Origin: Sphingobacteriales bacterium TSM_CSM
GTDB taxonomy: Bacteria; Bacteroidota; Bacteroidia; Chitinophagales; UBA2359
Assembly: GCA_002212725.1 (NCBI GenBank)
Contig: MTCR01000103.1
Location: 1 to 64,000, forward strand
Length of the DNA: 64,000 nucleotides
Direction: 5' to 3'
Positions 1 to 64,000 of the stretch are shown here, one piece after another. Every line of letters starts with the position of its first letter. Within the stretch, counting starts at the first letter, position 1. A model generated the notes under the pieces. It saw only the letters and a list, made by a program, of their open reading frames with translations, was not told the origin of the DNA and did not search any database. The translations under genes and the position numbers were made by a program.

Positions 1-3000
1 GACTTAACCCCTTTAACCACCGGTAACACACAAACCACCACCTGTGCTAATGCAGGACAATACTTTACCGTACAGGTTTGTACCGGAACACAATATACTT
101 TTACCACCTGTGGCGACAATGATTTTGACACCCAGCTTACCCTGTATAATGCAGCCGGAGGCGCTGCCCTGGCATTTAACGATGACGGCGGCGGCTGTGG
201 GGTTCAATCTACCATTACATGGACCTCAACCATAACCGGAACGGTTTGGATATTGCTGGACCAGTATTTTTGTGCCAATGCATCTACCGCCTGCATGAAC
301 CTTAGTGTAACCCAAAACACGGCTTGTACCAATTTTCCGCCATGTAACGGGTTATGTCCACCCGGCGGTACCCCACCTGCAGAAGACGACTGTTTTACCG
401 CGCTCAATTTGGGAACCATGCCAACTCCGCCGGCTTGTACCGGCATAACAGGAGGGCAGGGAATACCAATTGTATATAACCTGTCTAATGTTTGCGCCAC
501 ACCATCCAATCCCTATACTTTTATGTCTAACTGTGCAGATGGTACAGATATGGCTGCGCCGGCATTGGATGTTTGGTATCAGGTAACCATTAGCGGCAGC
601 CAGCTGATTGTTACGCTTGAAGCAGGAATGAACACTCCGGCACTTGGTTTATGGCGCGATGTGGGTTTGGGATGTGCCGGTTTGCAGCCGGCAGGTTGCA
701 CTACCGGCGCGGCGGGTTATGCCAATGAAGTATTCGGGCCACTGTTTCCCGGCACCTATTATTTGCAGATAAGCGGTGGTGATTTGGGCGACCAATGTGA
801 TTTTTTACTTACCCTTCAAAACAATAATTCATGTGCCGATTGCTTAGTTGGGCAAAATCTGACTGCAACACCGCCACCCGACGGCGGCATTTACCCACCC
901 GGCACAACGGTTACCTTCTGTTATACCCTGAATGATTACAACGATGCGGCAGCAATAAACTGGATACACGGAGTAGTGCCGGTATTTGGCGATGGTTGGG
1001 ATTTGAGTACCTTAACCCCGCAACCCATTGCCAACCCTGCAGGTTGCGGAACAGGGCAAGGTGTTGGCACATGGGCTTGGTACAATAACCCGGTTACAGG
1101 GCAAAATGGCAGCAGTGCCCAAACCACTTCTGTAGGTCCCGGATTTTTTCACGAGTCCAATTTTGGATGTCCAGGAGCATGTAATCCTGCCAACCCCGGC
1201 GATAACTGGGGCGACAACCTTGGGCAGGCGGGCTGTTCCTTAGTATTTTGTTGGAACATTACTTCGCTGCCTGCCGGCGCCGCCTGTGTTGACCAGGCAA
1301 GTTTGAATGTTTTTGTAGAAACCTATGCCGACTCTGAAACCGGAAGCTGGACGATGGCCGGTTGTCAAAACGACCCCGACCTTGATTTCTATGCCACCCT
1401 CAATTGCTGTGATGTAAACGGAACAGTTACCAACAACGGGCCTTTGTGTGTAGGTGAAAATTTGCAATTAGGTGTAAACGTAACCACTCCCGGCACCAAT
1501 ATTACCTATGAGTGGAGCGGACCCGATGGTTACACTTCCACTTTGCAAAATCCGGTAATTAACAATTTGCCCATCAATTTGGGAGGATATTACAGTGTAA
1601 TAGTAACGGTTGACGGTTGCATATCTATACCGTTATTTACCTTTGTAGATTTGTATCCGCAGCCCGATGCAACGGCAAGCAACAGCGGCGCTGTATGTCC
1701 GGGAGGTAGTGTTACGCTGAGTGCGAGCAGTACTTCTGCCGGAGTAACAGGGTATAGTTGGACTGGGCCAAACGGCTATACTTCTACACAGCAGAACCCG
1801 GTAATTACGGCTACTGCAGCCAATGCCGGCACTTATTCTGTGGTATCGGTAGATGCAAATGGTTGTTCCTCTGCACCGGCTACAACCACAGTTTCTTTGT
1901 TGCCGGTGCCAAATGCAACGGCAAGCAATACAGGTCCGGTTTGTGCCGGCGGATTAGCGGTATTGAATGCCAATACCGCTACACCCGGCGTAGCCACTTA
2001 CCAATGGTCGGGTCCCAACGGTTTTACCTCTACCGACCAAAGTCCGTTTTTCAATAATGCTACTGCTGCCAATGCCGGTGTTTACACGGTTACTATTACT
2101 GTAGGCGGTTGTTCTTCAACACCCGCCACCACTACGCTGGTAGTAAACCCCATACCAACGGCAACAGCCGGCAACACCGGCCCTGCTTGTTTAGGCGGTT
2201 CTGTAACCCTGCAGGGCAGTACAACCACACCGGGAACAGCCACCTATCAATGGTCGGGTCCCAACGGATTTACCTCCTCCCAACAAAACCCGGTAATCAA
2301 TGGCATCACAGCTGCCGCTGCAGGTACTTATTCGGTAACGGTAACGGTTAATGGCTGTCCTTCAACTCCGGCAACCACTACAGTTACCATTAATTCACCA
2401 CCCAATGCAACTGCTTCTAACGATGGTCCTGCCTGTCCGGGAGATGATATTACCTTAACAGCAACCACAACCACTCCCGGAACGGCAACCTACCAATGGT
2501 CGGGGCCGGGAGGATTTAGTTCCACACAGCAGAACCCTGTTTTAACCAATGTTACCACAGCATCGGGTGGTGTATATTCGGTAACCATTACAGTAAACGG
2601 ATGTGCTTCGGCACCGGCAACAACAACGGTAACGATTAATCCTGTACCCGGTGCAACCGCGGCCAACAATGGTCCGGTTTGTTTGGGCAGCAATGTTACC
2701 CTAACTGCCAGCACAACCACGCCCGGCATAGCCACCTATGCCTGGACCGGTCCCGATGGTTTTACCTCCACCAGCGCCAACCCGGTAATAAACGGATTAA
2801 CCGCATTGCAAACCGGAACTTACAGCGTGGTGATTACAGTTAATGGCTGCGATTCGGCACCGGCAACTACCGATGTTTCTTTGCAGTCGCCCCCTGATGC
2901 CACAGCCACCAATACCGGCCCTGCCTGTTTGGGCAGTAGTGTTACACTCAACGCAGCAACTACCGTACCCGGCACCACCACTTACCTTTGGAGTGGCCCA

Positions 3001-6000
3001 AATGGTTTTTCTTCTTCGCTGCAAAACCCGGTCATCAATCCCATTACAGCAGCAGCAGCAGGCGCTTATACAGTTACTGTAACGGTAAACGGCTGCAATT
3101 CGGCGCCGGCTTCCACTACTGTAGCCATTAGCGCACAACCCAATGCAACAGCTGGTAGCAATACCCCTGTTTGCAGCGGTTCAGATATAAATTTAACTGC
3201 CTCAACAACAGCAACCGGAACTACCATCACCTATGCATGGTCTGGCCCCAATGGCTTTGCTTCTACCCAGCAAAATCCGGTTGTCAGTGCTGCAACAGCA
3301 GCTAATTCGGGCACTTACACGCTCATAGTAACAGTTGACGGATGCGCTTCCAACCCGGTAACAACCGATGTTACTGTAAATGCCCTGCCCAATGCAACGG
3401 CAGGCAATTCAGGTGCTGCCTGTTTAGGAACCAATGTAACGTTAAACGCCGGCACCACAACACCGGGAACCGCTACCTATTCATGGACAGGCCCTAACGG
3501 GTTTAATTCGGCCTTGCAAAATCCGGTTATTAATGGGGTAACCTTGGCAGCAGCAGGTACTTATACTGTTTCGGTAACTGTGGCAGGATGTACTGCAACG
3601 GCCGGTACTACAGTTACCATTAACCCGCAGCCCAACGCCACTGCCACCAACAGCGGCACCTGTGCCGGAAGTGCGCTTACACTCATCGGTTCCACCTCTA
3701 CGCCAGGCACTACCATTGTATATGCGTGGACAGGCCCTAATGGGTTTGTTTCTGCTCAACAAAGCCCGGTGATTGCTGCTTCAAGCACGTTAGATGCCGG
3801 GGTTTATACCTTAATAGTAACTGTTGACGGCTGCCCGTCGCAGGCAGTAACTACCACGGTTACCATAGATAACCCCCCTTCGGCTGTGGTAAACAGTACA
3901 CCTGCTCCGGTTTGTAATACCAGTTCCGGCGGCTCGGTACTCGATTTCAATACTTTGATAACGGGCGGTGATTTTGGCGGCAGTTGGACAGACGTTTCGG
4001 GTTCCGGCGCATCGGGAGTTTTGCCATTCCTTAATTTCAATGGCGTTGTGCCGGGTAATTATACCTTTACCTACACCACCAACAGCGCTATTCCGCCTTG
4101 TATCGAGGCGGATTACACAGTAACAGTGGTGGTTGAAGATTGTGCTTGTCCAAGTGTGGCAACAGCGCCTCCCGCACCAATCTGCAACAGTTCGGGTGTA
4201 TTAAATTTGCAGACTATTCAGCTAACTTCTGAACCGGGTGCATGGACTATTACCTCTGCTCCGCCCGGTGCAAATCCGGCTACAATCATCGGAAACATTT
4301 TAGATGCTACCAATGCCAATCCGGGAACCTATATTCTTACCTTTTCGCTTACAAATGCACCTCCGGCAGGTTGTCCTGTATCTTCGGTGCAAAGTTTGGT
4401 GGTGGGAAATGCAGTTGATGCCGGAAACGATAATAACATTGAGGTTTGTAACAGCAATCCCGCTCCGGTTGATTTAAACAGTTTGCTGAGCGGTGCAGAC
4501 CCGGGAGGCACCTGGCAGTTGGCAGTATTTAGCCCTGTACCAAACCCCGGCACCTTTGTGCCTGCAACCGGCACTTTCTTCACCAACGAACAGCCGCAGG
4601 GCAACTACACTTTTGAATACGTAGTGCCGGCAACAACGCCCTGCCCGGTTTCGGTAGCACAAATTACCGTTTCTGTGTATGCACAACCCGATGCTACCAT
4701 TACCAATCCCAATCCCACAGTTTGCAACACTACTTCAGGCGGTTCTGGCATTAACCTGAACACCTTGCTGGCGCCCGGTGCATCGGCAGGAATTTGGGTA
4801 GATGCTATAGGCAATACTGTTGCAAATCCTAATCTTGATTTTAACGGATTTACACCCGGCAGTTACGATTATTTTTATACTACTACCAATGCCATTCCGC
4901 CTTGTATCAATACCAATTTTGGCGTTACCGTAATTGTAGAAGACTGTGCCTGCCCGAGCGTGGCGTTATCAGCACCGCCGGCATTGTGCAACAATTCGGG
5001 CACTTTAAACCTCAGTACTATTCAGGTAACCACCCAGCCCGGTACATGGACATTAACCACCACGCCACCCGGCGCCACTTCGCCCGCAACCCTTACCGGA
5101 ACCACCTTTAATGCCACTGGCGCAACACCGGGTACCTATCAGGTAACCTATACCCTTGCTCCGGCACCTCCGGCCGGTTGTCCTGCTTCTGCTTCGCAAA
5201 ATATTTCGGTTGTGGCTGCTCCGAATGCCGGAACCGGCGGAACTGCCACTGTTTGTAATACGCAAACTACGCCGGTTATTCTCAGCGATTTGCTTACCGG
5301 CGCAAGCGGAGGAGGAACCTGGGCGCTTACAGGCGGCACTGCCAATGCGGGAGCATTTAATGCTGCAACCGGACAGTTTAACCCTAACGGACACCCGCCC
5401 GTAACGCTTAACTTTACCTATACCCTTACCGGCACAACTCCTTGCCCCAATGCCACCACATCAGTTACAGTAAATGTAACGGCAGCGCCAAATGCCGGAA
5501 CTTCGGGAACCTTGGATATTTGCAATACGGAAACCAACCTCATTCAACTTTCCGATATCATAACCGGTGAAGATGCAACGGGCGCCTGGGCGCTTACATC
5601 GGGCGTAGCTACTCCCGGCGCATTCAATGCTGCAACCGGCACCTTTAATCCAAATGGTCATCCATCGGCAACCTTAGTGTTTACCTATACCGTACCTGCG
5701 GCAGGAGCCTGTGCGGCAAGTACTTCTACCGCAACTATAAACGTTTTTGCGGCTGCTTTAGCCGGCACCGGCAGCACACAGTCAGTTTGTAACAGCCAGA
5801 TTACCCTTATAGATTTGTCTGGCGGGCTTACCGGCGAGAGTGGGGGCGGAACTTGGTCGGTTACCGGCGGAACCCCCGATGCGGGCGCATTTGATGCAGC
5901 ATCGGCAACCTTTGCACCCAACGGACATACACCGGGTTCATACACTTTCACCTATACACAGGCAGCATCGGGCACTTGCCCTGCCTCAACGGCAACAGTT

Positions 6001-9000
6001 CAAATTCAAGTAGTAGACCAGCCAGCAGCTACAGTAATTCCAAATGCCAATATCTGCAATTTGAGCGCTGATGGTTCTGTTCTTGATTTGAGCGCACTTG
6101 TTACGGGTGGCAATACCAGCGGAACATGGTCGGAGGTTACTGCAAGCGGCGTAAGTCTTGCAAATCCGGCATCGGTAGATTTTAACGGTGTTGCTGCAGG
6201 AACTTATACCTTTACCTATAACCTGCCGGCAGTAGTGCCCTGCACTAACCCGGCTTATGCGGTAAATGTACTGGTACAGGATTGCAGTTGCCCAAGCGTA
6301 GCCATAACCACCCCTGCCGGACTGTGCAATGATTTGGGAACACTTGACCTAACTACATTGGAGCTAACCCCCGAAGATGGCGATTGGACTATTACCTCTA
6401 CGCCTGCCGGCACAAATCCGGCGTTTTTGGTAGGGCCAACCGTGAATGCCATAGGAGCAGATGCCGGTGTTTACACCATCACCTTTACCCTTGCCACGCC
6501 GCCACCTGCCGGTTGCTTACCTTCTGCAAGCGAAAATTTACAGGTTAGCGATGCCGCCAATGCCGGTAACGGCACCGATTTGCAGGTTTGCAATAACAGC
6601 ACAACGCCGGTTACATTGTCGGCACAACTTTCGGGTGCCGATGCCGGCGGAGCATGGTCGGTAACGGCAGGAACGCCCGATGCAGGGGCATTTATTGCCG
6701 CCACCGGAACATTTAATCCCGATGGACATACGCCCGGCGATATTACCTTTGCCTATACGGTAAATGCGGCAGCACCCTGCACACCCGATGTGGAAACCGT
6801 AACCATATCGGTTATAGATGCAGTTAGCGCGGGTATCGGTGGTAATATAAGCCTGTGTAACAGTGAACCAACCATACTCGATTTGTTTGGACTTTTAGGG
6901 GGAGCAACTTCGGGCGGCACCTGGACAGCTACCGGCGGAACGCCCGATGCGGGAGCATTTAACGCCGCCACCGGCACCTTTAACCCCAACGGACACTCCC
7001 CCGGCGTGTTTACCTTTACATATTCGGTAACCGGCAACGGTCCCTGCATTAATGACAGCGAAGATGTGGTAATTACCATCAACAATGCCCTGAATGCCGG
7101 ATTTGATACCACGGTTGATATTTGCAATGACACTGCAACCCCTTTAACCCTCTTATCGCAACTGACCGGTGCTGATGCCGGCGGCATTTGGACTGTATCG
7201 GCTTCCAGCCCCGACAACCCCGGTGCCGGCTCCTTTAATGCCGCAACAGGAGTGTTTAACCCTGCAGGGCAGCCTACAGGAACCTATGTTTTCACCTATT
7301 CGCAACCTGCCGTGGGTGATTGCGATGCCGTTTCGGCAAATGTAACCGTAAATATTACCGATGCACCTGCAGCAACCGTAACGCCCGGCGGCACCACCTG
7401 CAACAGTGCCGCAGATGGTTCTGTGTTAAACCTTTCGGGGTTGGTAACTGCGGGCATTACTACCGGAACGTGGGAGGATACCGATGGTACCGGTGTTGAT
7501 TTAACTAATCCGTCAGCCGTTGATTTTGATGGCATTGCCCCCGGCACCTATACATTTACCTATACCATTGGCGGCAGCGGTACCTGCCCGCAGGTAAGTT
7601 ATACTGCCGAAATAGTGGTGGAAGATTGCAGTTGCCCCAGTGTAGCTACCATACCTCCGGTGGCGGCATTATGTAACTCTTCGGCGCTGCTTGATTTGGC
7701 AACCCTTCAAATTACCACACAACCCGGCACATGGAGCATTACTGCAACTCCACCCGGTGCAACTGCTCCTGCCACTATAGCAACCGGTACTACTAATTTT
7801 GACGCTACAGGCGCAACACCCGGCAACTACACCGTAACCTTTACCCTTACCACACCGCCACCCGCCGGATGCCCGCCTGCTTCTTCGCAAAACATTACGG
7901 TAAATGGTGCCGTAATTGTAGGTACAGGCGGTAGCACCGATGTTTGCAATGATGCCGCAACCACTGTTGACCTTAACGGGTTGCTTACCGGAGCAAACCC
8001 CGGTGGCACCTGGACGGTACTTTCGGGCGGGCCAAACCCGGCGGCGGTAAACCTTGCAGCAGGCACGTTTAATACCAATGCCCATCCGGCAGGTACTTAC
8101 CAGTTTCAATATACCATTACCGGCAGCGGTACAGGTGCTTGTGCAACCGATTTTGCATCGGTTACCGTAAACGTTTCGGCTGCTTTAACAGCTACGGTTA
8201 CTCCATCGGCAAATGTATGCAACACAACAGCCGATGGTTCGGTGCTTAATTTCAACTCCTTTATTACATCGGGTTCAACCCTGGGTGTATGGCAAGATAC
8301 CGGTGGAAGCGGAGTTAGTCTTGCCAATCTTGCAGCAGTAGATTTTAATGGTGTGGCAGCCGGCAATTACGTGTTTACCTATACCTTAGATTCTGCCGCT
8401 CCCTGTGCCGACTCTGCCCCAACCATTACTGTTACTGTTGAGGATTGCAGTTGTCCGAGCGTAGCCATTTCTGCGCCTGCCGATTTGTGCAATGATGCCG
8501 GCACCCTCGACCTTTCAACATTGCAAGTAACTACAGAAGCAGGAACCTGGACCATTACCAATGTACCTGTAGGTGCCAACCCGGCCACATTAACCGGAAC
8601 TCTGTTTAATGCTGCAGGCTCTGATGCGGGTGATTATGAAATAACCTTTACCCTGAATACTGCGCCACCTGCCGGTTGTCCGGCTTCATCGGTACAAACA
8701 ATTACGGTGTTTCATTCGGGTACAGCCGGCACAGGCTCTTCCGATAATGTGTGTAATGCAGCGGGCAGCCCTGATATTGACCTGGCCACCCTGCTTAGCA
8801 ATGCCGATTTGGCGGGAACATGGGCGGTAAATGCCACAAGCCCGCAAACTCCGCAGGGAGCAGCCTTTAATGCCGGCGCCGGAACTTTTAATCCCGACGC
8901 ACAAACACCCGGCACTTATGAGTTTAGTTACACCATCAGTAACCAGTCACCTTGTGTTAACAGTACGGCTGTAGTTACCATTGTGGTGGAAGATTGTAAT

Positions 9001-10050
9001 TGTATTGACCCGCCTGCGCCTGTTGCGGTAACAGCACTGGTTGAAGTTTGCGAGGGAGAGGTAAACACCACGGCTTTTGAGGTTACCACCGCTCCCAATA
9101 CAACGGTAAATTGGTACGATGCGCCAACAGGCGGAAACCTGCTTGCCACCGATGCACTGACCTATCTTGCCACCACTGCCGGAACCTATTATGCCGAAGC
9201 AGTTAACAACCCCGATGACGGTTGTGCCAGTAACCGAATTGAATTTACCTTAACCGAAAATACCATACCGGTAGCGGACTTTACTGCTCCGGCAGCAACT
9301 TGTACCGGCACAGCATTAAGCATATCTTTTACCGGTTCGGCAGGCGCCGGAGCTACCTATAACTGGGATTTTGGAACCGCAGGTACCCAAACCGGCGCAG
9401 GGCCGCACACTGTTACATGGAATGCAGCCGGCACACAAACCATTACCCTTGTTGTAAGCAATAACGGTTGCGACAATATAGCTACGGCCGATATTCTTGT
9501 TTCGGGTGTTACTGCCACAGCCAGCGCCAGTCCGGTTTCGGCCGGGTTGGGTGATACCATAACCCTTGCGGCAACCGGCGTTTCAGCTTCGGGAGGGCAA
9601 TTAACCTATGCGTGGTCAGCCGGAACCGGCACACTGAGTTGTACTGACTGTCCCAATCCGGTTACAGTGATGGAAGGCAGTTCCACCTATACCGTAACCA
9701 TTACAGATGATGCAGGTTGCTCAGACGTGGCAACCGCAGATGTTGCCCTTATAACCGAGCCACCGGTGGAAAATACAGTGCTCATACCCAACGCGTTTTC
9801 GCCCAACGGCGACAATGTGAATGATGTTTTCAGGCTTTCGGGTCTAAATGTGCAGGAGTTTGAACTGATTGTTCATAACCGATGGGGAATTCAGGTATAT
9901 TCTATTGCTTCTACAAATTTAGCCGAAGGTTGGGACGGAACCTATAAGGGCAAAGACCAGGAAGTTGGCGTTTACGGTTACTGGGCCGTTGTTACATTTA
10001 CCGACGGTGAAGAGAAGATGTTTAAAGGCAATGTAACTCTGGTACGGTAA
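1..10050 (+). CDS. Giant repeat-rich surface adhesin, T9SS type B (CHU_C) end, 5' partial
   Basis: The reading frame is open from the first base, so the N-terminus and signal peptide lie outside the window; at least 3349 residues are visible. The order is: PPC-like and Cys-rich beta domains (to about 1400), ten Ig-like repeats (about 1412-3880), a long array of Cys-Asn-marked modules (about 3880-8989), an Ig-like T9SS-type domain, a PKD domain (about 9270-9510), another beta domain, and a CHU_C-type C-terminus from about 9781 that begins IPNAFSPNGDNVNDVF and has the HNRWG and GWDGTYKG motifs. In known family members this last domain directs T9SS export and surface attachment (type B sorting). 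No catalytic domain was seen. The protein is probably an extracellular adhesin or matrix component; its ligand is unknown. A strong terminator follows directly. Confidence 0.93.
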   Translation, partial: DLTPLTTGNTQTTTCANAGQYFTVQVCTGTQYTFTTCGDNDFDTQLTLYNAAGGAALAFNDDGGGCGVQSTITWTSTITGTVWILLDQYFCANASTACMNLSVTQNTACTNFPPCNGLCPPGGTPPAEDDCFTALNLGTMPTPPACTGITGGQGIPIVYNLSNVCATPSNPYTFMSNCADGTDMAAPALDVWYQVTISGSQLIVTLEAGMNTPALGLWRDVGLGCAGLQPAGCTTGAAGYANEVFGPLFPGTYYLQISGGDLGDQCDFLLTLQNNNSCADCLVGQNLTATPPPDGGIYPPGTTVTFCYTLNDYNDAAAINWIHGVVPVFGDGWDLSTLTPQPIANPAGCGTGQGVGTWAWYNNPVTGQNGSSAQTTSVGPGFFHESNFGCPGACNPANPGDNWGDNLGQAGCSLVFCWNITSLPAGAACVDQASLNVFVETYADSETGSWTMAGCQNDPDLDFYATLNCCDVNGTVTNNGPLCVGENLQLGVNVTTPGTNITYEWSGPDGYTSTLQNPVINNLPINLGGYYSVIVTVDGCISIPLFTFVDLYPQPDATASNSGAVCPGGSVTLSASSTSAGVTGYSWTGPNGYTSTQQNPVITATAANAGTYSVVSVDANGCSSAPATTTVSLLPVPNATASNTGPVCAGGLAVLNANTATPGVATYQWSGPNGFTSTDQSPFFNNATAANAGVYTVTITVGGCSSTPATTTLVVNPIPTATAGNTGPACLGGSVTLQGSTTTPGTATYQWSGPNGFTSSQQNPVINGITAAAAGTYSVTVTVNGCPSTPATTTVTINSPPNATASNDGPACPGDDITLTATTTTPGTATYQWSGPGGFSSTQQNPVLTNVTTASGGVYSVTITVNGCASAPATTTVTINPVPGATAANNGPVCLGSNVTLTASTTTPGIATYAWTGPDGFTSTSANPVINGLTALQTGTYSVVITVNGCDSAPATTDVSLQSPPDATATNTGPACLGSSVTLNAATTVPGTTTYLWSGPNGFSSSLQNPVINPITAAAAGAYTVTVTVNGCNSAPASTTVAISAQPNATAGSNTPVCSGSDINLTASTTATGTTITYAWSGPNGFASTQQNPVVSAATAANSGTYTLIVTVDGCASNPVTTDVTVNALPNATAGNSGAACLGTNVTLNAGTTTPGTATYSWTGPNGFNSALQNPVINGVTLAAAGTYTVSVTVAGCTATAGTTVTINPQPNATATNSGTCAGSALTLIGSTSTPGTTIVYAWTGPNGFVSAQQSPVIAASSTLDAGVYTLIVTVDGCPSQAVTTTVTIDNPPSAVVNSTPAPVCNTSSGGSVLDFNTLITGGDFGGSWTDVSGSGASGVLPFLNFNGVVPGNYTFTYTTNSAIPPCIEADYTVTVVVEDCACPSVATAPPAPICNSSGVLNLQTIQLTSEPGAWTITSAPPGANPATIIGNILDATNANPGTYILTFSLTNAPPAGCPVSSVQSLVVGNAVDAGNDNNIEVCNSNPAPVDLNSLLSGADPGGTWQLAVFSPVPNPGTFVPATGTFFTNEQPQGNYTFEYVVPATTPCPVSVAQITVSVYAQPDATITNPNPTVCNTTSGGSGINLNTLLAPGASAGIWVDAIGNTVANPNLDFNGFTPGSYDYFYTTTNAIPPCINTNFGVTVIVEDCACPSVALSAPPALCNNSGTLNLSTIQVTTQPGTWTLTTTPPGATSPATLTGTTFNATGATPGTYQVTYTLAPAPPAGCPASASQNISVVAAPNAGTGGTATVCNTQTTPVILSDLLTGASGGGTWALTGGTANAGAFNAATGQFNPNGHPPVTLNFTYTLTGTTPCPNATTSVTVNVTAAPNAGTSGTLDICNTETNLIQLSDIITGEDATGAWALTSGVATPGAFNAATGTFNPNGHPSATLVFTYTVPAAGACAASTSTATINVFAAALAGTGSTQSVCNSQITLIDLSGGLTGESGGGTWSVTGGTPDAGAFDAASATFAPNGHTPGSYTFTYTQAASGTCPASTATVQIQVVDQPAATVIPNANICNLSADGSVLDLSALVTGGNTSGTWSEVTASGVSLANPASVDFNGVAAGTYTFTYNLPAVVPCTNPAYAVNVLVQDCSCPSVAITTPAGLCNDLGTLDLTTLELTPEDGDWTITSTPAGTNPAFLVGPTVNAIGADAGVYTITFTLATPPPAGCLPSASENLQVSDAANAGNGTDLQVCNNSTTPVTLSAQLSGADAGGAWSVTAGTPDAGAFIAATGTFNPDGHTPGDITFAYTVNAAAPCTPDVETVTISVIDAVSAGIGGNISLCNSEPTILDLFGLLGGATSGGTWTATGGTPDAGAFNAATGTFNPNGHSPGVFTFTYSVTGNGPCINDSEDVVITINNALNAGFDTTVDICNDTATPLTLLSQLTGADAGGIWTVSASSPDNPGAGSFNAATGVFNPAGQPTGTYVFTYSQPAVGDCDAVSANVTVNITDAPAATVTPGGTTCNSAADGSVLNLSGLVTAGITTGTWEDTDGTGVDLTNPSAVDFDGIAPGTYTFTYTIGGSGTCPQVSYTAEIVVEDCSCPSVATIPPVAALCNSSALLDLATLQITTQPGTWSITATPPGATAPATIATGTTNFDATGATPGNYTVTFTLTTPPPAGCPPASSQNITVNGAVIVGTGGSTDVCNDAATTVDLNGLLTGANPGGTWTVLSGGPNPAAVNLAAGTFNTNAHPAGTYQFQYTITGSGTGACATDFASVTVNVSAALTATVTPSANVCNTTADGSVLNFNSFITSGSTLGVWQDTGGSGVSLANLAAVDFNGVAAGNYVFTYTLDSAAPCADSAPTITVTVEDCSCPSVAISAPADLCNDAGTLDLSTLQVTTEAGTWTITNVPVGANPATLTGTLFNAAGSDAGDYEITFTLNTAPPAGCPASSVQTITVFHSGTAGTGSSDNVCNAAGSPDIDLATLLSNADLAGTWAVNATSPQTPQGAAFNAGAGTFNPDAQTPGTYEFSYTISNQSPCVNSTAVVTIVVEDCNCIDPPAPVAVTALVEVCEGEVNTTAFEVTTAPNTTVNWYDAPTGGNLLATDALTYLATTAGTYYAEAVNNPDDGCASNRIEFTLTENTIPVADFTAPAATCTGTALSISFTGSAGAGATYNWDFGTAGTQTGAGPHTVTWNAAGTQTITLVVSNNGCDNIATADILVSGVTATASASPVSAGLGDTITLAATGVSASGGQLTYAWSAGTGTLSCTDCPNPVTVMEGSSTYTVTITDDAGCSDVATADVALITEPPVENTVLIPNAFSPNGDNVNDVFRLSGLNVQEFELIVHNRWGIQVYSIASTNLAEGWDGTYKGKDQEVGVYGYWAVVTFTDGEEKMFKGNVTLVR
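1412..3880 (+). repeat. Ten tandem Ig-like repeats, about 246 nt each
   Basis: Ten consecutive copies of an approximately 82-residue unit lie in the adhesin. Each copy opens with a version of P-x-A-T-A-x-N-x-G-P-x-C-x-G, has the core Y-x-W-(S/T)-G-P-(N/D)-G-(F/Y), and closes with G-x-Y-(S/T)-V-x-(I/V)-T-V-x-G-C. Paired cysteines near the start and end of each unit could form one disulfide per repeat. The copies are divergent at the nucleotide level, so this is an old array rather than a recent expansion. Confidence 0.85.
3880..8989 (+). repeat. Higher-order array of about 19 Cys-Asn modules
   Basis: About 19 modules, each with a (V/I/L)-C-N start and a G-x-W core, are grouped into super-blocks. 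The super-blocks are delimited by E-D-C-(A/S)-C-P-S-V or a close variant, whose codons start at 4135, 4939, 6277, 7621 and 8440; a last degenerate copy (EDCNCI) is at 8989. The spacings are 804, 1338, 1344, 819 and 549 nt, close to 3, 5, 5, 3 and 2 multiples of a unit of about 268 nt. Confidence 0.8.
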
Positions 10051-10062
10051 AATGTAAAACCG

Positions 10063-10099
10063 ACACAAAGCCGCAGCAACTCCTGCTGCGGTTTTGTGT
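10063..10099 (+). terminator. Strong hairpin terminator after the adhesin
   Basis: A 16-bp stem with one G-T wobble (10063-10078 pairing with 10084-10099) surrounds a 5-nt loop. It starts 12 nt after the adhesin stop. The right arm contains TTTTGTGTT. It separates the adhesin from the following small gene. Confidence 0.85.
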
Positions 10100-10116
10100 T
10101 TAAAATGGAGTTTGTA

Positions 10117-10470
10117 ATGACAATAGATGAATTACGGACAATTTGCACGTCTTTTCCTTCGGTTACGGAAGAAGTAAAGTGGGGGCACGACCTGTGCTTT
10201 TGTATAGCCGGCAAAATGTTTGTAGTGGCAGATATTTATGCGCTGCCGTTTCCGGTATCGTTTAAAGTTCCGGCAGAGGAATTTGAGGTATTGCTGGAAA
10301 AGCCCGGTTTTGAGCCTGCTCCATATCTTGCCCGCCATTGTTGGATCAGGGTTAAAGATTTGAACCGCTTAGATGAAGCAGAATGCCGGTTTTATGCGCA
10401 TCAATCTTACCGGCTTGTAGCAGAAAAATTACCTGCCAAAATCAGGAAAACACTGCAGATTGAATGGTAG
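10117..10470 (+). CDS. MmcQ/YjbR family protein
   Basis: This is a 117-residue cytosolic protein. MTIDELRTIC, the TSFPSVTEEVKWG region, the CFCIAGKMFVVAD strand, and the C-terminal LV-x-x-L-P region match the MmcQ/YjbR (CyaY-like fold) family. Proteins of this family are small, often annotated as DNA-binding, and have no firmly established function. The ATG at 10117 was chosen because a longer GTG start (10096) would lie inside the adhesin terminator stem, and because GGAG at 10107-10110 sits 6 nt before it. An ATG at 10105 is also possible. It is convergent with the next gene. Confidence 0.8.
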   Translation: MTIDELRTICTSFPSVTEEVKWGHDLCFCIAGKMFVVADIYALPFPVSFKVPAEEFEVLLEKPGFEPAPYLARHCWIRVKDLNRLDEAECRFYAHQSYRLVAEKLPAKIRKTLQIEW

Positions 10471-10516
10471 ACCTGCCTGTTGGCGGCAGTAAGGTAAGGT
10501 GAGTATTTCTTCGGGG

Positions 10517-11359
10517 TTAGTCTTCTTTAAATCCCAATGAGCGCAGGGTTTCTTCGTTCATACCGCCAACAGGCAATTGTTTGTCTGTCTGGTACCGGAA
10601 CAAGGCATCTTTAAATTGCGGAGTTGGTATGGGGCTTACAGGTCCTGTGTCGTATCCTTTAGCTATGAGTGCTCTTTGTACATCAATCACTTTTGCTTGT
10701 GAAATAGTAACTTGGGTAACAAAAGTGGTAACCGGTGCAATATAGTCGGCAATATCGCCGTCGGCAGGGGTATTTTCGTCGGGAGGGTGTTGGTTTATGT
10801 ATTTTGGGTCATTGCTAAGAAGGGCGGTGGTGATTTCCTTGCTGATGATACCATTGATACCCAAACCATTATCGTTGATGAATTCGAGGTAAGCTGTGCG
10901 GGTCATAGGCCCGATGATGTTATCAATCGGGCCGGGGTTATAGCCTTTCTGTTCCAGCAGTTGCTGCATGTCCTTAACTTCAAGGTCTAAAAAATGCACC
11001 CCTAAAGCACGGAGGGTTAAAGCTGTGCGGTCGCCGGGTGCAATTTGATGTTCTGTTTGGTAGTTTTTTAGCGCATCTTCGGTTTGGGGTTTCATCAGTC
11101 CATCGGTTTTACCCGGATTATAGCCGCTCAGGTAAAGCAAAACCTGTACTTTTTTTACCACCGCCGAATCAGAAAAAGACATTGCCGCCAGTTTTTTTTC
11201 GATGAGCGCTTCTTCCGTTTCAGGAGGTGCGGGAGCTTCAGACACCGGTGTTTTTTTTAAACCTTCTGCCTTTTTACTGCCTTTACAACCTGCAATAAAT
11301 ACCAACAGCAGGCAGAAAAGAGGCAGAAAGCGGAGGTATGCTTGAAAGATTAGTTTCAT
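10517..11359 (-). CDS. Lipoprotein with three peptidoglycan-binding (PG_binding_1-like) repeats
   Basis: This protein has 280 residues. The N-terminus is a lipoprotein signal with lipobox FIAGC (Cys at about residue 25), followed by a Lys-rich linker. Three repeats follow: VKKVQVLLYLSGYNPGKTDG, VKDMQQLLEQKGYNPGPIDN and VIDVQRALIAKGYDTGPVSP, each followed by a helix like those of PG_binding_1 domains. No hydrolase domain is attached, so it is probably a periplasmic or outer-membrane lipoprotein that anchors to the cell wall. It is the last gene of a minus-strand run with the 11401 membrane protein (41-nt gap) and the penicillin-acylase-family gene. Anchoring role is inferred from the repeats only. 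Confidence 0.82.
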   Translation of the reverse strand: MKLIFQAYLRFLPLFCLLLVFIAGCKGSKKAEGLKKTPVSEAPAPPETEEALIEKKLAAMSFSDSAVVKKVQVLLYLSGYNPGKTDGLMKPQTEDALKNYQTEHQIAPGDRTALTLRALGVHFLDLEVKDMQQLLEQKGYNPGPIDNIIGPMTRTAYLEFINDNGLGINGIISKEITTALLSNDPKYINQHPPDENTPADGDIADYIAPVTTFVTQVTISQAKVIDVQRALIAKGYDTGPVSPIPTPQFKDALFRYQTDKQLPVGGMNEETLRSLGFKED

Positions 11360-11400
11360 ATTTTGGCTTATTGGTTCTTGGTTGCTGATGTTTCGGTTGG

Positions 11401-11742
11401 CTATTTCTCAAATATTTTGCGAAGCAAAGCGCCGGTCATACAGCCAAAACCACCCAACAGGCTACCTATGAAAATGGTAATGGAAATAAGCGTTGCCGAA
11501 TTTGGCAAGTGAAAAATAGTGGCAATTTTTCCGGCAAGGAGCCCTTGGTTTTGGAAATTGAGAAATAAGGCATAAGCGCTCCATGCCAGCCCAACACCGG
11601 CAAAACCTGCCGCATAGGCCAGCGCTGCCGTTTTAGGGTTACCAATTAGCCCTGCGAGTCCGGCGGCAATTACTACCGACCACCACGGGAAAAACCAGGC
11701 TGAAATAGCCGCTACTATTGTAATAATTGGAGTTATTTTCAT
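11401..11742 (-). CDS. Small integral membrane protein, unknown function
   Basis: This is a 113-residue hydrophobic protein with about three to four transmembrane segments: an N-terminal segment around IITIVAAISAWFFPWW, a Gly/Ala-rich middle, and ITIFIGSLLGGFGCMTGALL near the C-terminus. I do not recognise the family. The ATG at 11742 leaves a 7-nt gap after the penicillin-acylase stop; a start at 11769 would overlap that gene by 20 nt. The tight spacing suggests co-transcription and possibly a helper or accessory role for the acylase, which is only inference. Confidence 0.65.
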   Translation of the reverse strand: MKITPIITIVAAISAWFFPWWSVVIAAGLAGLIGNPKTAALAYAAGFAGVGLAWSAYALFLNFQNQGLLAGKIATIFHLPNSATLISITIFIGSLLGGFGCMTGALLRKIFEK

Positions 11743-11749
11743 GAGATAA

Positions 11750-14290
11750 TTATTTTTTCTTGGGTTCAAATTCCGTAATTAACAGATACTGTCCTGCTTT
11801 AATTGAGTCGGGGTTGGTGTAATAGTTCAAGGGGTAATATTCTCCTTTTGCCCATTTATCAAGAAACCGGGTATAGTTGGGGCTGCCGGGGTTTCCGGTT
11901 TGTCCGCCGGGGTAAATGCCATAGGCTTCAATGCCATTATTGGTAAAGGCAACTATCATGCGCCAAGAGGGGCCGGCCCTTTTACCTGTTGCATTCACAA
12001 TGCCATAGTTACCGCCTGTTTGAACGTTTTTTACACTAAAGGCATCAATTCGGGCAAGGTGCATAACCGAAGTGCCTTTATAATTTGCCCAGGTAGCCTG
12101 CTGCTGATTTTTTACTGTCCATTCGGCAATATCGGTTACGGCTTTTGTAAACGCGGGCTTTACCAGGTCTTTGAGGGTTTCTTTTTGCGGAGTTGCAGCC
12201 ACGTCCATAAATTTGCTATCGGGTTGTTTATCCATAAGCCTTATGGTAACGGCATTTTCGGGATACACCATGGCAAGGCTGTCGGGGCGGCTGTTCAGTT
12301 CATCCCAAATTGAGGTAAGCAGGTTTTGCCAGAATGCCTCATACAGTGCGGGAGCTGTATCATCGGGGTTGTTCATAAAATCCCATTTTTGGAGGGTTTG
12401 TAAAGCCGTCTGTTGGGAGGAGTCCAGTTCTTCGGGCTTCAGATGCCGGAGCATAACCGGTAAACTTTCAGATGCCTGGAGGTTATAGTTATCGAACTGC
12501 AGTTGTTGCAGGTCTTTAATAGAAATGCTGTCCATTTCTGTAAGGCGGCGGTTAATGCGGCGGTTGCGGTAATATTCAAAATCGTTTGCCTGGTAATAAT
12601 AAGGGTAGGAGGGGTCGGTTGGGTGCTGGTTTGCCGAACTTATAAAACCTCTTTTAGGGTTGCGAATATGCGGGGTTTGTTGGTTAGGTATAAATGCCTG
12701 CCATTCATCGGCTGGGTTGTTGCCATCTAAGATAAATTTACCCTGTTCTTTGTAGCGAACGGGGAACTTGCCTTGTTCCCAAATGGCAATATCGCCCTGA
12801 GAGTCGGCAAAGGCAAAGTTTTGAGCGGGGCATTCGTAGAAGCTGAGCGCCTGTTCGTAATCGGCATAATTTTTTGCACGGTTCAGCAGGTAAAAAGTCT
12901 TAAATTCGTTGGAAGGCTCATGCGCTTTCCAGCGGAGGGCAAGGTTTTGCTTTTGGGGCCCGTAGTTTTCAAATACAACAGGGCCGAGGTGGGTGTATGT
13001 TACGGTATCAACTACATCGGGCTGGTTTCGTACTTTAATGGTTTCAATCCGTTTTTCGGTTTTGCGCCACGAATCAGCGTATTGATATTCGTTTTTAGAA
13101 GCATCTTTATAGGTGATTTTGTACCAGTCTTTCACATCAACTCCGGCGTTGGTTACTCCCCAGGCAATATGGTCATTAAACCCGATGACAATGCCGGGTC
13201 CGCCCGGTATGGTTACTCCGTAAACGTTAATGCCGGGGGCCGACAATTGGGTTTCAAACCATATAGAAGGCAGGTTGAGTTGCAGGTGTGGGTCGTTGCA
13301 CAAAATGGGTTTGCCCGATAGTGTTTTGCTTCCGCTTACAGCCCAGTTGTTGCTGCCAATAGTGGGTTCAGTTTCGGGCTGAGGGGTTTGCAGGTTTTGT
13401 CCGTTTGCGGGAAATACAGGCGCGTAACCGGTTTTGTTTCCGGCCGGCTGGGCTGTAGCATTTTTACCCGATGGTTGAACGGGGGTGAAATTCCACTTGG
13501 TGCCCGGGGGTATTATGGGGTCTTGCCCTTCAAAGTATTGTGGGTACAACAGGGTTGCAGCTTCTTTTCCCATTACCGTGGCCAAGTTGGTATATTCAAT
13601 ATCGGTGCTGTTGCCGGTAAGGTCATCGGCCATTTTTTTCTGAAGCAGGGCGCATTTCAGGGTAGTCCAGGGTTCTGGTTCATAGTTCAGCAGTTTATAC
13701 TCAACAGGCAGATTGCGGTAACTGAGGCTGCTGATATAGGCATTTACGCCTTCGGTATAAGCATGAACGGCTGGGTCAGCAAGACTATCGGAGCCAAGCA
13801 TTTGAACTAATTTTTCGGCAGCGTAGGTTAATCCTTTGCGGCGTTGTTCTTTGTCAAATTCAATGCCTCTGCTTCCAACAATTTCCGAAAGGCGGCCGGC
13901 TGCGGCATGAGTTTGAAACTCCATTTGCCAAAGCCGCATGGAAGCAGTAATGTAACCCTGCACAAAGTATAAATCGGGATTGTTTTGAGCAAAAATATGG
14001 GGCACTAAGCGGTCGTCAAACACTACTTTTACCGGGGCCTGCAATTTTTCGAGTACTGTTTTCGGCGGCATTACCGGAATGGGGGCTTCGGCATTTTGCC
14101 AAAACCCGCCAAACGGGTTTAAAAACTTGCCCAAAGGCGGCAACATGGCAGCCGGGCTGTTTTGTAGTTTAGCGCCTACCAACGGCAACTGCCCCGGTTG
14201 TTTGCCCAATATATAAACAAGCAGGAAACTGGCCAACAGCGAACCTGTAAACTTTAGAATTTTGCTTACCATAGTGTTGAAAATTTTCAT
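11750..14290 (-). CDS. Penicillin acylase family N-terminal-nucleophile hydrolase
   Basis: This 846-residue protein has an N-terminal membrane/signal segment (about residues 8-30). The alpha-chain region contains DRLVPHIFAQNNPDLYFVQGY and MRLWQMEF. The autoprocessing site is IGSNNWAVSG, where Ser313 would become the N-terminal nucleophile of the beta chain; NDPHLQLNLPSIWFE and GFNDHIAWGVTN follow, all hallmarks of the penicillin amidase (S45) family. Family members cleave amide bonds of acylated amines, including beta-lactams, acyl-homoserine lactones and lipopeptides; the natural substrate here cannot be told. Length matches the family. It is followed closely by two minus-strand genes. Confidence 0.93.
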   Translation of the reverse strand: MKIFNTMVSKILKFTGSLLASFLLVYILGKQPGQLPLVGAKLQNSPAAMLPPLGKFLNPFGGFWQNAEAPIPVMPPKTVLEKLQAPVKVVFDDRLVPHIFAQNNPDLYFVQGYITASMRLWQMEFQTHAAAGRLSEIVGSRGIEFDKEQRRKGLTYAAEKLVQMLGSDSLADPAVHAYTEGVNAYISSLSYRNLPVEYKLLNYEPEPWTTLKCALLQKKMADDLTGNSTDIEYTNLATVMGKEAATLLYPQYFEGQDPIIPPGTKWNFTPVQPSGKNATAQPAGNKTGYAPVFPANGQNLQTPQPETEPTIGSNNWAVSGSKTLSGKPILCNDPHLQLNLPSIWFETQLSAPGINVYGVTIPGGPGIVIGFNDHIAWGVTNAGVDVKDWYKITYKDASKNEYQYADSWRKTEKRIETIKVRNQPDVVDTVTYTHLGPVVFENYGPQKQNLALRWKAHEPSNEFKTFYLLNRAKNYADYEQALSFYECPAQNFAFADSQGDIAIWEQGKFPVRYKEQGKFILDGNNPADEWQAFIPNQQTPHIRNPKRGFISSANQHPTDPSYPYYYQANDFEYYRNRRINRRLTEMDSISIKDLQQLQFDNYNLQASESLPVMLRHLKPEELDSSQQTALQTLQKWDFMNNPDDTAPALYEAFWQNLLTSIWDELNSRPDSLAMVYPENAVTIRLMDKQPDSKFMDVAATPQKETLKDLVKPAFTKAVTDIAEWTVKNQQQATWANYKGTSVMHLARIDAFSVKNVQTGGNYGIVNATGKRAGPSWRMIVAFTNNGIEAYGIYPGGQTGNPGSPNYTRFLDKWAKGEYYPLNYYTNPDSIKAGQYLLITEFEPKKK

Positions 14291-14320
14291 TAGCCCGAAA
14301 AGATAAGCAAAGTTTTACTA

Positions 14321-14339
14321 CAGGTTTACTCTTAACCTG
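14321..14339 (-). terminator. Weak hairpin downstream of the 14377 lipoprotein gene
   Basis: A 6-bp perfect stem with a 7-nt loop lies between the stop of the lipoprotein gene and the start of the acylase gene. There is no clear T-run, so termination may be partial. Confidence 0.35.
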
Positions 14340-14376
14340 AATTTTTCAATTTTCGCGGAAATTCGGGTAAGTAACA

Positions 14377-15234
14377 CTATTTAACCCTTGCTTTCATGCC
14401 TCTGATGCCCATATCAACCGGCACATCGCCATCAAGGGGTTCAAACATCGAATTGCCGCCGGTTTCTGCCCATTCAAAGCTGTTATTTACCGAAAGAGAA
14501 ACTTCCACAAAAATATTTTGGGTTTCGTTGCCGGTAATAACAAGCGGCTCGGTAAATTGTCCGGTAACAAGGCAAGAACCGGCCGGAATAGGAGAGGTGT
14601 CTGCCAATGGATTGGGTACAGTAGTAGCGCCGGCCGGCGCCTGCCCTTGTAAAAGCCCATAGACGCTTTCAAAACTCCAAAAGCCTTGTTCTTTATTGGC
14701 ATTTACCGCCACAGTACTGTTTTTAACCTGAAAGGAGGATATATAGGTATTGAACCCGATGAAGGAAGCCAGTGTACCGGGTATGGTTAACCCCATTGCA
14801 CTCACCAATATATCGTAATTTTGGTAGGCAAGAGATATGCGAATGTACGGATAGCTGCCGGGAGCTATGTCTTTCAGTGGAACCGACAAAAATATTTCAT
14901 TTTGCCCAACTACCTTAGATTTTGAAAAATCTATGGCGTTGCTGCCGCCGGTGGTGGTTTCGGGCGCTTTATAAAGCACCTGGCCTTGCCCGATTTGGGT
15001 TAAGGCGTTGGGAATCAATTCTACGTAATGCGCACTGATGGAGTTAAAAACCGGGGTTTGCGCAGCATGTCCGGCAGGAATGTTTGCCGGCAGTCCAAGG
15101 TTATTCAGTCTTTCTTGGTCAGGGTCAAATTTAAAGGTAAAAACCATGTGTGGTTCGTAATTGTATTGTATTTCTTTTGAGCAGGCAGGTAGAATGAGGA
15201 GGAAAGCAATAACAACAGACAATATTTTTTGCAT
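14377..15234 (-). CDS. Uncharacterised lipoprotein
   Basis: This protein has 285 residues with a lipoprotein signal (LLILPAC, Cys at about residue 18). The mature part is predicted to be mostly beta-strand: VFTFKFDPDQERLNNLG, a region with ISAHYVELIPN, and ISLAYQNYDILVSAMGL. The layout loosely recalls MbnP-like or other Bacteroidota surface lipoproteins, but no diagnostic motif was seen, so I assign no function. It lies upstream of the acylase gene on the same strand, with an 86-nt gap holding a weak hairpin. Confidence 0.75.
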   Translation of the reverse strand: MQKILSVVIAFLLILPACSKEIQYNYEPHMVFTFKFDPDQERLNNLGLPANIPAGHAAQTPVFNSISAHYVELIPNALTQIGQGQVLYKAPETTTGGSNAIDFSKSKVVGQNEIFLSVPLKDIAPGSYPYIRISLAYQNYDILVSAMGLTIPGTLASFIGFNTYISSFQVKNSTVAVNANKEQGFWSFESVYGLLQGQAPAGATTVPNPLADTSPIPAGSCLVTGQFTEPLVITGNETQNIFVEVSLSVNNSFEWAETGGNSMFEPLDGDVPVDMGIRGMKARVK

Positions 15235-15652
15235 AAGTACTTTGTTTTACTCAATAACGCAAACTTTACCCGATTTGGTGTATGTAAAAACTAAAAACCT
15301 CCCTGAAAAAGCCATTCAGGAAGGTTGCTGCTGAATCAAAATGAAAACTGAAAGAGGGTTATAACGGAAAGAACCCGAACATGCCACTGTTGTAAGTGAG
15401 ATTACAAAAACCTCAAATAAACAGGTATGAAGCCGCTCAAAAACTTCAGTAATCTTCTTGTTTCCTGTTACTAACAAGAAAGCCCTTAGTACAAGGGTTA
15501 AAGCCCGCCCTACATTTTGGAAGCTAACTTCAATTTTTTTAGAATGTTAGATTTTAGAACCATCAATTAGCAGGGCATGCGCGGGTTCCGGTAGCACAAT
15601 TATAGGGTAATAATTTTAACCGGCCAAATTTTTCTGCATTTTTTTGGTAAAA
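15235..15652. other. Gene-free interval with several hairpins
   Basis: No convincing coding region is visible. Hairpins: 15296-15326 (11 paired bases, one mismatch, 7-nt loop); 15455-15480 (8-bp perfect stem, 10-nt loop); and 15483-15497 (5-bp stem, 5-nt loop containing AGTAC). The last two are adjacent and are followed by a GC-rich stretch and then an AT-rich imperfect inverted repeat at about 15523-15550. The first may be a terminator for genes to either side; the paired hairpins look like the ends of a small dispersed element. Confidence 0.5.
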
Positions 15653-16237
15653 TTACAAATAGCTGTATTTGGGTTGCCATTTATTTATGCCGTTTGGCAG
15701 TAATTCAAAGAAATGCCATACGCTGCAATAGTCGTCGCCCGGGCCAAAAAAATCGTAAGCGGTGCGGAAAATTTGCCCGTCCCGAATGGTAAATGCCGAA
15801 ACGCCGGGCAAGTAGTACCACCCTTTTTCGTGCGGAGTAGCAAAACCGAGGTCTTTGGTAAACGAACTTTTGGCGGAGGAGAGCATGGTAAACTGCCACC
15901 CCCTGCTTTGGGCAAATTCCTGTTGCACCTGTGGCTCGTCGGGCGAAACCACTACAAATGGCGCGCGGTTTTGCAGCGGAAGGCGCATGCCATTAACCAC
16001 ATCGGCCCACAGGGTGCAGTAAACGCAACTCTTGCCCATGTTATGTATTACCAGCAATTCATTGCGGTGGTCAAACAGGGTAGTGAGCGGAATTTCCTCC
16101 CCTTTGTGGTTAAGCAGTTGGTAATTTTGAACCGGTTCGGGTGGCAGTTGCCGGCGCAGGCTTTGAATTTCCTGCCGTTTGCTCTGCAACTCTGCATATA
16201 ACTGTTCAATTTTTTCGAATATAGCTTCTTTTTCCAT
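15653..16237 (-). CDS. DUF899-like thioredoxin-fold protein
   Basis: This is a 194-residue protein. Residues 1-33 are a charged helix or coiled coil (EKIEQLYAELQSKRQEIQSL). A thioredoxin-like fold follows with a C-x-x-C pair at Cys71/Cys74 in MGKSCVYCTLWAD, then APFVVVSPDEP, and an aromatic C-terminus with AYDFFGPGDDYCSVWHFFELL. These match DUF899/thioredoxin-like proteins, for which a redox role is plausible but not established. No signal peptide is seen, so it is probably cytosolic. ATG at 16237 was chosen over a longer start at 16294, because the extra residues do not look like family sequence. Confidence 0.78.
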   Translation of the reverse strand: MEKEAIFEKIEQLYAELQSKRQEIQSLRRQLPPEPVQNYQLLNHKGEEIPLTTLFDHRNELLVIHNMGKSCVYCTLWADVVNGMRLPLQNRAPFVVVSPDEPQVQQEFAQSRGWQFTMLSSAKSSFTKDLGFATPHEKGWYYLPGVSAFTIRDGQIFRTAYDFFGPGDDYCSVWHFFELLPNGINKWQPKYSYL

Positions 16238-16331
16238 TGGGGTAGGGCATTGTTGGTATTGAAGAGTGGTAAAATGAAGCAGCAGGTTATGCAAATGCAG
16301 GTGAACCGCTAAGGAAAAGCAGCTTTTTGAT

Positions 16332-16994
16332 TTACCATTGAGTAACCGGTAACCAAAGTTTAGGGTTCAGGGTATTGGGTTCAACCATTCTGAGCATAAA
16401 TTCAACCAATTCGGTTTCGGTCATTTCCAGTTCTTTGGCAGTTTGGCTTATAGCCGTTTCTGCCATTGGAAAGAAGGCGGTTAAATCAATTTTCCAGCGT
16501 TTTTTTTCTTTGTAAAAGACAAATTCCAGCGGGGCCGGGCGGTGGTTTATGAGTACCTGTGCTTTTGCTACATTGTCTTTAATGCTTATGTCGCCCAGTT
16601 CCAGATTTGCAAGTCCTTCTTTGCCTACCATGCCTTTGTCAATGGCATATTGAACCGATTGTATAGGTGACATGGTAAGGAGGCGATTTTTATCAACGCG
16701 GTTTCGGAAACTAAGAACCAGCAGTTTATCCATTACATTTAGCCCGGCAACGGTGGCACTGTCAGCATTCCGGGCATGTTCCAGCATTTGGGCATAGTAA
16801 TCAATGGTGTTTTGGGCAATATGCTTTACCGCTTTTTTGCCGTTTTGTTTGGTTAATGCTGAACGGTACGCTGCAAAGGTTTTGAGTACTGCTTTTTCGG
16901 CTTTGGTATGTTGGTGGTTATCATGTGCCAGAGCGGTAAAGGCAGGCATGAGGAACAAGAAAAAGGTGAAAAGCAGAAGAGGCCGGTTTTTCAT
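16332..16994 (-). CDS. Secreted protein, NTF2-like fold possible
   Basis: This 220-residue protein has a clear signal peptide ending TALA-HDNHQH. The mature region opens with KAVLKTFAAYRSALTKQNGKKAVKHI, which resembles the first helices of SnoaL/NTF2-like domains, and later has LEFVFYKEKKRWKIDLTAFF, a strand pair typical of that fold. I do not recognise a named family. It is probably periplasmic or secreted. A strong terminator (17020-17060) for the upstream protease gene separates the two. Confidence 0.7.
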   Translation of the reverse strand: MKNRPLLLFTFFLFLMPAFTALAHDNHQHTKAEKAVLKTFAAYRSALTKQNGKKAVKHIAQNTIDYYAQMLEHARNADSATVAGLNVMDKLLVLSFRNRVDKNRLLTMSPIQSVQYAIDKGMVGKEGLANLELGDISIKDNVAKAQVLINHRPAPLEFVFYKEKKRWKIDLTAFFPMAETAISQTAKELEMTETELVEFMLRMVEPNTLNPKLWLPVTQW

Positions 16995-17019
16995 TGCGCA
17001 ATATGTTTTTTATAATACA

Positions 17020-17060
17020 AAAATCGGCAGCCAAACGTTGAGCATTGGGCTGCCGATTTT
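17020..17060 (-). terminator. 13-bp perfect-stem terminator
   Basis: A perfect 13-bp stem (17020-17032 with 17048-17060) encloses a 15-nt loop. On the minus strand the stem ends in a T-run, and it lies 15 nt after the protease stop, so it should terminate the protease transcript before the 16332-16994 gene. Confidence 0.85.
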
Positions 17061-17075
17061 ATTGTGCAACAAGCG

Positions 17076-20000
17076 TTAATACCGCATGATACTAATGCTC
17101 ATAATGCCCGTATTTACCCGAAGCAACTGATAGTCATCTGCCAGGGTGCGGCCATCTTTGTTGGCATCGGCATTAAGGTATTGGCCGGTTTGGTTGGCTT
17201 CGGAAATATATTGGTTAGCATCGGCATAGTTAAGAACGCCGTTGTGGTCATAATCGCCTGCAAACAGCACATACACCCCGTTGGGCATTGCCTTTAGCTG
17301 GTTGGTTCCCATAGCGTTAAACTCCGATTGGCTGAAATTGTACCAGTTCAGGCTGGGCATATTTAGGGCCACGCGGGTCATTACCGCCATATGCGACCGG
17401 GGTCTTACGGTAAAAATATAGGCCGTGTTTTCTTCCAGTTCCGGGAATTTAACTCCTTGGGTGGTGCCATCAGTATCCATAATTTGTCCATTGTTTTGTA
17501 AGAAAGCGGCTTTTCTGGCAACGGGGGTAAACAGGTTAGCCGGGTCAAAGGCTTCAACCAACACCCAATCCACCACATCGGGCGGTATGGCGGCCGGGTT
17601 AGACACAGCTTCATTGCCTTCGTAAAACCAGGGTTCTCTGAAAAATGGCTGTGCTTCGGGTATTAAATTTTGGTTATTGAGGTTAGTGGTCATCAGGCTG
17701 TCGGAAGGGTTGTAGCAGCCTTCCAGCAATACTTTCAGTTTAACCACCATAACCGGGGTAGCCGGCGGCGGCGGTGGTGGAGGTGGCGGAACAACCGGCT
17801 CAAATACGGTAATGGTATAGTCTTCAAACTCGCCGTAAGTATAGGCAAGGCATGGAAAGGGCAGGGTAGGCAGGCTGCTGCTTACCCGTTTCATGGCAAT
17901 GCGCATTCGGGTTGCGCCTAAGGGGGCATCGGGTGCAATTGCCAGCAGGCCGGTGGCCGGGTTGGTGAAATAAGTACCCGAATCATACACCATTTCGCCT
18001 GTATCTTCAAAATCAAAATCCTTGTTCCAGTCAATCCATATACGCCAGTACTGGGTATTGGTTTGTGTGCCAAAGCCGGGGGTAAGCGTAAAATTAAAGG
18101 TGCTGTCCTGATAAACCTGCACGTTAAGGTTGGTAAAATTGCCGTATCCGCCGTTATTACCCGATGTGTTGCTGATATTTGCCATTTGTATCGATTGAAT
18201 CCACTCATTGGTGGAGTTTTGAGCAGCCACTTCGCAATACCCGCTGCACCCTGCCAGGGTGAAATACAGCGAGTTAGACCATTCCGATGTAATGCCGGTG
18301 CCACAAACCGTTCTTATCTGGAACTGGTATTGCTGGCAGGCGGCTCCGCCGGTAAAATCGGCATCAAGGTCGTAAATAGTAGCGGTAATCCAGGTAGTGT
18401 TGCCAACCAGTCGCAGGCGCACTTCATAAGCAGTTGCGCCGGCCACGGCATTCCAGATAATTTTTGCACTGGTGTTGGTAATGTTGGTAGCCTGTATGCC
18501 GGCCGGCACATTGCAGGCATTGCCGCAGGCGGTGGTAAAGGTTTGCAGGGAGGAAAAAGCGCTTTGAGCGTTTGCGCCGCATACTGTTTGCACCTGCCAT
18601 TCGTAGCCGAGGCATTCGGTAAGGCCGTTAATGGTTTGCGAAGTTGCAGTTGTGTTTACCGTTTGCCAGGTGGGCGCTCCTACATAGCGGTATTGCAGGT
18701 TATAGCTTTGCGCCCCGCTTGCGGCAGCCCAGATAAGGGTGGCCGAAGTAGCGCCGATGGCCGAAACAGACAATCCGGTTGGTGCATTGCAGGGCGCTGT
18801 GCAGCCGGTGGTGGTAAAGGTAGAAGTAGCACTGTAATTGCTGCTCAATCCATTGGTGCAAACTGTTTGTACCTGAAATTCGTACTGTGTGCAGGCTGTA
18901 AGGGCGCTAAGTATGTAGCTGTTGCTGCTGCTGTTGGCGGTTTGCCAGGTAGTTGTGCCTGCCTGCCGCCATTGAATGTTATAGCTGCCTGCGCCGCTAA
19001 CGGCAGCCCATTGCAGGGTGGCCTGGTTGTTGCCAATGTTTGCCACACCGATTGAAGTTGGGGTGTTGCAGGTAGGTGTTGGGGTGGTAGCAGAAGTAAT
19101 GTTTACCGCATAATCTTCCACTTCGCCGTAGGCAAATGTGCCGCAGGCATTGGGCAGCGTATTATCTGAACTTGCCACCCATTTCATTACTACCCGCATG
19201 GTGGTTGGTCCGGTTAGTGCGGTTGCAGGTATGGTAATGCTTGCATTTACCACATTGGCGGTTGCCTGTGTTGAACTATACAGCCTTTCCGACGGGTCGT
19301 CGAAAGTGCCGTTTTGGTTCAGGTCAATCCATATTCGCCAATATTCGGTGTAAGTTTGTCCGGCAAAACCGGGAGTAAGGGTAATATTGTAGCTGTTGCC
19401 TTGTTGCAGGGCAGTACCGGTACACCTGAAATCGGCATAACCACCGTTGGCGCCGCTATTGTTGTTAATGGTGTTGAGGGCAACGCCGGCAATCCATTCA
19501 TACGCAACGTTGTTGCCTTTGGCGGTGCAGTAATTCAGCAATCCGGCAGGCGGCGTGGCAAAGGTTCGAACCGATGAAAAACTGCTCTGCTCTGAACTGC
19601 AAACCGATTGTACCTGATACTCATACGTTGTACAGGGTGTTAAACCCGATAAAGCGAGCGTGTTGCCGGTAATGCCGTTGTTGGTTATCCAGGCGGTAGT
19701 GCCGGTTTGCCTGTACCGTGCATTGTAGGACACAGCGTTTGGCATAACATTCCATGCTAATGTTACTGAGGTGGCGGTAAGCTGCGAAGTTCCCAGCCCG
19801 CCCGGAACCAGACAACCGCCGGGGTTGGCACATTGCAGAGAATTAAACGCATTAATTCGGCCGGCTCCCAGCAAACCCACATATCCGGGGTTTTGGCTGT
19901 TAATGTTGTCGGCGCCCGAAAAAATGCAATTTTCCACTTCGGCAGGGCCAAAACTTGGGTTGTAGGAAAATATCAGTGCTGCCAGACTGGCCACATTGGG

Positions 20001-21167
20001 GCAGGCCATTGAGGTTCCGTCGTAGTATTCATAAGCGGTGTTGCTGGTGGCAACGGTGCTTCTTATGCTGCTGCCGGGAGCGGTAATGTCAATCCATGAG
20101 CCGTAATTGGAGAAACTCGATTTCTGGTCGCTTTGGTTGCTCGAAGCCACGCTGATAACATTGTTGTATCCTGCGGGGTAAAACACCGAGTTGGTATTGT
20201 CGTTGCCGGCGGCGGCAATTACCAGAATGCCGCGGTTCCGGGCTTCGTTAACTATGTTTTGGTACGTTTGTGCATAACCGCCGCCACCCCAAGAGCAACT
20301 GATAACTTCGGGATAATTGTTCATGGCATAGGTAAAAGCGGTCCAAATGCCCGATAAGGAGGCGTCGCTGTCTCTTGCACCTTTACAGGCCATTACTTTT
20401 ACGTTATACGAAATAGCGCCGCCGCCCTTGGCATTGTTGGTAACAGCAGCAGCAATACCTGCGCAGTGGGTTCCGTGTGAAAAGTAAAAATTACTTGCTC
20501 CCGATGGCGGGTTGGGGTTATTGTCGTTGTTACCGCCGTCCCAGCCGTTTACATCATCAACATAACCATTTCCGTCATCGTCAAGGCCGTTTCCGGGTAT
20601 TTCGCCGGTGTTGGTCCAGATGTTGGCAGCCAGGTCTTCGTGTGTCAGGCGTACAGCATCATCAACAATAGCTACCACCACATTAGAAGAACCCGTAGCC
20701 AAATCCCATGCATCAAAAGCATCAACCTTTGAAATGTGCCATTGGGTATTGTTGGTAATAAACGGGTCGTTGGGCGTTAGGCACAATTGTTCGTAGGGCA
20801 CTTTTTCGGCATATTCTACCCACGGAAAAGCGTTCAAATCCCTGATTAAGGCATCAACATTGCCGGCTTCAGAAAAATGGAGGATATAAGTGCGGTAAAA
20901 AACCGGCGTTTTCAGTTTTTCAAACGGACGGTAAATGCGCTGAACTTTATACCTTTCAATAAGCCCGGACAAGAAGGGATATTGGCGGACATCGGAAACG
21001 CCTGCTTCAAACACAGGTAGTTTAACCTCAGATTTATCCGATATTTTAATAAACACCTGTCCGTCCCAATAGTGGGCGTACACTGTTTGCGCAAGTACCG
21101 GCCAACTGCCGTACACCAGGAACAAAGCACAAACTGCTAATAATTTTAATTGAGTGAATTGCTGCAT
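17076..21167 (-). CDS. Secreted subtilisin-like (S8) protease with FN3, GEVED and dockerin-like modules
   Basis: This protein has 1363 residues with a signal peptide ending PVLAQ. The S8 catalytic triad is visible: Asp169 in AIVDDAV, His231 in SHGTHCAG, Ser386 in GTSMACP; the oxyanion region is AAAGNDN. After the protease come an FN3 domain, a GEVED domain (FAYGEVEDYAV), three more FN3 domains, and a second GEVED domain (TYGEFEDYTI). A nine-proline linker and a C-terminal region with two EF-hand/dockerin-like loops (DYDHNGVLNYAD and DANKDGRTLADD) follow. No usual T9SS sorting domain is visible at the end. It is probably an extracellular protease. ATG at 21167 was chosen to fit the signal peptide. 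Confidence 0.93.
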   Translation of the reverse strand: MQQFTQLKLLAVCALFLVYGSWPVLAQTVYAHYWDGQVFIKISDKSEVKLPVFEAGVSDVRQYPFLSGLIERYKVQRIYRPFEKLKTPVFYRTYILHFSEAGNVDALIRDLNAFPWVEYAEKVPYEQLCLTPNDPFITNNTQWHISKVDAFDAWDLATGSSNVVVAIVDDAVRLTHEDLAANIWTNTGEIPGNGLDDDGNGYVDDVNGWDGGNNDNNPNPPSGASNFYFSHGTHCAGIAAAVTNNAKGGGAISYNVKVMACKGARDSDASLSGIWTAFTYAMNNYPEVISCSWGGGGYAQTYQNIVNEARNRGILVIAAAGNDNTNSVFYPAGYNNVISVASSNQSDQKSSFSNYGSWIDITAPGSSIRSTVATSNTAYEYYDGTSMACPNVASLAALIFSYNPSFGPAEVENCIFSGADNINSQNPGYVGLLGAGRINAFNSLQCANPGGCLVPGGLGTSQLTATSVTLAWNVMPNAVSYNARYRQTGTTAWITNNGITGNTLALSGLTPCTTYEYQVQSVCSSEQSSFSSVRTFATPPAGLLNYCTAKGNNVAYEWIAGVALNTINNNSGANGGYADFRCTGTALQQGNSYNITLTPGFAGQTYTEYWRIWIDLNQNGTFDDPSERLYSSTQATANVVNASITIPATALTGPTTMRVVMKWVASSDNTLPNACGTFAYGEVEDYAVNITSATTPTPTCNTPTSIGVANIGNNQATLQWAAVSGAGSYNIQWRQAGTTTWQTANSSSNSYILSALTACTQYEFQVQTVCTNGLSSNYSATSTFTTTGCTAPCNAPTGLSVSAIGATSATLIWAAASGAQSYNLQYRYVGAPTWQTVNTTATSQTINGLTECLGYEWQVQTVCGANAQSAFSSLQTFTTACGNACNVPAGIQATNITNTSAKIIWNAVAGATAYEVRLRLVGNTTWITATIYDLDADFTGGAACQQYQFQIRTVCGTGITSEWSNSLYFTLAGCSGYCEVAAQNSTNEWIQSIQMANISNTSGNNGGYGNFTNLNVQVYQDSTFNFTLTPGFGTQTNTQYWRIWIDWNKDFDFEDTGEMVYDSGTYFTNPATGLLAIAPDAPLGATRMRIAMKRVSSSLPTLPFPCLAYTYGEFEDYTITVFEPVVPPPPPPPPPATPVMVVKLKVLLEGCYNPSDSLMTTNLNNQNLIPEAQPFFREPWFYEGNEAVSNPAAIPPDVVDWVLVEAFDPANLFTPVARKAAFLQNNGQIMDTDGTTQGVKFPELEENTAYIFTVRPRSHMAVMTRVALNMPSLNWYNFSQSEFNAMGTNQLKAMPNGVYVLFAGDYDHNGVLNYADANQYISEANQTGQYLNADANKDGRTLADDYQLLRVNTGIMSISIMRY

Positions 21168-21393
21168 AATGAATAAAGGCAATGTGCGGTTAAAGATAGT
21201 AATACTATGCCGATAATGACGAACAAAACCCCGGGTTGTTCCGATGTTTGCATTGAATTGACTTTATTATGACATTATTTGCCGGCTGTATTCTGCAATG
21301 ACCTCCTTTCAATTTCATGCAAAGGCAAACTATATGGACATTAATAATGTTTTGTAGTTTGACAGAAACAATAAACCAACTGGAAAAACAATT

Positions 21394-22311
21394 ATGAAAG
21401 CAGTAATTTGTACAAAGTACGGCCCTCCCGAAGTGTTAATTCTTACCCAGGTTGAAAAGCCTGTACCCAAAGACAACGAGATTTTGGTAGCCATTAAGGC
21501 AACAGCGGTAAACTCGGGCGATGTAAGGGTGCGGGCATTGGCGGTAGAAGGGTTTTTAAAAATAGTAATGCGCTTTGTTTTGGGCTTTACCAAACCCCGG
21601 AAACCCATTTTGGGCACAGTGTTTTCGGGCATTGTGGCGCAGGTGGGCAGCAAGGTGCAAAATTTTTCGGCAGGCGATGAGGTTTACGGCATTACCGGTT
21701 TTCGGTTTGGAACTTATGCCGAATATATTGCCGTTGCTGAAAAAAGCGTGATTACTCACAAACCGGCCAACGCCACATTTGAAGAAGCGGCGGCTATTTT
21801 GTTTGGCGGTCAAACGGCCATCTACTTTTTGCAGAAGGCAAAAATTGCAGAAAGGGTAAATCCTTCTGTTTTAATTTATGGCGCAACAGGGGCGGTAGGC
21901 ACGGCAGCCGTGCAATTAGCCAAATACTACCATGCCCGGGTAACGGCTGTTTGCAGCTCTAACGGGCAAGACCTGGCAAATAAATTAGGTGCCGATAAGG
22001 TTATTTTGTACGATAAGGAAGATTTAAGCCAAATACCCGAAAAATTTGACATCTTTTTTGACGCAGTAGGTAAAGCACCCCAAAAACAAGCCCTTAATAT
22101 GCTTAACAAAGGCGGCAGCTACCAAACAGTTGGCGGTTTAGATGTGGCAGATGATAAAATAGAACAACTGCAACTGTTGCGCACCCTTTTTGAACAGGGC
22201 AGCTACCAGGCTACTATTGACCGTGTATTTACTTTAGACGAAATAGTGGAAGCACACCGCTATGTAGATACCGGCAGGAAAAAAGGCAATGTGGTGGTAA
22301 AGATACCGTAA
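21394..22311 (+). CDS. NAD(P)-dependent zinc-independent MDR oxidoreductase (quinone-oxidoreductase type)
   Basis: This 305-residue protein belongs to the medium-chain dehydrogenase/reductase family. The N-terminal GroES-like domain carries MKAVICTKYGPPEVLIL, NSGDVRVRA and GTVFSGIVAQVGSKV. The Rossmann domain has the nucleotide-binding loop YGATGAVGTAAVQLAK, followed by LGADKVILY and FDAVGK. The structural and catalytic zinc ligands of alcohol dehydrogenases are missing, as expected for quinone oxidoreductase or enoyl reductase-like members. The substrate cannot be told. It is a single gene, divergent from the protease gene. Confidence 0.9.
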   Translation: MKAVICTKYGPPEVLILTQVEKPVPKDNEILVAIKATAVNSGDVRVRALAVEGFLKIVMRFVLGFTKPRKPILGTVFSGIVAQVGSKVQNFSAGDEVYGITGFRFGTYAEYIAVAEKSVITHKPANATFEEAAAILFGGQTAIYFLQKAKIAERVNPSVLIYGATGAVGTAAVQLAKYYHARVTAVCSSNGQDLANKLGADKVILYDKEDLSQIPEKFDIFFDAVGKAPQKQALNMLNKGGSYQTVGGLDVADDKIEQLQLLRTLFEQGSYQATIDRVFTLDEIVEAHRYVDTGRKKGNVVVKIP

Positions 22312-22424
22312 ACGCATTTTTACATTTTGCCCCGGGTTAAGTTATTGCCCGAACAACTTTATTTATAAGCCCAAATTCCGCCAACCCAACCAACCGTGCG
22401 GCAGGCGTTTGCGTTATGAGTGAG

Positions 22425-22432
22425 TAGTTTTG
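22425..22432 (+). promoter_or_regulatory. Possible -7 element TAGTTTTG
   Basis: The octamer fits the Bacteroidota TAnnTTTG element, 27 nt before the ATG at 22460. No TTTG lies at the expected 19-20 nt upstream; the nearest is 13 nt away, so support is partial. Confidence 0.3.
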
Positions 22433-22459
22433 CTTTTTTAATCCCTTAATCGTTTTGGT

Positions 22460-23431
22460 ATGCAACGTTTACTTTTACCCGTTTTACTTTTTCTTTCCTG
22501 CAACAGTTTGTGGGCACAAATGGAATGGTCTCCTAATTATATGCAAACAATATGGTACGGCGACACCATTGCTTTTGATGCGCCGTACCTTTATTTACAC
22601 CCCGATACATCGGGCAGCAATATCTGGCAAATTGGCGCACCATCAAAACCGGGTTTCAATGCGGCTTTTTCGCCTCCCAATGCCATAGTTACCGATACTT
22701 TAAACCCATATCCGCCAAACAACCACTCGTGGTTTGATGTGTACTTAGGCACATTTAACTTTTCGGATTTCTATGGAAACGATATGTTTATTGAAATGCA
22801 ACACCGTTTTGATACCGATACCCTGAAAGATGGCGGTTTTATACAGGTTTCTTACGATATGGGCAGTACCTGGATGAACATTATACAAGATACCGTATGG
22901 CAAGATGTAAATCCTGCCTGGGAGAATTTAAACCTGTACAACCAAAGCAATGCCCTTTACAACGGCGAACCCGGTTTTTCGGGCATATCAAACGGTTGGG
23001 TTACTACCGGCTTTACCTGGCATTATACACCGGTGCGCAACAGCCACGCACCAATGCCCGATACCCTGATTTTGCGGTTTAATTTCATCAGCGACAGCCT
23101 GCACAACAACCGCAACGGCTGGATGATAGACAACATCAGGCTTTTTGCCGTTGATTTGGGGTCGGGTATCGGGCAAACACAATCTGATAGCTCCATATTT
23201 AGTGTATATCCAAATCCGGCAGCCAATAAAACAGGGGTGCGCCTGAATCAACCGTATCAAAAGGTGGAGTATGCACTTTTTTCGGCATCGGGAAGCTTGG
23301 TGAAAGAAGCGATTGTACAAAATACGCAGGAATTTGACATAGATTTGAGTCAAATTTCAGCAGGAATGTATATCTTGCGCCTTATTATCAATAACCGGCT
23401 TTCAACTTTTGAAAAGTTGTTGGTGCGGTAA
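22460..23431 (+). CDS. Secreted protein with T9SS type A sorting domain
   Basis: This 323-residue protein has a signal peptide ending LWAQ. The middle part (WFDVYLGTFNFSDFYGNDMFIEMQHRF, SYDMGSTWMNI, MIDNIRLF) resembles the beta-sandwich domains common in Bacteroidota exoproteins. The C-terminus has the type A sorting pattern: VYPNPAANK, then a beta domain ending GMYILRLIINNRLSTFEKLLVR. It is exported by T9SS and cleaved or attached at the surface; function unknown. It is followed 12 nt later by the DUF1028 gene, probably in one transcript. Confidence 0.85.
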   Translation: MQRLLLPVLLFLSCNSLWAQMEWSPNYMQTIWYGDTIAFDAPYLYLHPDTSGSNIWQIGAPSKPGFNAAFSPPNAIVTDTLNPYPPNNHSWFDVYLGTFNFSDFYGNDMFIEMQHRFDTDTLKDGGFIQVSYDMGSTWMNIIQDTVWQDVNPAWENLNLYNQSNALYNGEPGFSGISNGWVTTGFTWHYTPVRNSHAPMPDTLILRFNFISDSLHNNRNGWMIDNIRLFAVDLGSGIGQTQSDSSIFSVYPNPAANKTGVRLNQPYQKVEYALFSASGSLVKEAIVQNTQEFDIDLSQISAGMYILRLIINNRLSTFEKLLVR

Positions 23432-23443
23432 ATTTACTACTTT

Positions 23444-24433
23444 ATGTACCGCCTTTTATTGCTTATGTTACTTGCTAACCCTATTTCACCACTCATTGCC
23501 CAACAGGTGTATAACCCTGCCATGCCACTGGCGCACACCTATTCTATTGCAGGCTACGACCCCAAAACCGGCGAAATGGGCGTGGCCGTACAATCGCACT
23601 GGTTTTCGGTAGGAAGCATAGTAACCTGGGGCGAAGCCGGAGTAGGCGTTGTAGCCACTCAATCTTTTGTAAACCCCGCATTTGGCCCCGATGGGCTGGC
23701 TTTGATGCGAAAAGGACTTAGCCCACAGGCTGCCTTAGACAGTCTGCTGGCAACCGATGCCGGACACGATGTGCGGCAGGTGGCATTGCTGAATGCCAAA
23801 GGCGAAACGGCGGTACATACCGGCAGTAATTGTATTGCCGAAGCCGGACACAAACAAGGTAAATATTTTTCGGCACAGGCCAACATGATGCTTACCGATA
23901 AGGTTTGGGGCGCCATGGCCACCGCTTTCGAAACCACCCAGGCACCCCTTGCCGAACGGCTTATTGCTGCGCTGGAAGCGGCAGAAAATGCCGGTGGTGA
24001 TATAAGAGGAAAGCAATCGGCAGCCATATTGGTGGTAAGCGGCACCAACACGGGTAAACCTTGGGTTGACCGGTTGATTGACCTTCGGGTAGAAGACCAC
24101 ACACAGCCAATTGCCGAAATTAAGCGCCTTTTACAGGTGCATCGCGCATACGGACACATGAACGCCGGCGACCTTGCTGTGGAAAAAGGTAATATGGACG
24201 AAGCGATGAAAGAATACGCCGCCGCCCAAAAATTGTTTCCCGATAATGAAGAAATGAGTTATTGGACAGCCGTAACGCTTGCCAACGCAGGAAAAACCGA
24301 TGAAGCCCTTGCTCTGTTTAAGCAGGTGTTTGCCAAAAATGAGCAATGGCGTATTTTAACTACCCGGATTGTAAAAAACAAACTGCTTACCGTAGATGCC
24401 CAAACCCTGTTGCAAATTCTGGAAGCAAGGTAG
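23444..24433 (+). CDS. Secreted DUF1028 protein with C-terminal TPR-like region
   Basis: This 329-residue protein has a signal peptide (to about residue 20). The DUF1028 domain is clear: HTYSIAGYDPKTGEMGVAVQS, GVGVVATQSFVNPAFG, GHKQGKYFSAQANMM and the region with GGDIRGKQSAAILVV. DUF1028 has an Ntn-hydrolase-like fold, but its reaction is not established. Residues from about 240 on (AGDLAVEKGNMDEAMKEY and following) look like tetratricopeptide repeats. It probably shares a transcript with the T9SS cargo gene just upstream. Confidence 0.85.
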   Translation: MYRLLLLMLLANPISPLIAQQVYNPAMPLAHTYSIAGYDPKTGEMGVAVQSHWFSVGSIVTWGEAGVGVVATQSFVNPAFGPDGLALMRKGLSPQAALDSLLATDAGHDVRQVALLNAKGETAVHTGSNCIAEAGHKQGKYFSAQANMMLTDKVWGAMATAFETTQAPLAERLIAALEAAENAGGDIRGKQSAAILVVSGTNTGKPWVDRLIDLRVEDHTQPIAEIKRLLQVHRAYGHMNAGDLAVEKGNMDEAMKEYAAAQKLFPDNEEMSYWTAVTLANAGKTDEALALFKQVFAKNEQWRILTTRIVKNKLLTVDAQTLLQILEAR

Positions 24434-24538
24434 GTCAAAGGGTGTAATGCAAGTACAGGGGCTACGCAGTGCTTGTTTCCGCTAAAGAACAGCAGCAGAC
24501 AACGATGGCAATAAGTAATAAAAAAAATACTTTGTAAA

Positions 24539-24546
24539 TACCTTTG
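24539..24546 (+). promoter_or_regulatory. Possible -7 element TACCTTTG
   Basis: This octamer fits the TAnnTTTG consensus and is the same octamer found in the two full promoters at 26216 and 30134. It lies 42 nt before the ATG at 24589. No -33 TTTG at 19-20 nt upstream was found. Confidence 0.4.
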
Positions 24547-24588
24547 TATTACAAGTTTATGAGCTGTAGATAGCCATAAAAGTATTAT

Positions 24589-26136
24589 ATGAAAGGCAGA
24601 TTTATTGGACAGCTTTGTGGGTTTATTACCCAAGGGCGGTTAATAGTAATAGCCCTGTTGCTTTTTTTTACCTACTTTGCATTGCTTATAGCGCTCCCTC
24701 AAAATGGGGTAAACACCATGCTGAGGCTATATAGCAGTCGTTTATTAATGTTAGGTGGTATTGCTTTTGCCTGTTACTATAGTTATAATGCCCATACAGT
24801 AAACAAACCATTTGATGCCCTGTTGCAGCAGCAGTGTTACCCGCATACACTGGCCATATTCAGGATTTGTGTTTTTCTCATACCGGCACTTTTTGCCCTT
24901 TACCCCGGTTCCAGTATTTCGGGTTGGATGTTGGAAGAGTGGATAGACCTGCCTGTATCAGAAAGAAAACCGTTGCCGTTTATGGACTGGTACAGCATGC
25001 ATGTGCCCGTTGGAAGGCAAATTGCCGATACCATACAGCCGTTTTACAAATTGGTTTCGGTAATGGGTTTGCTGGGCTTGTTTACCCGCTTTTCTACCAT
25101 TTCTTTTGCCATTTGCAATTTTTACATCTACAGCATCATGAGCTTGTATGGGAAGCCGGTTAACAATCAACACATGTTTTGGTTTCCGGCCATACTGGCT
25201 TTGTCAGATTGCGGGCGGGTTTTTTCGGCCGATTATCTCCTGCGGCAATATTGGCATAAAAATACAACACCTGTAACTCGTGGCGCTCAGTACTATTATC
25301 CCATTCTTTGTATTTGGCTGCTGTTGGGTGTTTTTTACTTTTTTCCCGGTTTCTGGAAAATCTGGACATCAGGTTTTGACTGGATATTTAAAGGCTATCT
25401 GAAAGGCTATCTGTACCTCAAATGGCATGAACTAAATAACTGGCAACCCTTATTTCGCATTGACCAATATCCGGTTATGCTGGTTTTGGCAGCGGCAGCC
25501 ACCATTGTGTTTGAAATAGGGTTTATTTTTGGGGTTCTTCACCGAAAATGGCGCTTAGTGTTAATTCCGGCAGGCATGTTGTTTCATGGTGGGGTGTATT
25601 TAATGATGCAAATCAGTTTTTTTCAGTTATTTCAAGGCTATGTTGTGCTGCTGAATTTTGACCGGCTTGCATCTAAATCTGCAGGTAGCAGGAATGCGCC
25701 GCCATACAACCATAAGGCTTTTAATTGGCAGTTGGCTGTTTTCGGGTTTATTTTGACCGGAAATGCACTGATGGGGGTACTTAAAACCAACAGTTTTCCA
25801 TTTGCCTGTTATCCTGCTTTTGATACTGAAGTAAAAGTTACAGGCTTTGAGGTAATAGTATATGAGGCCAATTGCAATCATCGCATTGTGTATGATGCCC
25901 AACTGCGAAACCTCCTGAACAAGCATTACACCTCCTATAATTTGCAGGCCAGGGAATTTGCATTGCTGAAAGCAGCAAACCGGTCAGACTCTCTGAAAGC
26001 CATAACCGAAGCAAAAGCAATTACAGCAGCCTTGCAACAAATACTGGCTTGTGATACAGTGTATTTCTATAAAACGCAATTGGGCAATGAAAATAACCCT
26101 AAGACAAGAACAAAATTGCTGCAAATATCCCCCTGA
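24589..26136 (+). CDS. HTTM-domain-like multi-pass membrane protein
   Basis: This 515-residue protein has about ten predicted transmembrane segments in the first 400 residues, then a soluble C-terminal tail of about 100 residues. The pattern of helices, the FRICVFLIPALFALYP helix, the QHMFWFPAILALSDCGRVFS segment and YFFPGFWKIWTSGFDWI resemble HTTM domains, which are related to the vitamin K-dependent gamma-carboxylase. Bacterial HTTM proteins have no firmly known reaction. The 515-residue length and tail are compatible with, but not diagnostic for, the family. A monocistronic gene is likely; a possible -7 box is at 24539. Confidence 0.65.
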   Translation: MKGRFIGQLCGFITQGRLIVIALLLFFTYFALLIALPQNGVNTMLRLYSSRLLMLGGIAFACYYSYNAHTVNKPFDALLQQQCYPHTLAIFRICVFLIPALFALYPGSSISGWMLEEWIDLPVSERKPLPFMDWYSMHVPVGRQIADTIQPFYKLVSVMGLLGLFTRFSTISFAICNFYIYSIMSLYGKPVNNQHMFWFPAILALSDCGRVFSADYLLRQYWHKNTTPVTRGAQYYYPILCIWLLLGVFYFFPGFWKIWTSGFDWIFKGYLKGYLYLKWHELNNWQPLFRIDQYPVMLVLAAAATIVFEIGFIFGVLHRKWRLVLIPAGMLFHGGVYLMMQISFFQLFQGYVVLLNFDRLASKSAGSRNAPPYNHKAFNWQLAVFGFILTGNALMGVLKTNSFPFACYPAFDTEVKVTGFEVIVYEANCNHRIVYDAQLRNLLNKHYTSYNLQAREFALLKAANRSDSLKAITEAKAITAALQQILACDTVYFYKTQLGNENNPKTRTKLLQISP

Positions 26137-26215
26137 CCCTTTTGTTATAAGCAGCAATGTGCCATAAAAACAGGGAGAGTATTGCAGTCCGGACGTTTTT
26201 TGTTTGAAGAAAAAG

Positions 26216-26247
26216 TTTGAAACTAACCTTAAAACCAGTTACCTTTG
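26216..26247 (+). promoter_or_regulatory. Bacteroidota-type promoter (TTTG-N20-TACCTTTG)
   Basis: The -33 element TTTG (26216-26219) and the -7 element TACCTTTG (26240-26247) are separated by exactly 20 nt. It serves the lipoprotein/DUF1800/DUF1501 operon. The whole 32-nt block matches that of the promoter at 30134 at 24 positions. Confidence 0.8.
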
Positions 26248-26298
26248 CAGAGAGTTAACCTGAAGCACCACTTTTTCCTTAATAAAGTAAATAAAAAA

Positions 26299-26766
26299 AT
26301 GCATATGAAAGCAACATTTTCACCCTTCTTAGTACTACTTGCCGCCCTTTTTATTATCTCTTCCTGCTCTGTGGAGCCTCGCGGCAATGAAAATACCGAA
26401 ACCAAAACCGAAGCCCAAACCGATGCACCGCCGGCTCCCAAAACTTTCGACGGAAATTTTCTTTATTCGGGAAAACTGAACGGCAAAGATATATTGGTAA
26501 AAATTGTGGTGAAAGAAAAAATGCTCAGCGGTGGTTATTATTTCTTACCCGATGGCAAGGAAAGCAAAGTGTCGGGTAAACTTACCTCCGATACTACCGG
26601 TGAAATGACCGAGTTTGACGAAAACAACAAACCGGTGGCCACCTTTAACGGCACCTTTAAACCCGATGGTACGGCTGATATTACGCGCACGGTTACCGGC
26701 AGCCAAACCCCTGAAATGTTTACCCTGGCGCCCTTTAAAGACGAGGGGGCATATAAACCCAATTAG
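26299..26766 (+). CDS. Small lipoprotein, unknown function
   Basis: This protein has 155 residues and a lipoprotein signal with lipobox IISSC (Cys at about residue 22). A Glu/Thr/Pro-rich linker is followed by a beta-rich domain (FDGNFLYSGKLNGKDILVKI, LSGGYYFLPDGKESKVSGKL and FNGTFKPDGTADITRTV), which resembles the small beta domains of other Bacteroidota lipoproteins. The start at 26299 follows an A-rich leader; an in-frame TTG at 26245 would overlap the promoter. It is the first gene of an operon with the DUF1800 gene (16-nt gap). Confidence 0.75.
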   Translation: MHMKATFSPFLVLLAALFIISSCSVEPRGNENTETKTEAQTDAPPAPKTFDGNFLYSGKLNGKDILVKIVVKEKMLSGGYYFLPDGKESKVSGKLTSDTTGEMTEFDENNKPVATFNGTFKPDGTADITRTVTGSQTPEMFTLAPFKDEGAYKPN

Positions 26767-26782
26767 TCGCATACAGCACACT

Positions 26783-28489
26783 ATGAACCGGCGCAAAGTA
26801 ATTGCTTCAGCACTTTTGTTAACCTCGCTTATTAAAAACGAAGGCTGCCAAAAGTATGATAAAGCAACCACTTCTTCCACCGCCGGAATGCAAGTTCCAC
26901 CCTCCCTTGAACCATATTCTGGAGAGTGGACGCATGACACCGCAGCTCATTTGCTGCGCAGGGCAACTTTCGGGCCTACCCGTTTGCAAATTTCCGATTC
27001 GGTTGAAAAAGGTATGCAGGCAACCATAGAGCAGCTTTTTCAACCTTTACCGCTGCCACCGCCGCCCCTGAATTATTTTTTTACCCAAGACCCCAACGTG
27101 CCTGTAGGGGCAACCTGGGTAAATGCACCTTACCTGCAAGATGTTTTTTTTGAACAATACCGCAAAAAAAGCATCAGAGCCTGGTACATGTCCCAAATTT
27201 GGGCAGAAGGTGTTTCGGTACGGCAACAACTTACCCTTTTCTGGCACAACCATTTTGGAATTTCCGATATTATTGAGCATAAGCAGGAATACATACATCT
27301 TAACCTGCTGCAAACCTATGCATGGGGTAATTTCAAGGAACTGGTAAAAAAGGTTACCATAGACCCGGCAATGTTGCGCTTTTTAAACGGGCGTGACAAC
27401 GTTGCCGGCGCTCCCAATGAAAATTATGCCCGCGAATTACTGGAACTGTTTACCGTTGGAAAAGGTGCTTTAGCCGGCCCGGGCGATTACACTACCTTTA
27501 CCGAACAAGACGTGGCAGAAATTGCCCGCGCGCTTACCGGTTGGCGCGATACCGGTTATTATACATTAAACGCCAATGAGCCAATATCGGTAAAGTTTGA
27601 GGAACAGGCGCACGACAAGGGTATTAAGCAGTTGTCGGAAAGGTTTAATAAGGAATTAATACATAATTCGGAAAACCTTGAGTATGAAAAGGTTATTGAC
27701 GTTATTTTTGAACAGCCGGCTACTGCACTCCATATATGCCGCAAATTGTACCGGTGGTTTGTGCATTACCGGCTCAATGAAACGGTAGAACAAAAGGTTA
27801 TTGCACCAATGGCAGCAATGCTTCGGGAAAACAACTATGAAATACGCCCGGTTTTGGAAGCCCTGTTCCGCAGCAGTCATTTTTACCAAATAGCGGCAAC
27901 CGGTCCAAAAATTAAAAGCCCCGTTGAATTTTTAATGGGTGCATTGAAACAACTGGAGATATCCATGCCCGAAGAAGTAGTGGAACGTTATCAAATTTGC
28001 CACTATTTGTTTGAAACAGCAGCCAACATGCAAATGGAATTGCTAAAACCGCCCGGCGTAGCAGGCTGGAAAGCATACTACCAGGCGCCCCAATATTACC
28101 GTTGCTGGATAAACGCCGCCACACTTCAATACCGAAAGCAGTTTATTGCCATGCTTACTTCGGGATTGGGTATTGCAGCTCCCGAAAATCAGGGCGCTGT
28201 AGTTGCTGTTTCGCCCATTAAAATATTGAAAATGTTTGCCAACTCACACAATGCAGGGGCATTGGTTAATAACTTATCGGATTTATTGTTTCTTCACCCT
28301 CCGGCAACTAAATTGCAGTTGCAACTCAAAGCACTGCTGTTAGATGGCTTGCCCGATGAAGAATGGAGCAAAAACTGCCTTGCTTTTTTAGAAAATCCTG
28401 AAAATAAAATGCTTGCCAATGCAACAGGGAAACGCCTGCGGCGACTGCTGTCTGGAATGCTGAACATGCCCGAATTTCACCTCATCTGA
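26783..28489 (+). CDS. DUF1800 family protein
   Basis: This 568-residue protein matches the DUF1800 family: AAHLLRRATFGPTRLQI, LTLFWHNHFG, PNENYARELLELFTVGKG, EIARALTGWRDTGYY and KPPGVAGWKAY. The N-terminus MNRRKVIASALLL resembles a twin-arginine signal. In Bacteroidota and Planctomycetota, DUF1800 genes usually sit next to DUF1501 genes, as here (17-nt gap). The function is not established; an exported or periplasmic role is inferred. The ATG at 26783 fits 16 nt after the previous stop. Confidence 0.9.
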   Translation: MNRRKVIASALLLTSLIKNEGCQKYDKATTSSTAGMQVPPSLEPYSGEWTHDTAAHLLRRATFGPTRLQISDSVEKGMQATIEQLFQPLPLPPPPLNYFFTQDPNVPVGATWVNAPYLQDVFFEQYRKKSIRAWYMSQIWAEGVSVRQQLTLFWHNHFGISDIIEHKQEYIHLNLLQTYAWGNFKELVKKVTIDPAMLRFLNGRDNVAGAPNENYARELLELFTVGKGALAGPGDYTTFTEQDVAEIARALTGWRDTGYYTLNANEPISVKFEEQAHDKGIKQLSERFNKELIHNSENLEYEKVIDVIFEQPATALHICRKLYRWFVHYRLNETVEQKVIAPMAAMLRENNYEIRPVLEALFRSSHFYQIAATGPKIKSPVEFLMGALKQLEISMPEEVVERYQICHYLFETAANMQMELLKPPGVAGWKAYYQAPQYYRCWINAATLQYRKQFIAMLTSGLGIAAPENQGAVVAVSPIKILKMFANSHNAGALVNNLSDLLFLHPPATKLQLQLKALLLDGLPDEEWSKNCLAFLENPENKMLANATGKRLRRLLSGMLNMPEFHLI

Positions 28490-28506
28490 TACCATAAACT
28501 TCTGAT

Positions 28507-30072
28507 ATGAACCGCCGGGATTTTGTACGTGCAGCAGCGCTTGGCGCAAGTTCACTTGTATGGCAATCTGAATTTGCCGGTACCCTTGCAACAGCACCGC
28601 AAAAGGGCAACCCTGCCGGTAAAGAGGGCAATATTTTGGTGGTTATTCAGCTAAATGGCGGCAACGACGGACTGAATACGGTAATTCCCAACAACAGTTA
28701 CCCCAAACTGCAACAGGTACGTGCCAACATACTGCCACCCGAAAATAAATTGCTTTGCATAACTCAGGATTTGTCGTTGCACCCAAACTTAGATGGGCTG
28801 CGCATTTTGTTTGAAGAGCAACAGTTGTGTATTGTTCAAAATGTAGGGTATCTTAATCAAAACCGCTCGCATTTTCGTTCGCTCGATATTTGGAATGCAG
28901 CATCGCCCGCAGAAAAATTTTGGGATACCGGTTGGATTGCCCGCTACCTCGATTTGCTGCACCCCGGATTTCCGGTAAATTACCCCAATGCTCAATTTTC
29001 TGCCCCGCTTGCCGTAAGCATTGGCAATACAGTGGCCGATACTGCACAGGGATTGCGTGCCAATTTTGGTTATACGCTTAATAATTTACATGAACTGAGC
29101 TTGTTGAGCGAGCCGCCGCCGTATGCAAATCAACCCGAAGCCTATGCAGCAGAACTTGATTTTTTGCGAACCGGTATGCTGCAAACCAATTCTTACACAA
29201 AAGTAGTGGAAAAAGCGGCTCAAAAAGGCAAAAACAAAGGCGCTTACCCCAATGACAATATACTGGCACAACAACTTAAAACAGTGGCCAAGTTAATTTC
29301 GGGAGGGCTGCAAACGCAGTTTTACCTCCTTACCTTGCCCGGTTTTGATACACATGCCTATCAGGTGCAAAAAAACAACCCTTTAACGGGTACACATGCC
29401 GGTTTGCTCAAAACTTTGTCTGATGCCATTTTTTCTTTTCAGCAGGATTTGAGATTGCTGGGTTTAGACAACCGCGTATTGGGAATGACCTACTCAGAGT
29501 TTGGGCGGCAAATACGCTCAAACAATGCTTTTGGCACCGACCATGGCACTGCCGCCCCGCTGTTTGTTTTTGGAACTTCTGTTAACCGGCAGGTTATTGG
29601 AAGCAACCCGTTTATACCCGATGAGGTGGACAAGCAGGAGGGTGTTGCTATGCAATACAGTTTTACAGATGTGTATGCTTCCATGCTGCACCAATGGCTT
29701 GGCATGACAGATACTGCAAAGCTGTCGGGCATATTTGGAGATTTGTTTACACCGTTGCCCATTTGCTGTTCTGTAAATCCGCAATCAACTTCTTTCGGGC
29801 AAACTGCTGTGATGTCGGGTGAATTAGCCGTTATACCCGACAAGTTTACTCAAAAAGTACAGGTTGCGTTCCGTATTACACAAGCCGGAGGGGTAAAACT
29901 GGTTATGCTAAACGCAGCCGGGGGCGTGGTGCAAACCGTTGCAGAAGGTAATGCAACAGCCGGCACACATACCTATACGGTAAACACCGGCAACCTTGCA
30001 GCCGGTAACTACTACTTTCATTTAGTTGCCGGTAATGATGCAACAACTGTGCAGGCAAGAAAAACAGGTTAA
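28507..30072 (+). CDS. DUF1501 family protein, Tat signal and C-terminal T9SS-like end
   Basis: This 521-residue protein has the twin-arginine signal MNRRDFVRAAALGASSL. The DUF1501 (sulfatase-like fold) region includes VVIQLNGGNDGLNTVIP, NRSHFRSLDIW, PGFDTHAYQ, TYSEFGRQIRSN and DHGTAAPLFVFG. The last 80 residues (VAFRITQAGGVKLVMLNAAG through GNYYFHLVAGND) look like a type A sorting-type beta domain, though this should be considered tentative. The protein is exported. It ends the three-gene operon started by the promoter at 26216. Confidence 0.88.
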   Translation: MNRRDFVRAAALGASSLVWQSEFAGTLATAPQKGNPAGKEGNILVVIQLNGGNDGLNTVIPNNSYPKLQQVRANILPPENKLLCITQDLSLHPNLDGLRILFEEQQLCIVQNVGYLNQNRSHFRSLDIWNAASPAEKFWDTGWIARYLDLLHPGFPVNYPNAQFSAPLAVSIGNTVADTAQGLRANFGYTLNNLHELSLLSEPPPYANQPEAYAAELDFLRTGMLQTNSYTKVVEKAAQKGKNKGAYPNDNILAQQLKTVAKLISGGLQTQFYLLTLPGFDTHAYQVQKNNPLTGTHAGLLKTLSDAIFSFQQDLRLLGLDNRVLGMTYSEFGRQIRSNNAFGTDHGTAAPLFVFGTSVNRQVIGSNPFIPDEVDKQEGVAMQYSFTDVYASMLHQWLGMTDTAKLSGIFGDLFTPLPICCSVNPQSTSFGQTAVMSGELAVIPDKFTQKVQVAFRITQAGGVKLVMLNAAGGVVQTVAEGNATAGTHTYTVNTGNLAAGNYYFHLVAGNDATTVQARKTG

Positions 30073-30133
30073 TTCATAGCCGTTTCCAATATTGGTTTGC
30101 AATCTGCAATTTAAAGAATGAGTAGAAACAATA

Positions 30134-30165
30134 TTTGAAACAGGGTAAAAAACCTGTTACCTTTG
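30134..30165 (+). promoter_or_regulatory. Bacteroidota-type promoter (TTTG-N20-TACCTTTG) of the PhyH/ABC operon
   Basis: TTTG at 30134-30137 and TACCTTTG at 30158-30165 are separated by exactly 20 nt. It closely resembles the promoter at 26216. Because the transcript should begin at about 30170, translation of the permease must start after this point. Confidence 0.8.
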
Positions 30166-30182
30166 TCCTGAAACCCTTTGTT

Positions 30183-31019
30183 TTGTCAACAGCTAATATT
30201 GCGGGCAAATTGCAACATCATTCAAACAAGCCACCGGCAACGGGTAAATATTTGGCAGGCATTTACTATTTCAGGCTTTTTACCGCAGCCATGGTACAAC
30301 GTGCCCTGAAAGCAAGGTATGCGCAAACCCTGTTGGGCAGTTTGTGGATTGTGGTGCAACCTTTGTTAACCCTTTCGGTTTTTGTGTTGGTGTTTGATAA
30401 ACTTGCCGGTATTTACAAAGAAAGTCAGCCCTATGCATTATTTGCCTTTATAGGTTTAATAGGGTGGAACCTGTTTTCACATATCAGCCTTCAGGGCGGC
30501 AATGCGGTGGTACAACATCGCGATTTGTTAAAGCGCCTCTATTTTCCAAAAATTACGCTGGTACTGGTACAGGTAATTATTGGACTTATAGATTTTTTTA
30601 TTGGCTTGGCTCTTATATTGTTTGCCTTGTTGCTGCTGGGTATTGGTTTTTCGGGAAAACTGTTGTTGTTGCCCTTTTTCATCCTGCTCAACCTGCTTAC
30701 CGGGGTAGCTGTTGCCCTTTTTATGAACATTATTACGGTAAAAAAGCGCGATTATTACCAGGCTTTACCTTATTTTATTAACTTTGGTATGTGGGTTACA
30801 CCTGTGTTTTACCCCGTTTCTATTGTACCTCAAAATTACCGGTTTTTGCTCTATTGCAATCCTATGTCGGGTATAATAGAAGGTTACAGGACTTGCATTT
30901 TTAACACAGGCAGTATTTCTGCCGCATATTTTCCGGTGTATGTTCTAATTTTGCTGATTACCCTTGCAGGGTTTTACCGGTTTAAAGAAAAAGAACACAC
31001 TTTTGTTGACACTGTTTGA
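30183..31019 (+). CDS. ABC-2 type permease of a Wzm-like (polysaccharide/O-antigen-type) exporter
   Basis: About 278 residues with six predicted transmembrane segments. The family signature is clear: VQRALKARYAQTLLGSLWIV before the first membrane helix, HRDLLKRLYFPKITLVLVQV in the middle, VTPVFYPVSIVP, and the NPMSGIIEGYR segment before the last helix. In Wzm/Wzt exporters this subunit forms the channel that moves a lipid-linked chain across the inner membrane. The start is uncertain: TTG at 30183 lies just after the likely transcript start, TTG 30210 is an alternative, and the first ATG (30291) would cut off the amphipathic helix. The ATPase partner is at 37289, seven genes on. Confidence 0.85.
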   Translation: MSTANIAGKLQHHSNKPPATGKYLAGIYYFRLFTAAMVQRALKARYAQTLLGSLWIVVQPLLTLSVFVLVFDKLAGIYKESQPYALFAFIGLIGWNLFSHISLQGGNAVVQHRDLLKRLYFPKITLVLVQVIIGLIDFFIGLALILFALLLLGIGFSGKLLLLPFFILLNLLTGVAVALFMNIITVKKRDYYQALPYFINFGMWVTPVFYPVSIVPQNYRFLLYCNPMSGIIEGYRTCIFNTGSISAAYFPVYVLILLITLAGFYRFKEKEHTFVDTV

Positions 31020-31048
31020 CCTTAATGCTCAACTTTAAATATTTACTT

Positions 31049-33241
31049 ATGCGAAACGTTTTTAAACAACCCGAATTACAACAGCAGTTCGACCAATTCG
31101 GGTACGTAGCCGTTCCTTTCCTTGCGCCCGACGAAGTGGCCGCTTTACAAAACGCCTATTTCGAAACCCTTGCCCTGAAAGGTGGCAACATTACCGGCGA
31201 AGAAGTAAAAACAGTGGCGGTAAAAGAACGTATAACCTACGATTTTACCTTTATTGATAAAAATATTGACTACAAGCGAAAGGTATTTGACATTATTACC
31301 GCCGCTTTTAAAAAACATACCGACCATTATTTGGCCGATTACAAGCCAATTATTGCCAACTTCATTTATAAACCCGAAAACGACGGCGAAGTACCCCTGC
31401 ACCAAAACTGGGCTTTTGTTGACGAAAGCCAATATACCTCTGTTTCGGTATGGGTGCCATTGGTTGACAGCAATGAGCAAAACGGCACACTGCAAATGGT
31501 AAACGGCAGCCATAAACGGTTCGGACAAATTCGCGGGCCGCTCGTTCCCTGGGAGTTAGACCAGATTAAATCCGATATTATTGACCACTACCTTACGCCC
31601 ATGAATGTTCCGGCAGGGCAGGCGGTGGTTTTAGATGACAGCATTGTGCATTACTCCGATAGAAATCTTACTTCACAACTTCGCCTGGCCATTCAGCTTA
31701 TTATGATACCACGCGAAGCTACCGCCATACACTACCATTACAATACCCAATCGGGCGGTAAAGAAGTGGAAGTATGGGAGGTGGACGAGAACTTTTTTGC
31801 CGAATTTAACCCTTGGAAAATTCCCGATGAGGTAAAGGTAACAGGCAAAGTTCCATTTTCCCATGAATTTATTGACGTGCAGCAATTTGAAGAACGGTTT
31901 TTCATGCCGCGCTACGACAAAGTAACGGTGCCGGCCGCCCTGCCGCCTTCTATGCAGGCTACATACCACAACCCGCCCACAGCCGTAAAACTACCCTTGC
32001 CGGGCGGTTTTGTATTTTTAAATCCGCAGCAGCAGCAACATTTTGAAGAAAAAGGCTGGGTGGTTTTAGACCTGCTATCAGACGAAGAAGTACAGGAGTT
32101 GCTCCATTTTTACCATAACCAACCCAAACAACAGGTGCCCGAACACGGTTTCCATGTTAGCCTCGACAGCAGCGATACCCGCTTTACCGCCGCCGTAATT
32201 GACAAACTTACCCAAATAATGGGCAATAATGCCAACCGGTTTTTTAAAGACTACAAACTTTTTACCGGCAGTTTTGTGGTTAAAGAACCCGGTAAGCAAG
32301 GTATTGTACCCCCTCATCAGGACTGGACTTTTGTTGACGAAACCAAATACTTTTCGGCTACCCTTTGGACACCGCTGCAAGATGTAAACACCGACAACGG
32401 CGCATTGGGTGTAATTTCGGGCAGCCAAAACTATTTTAACCACCCGCGTCCTTCGCCTGCGCCCGTTTTTAAAGCCCCTTTTGACGCACATGTTTTTACC
32501 GTTTTTCCCTACCTCGACATTATTGAACTTAAAGCCGGGCAGGCGCTTATGTTCAACAACCGAACCATACATGCCTCGCCACCAAATGTTTCGGGGGCGC
32601 CACGCATTGCTGCCGGCATTGGCATTACCCACAAAGATGCTCAACTTATTCACTGCTATCTGGAACCCGGCCGGCAACAGCCTACGGTAGGAATTTATAC
32701 GGTAAACGAACAATTTTTTCCGGTTTACAACAATGAAAAACTCAAAAGCATGTACTTGTCGGGGCGTTCGCTTGCCGATGACGGTTGGGAAAAAATTGCA
32801 GAAACACCCCTGCAAGCACCCGAAATAAGCGCCGGCGAGCTGACAGCCAAAATAACCCAATCGGGCAATGTGTTTAACTGGGCACTGGCCGCCAAAATGG
32901 CCGCCTTGTTCGGCTACTCGCTGCCCGGTGCCAATAGTGCTACCGGTACAGGTTCAAATAACCATACCGATAACAATACACAACCTGACTTGCAAGCCGA
33001 AACATGGTTGCAGGTTTATACCCCCGGCCGCATTTGGGCAGAGTTGAAACATAAGTTCGGCCGCCTGCAACAACACCCCGAAATTTATACCCCTGCAAAT
33101 GTTGCCGCCGAACTGCTGCAACGCGGTAAACAATCGAAAGTAGTGAAAGCGGGTGCAGTTGTAACTGCAACGGCTGTTTTGCTTCGGGTTTTTTGGCCGG
33201 TGTTGCGGTTTTTGTGGCAAAACAGGCGGTCATCTAAATAA
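31049..33241 (+). CDS. Fused double-PhyH protein with C-terminal membrane helix
   Basis: This 730-residue protein contains two phytanoyl-CoA-dioxygenase-like (PhyH) domains. Domain 1 (about 1-300) has LHQNW with His118 and Asn120 where the iron-binding Asp is expected, a distal His in DDSIVHYS, and Arg in SQLRLA. Domain 2 (about 325-610) has a normal His423-x-Asp425 in PPHQDW, the distal His in NRTIHASPPN, and Arg in GAPRIAAG. After a linker, a hydrophobic helix with AVVTATAVLLRVFWPVLRFLW anchors the C-terminus. Domain 2 resembles the next gene; domain 1 resembles the gene at 42917. ATG 31049 matches the start of the other copies; longer starts overlap the permease end. Substrate unknown. Confidence 0.9.
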   Translation: MRNVFKQPELQQQFDQFGYVAVPFLAPDEVAALQNAYFETLALKGGNITGEEVKTVAVKERITYDFTFIDKNIDYKRKVFDIITAAFKKHTDHYLADYKPIIANFIYKPENDGEVPLHQNWAFVDESQYTSVSVWVPLVDSNEQNGTLQMVNGSHKRFGQIRGPLVPWELDQIKSDIIDHYLTPMNVPAGQAVVLDDSIVHYSDRNLTSQLRLAIQLIMIPREATAIHYHYNTQSGGKEVEVWEVDENFFAEFNPWKIPDEVKVTGKVPFSHEFIDVQQFEERFFMPRYDKVTVPAALPPSMQATYHNPPTAVKLPLPGGFVFLNPQQQQHFEEKGWVVLDLLSDEEVQELLHFYHNQPKQQVPEHGFHVSLDSSDTRFTAAVIDKLTQIMGNNANRFFKDYKLFTGSFVVKEPGKQGIVPPHQDWTFVDETKYFSATLWTPLQDVNTDNGALGVISGSQNYFNHPRPSPAPVFKAPFDAHVFTVFPYLDIIELKAGQALMFNNRTIHASPPNVSGAPRIAAGIGITHKDAQLIHCYLEPGRQQPTVGIYTVNEQFFPVYNNEKLKSMYLSGRSLADDGWEKIAETPLQAPEISAGELTAKITQSGNVFNWALAAKMAALFGYSLPGANSATGTGSNNHTDNNTQPDLQAETWLQVYTPGRIWAELKHKFGRLQQHPEIYTPANVAAELLQRGKQSKVVKAGAVVTATAVLLRVFWPVLRFLWQNRRSSK

Positions 33242-33255
33242 TACAGCACCCAGTT

Positions 33256-34266
33256 ATGGATTTTACCTTCCACAATTCCGGTCACCGGCAACAATTTGAA
33301 CAAAAAGGCTATCTGGTGGTTAACCTGCTGACCGCTGCCGAGGTAGCGGAATTGTTGCAGTTTTACCACTCGCTGCACCATAGCCATAAAACCGGCTACG
33401 GGTTTCATGTAAGTTTAGATAATACCGACCCCGAATTTGTTTGCAACATCAACAACCGAATTACGGCCGTTTTGCAGCGTAGCATGGAGCAACTATTTGG
33501 CAATTTCAGGCTGTTTTCGGGCAGGTTTCTGGTGAAAGATCACAACCGGCTGGGTTTGGTAACTCCGCATCAGGATTGGTCGTTTACCGATGAAACCCGG
33601 TCAGTATCGGCTACGGTATGGGTTCCGTTGCAGGATACAACCATCCAAAACGGCGCCATCGGGGTAATTGAGGGAAGCCACCTTGCCTATACCGGCATTC
33701 GGGCCACGCCGCTGCCGGTTTTTAAAGTACCTTTCGATGATTGTTCACCCCAAATTTTTCCATATCTCAAAATCATTGATATGCAGGCCGGACAGGCACT
33801 GCTTATGAACAACCGGCTAATACACGGCTCGCCACCCAACCTTGGCAGCAACGCGCGTATTTCGGCAGGTGCCGAAATCATTCCGCAATCGGCGCCGCTC
33901 TACCATTACTACCTGCACCCAACTGAAAACATGGTTATGCAGTACGCCATTGACGACACTTTTTTTTACCATTACAGCAATGCCAAACTGTTGCAACTTT
34001 ACCAAAAACAAGAAACACCGCAAGGATTAAAACTTATTGGTAAACTTCCATACAACCATGCGCAGCAAACCTGGGAAACGGTAAGTCAAATCATTCAATC
34101 GGGCTATGTGCACCCATTCGGGCCGCTGATGCAGCAAATTTACAACTACAGTTACCATCTTTCCGACACTCCACCTTTTGCGTCCAATGTGCCGCAAACA
34201 ACCCCCAACCTCAAATCACAGCAAAAGTCGGTTTGGAATTGGGTAAAAAGCAAATTGCAACCATAA
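33256..34266 (+). CDS. PhyH-domain 2-oxoglutarate/Fe(II) dioxygenase-like protein
   Basis: This 336-residue protein has a complete PhyH motif set: His105-x-Asp107 in PHQDWSFTDE, distal His in NRLIHGSPPN, and the 2-oxoglutarate-binding Arg in SNARISAGAE. It is closest to domain 2 of the fused protein upstream; both share GFHVSLD near residue 50 and the xIHxSPPN box, which suggests a tandem duplication. The C-terminal region has a conserved IDDTFFYHYSN element seen in all copies of this locus, then a Pro/Lys-rich tail. It follows the fused gene after 14 nt. Substrate unknown. Confidence 0.9.
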   Translation: MDFTFHNSGHRQQFEQKGYLVVNLLTAAEVAELLQFYHSLHHSHKTGYGFHVSLDNTDPEFVCNINNRITAVLQRSMEQLFGNFRLFSGRFLVKDHNRLGLVTPHQDWSFTDETRSVSATVWVPLQDTTIQNGAIGVIEGSHLAYTGIRATPLPVFKVPFDDCSPQIFPYLKIIDMQAGQALLMNNRLIHGSPPNLGSNARISAGAEIIPQSAPLYHYYLHPTENMVMQYAIDDTFFYHYSNAKLLQLYQKQETPQGLKLIGKLPYNHAQQTWETVSQIIQSGYVHPFGPLMQQIYNYSYHLSDTPPFASNVPQTTPNLKSQQKSVWNWVKSKLQP

Positions 34267-34278
34267 AAACACAATTAA

Positions 34279-35262
34279 ATGAACAATAATATAATACGAG
34301 ATGCCCGTTTGGAAAAAGCCATGGACACCGATGGTTTTTTTGTGGTAAAATCATTTTTAAACACGGAACAGTTAACAGCCCTTGAAAACCTGTATAATGA
34401 ATACCGGCCTACCGATGAAATAAACAAATACCGGTTTTATGCCAGCACATTTTCTACAAACCTTGCTTACCGGCAACGGTTAAAGGAGCAAATACCACAT
34501 ATTTTCAAACCGTCGCTCGAAAAATTGTTTGCCGGCTATAAGTTTATTGGTGCCAATTTTATACTAAAAATACCGGGAGGCAACAGCCGTTTGGAAATTC
34601 ATCAGGACACCTCCCTGCTCGACGAAAGCCTGTTTACCCCGGTAAATGTGTGGTGCCCCATGACCAATGTAACCGTAGAAAATGGTACTTTGTACCTGCT
34701 GCCGGGTAGCCACCGTTTTTTTAACAGCATACGCATACCGGCCATTAAATACCCCTATGAAGATATTTTTCAGCATGTGTTAAGCCATCTTATACCCATT
34801 GAAGTTAACCGGGGCGATGCGGTTATTTTTAACTCAGGCATTATTCATTACTCGCCCGACAACCAAACCAACCGCGAGCGTTTGGTGGCCGATACCTGCA
34901 TAACCCACCAAAATGCACAGGTGCGTATTTACCATAAAGATATTGACAACCCCGACAGCCCCCTCGAAATCATTAATCAGGACGATGATTTTTTGGAAAA
35001 ATTCCTTTATTTCAGGGAAAATATTTTTGCCCGGCCCGAAGAAGGCACTACCATAGGATTTATTCCTTACAGCCATAAAACAGTAAATGAAGCTGAATTT
35101 GATGCTTTGGTACATAAGCTAACCAATAAATACACTTTCCGGCAATACAACTTTGCCGGAGACGAGTTAAAAACAGTTTATTTCCCGGCTTTGGGCGGTG
35201 TGGCCAAATTACAGCAACTTGCACATAAGGTAATGCATATGTTTCAGCCTCAAAATGCTTAA
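34279..35262 (+). CDS. PhyH-domain 2-oxoglutarate/Fe(II) dioxygenase-like protein
   Basis: This 327-residue protein has the PhyH motif set: His108-x-Asp110 in IHQDTSLLDE, distal His in NSGIIHYSPDN, and Arg in RERLVAD. It shares WCPMTNVTVENGTLYLLPGS with the next gene (there WCPLQDTTQENGTLYVLPGS), so these two form a third subtype. The N-terminal helix (DTDGFFVVKSFL) is like the other copies. It starts 12 nt after the previous gene. Reaction is probably Fe(II)/2-oxoglutarate-dependent hydroxylation of a small or lipid-linked substrate, by family analogy only. Confidence 0.9.
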   Translation: MNNNIIRDARLEKAMDTDGFFVVKSFLNTEQLTALENLYNEYRPTDEINKYRFYASTFSTNLAYRQRLKEQIPHIFKPSLEKLFAGYKFIGANFILKIPGGNSRLEIHQDTSLLDESLFTPVNVWCPMTNVTVENGTLYLLPGSHRFFNSIRIPAIKYPYEDIFQHVLSHLIPIEVNRGDAVIFNSGIIHYSPDNQTNRERLVADTCITHQNAQVRIYHKDIDNPDSPLEIINQDDDFLEKFLYFRENIFARPEEGTTIGFIPYSHKTVNEAEFDALVHKLTNKYTFRQYNFAGDELKTVYFPALGGVAKLQQLAHKVMHMFQPQNA

Positions 35263-35368
35263 CAGATACAAAAGCTAAACCGGAAAGCGAAAATTGTGAA
35301 AGGCAAAATTATTGTACTGCGCAAGTAAGCCCCCTTTTGGTTGTGTGAGAAAGACACATTTTTTAACT

Positions 35369-36262
35369 ATGGTACGAAGTTATTTTAAAAATCCGGAGCA
35401 TGAAAAATCGTTTTTTGAAAACGGTTATCTGTTACTTCCTTTTTTAGAACCCGATGAAGTGGCAGAGTTACAAAGGCTTTACCACCGCTTTATGCCCGGC
35501 AACGTGGACGATTTGTATGCCAGCACCCTGTTTAACACGGCAGAAGTAAACAGAACGGTAAATGAGTCCATGCGGCAAATTATGAGCCCGGCCACAGCGC
35601 GCATTTGCGAAGCAGGTAAACTGTTGGGCGGTTCATTTTTGGTAAAATCGTCCCGGCATACCACCAACTTGCCACTTCACCAGGATTGGAACATTGTTGA
35701 AGAAACCACCTATGCTTCTGCCATGCTTTGGTGTCCGTTGCAGGATACCACACAAGAAAACGGAACATTGTATGTACTGCCGGGCAGCCACCGGTTTTTC
35801 TCCAACTATCGTTCGGGAGCCATGCCAAGCAGGCGGGTAGCGGTTACGGAGGCACTTCAGACCTATGTAAAAACCATTCCGGTTAAAGCCGGACAGGCGT
35901 TAATTTACCACCCCGCCTTATTTCATGGCTCGCACCCCAATCATTCGGGGCAATTGCGCATAGTAGCAGCAGGTTCTACGGTTCATGCCGATGCACGTTT
36001 GGTGTACTATCACCTGAACCGGCAAACCAACCACATAGAAATGTATGCCGCCGACAATGATTTTTACCTGAATGTAATACCTTTGCTGGAAGATGGGAAA
36101 TTGCCGCCCGATGCCGTTTTACTGCAAACCATAGATGCCGTTTTATTTTATCCCGATGCAGCCGATTTAGCGGCAAAACTAAACCCCAATCATAGCACAG
36201 ACACCCGCCAACCCCATAATTCATTTTGGAATCGACTGAAAACCCTCATCAGCAACCGGTAA
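35369..36262 (+). CDS. PhyH-domain 2-oxoglutarate/Fe(II) dioxygenase-like protein
   Basis: This 297-residue protein has His104-x-Asp106 in LHQDWNIVEE, distal His in PALFHGSHPN, and Arg in GQLRIVAAG. It pairs with the previous gene by its WCP and LPGS boxes. The ATG at 35369 (MVRSYFKNPEHEKSFF) aligns with the starts of the other copies. A gap of 106 nt before it is the largest inside the operon; no promoter element was found there, so read-through from 30134 is assumed. Substrate unknown. Confidence 0.9.
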   Translation: MVRSYFKNPEHEKSFFENGYLLLPFLEPDEVAELQRLYHRFMPGNVDDLYASTLFNTAEVNRTVNESMRQIMSPATARICEAGKLLGGSFLVKSSRHTTNLPLHQDWNIVEETTYASAMLWCPLQDTTQENGTLYVLPGSHRFFSNYRSGAMPSRRVAVTEALQTYVKTIPVKAGQALIYHPALFHGSHPNHSGQLRIVAAGSTVHADARLVYYHLNRQTNHIEMYAADNDFYLNVIPLLEDGKLPPDAVLLQTIDAVLFYPDAADLAAKLNPNHSTDTRQPHNSFWNRLKTLISNR

Positions 36263-36269
36263 CAACAGT

Positions 36270-37274
36270 ATGAAAAAAGTATTGCGTTTTTGGTGGACTG
36301 TTCCGGTGGTGGTAACGCTTGTAGTGTCATTGTTCCGTCGGTTATTGCCGGCCGTAAAAAGACAAGAAAAAGGAGCAATTTCCGCTAATGATGAGCCTGA
36401 ATATGCCGGCGAAAACAACGCCTTGTACACCTCTGATGATGTAAAAAATTTTTATAATCAATACACCGGCAAATTTGTGCAGGTATATGGAAAGGTAATA
36501 CAGGCATTCAGAACTACCGATATTACCAAACTGCTCGATTACCAAATTGAAAGCATAGGATTAAAACCCGCCCAGACAGTGTTAGACGCCGGGTGTGGGG
36601 TAGGAGGGCCGGCCATTTATTTTGCCCAGAAAACAGGAGTGCAAATATCGGCGCTCACCATATCCGATGTGCAGGCCGTACAAATGCAGGAAGCAGTAAA
36701 ACAGGCAGGGCTAACCCATAGTATAAGAGTTCAAACCGGCGATTACCACCATTTAGACCGTATTTATCCGCCCGAAAGTTTTGACACAATCTTTTTTCTT
36801 GAATCTTTCGGGCATGCCCACCACCCAAGGCAGGTACTGAACAGTGCATGGAACGTGCTGAAACCGGGTGGCACGCTTTATATTAAAGACCTTTTCAGAA
36901 AAATAGCACCATCAGACGTTTTGCAGAAAAAAATAGACAGCGAAATAACAAAAATAAATGCCGCCTACCGGTATAATATTTCCGATTTATATCAAATTTT
37001 GCATCAGGTCCGGCAAATCGGGTTTGTAGTAATGCACCTGAAAACGGTTGATATTCCGTTGCACGATTTTGAAAATCTTACTATTTCCAATGATTTTCAG
37101 GAACTGACCGGCGTGGGTAAAATAGACAACTGGGCAGAGTATGTGTTTCCGGTAGAATTTTTTGAACTAAAATGCTATAAACCCCTGCACAGTTTAGACA
37201 GAGGACTTGACCGCTATTTTTTGCAAAACCTGTTTCATATACAGGTAAACAACCGCAACCCACATGAGTTGTAG
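36270..37274 (+). CDS. Membrane-anchored class I SAM methyltransferase
   Basis: This 334-residue protein has an N-terminal membrane helix (about residues 7-23, WTVPVVVTLVVSLF). The SAM-binding motif I is LDAGCGVGGPAIYFA (Asp106 at its start), followed by ALTISDVQAVQMQEA, FFLESFGHAHHPRQVL and WNVLKPGGTLYIKDLF. This combination resembles C-methyltransferases acting on isoprenoids or sterols (the SMT/GPP methyltransferase type), so a lipid-like methyl acceptor is plausible. Assignment of the acceptor is inference. It follows the last operon PhyH gene by 7 nt and precedes the ABC ATPase by 14 nt. Confidence 0.85.
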   Translation: MKKVLRFWWTVPVVVTLVVSLFRRLLPAVKRQEKGAISANDEPEYAGENNALYTSDDVKNFYNQYTGKFVQVYGKVIQAFRTTDITKLLDYQIESIGLKPAQTVLDAGCGVGGPAIYFAQKTGVQISALTISDVQAVQMQEAVKQAGLTHSIRVQTGDYHHLDRIYPPESFDTIFFLESFGHAHHPRQVLNSAWNVLKPGGTLYIKDLFRKIAPSDVLQKKIDSEITKINAAYRYNISDLYQILHQVRQIGFVVMHLKTVDIPLHDFENLTISNDFQELTGVGKIDNWAEYVFPVEFFELKCYKPLHSLDRGLDRYFLQNLFHIQVNNRNPHEL

Positions 37275-37288
37275 GCTAAAAAGCATGT

Positions 37289-38566
37289 ATGAAGGAACGA
37301 ATTTTGATAGCCGAAGAAATTAGCAAAACATACTTGAAAGACGACCGTACACAGTCTTTCTGGGCAAGTGCGGCATTGGGGAAGTTGTTTGGACAAAACA
37401 AACCGGCACCAACAACCAACACTTTTGAAGCCCTGCACAACATAAGTTTTACCTTACCGGAATGCAGTGTTTTGGGCATTATAGGCCGCAACGGGGCAGG
37501 CAAGAGCACGCTGCTGCAAGTGTTAAGCGGCATAGTAGCGCCCACAAAAGGTAATGTATGGTATAACGGCCGGATAGCAGCAGTTTTAGATGTGGGTACC
37601 GGTTTTCATCCCGATTTAAGCGGGCGGGAGAACATCTATTTCAGTGGCGCCTTGTGGGGCATGGACAAGCGTTTGGTAAATAGCCGTTTTGATGCAATAG
37701 TAGATTTCAGCGGCATAGCAGCTTTTATTGATACGCCGGTTAAGCATTATTCAAGCGGCATGTATGTTCGGTTGGCGTTTTCGGTTCTGGCATTTTTAGA
37801 TGCCGATATTTTATTGTTTGATGAGGTGCTGGCGGTGGGTGATATGCAGTTCAGGCTTAAAATATTTGAACGGATAAAGGAAATTACCCGCTTAGGAGCA
37901 GTGGTGATAATGGCCAGCCATGATATGTGGCAGATAAACCAGTTGTGCAACCGGTGTATTTGGCTCCACAAAGGTAAAATGCTGGCTGATGGCACTCCAA
38001 ATGCAGTGACAGAGAAGTATATTGAGAGCTACTGGCTGGAAGCAATGGGATATGCACCCGATGCCCAGGTAAGCGGAAACATGGTCAACCCCCTTACAAT
38101 AAGAACCTGGCCCGAAGCAGAACAGCCGGGTAATGCAGTGTTGCGGTTGAGCAGGGCACAAATTATGGTTGAGGGTTTGCCTCAAAGCGTACCAATTTAC
38201 ATGAATACCGGCTTTTACTTTGAAATAGCTTACACCAAGTTACAAAGCGGCTTTCCTACCAATTTTTACCTTACTGTTTTTCATATATCCGGAAATCCTG
38301 CGCTATCAACCGTAAACCAGCTGGAGGCAATTGATTCGGAAACCGGCTCTTATGTGCTGCGTTGCTATTTTCCGCCCAATTTATTTAACCACGGATTGTA
38401 CTATATTGACCTTTGGGCGGGAGAATCTACCATGCAATACCTGCTTCATTTTCCAAAAGTCGTTTTTTTTCAGGTTCTATGTTTGCCCGAATTAGAGTTA
38501 TCGGTTTCGCGCGATGTACATGCCCATATAAGGCCGATATTTGAATGGCAATGGAAACGGGACTAA
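37289..38566 (+). CDS. Wzt-type ABC exporter ATPase with C-terminal carbohydrate-binding-like domain
   Basis: This 425-residue protein has the ABC motifs in order: Walker A GRNGAGKST (Lys72), YSSGMYVRLAF in the signature position, Walker B DILLFDEVLAVGD, and H-loop MASHD. The YSSGM signature and LDVGTGFHPDLSGRENIY are typical of Wzt/TagH-type exporters. The C-terminal ~150 residues (from about LRLSRAQIMVEGL to the tryptophan-rich end) match the position of the Wzt C-terminal substrate-binding domain. It pairs with the permease at 30183. It ends the operon and is convergent with the UbiA gene (14-nt gap). Confidence 0.9.
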   Translation: MKERILIAEEISKTYLKDDRTQSFWASAALGKLFGQNKPAPTTNTFEALHNISFTLPECSVLGIIGRNGAGKSTLLQVLSGIVAPTKGNVWYNGRIAAVLDVGTGFHPDLSGRENIYFSGALWGMDKRLVNSRFDAIVDFSGIAAFIDTPVKHYSSGMYVRLAFSVLAFLDADILLFDEVLAVGDMQFRLKIFERIKEITRLGAVVIMASHDMWQINQLCNRCIWLHKGKMLADGTPNAVTEKYIESYWLEAMGYAPDAQVSGNMVNPLTIRTWPEAEQPGNAVLRLSRAQIMVEGLPQSVPIYMNTGFYFEIAYTKLQSGFPTNFYLTVFHISGNPALSTVNQLEAIDSETGSYVLRCYFPPNLFNHGLYYIDLWAGESTMQYLLHFPKVVFFQVLCLPELELSVSRDVHAHIRPIFEWQWKRD

Positions 38567-38580
38567 AATAGACTGCCCTT

Positions 38581-39495
38581 TTACAGCAACATTCTGAACC
38601 TGATAAATTTGAATATATTATCAGCCATAACCAATAATAACGGCAGGTGATACAGAAGTACAGGGGTGCGGTCATTGGCAAATACTATGAAGCCCATAAA
38701 AAACGCCACTACCGGCCAATTTATAAAGCCGGTTTGGAGGTAAAAGAGCAGGCAGTTTGCAACAAGCAACAAAAGCAAAATAACCCGCGTTGCGCTAAAA
38801 CCCAGCACCACAGGCAAGGTTTGCACACCGTGCAACGAATCGGAGCGAACATCTTTAAAATCCCAGATAATTTCGCCCATCAATACAAAAAGCAGGAAAT
38901 AATAGTTTTGAATGAGCAGATACCCCACAGGTTGCTCCACCCCTTGGTAATAATGCAGAATAACCACCACCGGCAAAGTCCAGATGAATAATGCCGAAAA
39001 CAGGTTTTTTACCAAAAACAGGTTTTTAACTCTGATACCTTTTTTATTTAGCGGCAAGGTGTATAAAAAAGTAACCGGAATAAAAAACAGATAGGGCAGG
39101 AGCGGCTCCCGGTAAACGGACAAAATGCCTGCAGGCACTAAACACAATACCACCGAACCATACAACCCCCACCGGGCTTGTTTAGTTGTGAGCGCATCGT
39201 TTACCTGCGTTATTTGGTCTTTGATATGGTCATAAGCGCGGTCAAAAATATATAAGGCAAGATTCCAAAAGGCGAAGGACAGCAGCACGTGCAGTTTTAT
39301 GGGGGCTGACTGCTGGTTTAAATAGTAATAAATTATGTTGTGATAAAGAAAAAAGCAGATAATGCCAATGTGTAGCCGTGTTTTAAAAAATGCATACCAT
39401 AATTGGATAGCTTTTTTAGCAGTCTTTGTTTGCAAAAGTTGGGTAATTTGTATAAAAACCGGCTGCATGATGCCTATAATTGTATATTTGAGCAT
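38581..39495 (-). CDS. UbiA-family prenyltransferase
   Basis: This 304-residue protein has about eight transmembrane segments. The first Asp-rich motif is FDRAYDHIKD, a D-x3-D-x3-D pattern; the usual leading Asn is not obvious. The second motif WDFKDVRSDSLHGVQTLP is typical. UbiA enzymes transfer polyprenyl groups from diphosphates to aromatic or other acceptors at the membrane. The substrate is unknown. An alternative start is ATG at 39468. It is convergent with the ABC ATPase and divergent from the LMF-like gene. Confidence 0.85.
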   Translation of the reverse strand: MLKYTIIGIMQPVFIQITQLLQTKTAKKAIQLWYAFFKTRLHIGIICFFLYHNIIYYYLNQQSAPIKLHVLLSFAFWNLALYIFDRAYDHIKDQITQVNDALTTKQARWGLYGSVVLCLVPAGILSVYREPLLPYLFFIPVTFLYTLPLNKKGIRVKNLFLVKNLFSALFIWTLPVVVILHYYQGVEQPVGYLLIQNYYFLLFVLMGEIIWDFKDVRSDSLHGVQTLPVVLGFSATRVILLLLLVANCLLFYLQTGFINWPVVAFFMGFIVFANDRTPVLLYHLPLLLVMADNIFKFIRFRMLL

Positions 39496-39562
39496 AGAAA
39501 GCGAAAAATAGACAAAAAGTGGGTTTTAAGTTAGTAGCACGAAGCCTTTTTTAACAAACGCT

Positions 39563-39570
39563 TACTTTTG
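39563..39570 (+). promoter_or_regulatory. -7 element TACTTTTG immediately before the ATG
   Basis: This octamer fits TAnnTTTG and ends 5 nt before the ATG at 39576, which would give a transcript with no or almost no leader. No -33 TTTG at the standard spacing was seen. Confidence 0.45.
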
Positions 39571-39575
39571 CAAAA

Positions 39576-41252
39576 ATGCCCGAAAATATAGCCCTGTTGT
39601 TTACTAAACTAAAAGCGCCGGCACCCGTAGGCTGCATTGCTCCCTGGTTTATTAGAGCAATGGGGGTTATTTATCTGGTTGCTTTGGTGCCTTTTTTGTT
39701 TCAGTACCAAGGTTTATGGGGGCAAAACGGGTTATTGCCTGCCGCAAAACTTTTACAAACGGCTTTTAATTCCGAAGGGTGGTATGCCCTGCTGCATTTT
39801 CCAAGTTTGCTGTGGCTGTATCCTTGCTCTGATGTTATGCTGCTTGTTATTATAGCAGGCGGTTGTGCAGGCGCATTGGGCATGTTGTGTTATGTTGCGC
39901 CACACTGGAGCGCATTGCTTGCCTGGGGTTGCTTTGTATCTGTTACTACTGTTGGCGGCGATTTTTCAGTTATTATTATTGACCTGTTTTTAGCCGAAAC
40001 CGGTTTTTTAACCGTTTTACTGGCATTTTGCCTGCGTTACTTTGGTTATGTGCCGGTGTTGCCGGCATTTTTGCTCAGGTTGCTGTTGTTCAGGCTTTGG
40101 TTTTCAATGGGCATGGTAAAATTTTACTTCCCGGGCGAAAGCTGGCGGAATTTTACTTTTTTCGATTACTTTTTTCCTTTTCAACCCATGCCAACGCCGT
40201 TGGCGTGGTATTTTCACAAGCTGCCTGTTTTCTGGTTTAAATTTACCATTGTCGCAACTTTTATTGTAGAAATGATTGTGCCGTTTTTCGTTTTTTTCGG
40301 CCGTGTTTGGCGCTATGTTGCTGTAGCCTGTTTTACGGCAATTTCGGTGTTAATTATGCTGTCGGGAAATTATGGCTATTTCAACATATTATCAATAGTG
40401 CTAAGTTTGCTGCTGCTGCAAGATGACGATTCTATTTTCGGACATAAAAGCGAGTTGGCACAACCGGCTAAAAATCCCTCCTCAAACTTAACCCGACTGA
40501 TTTGGGTGCTTGTGTTGTGTTTGGGCTTATTTTCGGGTAGTATGCAGGTTGTTTACACCGCCTGGTTATTTTCACCAAATGTATGCAACCCTCAAAACCA
40601 CCTGTGTTATCCTTTTTACTTTGAGGCTGCCAACCGCCTGCCGCCTCCCTTTGGCTGGGTGAACCGCCTGTACCGTATAGCCGCCAATTTTCGCCTGTCA
40701 AACCCCTACGGTGTTTTTAAAGATATTAACCGTTTCAGGGTAGAGCTTAGGTTTGAGGGCAGTTATGACGGCATTAACTGGCAACCGTATGAGTTTAAGT
40801 ATGTGCCATCGGGTTATACACAGGCTTTAAAGTGGTTCGCCCCCTATTATCCTCGTTTAGACCATGTTATGTATTACGAAACGATTGGAGTTGGCGCTTA
40901 TAATGCCAATCCGTTGCCTCCTTTCAGGACGCCGCAAAATCCGCTCAACCCATACTATACGCCCGATAATGCATGGATTTGTAATTTTGTGGCTGCTCTC
41001 CGGAATAACACATACCCGGTAACCGGTTTATTGCAGCACAACCCCTTTGCTGCCCACAAACCTGCATTTGTAAGGGTTCGGGCATACGCACTGCGGTTTA
41101 CCACCAATTCCGAAATGCAGCAAACAGGCCGGTGGTGGCAGGAAAAATACCTGTTTACCGCCTACAATACAGCCGATGACAGACCGTGTAAACCTTTAAC
41201 CAACCTGCAAAACCTGTATGACCGATACCTTCGGGGCGAATTTAATTTTTAA
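39576..41252 (+). CDS. Lipase maturation factor (LMF)-like membrane protein
   Basis: This 558-residue protein has about nine predicted membrane segments in the first 340 residues, then a soluble C-terminal domain. The region WRNFTFFDYFFPFQPMPTPLAWYFHKLP, broken here by loops, and GNYGYFNILSIVLSLLLLQDD match the lipase maturation factor family, in which animal LMF1 helps lipases fold in the ER. The C-terminal domain includes FRVELRFEGSYDGINWQPYE and WFAPYYPRLDHVMYYE, also LMF-like. The role of bacterial members is not established. It is followed after 5 nt by the SnoaL-like lipoprotein gene. Confidence 0.85.
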   Translation: MPENIALLFTKLKAPAPVGCIAPWFIRAMGVIYLVALVPFLFQYQGLWGQNGLLPAAKLLQTAFNSEGWYALLHFPSLLWLYPCSDVMLLVIIAGGCAGALGMLCYVAPHWSALLAWGCFVSVTTVGGDFSVIIIDLFLAETGFLTVLLAFCLRYFGYVPVLPAFLLRLLLFRLWFSMGMVKFYFPGESWRNFTFFDYFFPFQPMPTPLAWYFHKLPVFWFKFTIVATFIVEMIVPFFVFFGRVWRYVAVACFTAISVLIMLSGNYGYFNILSIVLSLLLLQDDDSIFGHKSELAQPAKNPSSNLTRLIWVLVLCLGLFSGSMQVVYTAWLFSPNVCNPQNHLCYPFYFEAANRLPPPFGWVNRLYRIAANFRLSNPYGVFKDINRFRVELRFEGSYDGINWQPYEFKYVPSGYTQALKWFAPYYPRLDHVMYYETIGVGAYNANPLPPFRTPQNPLNPYYTPDNAWICNFVAALRNNTYPVTGLLQHNPFAAHKPAFVRVRAYALRFTTNSEMQQTGRWWQEKYLFTAYNTADDRPCKPLTNLQNLYDRYLRGEFNF

Positions 41253-41257
41253 AGCAA

Positions 41258-41803
41258 ATGAAAACAATTAAGCAAAAGTTAATCTTGTTGGCTGTTTTAA
41301 TGGAGATGCTGTTTGCCTGCAACAACAGCGGTACCGGTAATGTAAGCAATAGCAGTATGCCCGGAAAAGGTCATTTTGTTTCTGATACTTTGGCAATTGC
41401 GAATAACAAAAACGTAGTAAGGCAACTGCATGAGGAAGTATGGAGCAAAGGTAAAATTAACCTTATTGATGCCCTTTATAATGCCAACATGGTTTGCCAT
41501 GTGCCATTAGACAGCCCCTGGACAACAATTGAACGCCTTAAACAAGTTGTTATCAATCACAGGGCTGCATTTCCCGACTGGAAGGAGGAAATTACCCGCT
41601 TAATTGCTGAAGAGGATTGGGTGGTATCAAAATACCGGGTTAGCGGAACCCAAAAAGGCATATTTTGGGATATTGCACCATCGGGCAATGCCATTGCTAT
41701 GGAGGAAGTGGTTGTTTTCAGGTTTGAAAACGGTAAAATTGCAGAACAATGGTCGTATCCAAATTTGTATGAATACAGAAGGCAATTGCTTAATGGTAAA
41801 TGA
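41258..41803 (+). CDS. SnoaL/ester-cyclase-like lipoprotein
   Basis: This 181-residue protein has a lipoprotein signal (LMEMLFAC, Cys at about residue 21). The mature part matches the SnoaL-like (NTF2-fold) ester-cyclase family: NVVRQLHEEVWSKGKINLID, AAFPDWKEEITRLIAEEDWV, and VVVFRFENGKIAEQWSYPN. SnoaL proteins isomerise or cyclise small molecules, but many lipoprotein members have no assigned reaction. It is tightly spaced after the LMF-like gene and overlaps the WD40 gene by ATGA. Confidence 0.85.
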   Translation: MKTIKQKLILLAVLMEMLFACNNSGTGNVSNSSMPGKGHFVSDTLAIANNKNVVRQLHEEVWSKGKINLIDALYNANMVCHVPLDSPWTTIERLKQVVINHRAAFPDWKEEITRLIAEEDWVVSKYRVSGTQKGIFWDIAPSGNAIAMEEVVVFRFENGKIAEQWSYPNLYEYRRQLLNGK

Positions 41804-42873
41804 AAAGCAGAGCTATGAAGAAAAGTTATTTGGCAAAAGCCGTTTTGTTTTACCTGATTCTTCTTTTTTGGTTTTACCTGTTGCAAAACTGCCGGCAAAG
41901 GAGCAGTCAGGTGCCAACCGGCGAAGAAACAGCTGTTGCAGTGCATGACACATCGGAAAACCCGGTTTATAACCTATGGACACCATACGGGGTTTATGCC
42001 GCTTTTTACTCGCCCGATGGCAGGCATATTGCTGTTGGTGGCGCTACAGGCCTCATAGAATTATGGGATGCCGCCACTTTTGAAACCCTGTGTCAGATGC
42101 ATGGGCATACCCGGTCAGCCAATACCACCCTGTTTAGCCCCGATGGAAAGTATATAATTTCGGGCAGTGGCGACAGTACGGTAAGAATTTGGGAGGTGCA
42201 GAACTGCCGCTTAACAGCCACATTGCCCCAACATTACAACGAAACCTACACCACTCTTTACAGCAATTCGGGTAAACTATTTGCTTCTACAGGTGCCGAT
42301 TCCACCGTCATAATCTGGAATGCCCAAACCCAAAAGCCCATATCACAACTTACCGGACATGCCGGCGCTGTTTATTTTGCCTGGTTTTCCGGCAATGAAG
42401 AATACATTGTTACCGGTTCCCGCGACGGGCAGGTTATTTTATGGAACGTTCAAACAGGAAAACCGGTGCGCACCTACAGCGGGCATACCGGCGCTGTTTA
42501 TTGTGTGGTAATGAGCGCCAACGACAGCCTGATAATATCGGGCAGCGGCGATGGTACAGCCAAACTTTGGGAAACAAATTCGGGTAAAAACCTGCAAACT
42601 TACTATGGTGCCCAAGATAAAATTCTGGTAGCCATGTTCAGCCCCGATGAGCAATCGGTCATAGCATCGAGCGGCGATACTTTTATAAGGCAATGGGATA
42701 CCAAAACAGGAGCGCTGCAACAGGTTTTTTCGGGACACAAAGGCATAGTCTGCACCATACATAACAGCCCCGATGGTAAACGGTTGCTTTCGGGTGGCAT
42801 GGACGGTACGGTTAAGGAATGGAGCCTGGATAATGCAAAATTATTGCGAAGTAAAACTCTTTACCAAAAATAG
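41800..42873 (+). CDS. Membrane-anchored seven-bladed WD40 protein
   Basis: This 357-residue protein has an N-terminal membrane segment (LFYLILLFWFYLLQNC), followed by a seven-repeat WD40 propeller with typical blades such as TLFSPDGKYIISGSGDSTVRIW and GHAGAVYFAWFSGNEEYI. The propeller is likely periplasmic and may be a protein-interaction platform. Its ATG at 41800 overlaps the stop of the SnoaL-like gene (ATGA), which suggests translational coupling. ATG at 41815 is an alternative start. No catalytic residues are expected. Confidence 0.88.
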   Translation: MKSRAMKKSYLAKAVLFYLILLFWFYLLQNCRQRSSQVPTGEETAVAVHDTSENPVYNLWTPYGVYAAFYSPDGRHIAVGGATGLIELWDAATFETLCQMHGHTRSANTTLFSPDGKYIISGSGDSTVRIWEVQNCRLTATLPQHYNETYTTLYSNSGKLFASTGADSTVIIWNAQTQKPISQLTGHAGAVYFAWFSGNEEYIVTGSRDGQVILWNVQTGKPVRTYSGHTGAVYCVVMSANDSLIISGSGDGTAKLWETNSGKNLQTYYGAQDKILVAMFSPDEQSVIASSGDTFIRQWDTKTGALQQVFSGHKGIVCTIHNSPDGKRLLSGGMDGTVKEWSLDNAKLLRSKTLYQK

Positions 42874-42875
42874 CC

Positions 42876-42883
42876 TATATTTG
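42876..42883 (+). promoter_or_regulatory. -7 element TATATTTG before the HxN PhyH gene
   Basis: This octamer fits TAnnTTTG and lies 33 nt before the ATG at 42917, just after the WD40 stop. A matching -33 was not found. Confidence 0.4.
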
Positions 42884-42916
42884 CAAAGAACCGGCAATTT
42901 CAAATCCTCTCAACTC

Positions 42917-43858
42917 ATGAACCGTGTATTTTGTGACGACCTGCTGCAACGCCAGTTTGAAACCGACGGATACGTGGTGGTGCCACAGTTTTTAAATGCT
43001 GCCGAAGTGCAAAACCTGTTAACTGCTTACCACAAACCTGACGGCAATATTAACGGTAAGTTTCACCGCACCCTGCAGTTTCAAAGTGTAGCATACAAAA
43101 AAGACCTGAGCATAGCTGTCAAGGAGTTGGTAACCCCCAAAGCGCTCAATCTGCTGCAAGATTACCGCTACCTTTTATCTTCGTTTATGGTGAAAGAGCC
43201 TGAAGCTGATAATGCTTTTGAACTGCACCAAAACTGGAATTTTGTGGAAGAGGACAAGTATCATTCGGTAGTATTTTGGGTTCCGTTAGTAGATACCGAT
43301 GCAAAAAACGGCGCTATGTATGTGGTAAAGGGGTCGAACAGGCTATTGCCGACTTACCGGGGCGGACCCAATATTCCTTCGGTTTTTGAAGCGGTAATAC
43401 CTTATATAAAGGAACACTACCTTACCATTATTCCTCTTAAAGCAGGCGACGCCATTATTTTTGATGACGCTTTGCTGCATTACACCTCTTCCAACCAAAG
43501 CAGCAACACCCGGTATGCCATTGCACAGGTTATGATACCCCGGGTTGCCCGCCCCATACACTACTACCAATCGGCCGAAAATACAGGTAAAAAAATTGAG
43601 GTGTTTGAAATTGACGATGATTTTTACCTATACTACTATAACCGCTACCCGCTTGGCGACTATCCTGCCGATTGCCGGCAAATTGGAACTATTCCCTGTA
43701 GCTCCAAACCTTTAACAATAAACCAGTTTGAGTCTCTGTATCATAAAACAGCATTAACACCCGAAAAACAAAGAAGTGTGTCTGTCACAGATGTGAAGCG
43801 TTTTTTTGTAAAAGTAGGCCAAAAAATTGGAAATGCCATTTTTAACAGCGCTCATTAA
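42917..43858 (+). CDS. PhyH-like protein with His-x-Asn in place of His-x-Asp
   Basis: This 313-residue protein is closest to domain 1 of the fused protein at 31049. It has LHQNW with His104 and Asn106 (codon AAC, as in the fused protein), the distal His in FDDALLHYTSSN, and Arg in SNTRYAIAQ. Both proteins share DD(S/A)-x-x-H-Y and the MIPR box near the C-terminal half. The Asp-to-Asn change at the iron ligand should alter or abolish normal dioxygenase activity; retention of the other ligands argues against simple decay. ATG 42917 matches the start of its homologues. Possible partner of the operon ending at 38566. Confidence 0.9.
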   Translation: MNRVFCDDLLQRQFETDGYVVVPQFLNAAEVQNLLTAYHKPDGNINGKFHRTLQFQSVAYKKDLSIAVKELVTPKALNLLQDYRYLLSSFMVKEPEADNAFELHQNWNFVEEDKYHSVVFWVPLVDTDAKNGAMYVVKGSNRLLPTYRGGPNIPSVFEAVIPYIKEHYLTIIPLKAGDAIIFDDALLHYTSSNQSSNTRYAIAQVMIPRVARPIHYYQSAENTGKKIEVFEIDDDFYLYYYNRYPLGDYPADCRQIGTIPCSSKPLTINQFESLYHKTALTPEKQRSVSVTDVKRFFVKVGQKIGNAIFNSAH

Positions 43859-43883
43859 ATACAATAATGTAAACTTATGCAAA

Positions 43884-44519
43884 ATGAGTAAGGCTTATGT
43901 TTTTTTATTTCTTTGCTGCCTGTACAATCTTGTATTGGCGCAGCAGAGGGCAATAACCAACCGGGGTGAAGAGGTGATTTTATATGAAGACGGCACATGG
44001 GAATATGCCGAACAAGCAACCGATACTGCCGATGCACCAATTGCAACGAACCCGACACCTTTTACCAAAAGCCAAGGAGCCGGTTTTATGGTAGAAAGTA
44101 CCATTGTTGATGATGTAGAAGTTGCCGTTGACCCTGAAAAATGGCGTTTTCAGAGAACAAATGCTGCTGCAGCAGCAGAATATAAATTTGAGCATAAAAG
44201 CAAGCCGCTATATGCCATGTTAATAGCCGAAGAAATGGAAATACCCATAAATTTGCTAAAAAAAGCCGCCCTGAGCAATGCCCGTGATGCGGCAGAAGAT
44301 GCAAGAATTACCTATGAGGAATACAGGGTGGTAAACGGGCAAACTATGTTAATGATGGAAATAAAAGGAACTATTGAAGGAATGCCTTTTGCATATTTGG
44401 GGTATTATTATTCAGGCAGTACCGGAACCATACAATTAATATCCTATACTACTCAAAACTTCTTTGAACAAAATAAAAGTGAACTGGAAGAATTTTTGAA
44501 CGGGTTGGTGGTAAGATAA
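43884..44519 (+). CDS. Secreted protein, unknown function
   Basis: This 211-residue protein has a signal peptide ending LVLAQ. The mature N-terminus QQRAITNRGEEVILYEDGTWEY is a short motif common in small exported Bacteroidota proteins; the rest has alternating charged helices and strands (VDPEKWRFQRTNAAAAAEY, MEIPINLLKKAALSNARDA). I do not recognise the family. The ATG at 43884 was chosen to fit the signal peptide. It lies 25 nt after the PhyH gene, so may share its transcript. Confidence 0.7.
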   Translation: MSKAYVFLFLCCLYNLVLAQQRAITNRGEEVILYEDGTWEYAEQATDTADAPIATNPTPFTKSQGAGFMVESTIVDDVEVAVDPEKWRFQRTNAAAAAEYKFEHKSKPLYAMLIAEEMEIPINLLKKAALSNARDAAEDARITYEEYRVVNGQTMLMMEIKGTIEGMPFAYLGYYYSGSTGTIQLISYTTQNFFEQNKSELEEFLNGLVVR

Positions 44520-44630
44520 CTATGTGCATTCAATAAAATCATTCTTCGTTTGCTATGTGGCACGGTGTTTAGGTTTTTAATTATTGAAATATATATTCAG
44601 ACAGGTAAATACACACATGCCATAACAGCA

Positions 44631-45749
44631 ATGGAAAAAAAAGCAACGCATAAATACTCCGTTTTTACCCGGCGCCTTTCTGAGGCATGGAATTATAAGG
44701 CGCCCATTTTAATTTCGGTGCCCTATTACTTTGCTCTTATCGGCAACATGCGGGTGGGTGAAGTATTAGCTGCTATTGCTGCATCCTATCTTACCATTTC
44801 GGGCATTGCCGGATTTGGTTATTTCATTAATGACCTTACCGATGCCAGACAAGACGCCTTAGCGGGTAAACCCAATGGCATTGCCGGGCTAACTAAGTTG
44901 CAGCAATTGGCAATCTTGCTATTCATATTGCTGCTTGCCTTCCTGCCCTGGCTGTATTTGCCTTTGCGAAAAAGCAATGCGCCGTTTTTAATATTGCAGT
45001 TTGTGTTGTTTATTTTATATTCAGTTCTTCCTTTCCGCCTGAAGGAAAGAGGGTTTGTAGGGGTACTCACCGATGCACTTTATGCACATATAAACCCATC
45101 GCTTCTGGCTGCCCTTACTTTCATCATAATAACAGGCAAATCGGTATTGGAATTACGATATTACTTACTGTTCTTAATACTCTGGCAACTTTTTTTAGGT
45201 ATCAGAAACATTGTGCAGCACCAGATTACCGATAAAGCAAATGACAGCAATGCAAATGTGCGGACATTTGTAGCGAATACCTCGTTTAAAGAACCAAGTA
45301 AATTAATAACCCACTTAGTACTGCCTTTAGAACTGTTATCGTTTATTTTGTTTTTTAGTTATTTGGGGCTACACGGCTTGGGTTGGCAAGGGGTTTCCTT
45401 TTGTTGCACTATGTTGCTGTTGCAGTTTATTACTTTTAGAAAAACCCCTGAGTTTAATGTGCCAACATGGAAACCGGCACTACTGATGGCAAACCAAACG
45501 TACCTTGTTTGGATGCCGTTGTCTCTACTGCTTTCTATTTGCACTTCCCGTTTGGAGTATTGTCTGTTACTTGTTCCACATATACTATTATTCCGGGAGG
45601 TGAAAACAAGGTCTGGTGCTTTATTGCTAAAGTTGGGGCAATTATTTTATTATCGCCTACCGCTGCCTTACTACACTTTGTCTGAAATTGTGTGGGAGAT
45701 TAAACATAAATGGAAAGCGAAAAGTGGAGGGAGGCAGAGAAAACTTTAA
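44631..45749 (+). CDS. UbiA-family prenyltransferase, second copy
   Basis: This 372-residue protein has about eight to nine predicted membrane segments. The first motif is FINDLTDARQDALAG (N-D-x2-D-x3-D, as in UbiA). The second motif is HQITDKANDSNANVRTF, a D-x3-D pattern with the VRTF that follows in many members. The C-terminal ~60 residues are soluble. Chemistry is by family analogy transfer of a prenyl group; the acceptor is unknown. It lies on the plus strand downstream of the HxN PhyH gene. The ATG at 44631 fits the usual N-terminal length. Confidence 0.82.
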   Translation: MEKKATHKYSVFTRRLSEAWNYKAPILISVPYYFALIGNMRVGEVLAAIAASYLTISGIAGFGYFINDLTDARQDALAGKPNGIAGLTKLQQLAILLFILLLAFLPWLYLPLRKSNAPFLILQFVLFILYSVLPFRLKERGFVGVLTDALYAHINPSLLAALTFIIITGKSVLELRYYLLFLILWQLFLGIRNIVQHQITDKANDSNANVRTFVANTSFKEPSKLITHLVLPLELLSFILFFSYLGLHGLGWQGVSFCCTMLLLQFITFRKTPEFNVPTWKPALLMANQTYLVWMPLSLLLSICTSRLEYCLLLVPHILLFREVKTRSGALLLKLGQLFYYRLPLPYYTLSEIVWEIKHKWKAKSGGRQRKL

Positions 45750-45821
45750 TTATTCTTACCCTTTTCTATATTGTTTCAGTATTCGCAAAACCGAATAAAT
45801 CAGTTACAATATAAACCCAAA

Positions 45822-45858
45822 AAAGAGGAGGCTGCCTTTTTTGAACAGCCTCCTCTTT
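45822..45858. terminator. Bidirectional terminator between convergent genes
   Basis: A 13-bp perfect stem (45822-45834 with 45846-45858) and an 11-nt loop lie between the UbiA gene (+) and the propeller gene (-). A- and T-runs flank both arms. Confidence 0.88.
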
Positions 45859-45877
45859 GGTATGATAATTAAACTGC

Positions 45878-48800
45878 TTAAAACCTTAAGGTATGTCTTA
45901 GCAGTAGTTCCATGTTTCTGGCTTCAGCCTCATTTTTTGGCATGGGTGCGCCACCCATTTGTTCTTCTTTATCAAATTGCTCGCGGGTGGTGGGTTGTAT
46001 TGTTTGTAACCCTTCGGTGGCAAGTTGTTCATTTATGGTGATGATGTCGCCTGCCATTAATTTTTCAAGCATAGCTTTTGTTCTGCTGATTTCCTGCCCT
46101 ATAGCATATAAGCGGTTTAGTTGCGATTCGGTAGGTTTTCCGTCATAACCGCTTATGGCGCTGTATAATTCGCTTAATTTTTCTCTAAGCCTGATTTCGC
46201 CGCTAATGGCGGTAGTTTTTTTGGTTGCCATCATTTCTTTGCGTTGTATGTCCATTTGGTTTGCCAGTTCAGTGAGCTTGCTTTGCAGGGCAGTGTTTTT
46301 AGTTTTAGACGCCCTGTCTTTGCTCTGTTCCATAACATCGGTAACTTGTTTGGCTACAAACGACAGTTCTTCCAGCATATCATAGGCAAGATTGGTGGCT
46401 TCTAATTGCGCCTGTCTGTCGGAAACGGTATGCATTGATTTTTCTTCAAAGGCAATACTCATTTTGGTAGTAAAGGTTTGGTCGCCTTTTACCATTTTTA
46501 TGGTATATTGACCGGGTGGCAGGCTGGGGCCAAAGGTAGCCTGGTAATCAAGGCTTTGCGATGCGGGCACTTTGGGTGGTTTGCGTCGGGTTGCCCATTT
46601 TACGCGGTTAATACCTTTGCGTTTTCCTGCCGGCAATTCCGATACTTTTTCCCCTTTGTCGTTATATATCTGAAGGTACATATCGCCAAATACATGCCTT
46701 TTTTTCAGGTAGTAGGTAATGATGGCTGTAGAACTGGGATTGCGCCCCACAAATTCCTGGTCGCCCGAAAAAGCCTGTACACTGCCGGGAGTCCTTATAA
46801 CATATGGTTCTTGTTCAAGAAATGCCACATCTTGCTCCAGCAATTGCGGTGTAATTTGCCTTAGCGGGGTAACATCGTCTATAATAAACACCCCGCGTCC
46901 GTGTGTGGCAACTACCAGGTCGTCTTCGGCGGGGTGAATAACCATATCATATACCGGCACCTGCGGAAAATTGCCTTTAAACCTCACCCAATTAGAGCCG
47001 CCGTCAACCGAAACGTACAACCCCATTTCGGTTCCTAAAAATAGCAGGTTTTTGTTTTTTCGGTCCTCCTTTATTACCCGGCAAAACGTGGGTATTTTAT
47101 CGGTGGTAAGCAAAGTCCATGTTTTACCATAATCTGTGGTTTTAAATACATAGGGTTTTTTATCGCCTTGTGTATGCCCGTCAAAAACGACATAGGCGGT
47201 TCCTTTGTCAAAACGGCTTGCTTCAATATAACTGCACCATGTGTTGGCAGGCAAACCGGTAATGTTGCCTGTGGTATTGCTCCAGTTTTTACCCCCATCG
47301 GTTGTAACCTGCAAATTGCCATCATCGGTGCCTGCCCAAATAATATTGGCATCTAAAGGCGACTCGGAAATGGTAAATATGGTGCAATGGTTTTCGGCAG
47401 TAGAATTGTCAACCGTAAGACCGCCGGATTCTTCCTGTTTAAGTTTTTCGGGATTATTGGTGGTTAAATCGGGCGAGATTTTTTGCCAGGTATCGCCTTT
47501 ATCTGTTGAACGGTACAAAAACTGCGCACCAACGTACAAAGCGCCGCTTTTCTCGCCAAAGGTGTAAGGCGTGTTCCAGTTAAAGCGCAACATGTCTTTT
47601 GCCTGCTCGGCATAGGGGCGTATTTGCTTAAACTCTCCTGTTTTTTTGTAATATCGCACAATATTACCGCCCTGCCATTGCCAGTACAAAATATTGCTGT
47701 CATCGTTATCGGGAAAAGCATTGAATCCATCGCCAAAACCAACACTTTTCCAGTCGGCATTGGTTATGCCGCCGGCTGTTCTGGAAGGAGCCATCCACGA
47801 GCCATTGTCTTGTAAGCCGCCATAAACGTTATAAGGGCGCTCATTATCTACGGTAACATGGTAAAACTGCGAAACGGGCAGGTTTTGCATAAAACTCCAG
47901 GTATTACCTTTGTCGTTTGATACATATACGCCACCGTCGGTTCCAAGGTACATCAACCGGTTGTTGGCAGGCGAAATCCAGAAGGCATGAAGGTCAACAT
48001 GGTAATTACCGCCTTCTACTGCTGCGCCCGAAAATGTGCGCCCGCCATCGTTACTTACCTGTAGTATGAAACCGGGTTTATACACCCTGTCGGGTTCCTG
48101 CGTATCGGGGGTAATATTTGAAAAATAAAACGGTCGCTCGTTTACCGCGGTGGAGGTGTTCATGAGTTGCCAGGTTTTACCTTCGTCAAGAGAGCGGTAA
48201 AGCCCTGTTTTTTCCGATTCAATGATGGCATAAGCAGCATAGGGCGCCACCGGCGATACAGCTACGGCAATGCGGCCTAATTCGGTTTCGGGCAATCCGT
48301 TGCCTTGCAGTTTTTTCCATGTTTTACCCCCGTCAACCGATTGGTACAATCCGCTGCCCTTGCCGCCCGAACGGAAAGTATGCGGTTGCCTGCGGAAATC
48401 CCACATGCCGGCATACAAAATATTGGGGTTGTTTGGGTGCATACAAACCGAAGCACAACCGGTATTTTCATCAACATACAGTATTTTGTTCCATGTTTTA
48501 CCGCCATCGGTAGTTTGAAACAAGCCCCTTTCGGTATTTGCTCCCCACAAATGCCCTAATGCGGCTACATACACTACATCGGAGTTTTGCGGGTGTACCA
48601 GTATGCGCGAAATGCGTTCGGAGTTTTGTAAACCCAGGGGTTCCCATTTTTCGCCACCGTTGGTGGTTTTATATACCCCGTTGCCTACCGATGTGCTGTT
48701 GCGGGTCCAAGGTTCGCCGGTGCCCACCCAAACCGTATCGGGGTGTTGCTGGTCTATGGCAATAGCGCCAATGCTTTGCGGGTGTTCGTCAAAAACTGCT

Positions 48801-49078
48801 TTAAACGTTGTGCCGCCGTTTTTCGATTTCCAAACGCCACCGCCGGCAGCACCAACATACAGCAAACGGGGGTCTTTGTTACAGGCATCAAGGGCAGCTA
48901 TGCGGCCGCTCATAGCAGCAGGGCCAATTTGGCGTGCTTCTATTTCGCCAAAAGTGTTTTCATCTATTTGTGCAGTGGCGGCAGTTTGAGCATAAATAAT
49001 CTGAATAGCAATGCCTAAATTCAAAGGCAAAGATATTGCAAGCAATATAAATAGTTTGGGTAGTGAAATATGTTTCAT
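45878..49078 (-). CDS. Secreted BNR/VPS10-sortilin-type beta-propeller protein
   Basis: This 1066-residue protein has a signal peptide ending IIYAQ. It is a long series of BNR/Asp-box motifs (S-x-D-G-G-x-T-W in many versions: KSKNGGTTF, QTTDGGKTWN, QSVDGGKTWKKL, VSNDKGNTWSF, KTTDYGKTWTLL), as in sortilin/VPS10 and sialidase-like propellers; proteins of this layout are often called glycosyl hydrolases without evidence for hydrolysis. A FlgD-like beta domain (QIYNDKGEKVSELPAGK) and a helical C-terminus follow. No T9SS sorting domain is visible. It is probably periplasmic or extracellular. No catalytic residues could be assigned. Confidence 0.85.
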   Translation of the reverse strand: MKHISLPKLFILLAISLPLNLGIAIQIIYAQTAATAQIDENTFGEIEARQIGPAAMSGRIAALDACNKDPRLLYVGAAGGGVWKSKNGGTTFKAVFDEHPQSIGAIAIDQQHPDTVWVGTGEPWTRNSTSVGNGVYKTTNGGEKWEPLGLQNSERISRILVHPQNSDVVYVAALGHLWGANTERGLFQTTDGGKTWNKILYVDENTGCASVCMHPNNPNILYAGMWDFRRQPHTFRSGGKGSGLYQSVDGGKTWKKLQGNGLPETELGRIAVAVSPVAPYAAYAIIESEKTGLYRSLDEGKTWQLMNTSTAVNERPFYFSNITPDTQEPDRVYKPGFILQVSNDGGRTFSGAAVEGGNYHVDLHAFWISPANNRLMYLGTDGGVYVSNDKGNTWSFMQNLPVSQFYHVTVDNERPYNVYGGLQDNGSWMAPSRTAGGITNADWKSVGFGDGFNAFPDNDDSNILYWQWQGGNIVRYYKKTGEFKQIRPYAEQAKDMLRFNWNTPYTFGEKSGALYVGAQFLYRSTDKGDTWQKISPDLTTNNPEKLKQEESGGLTVDNSTAENHCTIFTISESPLDANIIWAGTDDGNLQVTTDGGKNWSNTTGNITGLPANTWCSYIEASRFDKGTAYVVFDGHTQGDKKPYVFKTTDYGKTWTLLTTDKIPTFCRVIKEDRKNKNLLFLGTEMGLYVSVDGGSNWVRFKGNFPQVPVYDMVIHPAEDDLVVATHGRGVFIIDDVTPLRQITPQLLEQDVAFLEQEPYVIRTPGSVQAFSGDQEFVGRNPSSTAIITYYLKKRHVFGDMYLQIYNDKGEKVSELPAGKRKGINRVKWATRRKPPKVPASQSLDYQATFGPSLPPGQYTIKMVKGDQTFTTKMSIAFEEKSMHTVSDRQAQLEATNLAYDMLEELSFVAKQVTDVMEQSKDRASKTKNTALQSKLTELANQMDIQRKEMMATKKTTAISGEIRLREKLSELYSAISGYDGKPTESQLNRLYAIGQEISRTKAMLEKLMAGDIITINEQLATEGLQTIQPTTREQFDKEEQMGGAPMPKNEAEARNMELLLRHTLRF

Positions 49079-49293
49079 GGAGTGGTGAAATTGAAAAAGG
49101 TAAAAAAAACTGGAAAGAATGTGCAGGGCATGACCGGTTGCCCGACGATGCCTGTAAAGTTAGCGCAAAGCAATTTGTTAATAAAAAGCCCGAATTTCTG
49201 TTTCGTTCCCGAACTGGCAGGCAGTTATTGTATGGAGAAACAGATTACAGGTTTACAAAGCCTTGCGCTAACCATGTGGCCGTAGAGCAGCAA

Positions 49294-50115
49294 TTAGTCG
49301 CCGCTGCTTTTTTTCTTTTTAGATTTTTTGGGTTTTGCGTCTTTGGTTTTTTCGGCACCTTTTTCGGTACTTACCGTTTTGGTTTCCCCTTTAGGCATGG
49401 AAAAAATGGCGTTGTCAATTTCGGGATTTAGTTTAATATCCTCAATTACAATTTGCGAAACAACCTGTCCCTGCATTTTGGTTTCAATGTTGTGGGCAAA
49501 AGCCATTCCTTCAATTTGTTTGTAATTGCTGAAAAAGGTTTCCGATTCCATGTCGTTGCCCTGAATTTTTACCTTCGATTTGGTTTTGAGCAGCACATAG
49601 GTGTCGGCATCAATATAATAGGTAAACTGTTCGCCGGTGGCATTGGTGAGTTTTACCTTATATACTTTTGAACCTTCCATATCTTCGGTGCCTTCCAGTT
49701 CTGCCTTGTAGCCTTTTTCGGCATAATTATACAACTGTCCGTCAATATCGGACTGAATTTTTATGCTACGCAACTGGTCTTCGTTCATTAATTGCGGTTC
49801 AATGGCTCCGGCAAAAGGGTTAATACTCCAGCCGGTTTTACCGTCATACGCCTCAATAAACTGCTGCCCCTGGAAACTGCTTTCCGTTTTCATCATATCG
49901 GGGCGTTTTTGTGTCATAGTCATAGGTATGGTTATCATGCCCCCTTGCACAATAACTTTGCCCGAACAGGCAAAACTGTTCAGTTTAGAAATTTGGGCTT
50001 GTCCAATAGCTTCAAAATGGTTTTTCAGCACTTCGTCTAAGTCTTGTGCTTTTACACTGTTAGCGCTAAAAGCCAGCAAACTCAATACAGATAAGCATAA
50101 AATAAACTTTTTCAT
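49294..50115 (-). CDS. LolA-like outer-membrane lipoprotein-sorting protein family
   Basis: This 273-residue protein has a signal peptide ending SVKAQ. Its mature domain has the pattern of LolA-like proteins: VLKNHFEAIGQAQISKL, MTQKRPDMMKTESSFQGQQF, AYDGKTGWSINPF, and ETFFSNYKQIEGMAFAHNIE. The C-terminal 30 residues are a Lys-rich tail (KDAKPKKSKKKK). LolA carries lipoproteins through the periplasm; many Bacteroidota proteins with this fold have undefined cargo. It lies 215 nt upstream of the propeller gene. Confidence 0.78.
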   Translation of the reverse strand: MKKFILCLSVLSLLAFSANSVKAQDLDEVLKNHFEAIGQAQISKLNSFACSGKVIVQGGMITIPMTMTQKRPDMMKTESSFQGQQFIEAYDGKTGWSINPFAGAIEPQLMNEDQLRSIKIQSDIDGQLYNYAEKGYKAELEGTEDMEGSKVYKVKLTNATGEQFTYYIDADTYVLLKTKSKVKIQGNDMESETFFSNYKQIEGMAFAHNIETKMQGQVVSQIVIEDIKLNPEIDNAIFSMPKGETKTVSTEKGAEKTKDAKPKKSKKKKSSGD

Positions 50116-50240
50116 TTTCTACAAATTTTTCGGTTAAGGTGTGTTGTGTTTTTTTATTTACTCAATGTAATGTAACGGGTAATGTGTAGCAGCCTGTATT
50201 GTTAAAATTACATTTTCCGTGGAAAAAATTATATTGCACG

Positions 50241-50266
50241 TGTGTGGTCATGTTTATGACTGCACG
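50241..50266 (-). terminator. Hairpin after the 50271 gene
   Basis: An 11-bp stem including wobble pairs with a 4-nt loop lies 4 nt after the stop of the minus-strand FN3-like lipoprotein. On the minus strand a T-rich run follows at 50223-50230. Confidence 0.55.
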
Positions 50267-50270
50267 GTAT

Positions 50271-50966
50271 TCAGGGCAGTATAGAAAAAGAGCGGGTTTC
50301 CGACCAATTGCTTTGTTCATTACTGTTGGTTGCCATAACCCGCCAAAAATACATGCCCGGCACAAAGTTTTGAACCGTGCGCGAGGGCAGAACAAGATTG
50401 GCATTGTTATACAAGATTTCCGAAAAATCTTGCTTGCCCGAAATTTGGAGTCTGTATTGCAGGGCTGCCGGAACAGTTTGCCAGGTAAATGTTTGTGTTG
50501 TGCCTTGCAATTGTGCATTTGATTGTGGTAAAAGCAGTTGCGGGCTAATAAGTTGAGAGCCTGTGCAATTTTCGGGCATTGCAGTATAAACCGAAAATGC
50601 CAGTGCAGCCGACCACAAACTGCTGCCTGTTTGGGTAACTGTATTCATTCTGCACCGGTAATTGCCATTCAGCAGGTTGAGCAGTTGCGTGGTTTGGTTT
50701 GCCTGTGGTTCTAAATGCAGCAGTAATGAGCCGCCGGCAGCAAAAAAAGTATCGGTTGCAATTTGCAGGGTATAGTACAGCGCTTGTTCAACTGTTTGCC
50801 ATTGCAGGAGTACACAGTTGCCGTTTACGCTATTTGGGGGCGGGTACAAAATAGCAGGGGGAGAGGGCAAAGGTTGTTCGTCTGCAGGTAAAACGGTTTC
50901 GGTTTCTTTGTGGCAGGAACTGATGAAACAAAATAAAACCAGCAATTTTGTTAAGGCGGTTTTCAT
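50271..50966 (-). CDS. Lipoprotein with FN3-like repeats
   Basis: This 231-residue protein has a lipoprotein signal (CFISSC, Cys at about residue 18). Two FN3-like domains follow, with VLLQWQTVEQALYYTLQIA in the first and FTWQTVPAALQYRLQIS, then GMYFWRVMATNSNEQSNWS, in the second. It is a surface-exposed or periplasmic binding protein by analogy. No enzymatic motif was seen. Its promoter was not identified. Confidence 0.75.
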   Translation of the reverse strand: MKTALTKLLVLFCFISSCHKETETVLPADEQPLPSPPAILYPPPNSVNGNCVLLQWQTVEQALYYTLQIATDTFFAAGGSLLLHLEPQANQTTQLLNLLNGNYRCRMNTVTQTGSSLWSAALAFSVYTAMPENCTGSQLISPQLLLPQSNAQLQGTTQTFTWQTVPAALQYRLQISGKQDFSEILYNNANLVLPSRTVQNFVPGMYFWRVMATNSNEQSNWSETRSFSILP

Positions 50967-51236
50967 GAATATTTTACTAATTTAGGTTGTACCTTTGTTG
51001 GTGATGTTCTTACCTAAATTCCTTTTATTTTACCGCAAAGAACGCAAAGTTCCGCAAAGTTTTTTTTGCTCTTTGGTCAATGCTTCCAATGAGCAAGGAA
51101 CAACAGAAAATGCCGGGATTTACAGATAGCACCTAAATAGTTGTGTATATTTTTATTGCAACAGCGCAATGAAGTCCTGACCTTATAATTAAACTATGCG
51201 TTATTCTTACCGCAAAACCGCTCAGGTTGCCTACAT
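50967..51236. other. Gene-free interval with three CGCAAAG copies and a rightward -7-like box
   Basis: No gene is visible. CGCAAAG occurs three times (51034, 51043 and 51053; spacing 9 and 10), followed by a T-run. TACCTTTG at 50990-50997 fits a plus-strand -7 element, but no annotated plus-strand gene follows, so a small RNA cannot be excluded. Confidence 0.4.
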
Positions 51237-53018
51237 TTACCCCACTATCATACCGGCAATTACGGCGGTAAACAGGCAGGCAATGGTTCCGCCCAGCAGG
51301 GCATAAAGCCCCAAATGTGCCAAAACATGCCTTTGCCCGGGCGCCAAGGAACCTATACCGCCCAGTTGTATGCCAATTGACCCCACATTTGAAAAACCGC
51401 ACAGGGCGTAAGTAGCAATAATGAGCGATTTAGGGTCGGTTAAAATGCCAAGGTCTTTCATGTTGCCCATGGTAACATAAGCCACAAATTCATTGATAAT
51501 GGTTTTTTCTCCCAACAACTGTCCAACGGCAACCACATCTGCATTTGGAGTGCCCATTAACCAGGCTATCGGGGCAAAAATAAACCCAAAAATATACTCT
51601 AAACGCAAGCCGCTGAATTTACCGTCGCTAACAGACATTATCCAACTGTTAATGCCCGTGTAGTGCCCAATAATATCAAATAAAATAGAATTTACCATGG
51701 CCATCAGCGCTATAAACACCAGCAGCATGGCGCCAACATTTACGGCAAGTTTCAATCCATCGGTAGTGCCGTTGGCAATGGCATCGAGCAGGTTGCTGCC
51801 AATCTTGTCTTTGGAAATATTCAGTTCGGTATCAATTACCTCGGTTTGCGGCAGCAATATTTTTGAGGCCACAATGGCTGCCGGCGCCGACATGATAGAG
51901 GCCGAAAGCAGGTGTGTGGCAAACAGCAACTGTTGTGCAGGGTCGTCGCCGCCAAGAAAACCAACATAGGCTGCAAACACGCCGCCTGCAATAGTGGCCA
52001 TGCCGCCAACCATAAGACACAAAATTTCGGAGCGGGTCATTCGGGCAATATAAGGTTTAACCAGCAGCGGCGCTTCGGTTTGACCAATAAAAATGTTGGC
52101 TGCTGCCGAAAGGCTTTCAGCGCCCGATAGTTTCATGGCCTTGCTCATTACCCAGGCAAACACATACACTATTTTTTGCAAAATACCCAAATAGTACAAC
52201 GCCGATGAAAAGGCGGAGAAAAAAATAACGGTGGGCAATACCTTAAAAGCAAAAATAAACCCGAAAGTAGTGGTATTGGTAACCAAATCGCCAAACAAAA
52301 ATTGCGCGCCTTGTGAGGTAAAGCCCAACACCGCCACAAAAAAACCGGAAATGCCCTCAAAAATGGTGCGTACAAACGGCACCTTCAATACGCCAATGGC
52401 AAACACTATTTGCAGCAATATGCCCGCGGCCACTAATTTCCAGTTTATGGCGCGGCGGTTCATGCTAAAAAGATAACTAATAACAATTAGCGCCAAAATG
52501 CCAATAATGCCTCGTAAAATACTGTTGTTAATGAGTTTGTTGAAAAAACTGCTATCTTCCTGCCAAACTAACTGGTAGGTTTTGCCCTCGCCACTGAGGG
52601 TTAATGTATTATTGCTTAATTCCTGTATGGTGAGTGCGCGCGGTAGCTGCCATTTTGGTTTTGGCGGTGCGGCGGAAAGGCTGTCGGCATTTGCTACTGC
52701 GGCTGTGTCTGCTGCAATAGCGCTTGTGGTGGTGTCTTTGCTTACGGGCAACCGTCTGGCATTTATGGCAACAGGGGTTATTTCAAGGGTTTTACCGTTT
52801 TCTTTCCATTTGCCGCTAATTCTAACCGTATCTTCAATGTATAGAAAACTCTTGCCCAATATATTATCGTTCAGGATGAGTTTAATTTGTCCGTCCTGAG
52901 TTTGCCAATTGTGTATAAGGGTTTGTGCCGGGGCAGTAATGTAAACTGCCAGAAATAGCGCTAAGCCCAATACTTGTCTGCATAAAAAGCCACACCCGAA
53001 TTTACTGCCCAAAGCCAT
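51237..53018 (-). CDS. CNT-family (NupC-like) nucleoside transporter with periplasmic N-terminal extension
   Basis: This 593-residue protein has a signal-like N-terminus, then a beta-rich extension of about 140 residues (HNWQTQDGQIKLILNDNILG). The transporter domain begins at about residue 165 and has the conserved elements IFIGQTEAPLLVKPYI, TIAGGVFAAYVGFLGG, IINEFVAYVTM, and CGFSNVGSIGIQLGG. CNT transporters move nucleosides into the cell with Na+ or H+. The extension is seen in other Bacteroidota CNT proteins, and it may bind or pass on substrate at the periplasmic face. The domain is complete. Confidence 0.9.
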   Translation of the reverse strand: MALGSKFGCGFLCRQVLGLALFLAVYITAPAQTLIHNWQTQDGQIKLILNDNILGKSFLYIEDTVRISGKWKENGKTLEITPVAINARRLPVSKDTTTSAIAADTAAVANADSLSAAPPKPKWQLPRALTIQELSNNTLTLSGEGKTYQLVWQEDSSFFNKLINNSILRGIIGILALIVISYLFSMNRRAINWKLVAAGILLQIVFAIGVLKVPFVRTIFEGISGFFVAVLGFTSQGAQFLFGDLVTNTTTFGFIFAFKVLPTVIFFSAFSSALYYLGILQKIVYVFAWVMSKAMKLSGAESLSAAANIFIGQTEAPLLVKPYIARMTRSEILCLMVGGMATIAGGVFAAYVGFLGGDDPAQQLLFATHLLSASIMSAPAAIVASKILLPQTEVIDTELNISKDKIGSNLLDAIANGTTDGLKLAVNVGAMLLVFIALMAMVNSILFDIIGHYTGINSWIMSVSDGKFSGLRLEYIFGFIFAPIAWLMGTPNADVVAVGQLLGEKTIINEFVAYVTMGNMKDLGILTDPKSLIIATYALCGFSNVGSIGIQLGGIGSLAPGQRHVLAHLGLYALLGGTIACLFTAVIAGMIVG

Positions 53019-53137
53019 AAAAATGCTTGTTTGAAGTGTAAAAATAAGGGTGCAAATTAGGTATTTTTAATGAAAACGTACTTGCCGCCTCATTTTTACT
53101 TTCACAAAACATGTGCAAATGCACTCGGGTAAATTGG

Positions 53138-55264
53138 TTATCTTACCCGTCCTATGGTAAATGTAGCTTTTTTACCATCGGCTTCTACCAACATTTGGTA
53201 TATGCCGGGCGGCATATCGTCGCCGCTTATTTCCAGGCGGTCATCGCCGGCATTGGTAATGTCTTTTACCCACCGCCCATAGGTATCGCAAATACTTACC
53301 TTTACCTGCGCCGTTCCGGGCGGCACTTCCAGTATAATGTTACCGCGGCGTTTAAAAAAACGGTCGGTGTTCAGCAGGCGTATGTCATTGCCGGGCGGGT
53401 TGTTAAAGCAGTACGCAACATCAACAAAAGCCTCGTCGGTATAGGCTATGTTCGATACTTTATCAACCAAATAAAGGGTGTAAACCGTAGGGCGGTCGGG
53501 GTTTGCGGTGGGGTTGGCCAGGGTGCTGTCGTTAAGGGTCAGTCCCGGCGACCAATACATATTTACTCCTTCGGGAGCCGGGGGCGCATTGGGCACACCC
53601 AATATTACCGTTTCGCCCAGGCATACCGAAAAATCGGGTCCGGCGTTTGCCTGATATTCCAGCAGACCGCGTTGCTGCAACAGGCTTTGCAGGGTTTGCA
53701 CATGTTGTCCGCCATACAATTGGTTATCAACATACAGTAAAATATTGGCGGCTGTTTCCATTGAAATGCCCGATGAAAACTGGTACAATGCGCTGATGAC
53801 TATTTTATCTGATGCTTCTTTGCCAATAGCGTCCCAGATTTGCATTAAAACCGATGAAAATATTTCGCTGCGGTAGTAAATATCTAATTTGTTGTCTTCG
53901 GGGTAGTGTTTATTGCTGGCTACATTTCTGCCGTCCCAAAATTCGTTATGTCCGTCCCAGCTAAACATGTTTTGCCAGTTATAGCTGTCAATTTCGCGTT
54001 TATAGGAGGTGGCAAGGTAATCGCAAACAGCCTCATCAATGGCGGTGCGCTCCAAACCCGAATTGCAGTTGGGGCAGGCACTTGCCGAAACGGCATGGCC
54101 GTACTCATGCACCACTACATCGGCATCTTCGGCATCGTCAACATGGTGTGTGCCTACGGAGTGTCCGCTGCCAAAAATGAGTTGGTGCGAACCATTATTG
54201 TAAATATGCAAAGACTGGTCGTCGCCGTTTTTACCATGTGTGTCAATCTGTACCTGGGTTTGTACCAGATTAAAGCCTAAGTTTTGCAGGTATTGCTGAA
54301 ATGCGTTGATGTGGTAAAATGCGTTTACATCTTCAAAACCATCATCGGAACGGGTAAAGTTGAACTGGGGCAGGGTAGAGGTTACGGGTAAAATAACCGG
54401 GTTGTCAAATTCTGCAATTTTGGCGTAGGCATTTTCCAATTTATAAACCCCGTCTTCAAAAGTTACTTCAATGGTGGTGTTTTTCAGTTCGGCGGTCAGT
54501 TCGGCGGCGTCGGCATCCTGGTTGTCTTTGTATTTTCCGCCCTGCCCGTACACCACATGGGCAGTAGTAACGGGGTTGGGGTTAAACACCAATGCCGAAG
54601 CGGTTTCGGTTTGCGCCGTTTTTTTCGGTCCCGAATAATTTTGCAAATCGCGGTGGTACAACAAGTTGCCCGATGTATCGGTAAGGTAGTCAAAAAAGCC
54701 GCGTCTTTCGGTAGTCCAGCCTTTAAATTGCACGGCAAGTACAGGTTGTGTTTCGGTAATAAAAAACAGTTGTACCGCTGCCGGCGAATCAGGTTTTATC
54801 TTATTTTCCTGCGCAAAGCGGCTCATCAGGGCTTTTGCGTTTACCGGTATTTTGTGCGGTTTCAGGGCTTTCAGGGCAGGTAAATTAAGGTCGTAGGTAT
54901 TTTCGGTAACCAATCCTATGGTGTTGCTCTTATCAACGGTTACTAATATTTGAGTTCCGTAAACCGGTATATTTTCATAAGTTTGTATAAAATGGAAATG
55001 CCTTCCAACCGGGCTTTGGGTTTGCAAAACAAACTGCAATCCTGCGCCGGCAGTTTGCAAATTCCCGATGGTTTGAAACAGATATTGCTGTATATCCGGT
55101 ATTTGATAGCCGGCATTCAGGGCATGTTTACCAAAACCGGCTTTGGCAATCCGTTCCTCGCCACTCCAAACAACATCGGACAGTTTGGGTTGGTTGTGTT
55201 TTTGAGCAAATGTGGCAGGGTAAAGCAAACAGAACAGGAAAATCAGAAAAATGACTTGTTTCAT
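53138..55264 (-). CDS. Secreted FTP/M4-M36-like metalloprotease, T9SS cargo
   Basis: This 708-residue protein has a signal peptide ending TFAQ. An FTP-type propeptide (FHFIQTYENIPVYGTQILVTV) is followed by the catalytic domain with the zinc motif VVHEYGHAVS (His386, Glu387, His390) and the third-ligand region RTAIDEAVCDYLA (Glu411), as in gluzincins. A beta domain (ANAGPDFSVCLGETVILGV) and a T9SS type A sorting end (RGNIILEVPPGTAQVKVSI to GIYQMLVEADGKKATFTIG) close it. It is a secreted zinc protease; substrates are unknown. Confidence 0.9.
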   Translation of the reverse strand: MKQVIFLIFLFCLLYPATFAQKHNQPKLSDVVWSGEERIAKAGFGKHALNAGYQIPDIQQYLFQTIGNLQTAGAGLQFVLQTQSPVGRHFHFIQTYENIPVYGTQILVTVDKSNTIGLVTENTYDLNLPALKALKPHKIPVNAKALMSRFAQENKIKPDSPAAVQLFFITETQPVLAVQFKGWTTERRGFFDYLTDTSGNLLYHRDLQNYSGPKKTAQTETASALVFNPNPVTTAHVVYGQGGKYKDNQDADAAELTAELKNTTIEVTFEDGVYKLENAYAKIAEFDNPVILPVTSTLPQFNFTRSDDGFEDVNAFYHINAFQQYLQNLGFNLVQTQVQIDTHGKNGDDQSLHIYNNGSHQLIFGSGHSVGTHHVDDAEDADVVVHEYGHAVSASACPNCNSGLERTAIDEAVCDYLATSYKREIDSYNWQNMFSWDGHNEFWDGRNVASNKHYPEDNKLDIYYRSEIFSSVLMQIWDAIGKEASDKIVISALYQFSSGISMETAANILLYVDNQLYGGQHVQTLQSLLQQRGLLEYQANAGPDFSVCLGETVILGVPNAPPAPEGVNMYWSPGLTLNDSTLANPTANPDRPTVYTLYLVDKVSNIAYTDEAFVDVAYCFNNPPGNDIRLLNTDRFFKRRGNIILEVPPGTAQVKVSICDTYGRWVKDITNAGDDRLEISGDDMPPGIYQMLVEADGKKATFTIGRVR

Positions 55265-55362
55265 ATTTTGATGAAAGGGTTTTGTGTGCTTGCTGTATAT
55301 TATTAGGTTAAACGACTTTGGCAGTATAAAAGTACGGAGTTTTTACCAATTTACCAACAACA

Positions 55363-55391
55363 AAGCCGGACACTGTGTATGCGCCCGGCTT
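55363..55391 (-). terminator. GC-rich hairpin after the M43 protease gene
   Basis: A 7-bp perfect GC-rich core (55363-55369 with 55385-55391) that extends with one mismatch has a 15-nt loop. On the minus strand it is followed by TTTGTTGTTGG. It lies between the M43 and M4-like protease genes. Confidence 0.6.
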
Positions 55392-55433
55392 GGTTTTTTA
55401 GGGTTTAGTTTAAGTAGCTCAACAAAATTTACC

Positions 55434-57749
55434 CTACTCAATCACCGTAAACCGGCTGATGAATACCTGTTCGGCAGCGTGGAAGTGGATAAAATAAGTA
55501 CCTTGAACAAAATTTCGGGTATCTAAGGTAATGAGGTCGCCTTCTGCCACATTGCAGGTCAGATATTGGCACAGTTTACCTTCGGCATTAAATACCGTAG
55601 CGCCGGCGGCTGCATTCCTGAACATATTTCCGCGCAATTCAATAAGCACGGGTTGCCCCTGGTGTACAATGGTAGGGTAAACGGCTACTTCGGTATTGGG
55701 CGAGTTGGGGTTGTCAATGCCTACACTAACCAAGGTAAACGGTGCTATGGCAAGGCAGCCGTTAAAATCGTTTACCCAAACTTCGTAAGTGCCGTTGGGA
55801 AAACCTGCCACACTTGCCGAAGCGGAGCTGCTTGCCCCGGAAGGGAAGTAATAAATGTACGGAGGCGTTCCGCCGGTGGTTTGCACCGTAACCGTGGTGC
55901 CGTTTACGGTTGCCGATGCGCTTATGGGTGCAGGTTCGGTAATGGTGTAGGTTTGTTGTACCTGCGTGCCGGCGGCATCGGTGGCGGTTACGGCGTAGGT
56001 ACCCTGGCTCAGGTTGTACAGAACACCCCCGGTTGCGCCGTTAGACCAGTTAAACGTATAGGGTTCCACGCCGCCAAACAGTTGCAGGTTAATACTGCCG
56101 TCGTTTTGACCGTTGCAGGTTATTGAGGCGGCCAGGGCCTGTATGGCCAATGTGTTGATGTTTACCGTAAGCGTACAGCCGTTTGCATCGGTTATGGTTG
56201 CCGTATTTGCGCCCACATTTAATCCGTTGGCTATATTGCCTGTTTCGCCGTTTGACCAGGTTACCGTGTATGGAATGGTGCCGCCGTTAATGGTTAGCGT
56301 GGCATTAAAATTATCGGTTTGTATAACGTTTGCCTCCAGTTCAGCCGGCTGAGGAACATTTAATATTAATACATTATTGGCTCCGGCAGCATCAGAAACG
56401 GTTATGAAATATTGCCCTGCTGCTAAGCCGGTTTGGGTAGCGCCTTCATTGCCGTTGCTCCACAGGTAGGTGTAGGGTTGCTGTCCGCCGGCAGCTTCCA
56501 GGGTAATTGCGCCGCTTGTTGCGGTAAAACAGGCGGGCATATTCATGTTAAGGTTTTTAAGATAAAGCGTTTGGGTGGTTGCGGTATAAAAATTGCCTGT
56601 AGATCTGCCGCCGCAGGTGTTGCCGGCATTGAGCGGCTGAACGGTCCAATAGTAGTTAACGCAGGGGTCCAGCTCAAGGGTAAGTTCGGTGGTGTTTACA
56701 AAACCTTTAAAGTTGGTTCCGTTAACAATATCGGTATATTGCATTACCTCAACATAGTAGGTAGTTGCGCCGGGTGTTTGGCTCCATTTTAGCAGCACAT
56801 GATTGGGGTTTACCGCGTTTGAACTGCTACCGGGGTAATATATATAGGTATTGCCAACTTCATCAGTATTAGGAACAGGGTGGTCTAACAATTCGGAGCG
56901 TTCTTCAAGCAAACCTGCAATCATGGTATTAATTTGCTGCTCACTGAAACGCTTGGTACAGGCATCGTAGGCATAAGACATATACAGGGTTTCGTCGGGG
57001 TCAATAGGCGTACCGGAGGGGTCGTTTAAAATGCCGGTGTAGGGGCATTGCCAGCGGTAAGAAAGGTAATCGGCCGGGGTGTCGCAAAAAAAGTCGCCTG
57101 TGGTGGCGCAATTAGTGCCGTCCACACGCTCGCGTTGTCCATTGGGCAGCGGGTCAACCAAAACGCCGTCTTCCCACCGGCCTTCCCAGCCCCTGAAGGT
57201 ATGCGGCAGAAAGAAAAAGTGTCCGAGTTCATGTGCAAGGGTGGTTTCGCCGGCATCGGCACAGGATTTGGCAATAGCTACCGCATTGCCTCCCCAGCTG
57301 AAATAACCGCAGTTTCCGGCAGGGTCGGCAACAATATATACGTTTACAGCGCCATATACATTATTGTCGTCCATCATTTCTTCGCCGTCATCGTAATTGT
57401 GTTCGTAGTAAGCAGTGTTGTAGATATAATCAAAATCGGCATAATTATAAAAATGAAATCCTACCGGCAGGTATTGTTCATTTACATCGCAAAGCAGTCT
57501 GAACACATCGGCCGCGGGGTAAAACCCGGTTCCATCATTTGTTCCCACTAAGTGAAACTGAACAGGAATGTAAACCGTTGCGGGCATCTGGCTGCGGTAA
57601 TCTGTTGGGTGTTCTTGTTTTTCCTGTATCCACCGGGCTATATGTTCGGGCACGTCGGCGGTGCCGCAGGGATTGAGGTTGGCAGATTGGGCAGATACTG
57701 CCTGAGCAAGAGTGAAAAAAAGTGCTGACAGTAAGAAAACTTGTTTCAT
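55434..57749 (-). CDS. Secreted M43-like metalloprotease with SprB-type repeats, T9SS type A
   Basis: This 771-residue protein has a signal peptide ending VSAQ. The metzincin zinc motif is TLAHELGHFFFLPHTF, with His173, Glu174, His177 and His183, as in the M43 (pappalysin) family; a C-terminal Met-turn could be MSYAYDACTKRFS. Then come FN3-like and SprB-like repeats (AGGQQPYTYLWSNGNEG, FGGVEPYTFNWSNGATGG, TGGTPPYIYYFPSG) and a type A T9SS end (AVYPTIVHQGQPVLIELRG to GTYFIHFHAAEQVFISRF). ATG at 57749 fits the signal peptide. It is a secreted zinc protease. Confidence 0.92.
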   Translation of the reverse strand: MKQVFLLSALFFTLAQAVSAQSANLNPCGTADVPEHIARWIQEKQEHPTDYRSQMPATVYIPVQFHLVGTNDGTGFYPAADVFRLLCDVNEQYLPVGFHFYNYADFDYIYNTAYYEHNYDDGEEMMDDNNVYGAVNVYIVADPAGNCGYFSWGGNAVAIAKSCADAGETTLAHELGHFFFLPHTFRGWEGRWEDGVLVDPLPNGQRERVDGTNCATTGDFFCDTPADYLSYRWQCPYTGILNDPSGTPIDPDETLYMSYAYDACTKRFSEQQINTMIAGLLEERSELLDHPVPNTDEVGNTYIYYPGSSSNAVNPNHVLLKWSQTPGATTYYVEVMQYTDIVNGTNFKGFVNTTELTLELDPCVNYYWTVQPLNAGNTCGGRSTGNFYTATTQTLYLKNLNMNMPACFTATSGAITLEAAGGQQPYTYLWSNGNEGATQTGLAAGQYFITVSDAAGANNVLILNVPQPAELEANVIQTDNFNATLTINGGTIPYTVTWSNGETGNIANGLNVGANTATITDANGCTLTVNINTLAIQALAASITCNGQNDGSINLQLFGGVEPYTFNWSNGATGGVLYNLSQGTYAVTATDAAGTQVQQTYTITEPAPISASATVNGTTVTVQTTGGTPPYIYYFPSGASSSASASVAGFPNGTYEVWVNDFNGCLAIAPFTLVSVGIDNPNSPNTEVAVYPTIVHQGQPVLIELRGNMFRNAAAGATVFNAEGKLCQYLTCNVAEGDLITLDTRNFVQGTYFIHFHAAEQVFISRFTVIE

Positions 57750-57775
57750 GAAAAAGTTTGTTTTATAATAGTTCA

Positions 57776-57783
57776 CAAAATTA
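57776..57783 (-). promoter_or_regulatory. Possible -7 element TAATTTTG (minus strand)
   Basis: The minus-strand octamer fits TAnnTTTG, 26 nt before the M43 protease ATG at 57749. No TTTG at the standard distance was found (nearest at 12 nt). Confidence 0.3.
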
Positions 57784-57844
57784 ACCAATTTACCGCAAAA
57801 GAGTTCTGTTTTCATCACGTTTAACAGAATTCTGGCATTTAGGT

Positions 57845-57852
57845 TACATTTG
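57845..57852 (+). promoter_or_regulatory. Possible -7 element TACATTTG
   Basis: The octamer fits TAnnTTTG and lies 31 nt before the ATG of the MBL-fold gene at 57884. No clear -33 was found. Confidence 0.4.
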
Positions 57853-57883
57853 TGCCGGGTTTTTTGTAGAATTTATAAATGCT

Positions 57884-58912
57884 ATGTTCAAAAAAAAATG
57901 GCTATTGCTTGGTATGCTAAACGCAGTGGCACTTTATTTGGTTGCCTGCAATATGCCCAACCGGCTTTTTACCCATTATCTTGCAACCGAAACCGGTCCT
58001 GCCGCTAAAGGCGATTTGCAGGTGCAGTTTTTGGGAAACACTACCTTGTTGTTTTCCGACGGAGAAACTGCCTTGTTAACCGATGGCTTTTTTACCCGCC
58101 CCGGCTTACTGAAACTGCTCCTCGGAAAAATTGCCCCCGATAGCACCGAAATTACCCGATGCCTCCGCAAGGCCGGCATTGGGCGGCTTAATGCCGTAGT
58201 TGCGCTGCATTCGCATTTCGACCATGCTATGGATGCGCCTTTGGTTGCGCGGTTTACAGGTGCAACACTCATTGGGTCAGCTTCCACGGCAAATATTGGC
58301 AGGGGGTGTAATTTACCCGACTCGCTTTTGCTTATTCCGCAACTCAACCAGCCTTTACAAATTGGCAGTTTTACCCTTACCTTTGTCAAAACTGCGCATT
58401 GGCCTTACCCCAATGCCCAATTGCGCACTAAATTGCTCCATAACTCTGTAGAAGAACCCTTGGTACCGCCTGCTAAAATGGAAGCCTATAAAGAAGGCGA
58501 CACCTACACCCTGCTTATACAACACCGAAGCACTACCCTGGCGGTGCAGGGAAGCGCCGGTTTTTCTACCGGTGTCTTACAGGGTTGCCATGCCGACATT
58601 CTTTTTTTAGGCATTGGCGGATTGGAACTGATGGACGAAGCCTATAACCAAGCATACCAAAAGGAAGTTACCGAAATGCTGAACCCCGATGTGGTGGTAC
58701 CCATACATTGGGACGATATTACCACCCGCCTTTCTGATAAACCCAAAACGGTAAACCGCCTGGTTTCGCTGTTACAGGGCATAAATCCTCAAAAAGCGCT
58801 GCAACAGGTGGTAAAAAGAAATACAAACCGCAAAATTATCACTCTTCCGCTTTGGAAACCGGTGGCTGTCAGCCAACTGCTGCAAACAACACGGCAGGGT
58901 TTACCGGAGTAA
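57884..58912 (+). CDS. MBL-fold metal-dependent hydrolase lipoprotein
   Basis: This 342-residue protein has a lipoprotein signal (LYLVAC, Cys at about residue 22). The metallo-beta-lactamase-fold motif is HSHFDHAMD (His109, His111, Asp113, His114), with QVQFLGNTTLLFSDGETALLTDGFF at the start of the fold. A later metal ligand is probably the His in VVPIHWDD. Such proteins hydrolyse many substrates (lactones, phosphodiesters, N-acyl phospholipids); no substrate can be named. It is anchored in a membrane and faces the periplasm. Confidence 0.87.
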   Translation: MFKKKWLLLGMLNAVALYLVACNMPNRLFTHYLATETGPAAKGDLQVQFLGNTTLLFSDGETALLTDGFFTRPGLLKLLLGKIAPDSTEITRCLRKAGIGRLNAVVALHSHFDHAMDAPLVARFTGATLIGSASTANIGRGCNLPDSLLLIPQLNQPLQIGSFTLTFVKTAHWPYPNAQLRTKLLHNSVEEPLVPPAKMEAYKEGDTYTLLIQHRSTTLAVQGSAGFSTGVLQGCHADILFLGIGGLELMDEAYNQAYQKEVTEMLNPDVVVPIHWDDITTRLSDKPKTVNRLVSLLQGINPQKALQQVVKRNTNRKIITLPLWKPVAVSQLLQTTRQGLPE

Positions 58913-59051
58913 GTAACTGCTATTGTCAAAATGTCGCTTCCTTGATGAACACTTTTTTGGGCTGCCAATTTGTCGCAAGTAAAGTGTATTTAACTGCCAA
59001 ACAGGGGGTGCTTTTGCCCGTTTTTATGCCAAACATTGCTAAAAAACCAGT

Positions 59052-59066
59052 TGGCACAGAGATTGA
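59052..59066 (+). promoter_or_regulatory. Sigma-54-like promoter upstream of dnaK
   Basis: TGGCAC at 59052-59057, 5 nt, then TTGA at 59063-59066. This fits the sigma-54 consensus TGGCACG-N4-TTGC with A for C at the last position, 62 nt before the dnaK ATG. No TAnnTTTG element was found here. Confidence 0.45.
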
Positions 59067-59128
59067 AAATAGAAAGACAAGCATTCTGATAATTAATTTA
59101 CCTACTATAAAAATAAGCAAAATTCAGC

Positions 59129-61042
59129 ATGAAAAAAATTATAGGCATTGACTTGGGTACTACCAATTCCTGTGTGGCAGTAATGGAAGGCAGCGAGCCG
59201 ACCGTAATTACCAACAGCGAGGGTAAACGTACCACACCTTCAGTAATTGCCTTTCTGCAAAACGGTGAACGCCGCGTAGGCGACTCTGCCAAACGGCAGG
59301 CTATTACCAACCCGCGCAATACTATTATGTCTATCAAAAGATTTATGGGTTGCCGTTTTGACGAAATGAAAGGCGAAATTGACCGCGCTACCTACAAAGT
59401 AGTTCGGGGCGACAATAACACCGTAAAAGTAGATATTGACGGACGCTTGTATTCTCCGCAGGAAATCTCGGCTATGGTGTTGCAAAAAATGAAAAAAACC
59501 GCCGAAGATTATCTGGGGCATGAAGTAACCGAAGCCGTAATTACCGTTCCGGCATATTTCAATGACTCGCAACGGCAGGCTACCAAGGAAGCAGGAGAAA
59601 TTGCAGGGCTTAAAGTACTGCGCATTATTAACGAACCTACCGCCGCTGCACTGGCTTATGGTTTAGACAAACGCAACAAAGACCAGAAAATAGCAGTTTA
59701 TGACCTTGGCGGCGGAACGTTTGATATTTCTATTCTGGAATTGGGCGATGGCGTTTTTGAGGTTAAATCTACCAATGGCGATACCCACCTTGGCGGCGAC
59801 GACTTTGACCAGCGCATTATTGAATGGCTGGCCGGTGAGTTTAAAGCCGAAGAAAACATTGACCTTCGCAAAGACCCTATGGCGCTCCAACGTTTAAAAG
59901 AGGCCGCCGAAAAGGCCAAAATTGAACTTTCGGGCAGCATGGAAACCGAAATTAACCTGCCTTATATTACTGCCATTGATGGTATGCCCAAACACTTGGT
60001 GCGCAAACTCAGCCGCGCCAAATTTGAGCAACTGGTAGATGATCTGGTACAACGCACCATTGAACCCTGCCGTGCAGCCATGCGCGATGCCGGCTATACC
60101 AATGCCGATATTGATGAGGTTATTCTGGTAGGCGGCTCTACCCGAATTCCTAAAATTCAGGAAGCCGTTGAAAAATTCTTCGGAAAAAAACCCAGCAAAG
60201 GCGTTAATCCCGATGAAGTTGTGGCCGTAGGCGCAGCCATTCAGGGCGGCGTTTTAAGCGGTGAGGTAAAAGATGTGTTGCTGCTTGATGTAACCCCGCT
60301 GTCGGTAGGTATTGAAACTTTGGGCGGCGTGTTTACCAAACTCATCGAGGCTAATACTACCATTCCTACCCGCAAATCGGAAGTGTTCTCTACTGCAGCC
60401 GATAACCAGCCGTCGGTAGAAATTCACATCCTGCAAGGCGAGCGTGCCATGGCACATCATAACCGAACCATCGGACGCTTTATACTCGATGGCATTCCGC
60501 CCGCAGCGCGCGGTATTCCTCAAATTGAAGTAACCTTTGATATTGACGCCAACGGCATTATGAGCGTATCGGCAAAAGACAAAGGCACCGGCAAAGAACA
60601 AAGCATCCGCATTGAAGCTTCCACCGGTTTGTCTAAAGATGAAATAGACCGCATGAAAAACGAAGCCAGAGCCAACGAAGCCGCCGATAAAGCCGAGCGC
60701 GAAAAAGTGGAAAAAGTTAACCATGCCGATGCATTAATCTTCCAATCGGAAAAACAGTTGAAAGACTTTGGCGACAAGCTTTCTGCCAATAACCGCCAAA
60801 ATATTGAAACTGCTTTGGAGCAACTTAAGGCAGCTCATAAAGCGCAGGATGTTCATGCCATTGACAATGCCACCACCGCACTTAACAATGCATGGAATGC
60901 CGCTTCACAAGAGTTGTATCAGGCACAACAACAGCAGCAGCAACAGCAAGGCAACGCCGGATTTGACGGCAAAGGCAATGCCGGCGCCGGTACCGATGGT
61001 GTGCAGGATGTTGAGTACGAAGAAGTAGATAAAGGCAAATAG
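59129..61042 (+). CDS. dnaK: Chaperone DnaK (Hsp70)
   Basis: This full-length DnaK has 637 residues. The nucleotide-binding domain starts [18 protein letters not shown], with [26 protein letters not shown] and [13 protein letters not shown]. The substrate-binding domain and a Gln-rich C-terminal linker precede the end [11 protein letters not shown], in line with DnaK tails. It refolds proteins with DnaJ and GrpE, neither of which is in this window. A sigma-54-like site is the only promoter signal seen upstream; a strong terminator follows. Confidence 0.98.
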
Positions 61043-61082
61043 CCTGCTTGTTTCATAGCTTTGCAGTAAAAAACTGTCATGC

Positions 61083-61121
61083 AAAAACTGCCGGGGGTAA
61101 CCAAACCTGCCGGCAGTTTTT
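61083..61121 (+). terminator. Strong terminator after dnaK
   Basis: A 12-bp perfect stem (61083-61094 with 61110-61121) and a 15-nt loop end in a T-run (TTTTTATTTT). It lies 40 nt after the dnaK stop. Confidence 0.9.
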
Positions 61122-61243
61122 ATTTTACATGCTTGCAGACTCTGTTTATGGTGCGGTAGTGATAAAAAAATAAAGTTTTAACCGGCAAACGCTGCGTGTT
61201 TGCATTGTTTTATGTACATTTCGGGTTCAAACAACAATGCGTT

Positions 61244-62506
61244 ATGCTCCTTTCCATAGAAACAGCTATTCAGGTTGAAAACATTATTCGGGCAAGCTAC
61301 CGGCTCAACAGCATTGCTGCCGAAACACCTGTTCAGTTTAACCGCACCCTGTCGGAAAAATATGAGGCCAATATTTACCTTAAACGCGAAGATTTGCAAA
61401 TTGTGCGCTCCTATAAAATACGGGGTGCATACAACCTTATGTCGCAGTTGCCCAAAGAGCAGGCAAAAAAGGGCATTGTTTGTGCCAGCGCCGGCAATCA
61501 TGCACAGGGGGTGGCATACAGTTGCCAGTTATTGGGTATAAACGGCAAAATTTACATGCCAACTACCACGCCTCAGCAAAAAATAAAGCGCGTGCAATTG
61601 TTGGGTAAAAAATACGTGGAGGTGGTGTTATGCGGCGATACCTATGACGCCGCTTTTGCCGAAGCGCGAAGCTACAGCGAAAAAAGCGGTAAAGTATTGG
61701 TGCCACCCTTTGACCACCCGCTTATTGTAGAAGGACAGGGAACGGTGGGCGTAGAAATACTCAAGCAATTCAAGGGGCATGTTGATTTTCTGTTTATACC
61801 GGTGGGCGGTGGCGGTTTAAGTGCCGGTGTGGGAAGTTATGTAAAACGACTTAGCCCCGATACCCAAATCATTGGTGCAGAACCTGCCGGAGCGCCGGCC
61901 ATGAAACGCGCCCTGGAGGAAGGACAGGTGGTAATGCTTGACAATATAGACACCTTTGTTGACGGCGCTGCTGTGCGCAAAGTGGGTGAACTGCCTTTGG
62001 AAATTTGCAAGCAAATTTTAGACGATGTGGTGTTGGTGCCCGAAGGTAAAATATGTACATTTATCCTAAGCCTTTATAACGATGATGCCATTGTGGTTGA
62101 ACCCGCCGGTGCATTGTCTATTGCAGCATTGGATTTTTACCGCTCCGAAATAAAGGGGAAAAACGTAGTATGTATTGTAAGCGGTGGCAACAACGATATT
62201 GAAAGAATGCCCGAAATTAAAGACCGCTCGCTTATTTACGAAGGTTTAAAGCATTACTTTATTATTAAATTTCCGCAACGTGCCGGCGCGTTGCGCGATT
62301 TTTTAGATAAAGTTCTGGGTCCCGATGACGAAATCACCGATTTTGAATACACCAAAAAACACAACCGCAACAGCGGCCCTGCCATGGTGGGCATTGAACT
62401 GAAACATAAAGAAGACTACGCCCCGCTCATAGAGCGCATGGAGTCTAATAATTACGAATATATTGTAGTAAACGATAACTACAATCTATTCAGCTTTTTG
62501 GTTTAG
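61244..62506 (+). CDS. ilvA: Threonine ammonia-lyase (threonine dehydratase)
   Basis: This 420-residue enzyme is a pyridoxal-phosphate fold-type II threonine deaminase: the PLP lysine is Lys58 in RSYKIRGAYN, with ASAGNHAQGVAY and VGGGGLSAGVGSY in the cofactor phosphate region. A C-terminal ACT-like regulatory domain is present (FIIKFPQRAGALRDFLD to NDNYNLFSFLV); it is shorter than in the E. coli enzyme, as in other Bacteroidota ilvA. The enzyme makes 2-oxobutanoate for isoleucine synthesis. ATG at 61244 was chosen; an upstream GTG at 61196 looks unrelated to the family. Confidence 0.93.
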   Translation: MLLSIETAIQVENIIRASYRLNSIAAETPVQFNRTLSEKYEANIYLKREDLQIVRSYKIRGAYNLMSQLPKEQAKKGIVCASAGNHAQGVAYSCQLLGINGKIYMPTTTPQQKIKRVQLLGKKYVEVVLCGDTYDAAFAEARSYSEKSGKVLVPPFDHPLIVEGQGTVGVEILKQFKGHVDFLFIPVGGGGLSAGVGSYVKRLSPDTQIIGAEPAGAPAMKRALEEGQVVMLDNIDTFVDGAAVRKVGELPLEICKQILDDVVLVPEGKICTFILSLYNDDAIVVEPAGALSIAALDFYRSEIKGKNVVCIVSGGNNDIERMPEIKDRSLIYEGLKHYFIIKFPQRAGALRDFLDKVLGPDDEITDFEYTKKHNRNSGPAMVGIELKHKEDYAPLIERMESNNYEYIVVNDNYNLFSFLV

Positions 62507-62528
62507 GCGTTCTGTTTGTTACCTGCGG

Positions 62529-63899
62529 TTATTCTTCTTCGGCGCCGGTGTTGCCGTTCACATCGGTTTTAATAATACACAAATCGGGGTTTTGGGCTTT
62601 GCTCATCATGCCGCAAAGAGCATATCCGCCATCGGGTGTGGCAATAATGGCATTTGCCAGGTCATCTTCGGGTTCGCCAATTTCCTTTTTCCATGCCAAA
62701 CTTCCGTTTCGGTTTATTTTGAGCAACCATGCATCTTTACCGCCATGTCCGTAGGAGGTAGTATAACCGGCAGCCGCAAAACTGTTATCGGGCAGTGCAA
62801 CCAAAGATTTCAGCATATCGTTGCCATTGCCTTCAAACACCTTACTCCATGCCTGTTGCCCGTTGGAGTGATATTGCACTAACCAGGCATCGGCGCTGCC
62901 GTTTCCGTAAGATTGGGTATGCCCGGCTAAGGTTATATGGGTGCCCGGTAAAATGGCAATTGCACTAAACACATCATTGCGGTTGCCGCCGGCCAATTGT
63001 TGCCAGATAAAAGCGCCTGCAGTATCAATAAGCGCCACCCAGCCGTTGGTAGTGGGCATATCGGGTGCTTTTTGCCGGTAGCCGGCCACTACCAATGACG
63101 AGTCGCTCACTATTGCAACCGAAGTGGCGGCATCAAACCCGGGGTTACCCAGGTTAAAGTGTTTCAGCGGTTGCCCGCGGTTGGTAAAATGTACAAGAAG
63201 CGCATCGGTTTCGGTAGTATCGGGTTGTTGCAAATATCCGGCAACCCAAAAGCTGCTGTCGGCAGCCTGTGTAACAGAAAGCCCGCTGCTGCCCAGCGAG
63301 TCGGCATTCCAGGTTTGTTCCCAATCAATTCTGCCTTCTTGTGTTACTTTAAGCAGCCATAAAATATTTTTACCTTTTTCATGCATGGTTCCAACTGCCA
63401 GAAAATTGCCATCATTGCAAGGAACCAAAGCATTAATGCGGTTGGCGGGGGCGTTTCCATGGGTTTCGCGGCGTTCTAACTGACCATGCGCATCGGTTTT
63501 TAAAATCCAGCCCAAGGCGTTGGTGTTTCCTGCCAGCAGGTATCCGCCATCATTGGTTGCAGCCAATCCGGCGCCTTCATCGGTATCAACACCGCCAAAA
63601 GTATTAATAAAGACAATGTGAACATTGGCTCTGGCAGCTTTAATCTGCTCTGTGGCATACCGGTCATCGGGCATGTAGGTTAACGCCGATTCGTAAAATT
63701 TTATAGCGTCTTCGTAGGCTTTGTGGTCATACAGGCTGTCGGCAATATGGCGGTAAAAGGCATACTGCTTTTCTTCATTGCTTTCGCCCGATTTCCAAAC
63801 AGCGTAAATGGCTAATGCTGCTAAAACAAAAACCGGAACCAACAACAACCTGCTGGCCGAAGCGTTGCTTTTGGAATCCTTAACTTTTTCTTGTTTCAT
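62529..63899 (-). CDS. Membrane-anchored TPR plus beta-propeller protein
   Basis: This 456-residue protein has a membrane segment at about residues 18-36 (LLLVPVFVLAALAIYAVW), a TPR-like helical region (YKAYEDAIKFYESALTY, here shown after DH), and then a propeller of about six repeats with a GG-Y/F-LLAGNTNALGWILKTD-like pattern ending NPDLCIIKTDVNGNTG. The repeats resemble delta-60/WD-like blades. It is probably anchored in the inner membrane with a periplasmic propeller. The role is unknown; it is convergent with ilvA (22-nt gap) and has its own promoter at 63904. Confidence 0.78.
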   Translation of the reverse strand: MKQEKVKDSKSNASASRLLLVPVFVLAALAIYAVWKSGESNEEKQYAFYRHIADSLYDHKAYEDAIKFYESALTYMPDDRYATEQIKAARANVHIVFINTFGGVDTDEGAGLAATNDGGYLLAGNTNALGWILKTDAHGQLERRETHGNAPANRINALVPCNDGNFLAVGTMHEKGKNILWLLKVTQEGRIDWEQTWNADSLGSSGLSVTQAADSSFWVAGYLQQPDTTETDALLVHFTNRGQPLKHFNLGNPGFDAATSVAIVSDSSLVVAGYRQKAPDMPTTNGWVALIDTAGAFIWQQLAGGNRNDVFSAIAILPGTHITLAGHTQSYGNGSADAWLVQYHSNGQQAWSKVFEGNGNDMLKSLVALPDNSFAAAGYTTSYGHGGKDAWLLKINRNGSLAWKKEIGEPEDDLANAIIATPDGGYALCGMMSKAQNPDLCIIKTDVNGNTGAEEE

Positions 63900-63903
63900 G
63901 ATG

Positions 63904-63934
63904 CAAATGTAAACCCTATTTTGAATAATGCAAA
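63904..63934 (-). promoter_or_regulatory. Bacteroidota-type promoter (TTTG-N19-TACATTTG)
   Basis: On the minus strand, TTTG (63934-63931) and TACATTTG (63911-63904) are separated by 19 nt. The -7 box ends only 4 nt before the ATG at 63899, so the transcript may be leaderless. Confidence 0.75.
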
Positions 63935-63980
63935 AGTAATTTTAGGCGCACCCTTAGTTGTTGTTAGGAGTAGCAGTATG

Positions 63981-64000
63981 GTATGGGCGTTCCTATCGGG
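63981..64000 (+). repeat. Possible start of a dispersed Bacteroidota repeat, cut by the window edge
   Basis: The last 20 bases, with the core GGGCGTTCCTATCGGG, resemble the start of a short, GC-rich dispersed element I recall from many Bacteroidota genomes. Too little is in the window to decide. Confidence 0.3.

Follow-up and report, generated by a model that had tools for sequence, protein, structure and literature searches.

The first PhyH domain of a 730-aa fusion protein from Sphingobacteriales bacterium TSM_CSM carries His-x-Asn (HxN) at the position of the family's His-x-Asp (HxD) iron motif, and belongs to a coherent subfamily in which this Asn is always accompanied by an Asp four residues before the distal iron-ligand His (position -4). 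The pairing suggests a metal site that was rebuilt, not lost, and from sequence comparison we consider that the site of this PhyH variant was probably rebuilt. The PhyH family itself is known, while the HxN variant is unreported within the literature searched, where no description of a natural HxN 2-oxoglutarate (2OG) enzyme was found. The window, meaning the whole stretch of DNA that was analysed, comprises positions 1 to 64,000 of contig MTCR01000103.1 on the forward strand. The features of the fusion gene are:

31049..33241, + strand: tandem PhyH-PhyH fusion of 730 aa, with HxN domain 1, HxD domain 2 and a C-terminal tail (open reading frame and profile search)
31049..31906, + strand: domain 1, the HxN PhyH domain, 286 aa (PhyH profile; AlphaFold2 mean pLDDT 94.3)
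31400..31408, + strand: HxN motif, His118-Gln119-Asn120 (sequence)
31637..31639, + strand: Asp197, at -4 of the distal His, the proposed replacement carboxylate (Asp in 85/85 HxN domains)
31649..31651, + strand: His201, the distal iron-ligand His (sequence comparison)
31655..31657, + strand: Ser203 (His+2), at a 2OG C5-carboxylate position (equivalent residue in PhyH and EctD, PMC2871039)
31682..31684, + strand: Arg212 (His+11), at the 2OG salt-bridge position (as in human PhyH and EctD, PMC2871039)
31997..32830, + strand: domain 2, a canonical HQD PhyH domain with HQD at 32315-32323 and Asn at -4 (sequence)

Numbered from the ATG at 31049, positions 31400-31408 (CACCAAAAC) are the codons CAC CAA AAC, encoding His118-Gln119-Asn120. 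Re-reading confirmed the initial annotation, which had described this HxN motif in PhyH domain 1 and had stated that the distal His and the 2OG Arg are retained; both are present, as His201 and Arg212. The PhyH profile PF05721 matches the protein twice (5.2e-39, 135 bits, gathering cut-off 22). Domain 1 departs from the HxD...H iron triad of the family in having HQN, with the distal His retained. In PhyH and EctD the 2OG C5-carboxylate is bound at distal His+2 and His+11 (PMC2871039), and S203 and R212 occupy these two positions here. The AlphaFold2 model of domain 1 (pLDDT 94.3, with 91.7 for an HQD control, the PhyH protein at 35369..36262) is predicted to adopt the double-stranded beta-helix fold of PhyH. 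It gave 401 matches in the PDB (E<=0.001), headed by SnoK, EctD and AviO1; EvdO2, EvdMO1, HygX and SyrB2 are also found, and TlxI (7vbq_B) is among the top matches. Several of these proteins (the EvdO2, AviO1, EvdMO1 and HygX group) are sugar-acting enzymes.

The variant motif is neither an error nor a sign of decay. A same-genus orthologue (L010) with 91% amino acid identity has the identical codons CAC CAA AAC, and a sequencing or assembly error is ruled out because these codons are kept despite differences at 44% of synonymous sites. Measured against this orthologue, dN/dS comes to 0.069 in domain 1 and 0.045 in domain 2, and strong purifying selection acts on domain 1 (dN/dS 0.07). Pseudogene decay is ruled out by the value of 0.069 together with the full active-site signature.

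Scanning public genomes (mostly Bacteroidota, a few Pseudomonadota) with a profile yielded 38 loci. In an order-wide sample, 52 of 398 genomes had strong matches to the subfamily (E <= 1e-60, including some HxD sisters). The HxN domains, 85 of them distinct, occur Bacteroidota-wide and in a few Pseudomonadota, and since Asn is fixed across all 85 the motif is not due to chance. The initial annotation had reasoned that a rare and scattered Asn among homologues would speak against a specialised site; Asn is instead the rule in an entire clade. Across ~340 domains of the subfamily, the residue at +2 of the motif is Asp, Asn or, once, His, and never Ala or Gly. Both His are conserved in all HxN domains, and the Ser/Thr and Arg for 2OG in nearly all (Ser/Thr at His+2 in 54/54, Arg at His+11 in 53/53 with data). 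An alignment of 21 diverse HxN proteins, 28-58% identical to domain 1, has 16 invariant columns, which include H118, N120, D197, H201, N206 and R212.

Among the loci fetched from 398 Pseudomonadota genomes, HxN was found only in the starting genome, the rest being distant HxD PhyH. Ten viral PhyH loci have HxD where the motif was read, with no Asp at -4, and plasmid homologues (Methylomagnum, Oscillatoria, Nostoc) have HxD. Of the two cyanobacterial plasmids, that of Oscillatoria encodes a methyltransferase-UbiA prenyltransferase-PhyH fusion (L133:8174-11500), and that of Nostoc a PhyH fused to glycosyltransferases (L134:12013-16806). Two Pseudomonadota loci encode three-domain PhyH proteins of ~1000 aa with the motifs HAD-HTD-HQN (L044:5724-8687, L047:5871-8834), next to a methyltransferase (L044) or an ABC ATPase (L047). 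A Sphingomonadales PhyH (L046:5108-6310) has His-Arg-His at the HxD position, a possible three-His site, beside HxD and HxN domains.

When HxN and HxD domains were compared column by column, position -4 of the distal His was the best separator, after +2 itself, among the columns compared. Asp was present there in the first 43 of 43 distinct HxN domains and almost never in HxD. A class-wide sample added 11 HxN domains and brought the counts to 54/54 HxN versus 1/218 same-subfamily HxD, and a later order-wide sample, drawn when the rule had already been stated, gave 31/31 new HxN and 0/38 new HxD. Over all samples, the combination that defines the proposed HxN...Dx3H subfamily is found in 85/85 HxN domains, 31 of them after the rule was stated, versus Asp at -4 in 1/256 sister HxD domains. 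The adjoining residue at -5 varies among Asp, Glu and Cys in HxN. In the 218 HxD domains, position -4 is occupied by His (60), Gln (53), Asn (48) or Ser (17) in 178/218, mostly hydrogen-bond donors; in HxN it is an acceptor, so that the donor/acceptor polarity is reversed. Such a swap is the pattern expected of side chains that touch. The simplest reading of the alignment is that Asn120 and Asp197 would be spatial neighbours, with the negative charge shifted from one to the other. In the AlphaFold2 model, Asp197 begins a short loop (197-200) directly preceding the strand of His201.

A quick tree placed three changes to HxN, two of them on starred branches, but an AU test did not reject a single HxN clade (p 0.53), and several independent origins were dropped as statistical proof of coupling. 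The pairing may therefore represent one historical event kept by selection. A sign test is unsuitable because the independent contrasts number only 2-3. A distant Pseudomonadota PhyH lineage (L118, L122, L125, L129) combines HQD with Asp at -4 ('HADMLVHGS'), and Asp-4 can thus have other roles.

The fusion gene lies among genes for transport and modification:

30135..31019, + strand: ABC-2 permease (Wzm-like), directly upstream of the fusion gene (profile)
33256..34266, + strand: PhyH, HQD (profile)
34279..35262, + strand: PhyH, HQD (profile)
35369..36262, + strand: PhyH, HQD; source of the control AlphaFold2 model, pLDDT 91.7 (profile)
36270..37274, + strand: SAM methyltransferase of the CMAS/Methyltransf_11 type (profile)
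37289..38566, + strand: ABC transporter ATPase with a C-terminal extension (Wzt-like; profile)
42917..43858, + strand: second HxN PhyH gene, with HQN at 43226-43234 and Asp184 at -4 of the distal His (sequence, profile)

In the window, the ABC-2 permease gene is followed by the HxN-HxD fusion, three HxD PhyH genes, the methyltransferase and the ABC ATPase; in related clusters, the ABC ATPases match NF050108 Wzt. Among 95 neighbours there are 15 ABC ATPases, 14 ABC-2 permeases, 10 CMAS-type methyltransferases and 5 GT2 proteins. In relatives the HxN gene often comes just after the permease, and glycosyltransferase and radical SAM/SPASM genes recur alongside the ABC ATPases and methyltransferases. 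The Methylomagnum plasmid cluster combines PhyH with a glycosyltransferase, UbiA, an ABC transporter, a methyltransferase and a sulfotransferase. A promoter scan gave no signal above shuffle level. Because of this gene context and the sugar-acting oxygenases among the structure matches, we infer that the ABC-exporter operon with the HxN fusion probably tailors a glycan or glycolipid that is exported.

The genome of origin (4.9 Mb, 178 contigs) encodes eleven PhyH domains in two clusters, three with HQN (domain 1, the gene at 42917-43858 and one on contig C178, L009:10910-11833) and eight with HQD. The second HxN gene in the window, missing from the initial annotation, is located downstream of LMF1-like (lipase maturation factor) and WD40 genes (39576-43858); its nearest relatives share these neighbours (WD40 at L041:6952-8855, LMF1 at L045:6337-9938). 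The second cluster (L009:5100-13319, contig C178) contains PhyH, ABC ATPase, methyltransferase and sulfotransferase genes, and an HxN PhyH of its own is encoded on the opposite strand.

Our preferred reading, to which we give a little less than an even chance as a whole, is that of a functional HxN Fe(II)/2OG subfamily whose carboxylate has been relocated to Asp-4 and which tailors an exported glycan or glycolipid. Domain 1 would be a member of this conserved and still functional PhyH-type subfamily, in which the carboxylate of the 2-His-1-carboxylate site would have moved, the Asp of HxD becoming Asn and an invariant Asp being gained at -4 (Asp197). Asp197 might itself ligate iron in a His-x-Asn...Asp-x3-His site; that Asp-4 is the direct third iron ligand throughout a naturally occurring clade of Fe(II)/2OG oxygenases appears doubtful to us. 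Alternatively, a second-shell Asp197 could be the acceptor for a hydrogen bond donated by the Asn amide and supply the negative charge, with the Asn oxygen facing the iron. Together with its HxD sisters and the methyltransferase, the HxN enzyme would carry out oxidative tailoring of a glycan or glycolipid, which the Wzm/Wzt-type ABC transporter encoded alongside would export; hydroxylation or a similar oxidation is the most likely step. In this proposal, iron binding by domain 1 is inferred, as are the function of Asp197, the substrate and the reaction. The initial annotation had listed an otherwise altered enzyme among its options, and this option gains support because HxN and the compensating Asp-4 are fixed in the clade, the PhyH signature is otherwise complete and domain 1 is under purifying selection. 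It had also envisaged that another carboxylate fills the site, for which Asp197 is a concrete candidate. In P4H, changing the Asp at the corresponding site to Ala or Gly abolished hydroxylase activity (PMC2767507); no Asn variant was found in the text of that paper.

Unlikely in our estimate, yet the strongest of the other explanations, is that the HxN domains are non-catalytic partners, or bind only metal or 2OG, and that they stabilise an HxD PhyH or make it complete in the way TlxI assists TlxJ; the fusion would then be a permanent heterodimer. TlxI is catalytically incompetent, raises the efficiency of TlxJ and has lost the Arg that binds 2OG (PMC12141560), and it is a top structural match of domain 1 (7vbq_B). 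Besides the fusion in the window, HxN and HxD are fused at about ten to a dozen related loci, elsewhere HxN is mostly adjacent to HxD, and the HxD-HxD-HxN three-domain proteins of Pseudomonadota include HxN as well. Adjacency is not specific to HxN, since HxD PhyH genes also cluster together, and stand-alone HxN genes occur (e.g. 42917-43858 in the window). Domain 1 has not undergone the loss that marks TlxI, as Arg212 is kept, and HxN domains in general, under strong purifying selection, retain the Arg, the Ser/Thr, both His and further PhyH invariants. The proposal of the initial annotation that domain 1 is a non-catalytic partner of domain 2 fits the usual fusion or adjacency of HxN to HxD PhyH, and is made less likely by the retained 2OG Arg and both His.

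It is also conceivable, though we rate it as rather improbable, that catalysis in HxN enzymes relies on two His plus a water; Asn would then be a weak neutral ligand or lie in the second shell, and Asp197 would serve the substrate or the fold rather than the metal. Human AspH offers a precedent for a carboxylate-free hydroxylase: its site has two His, with a water in place of the carboxylate, and it catalyses hydroxylation but not halogenation (PMC13168262). The distant HxD enzymes with Asp-4 likewise imply that this residue need not be a ligand. A role independent of Asn120 would not, however, predict the observed pattern, in which 85/85 HxN domains have Asp-4 and their HxD sisters almost never do.

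Least probable is the halogenase-like site of the initial annotation, with a halide replacing the carboxylate: the Asp ligand is absent, SyrB2 is among the structural matches of domain 1 and WelO5-type homologues in several related clusters make halogenated pathway products plausible, but known 2OG halogenases have Gly or Ala at the carboxylate position (PMC12346261), whereas all 85 HxN members have Asn, which equals Asp in size and so provides no vacancy for a halide, no HxA or HxG member exists among the ~340 subfamily domains, a new anion (Asp-4) arises near the distal His, and the HxG motif of the related clusters belongs to a separate protein family absent from the genome of the window. 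These WelO5-family homologues (PF22814, E down to 3e-78) sit on or near HxN PhyH/ABC-exporter contigs of uncultured Bacteroidota (L018:14710-15699, L020:7510-8523, L029:10670-11554, L106-L113). Their motif is HCG (HxG) in most and HCE in three (L042, L075, L032), and a halogenase/hydroxylase switch could be traced through the HxG and HxE versions of this one family that similar clusters carry. If halogenation occurs in the related pathways, the WelO5-family protein is a better candidate than HxN.

Fe/2OG oxygenases are conventionally recognised by their HxD/E...H triad, and its known natural exceptions are mostly losses of the carboxylate (halogenases, AspH). If our preferred reading of a relocated carboxylate is true, the exchange of Asp for Asn with the gain of an Asp near the distal His is a natural experiment in moving it. 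If, more specifically, Asp-4 is the direct third iron ligand, the rewired 2-His-1-carboxylate site may support altered oxidation chemistry. Two-residue swaps in the fusion (N120D with D197N or D197Q) make it testable how ligand position controls oxygen activation, with the canonical sister domain as internal control. For annotation, the motif alone is insufficient to call HxN PhyH proteins dead or halogenases.

Compared with known systems, domain 1 resembles PhyH (PF05721) in its fold, both His, the Ser at His+2, the Arg at His+11 and a Pfam score far above the cut-off, and differs in having Asn for the Asp iron ligand and Asp at -4 of the distal His. The PhyH-like oxygenases of orthosomycin and aminoglycoside pathways (EvdO2, AviO1, EvdMO1, HygX) are among its best structure matches, in keeping with the sugar-related gene context here; EvdO2, the only one of them compared residue by residue, has HQD with Phe at -4. 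With TlxI/TlxJ of fungal meroterpenoids it shares the arrangement of two related double-stranded beta-helix proteins, one with an atypical site, but TlxI is non-catalytic and has lost the Arg that HxN domains retain. AspH is likewise a 2OG oxygenase that lacks the carboxylate at the usual site, but it belongs to another family and has water in the site; we know of no paired Asp-x3-His in AspH. The 2OG halogenases (SyrB2, WelO5, BesD, DAH) have also lost the Asp ligand, but their Ala or Gly makes room for a halide, which the Asn of HxN does not.
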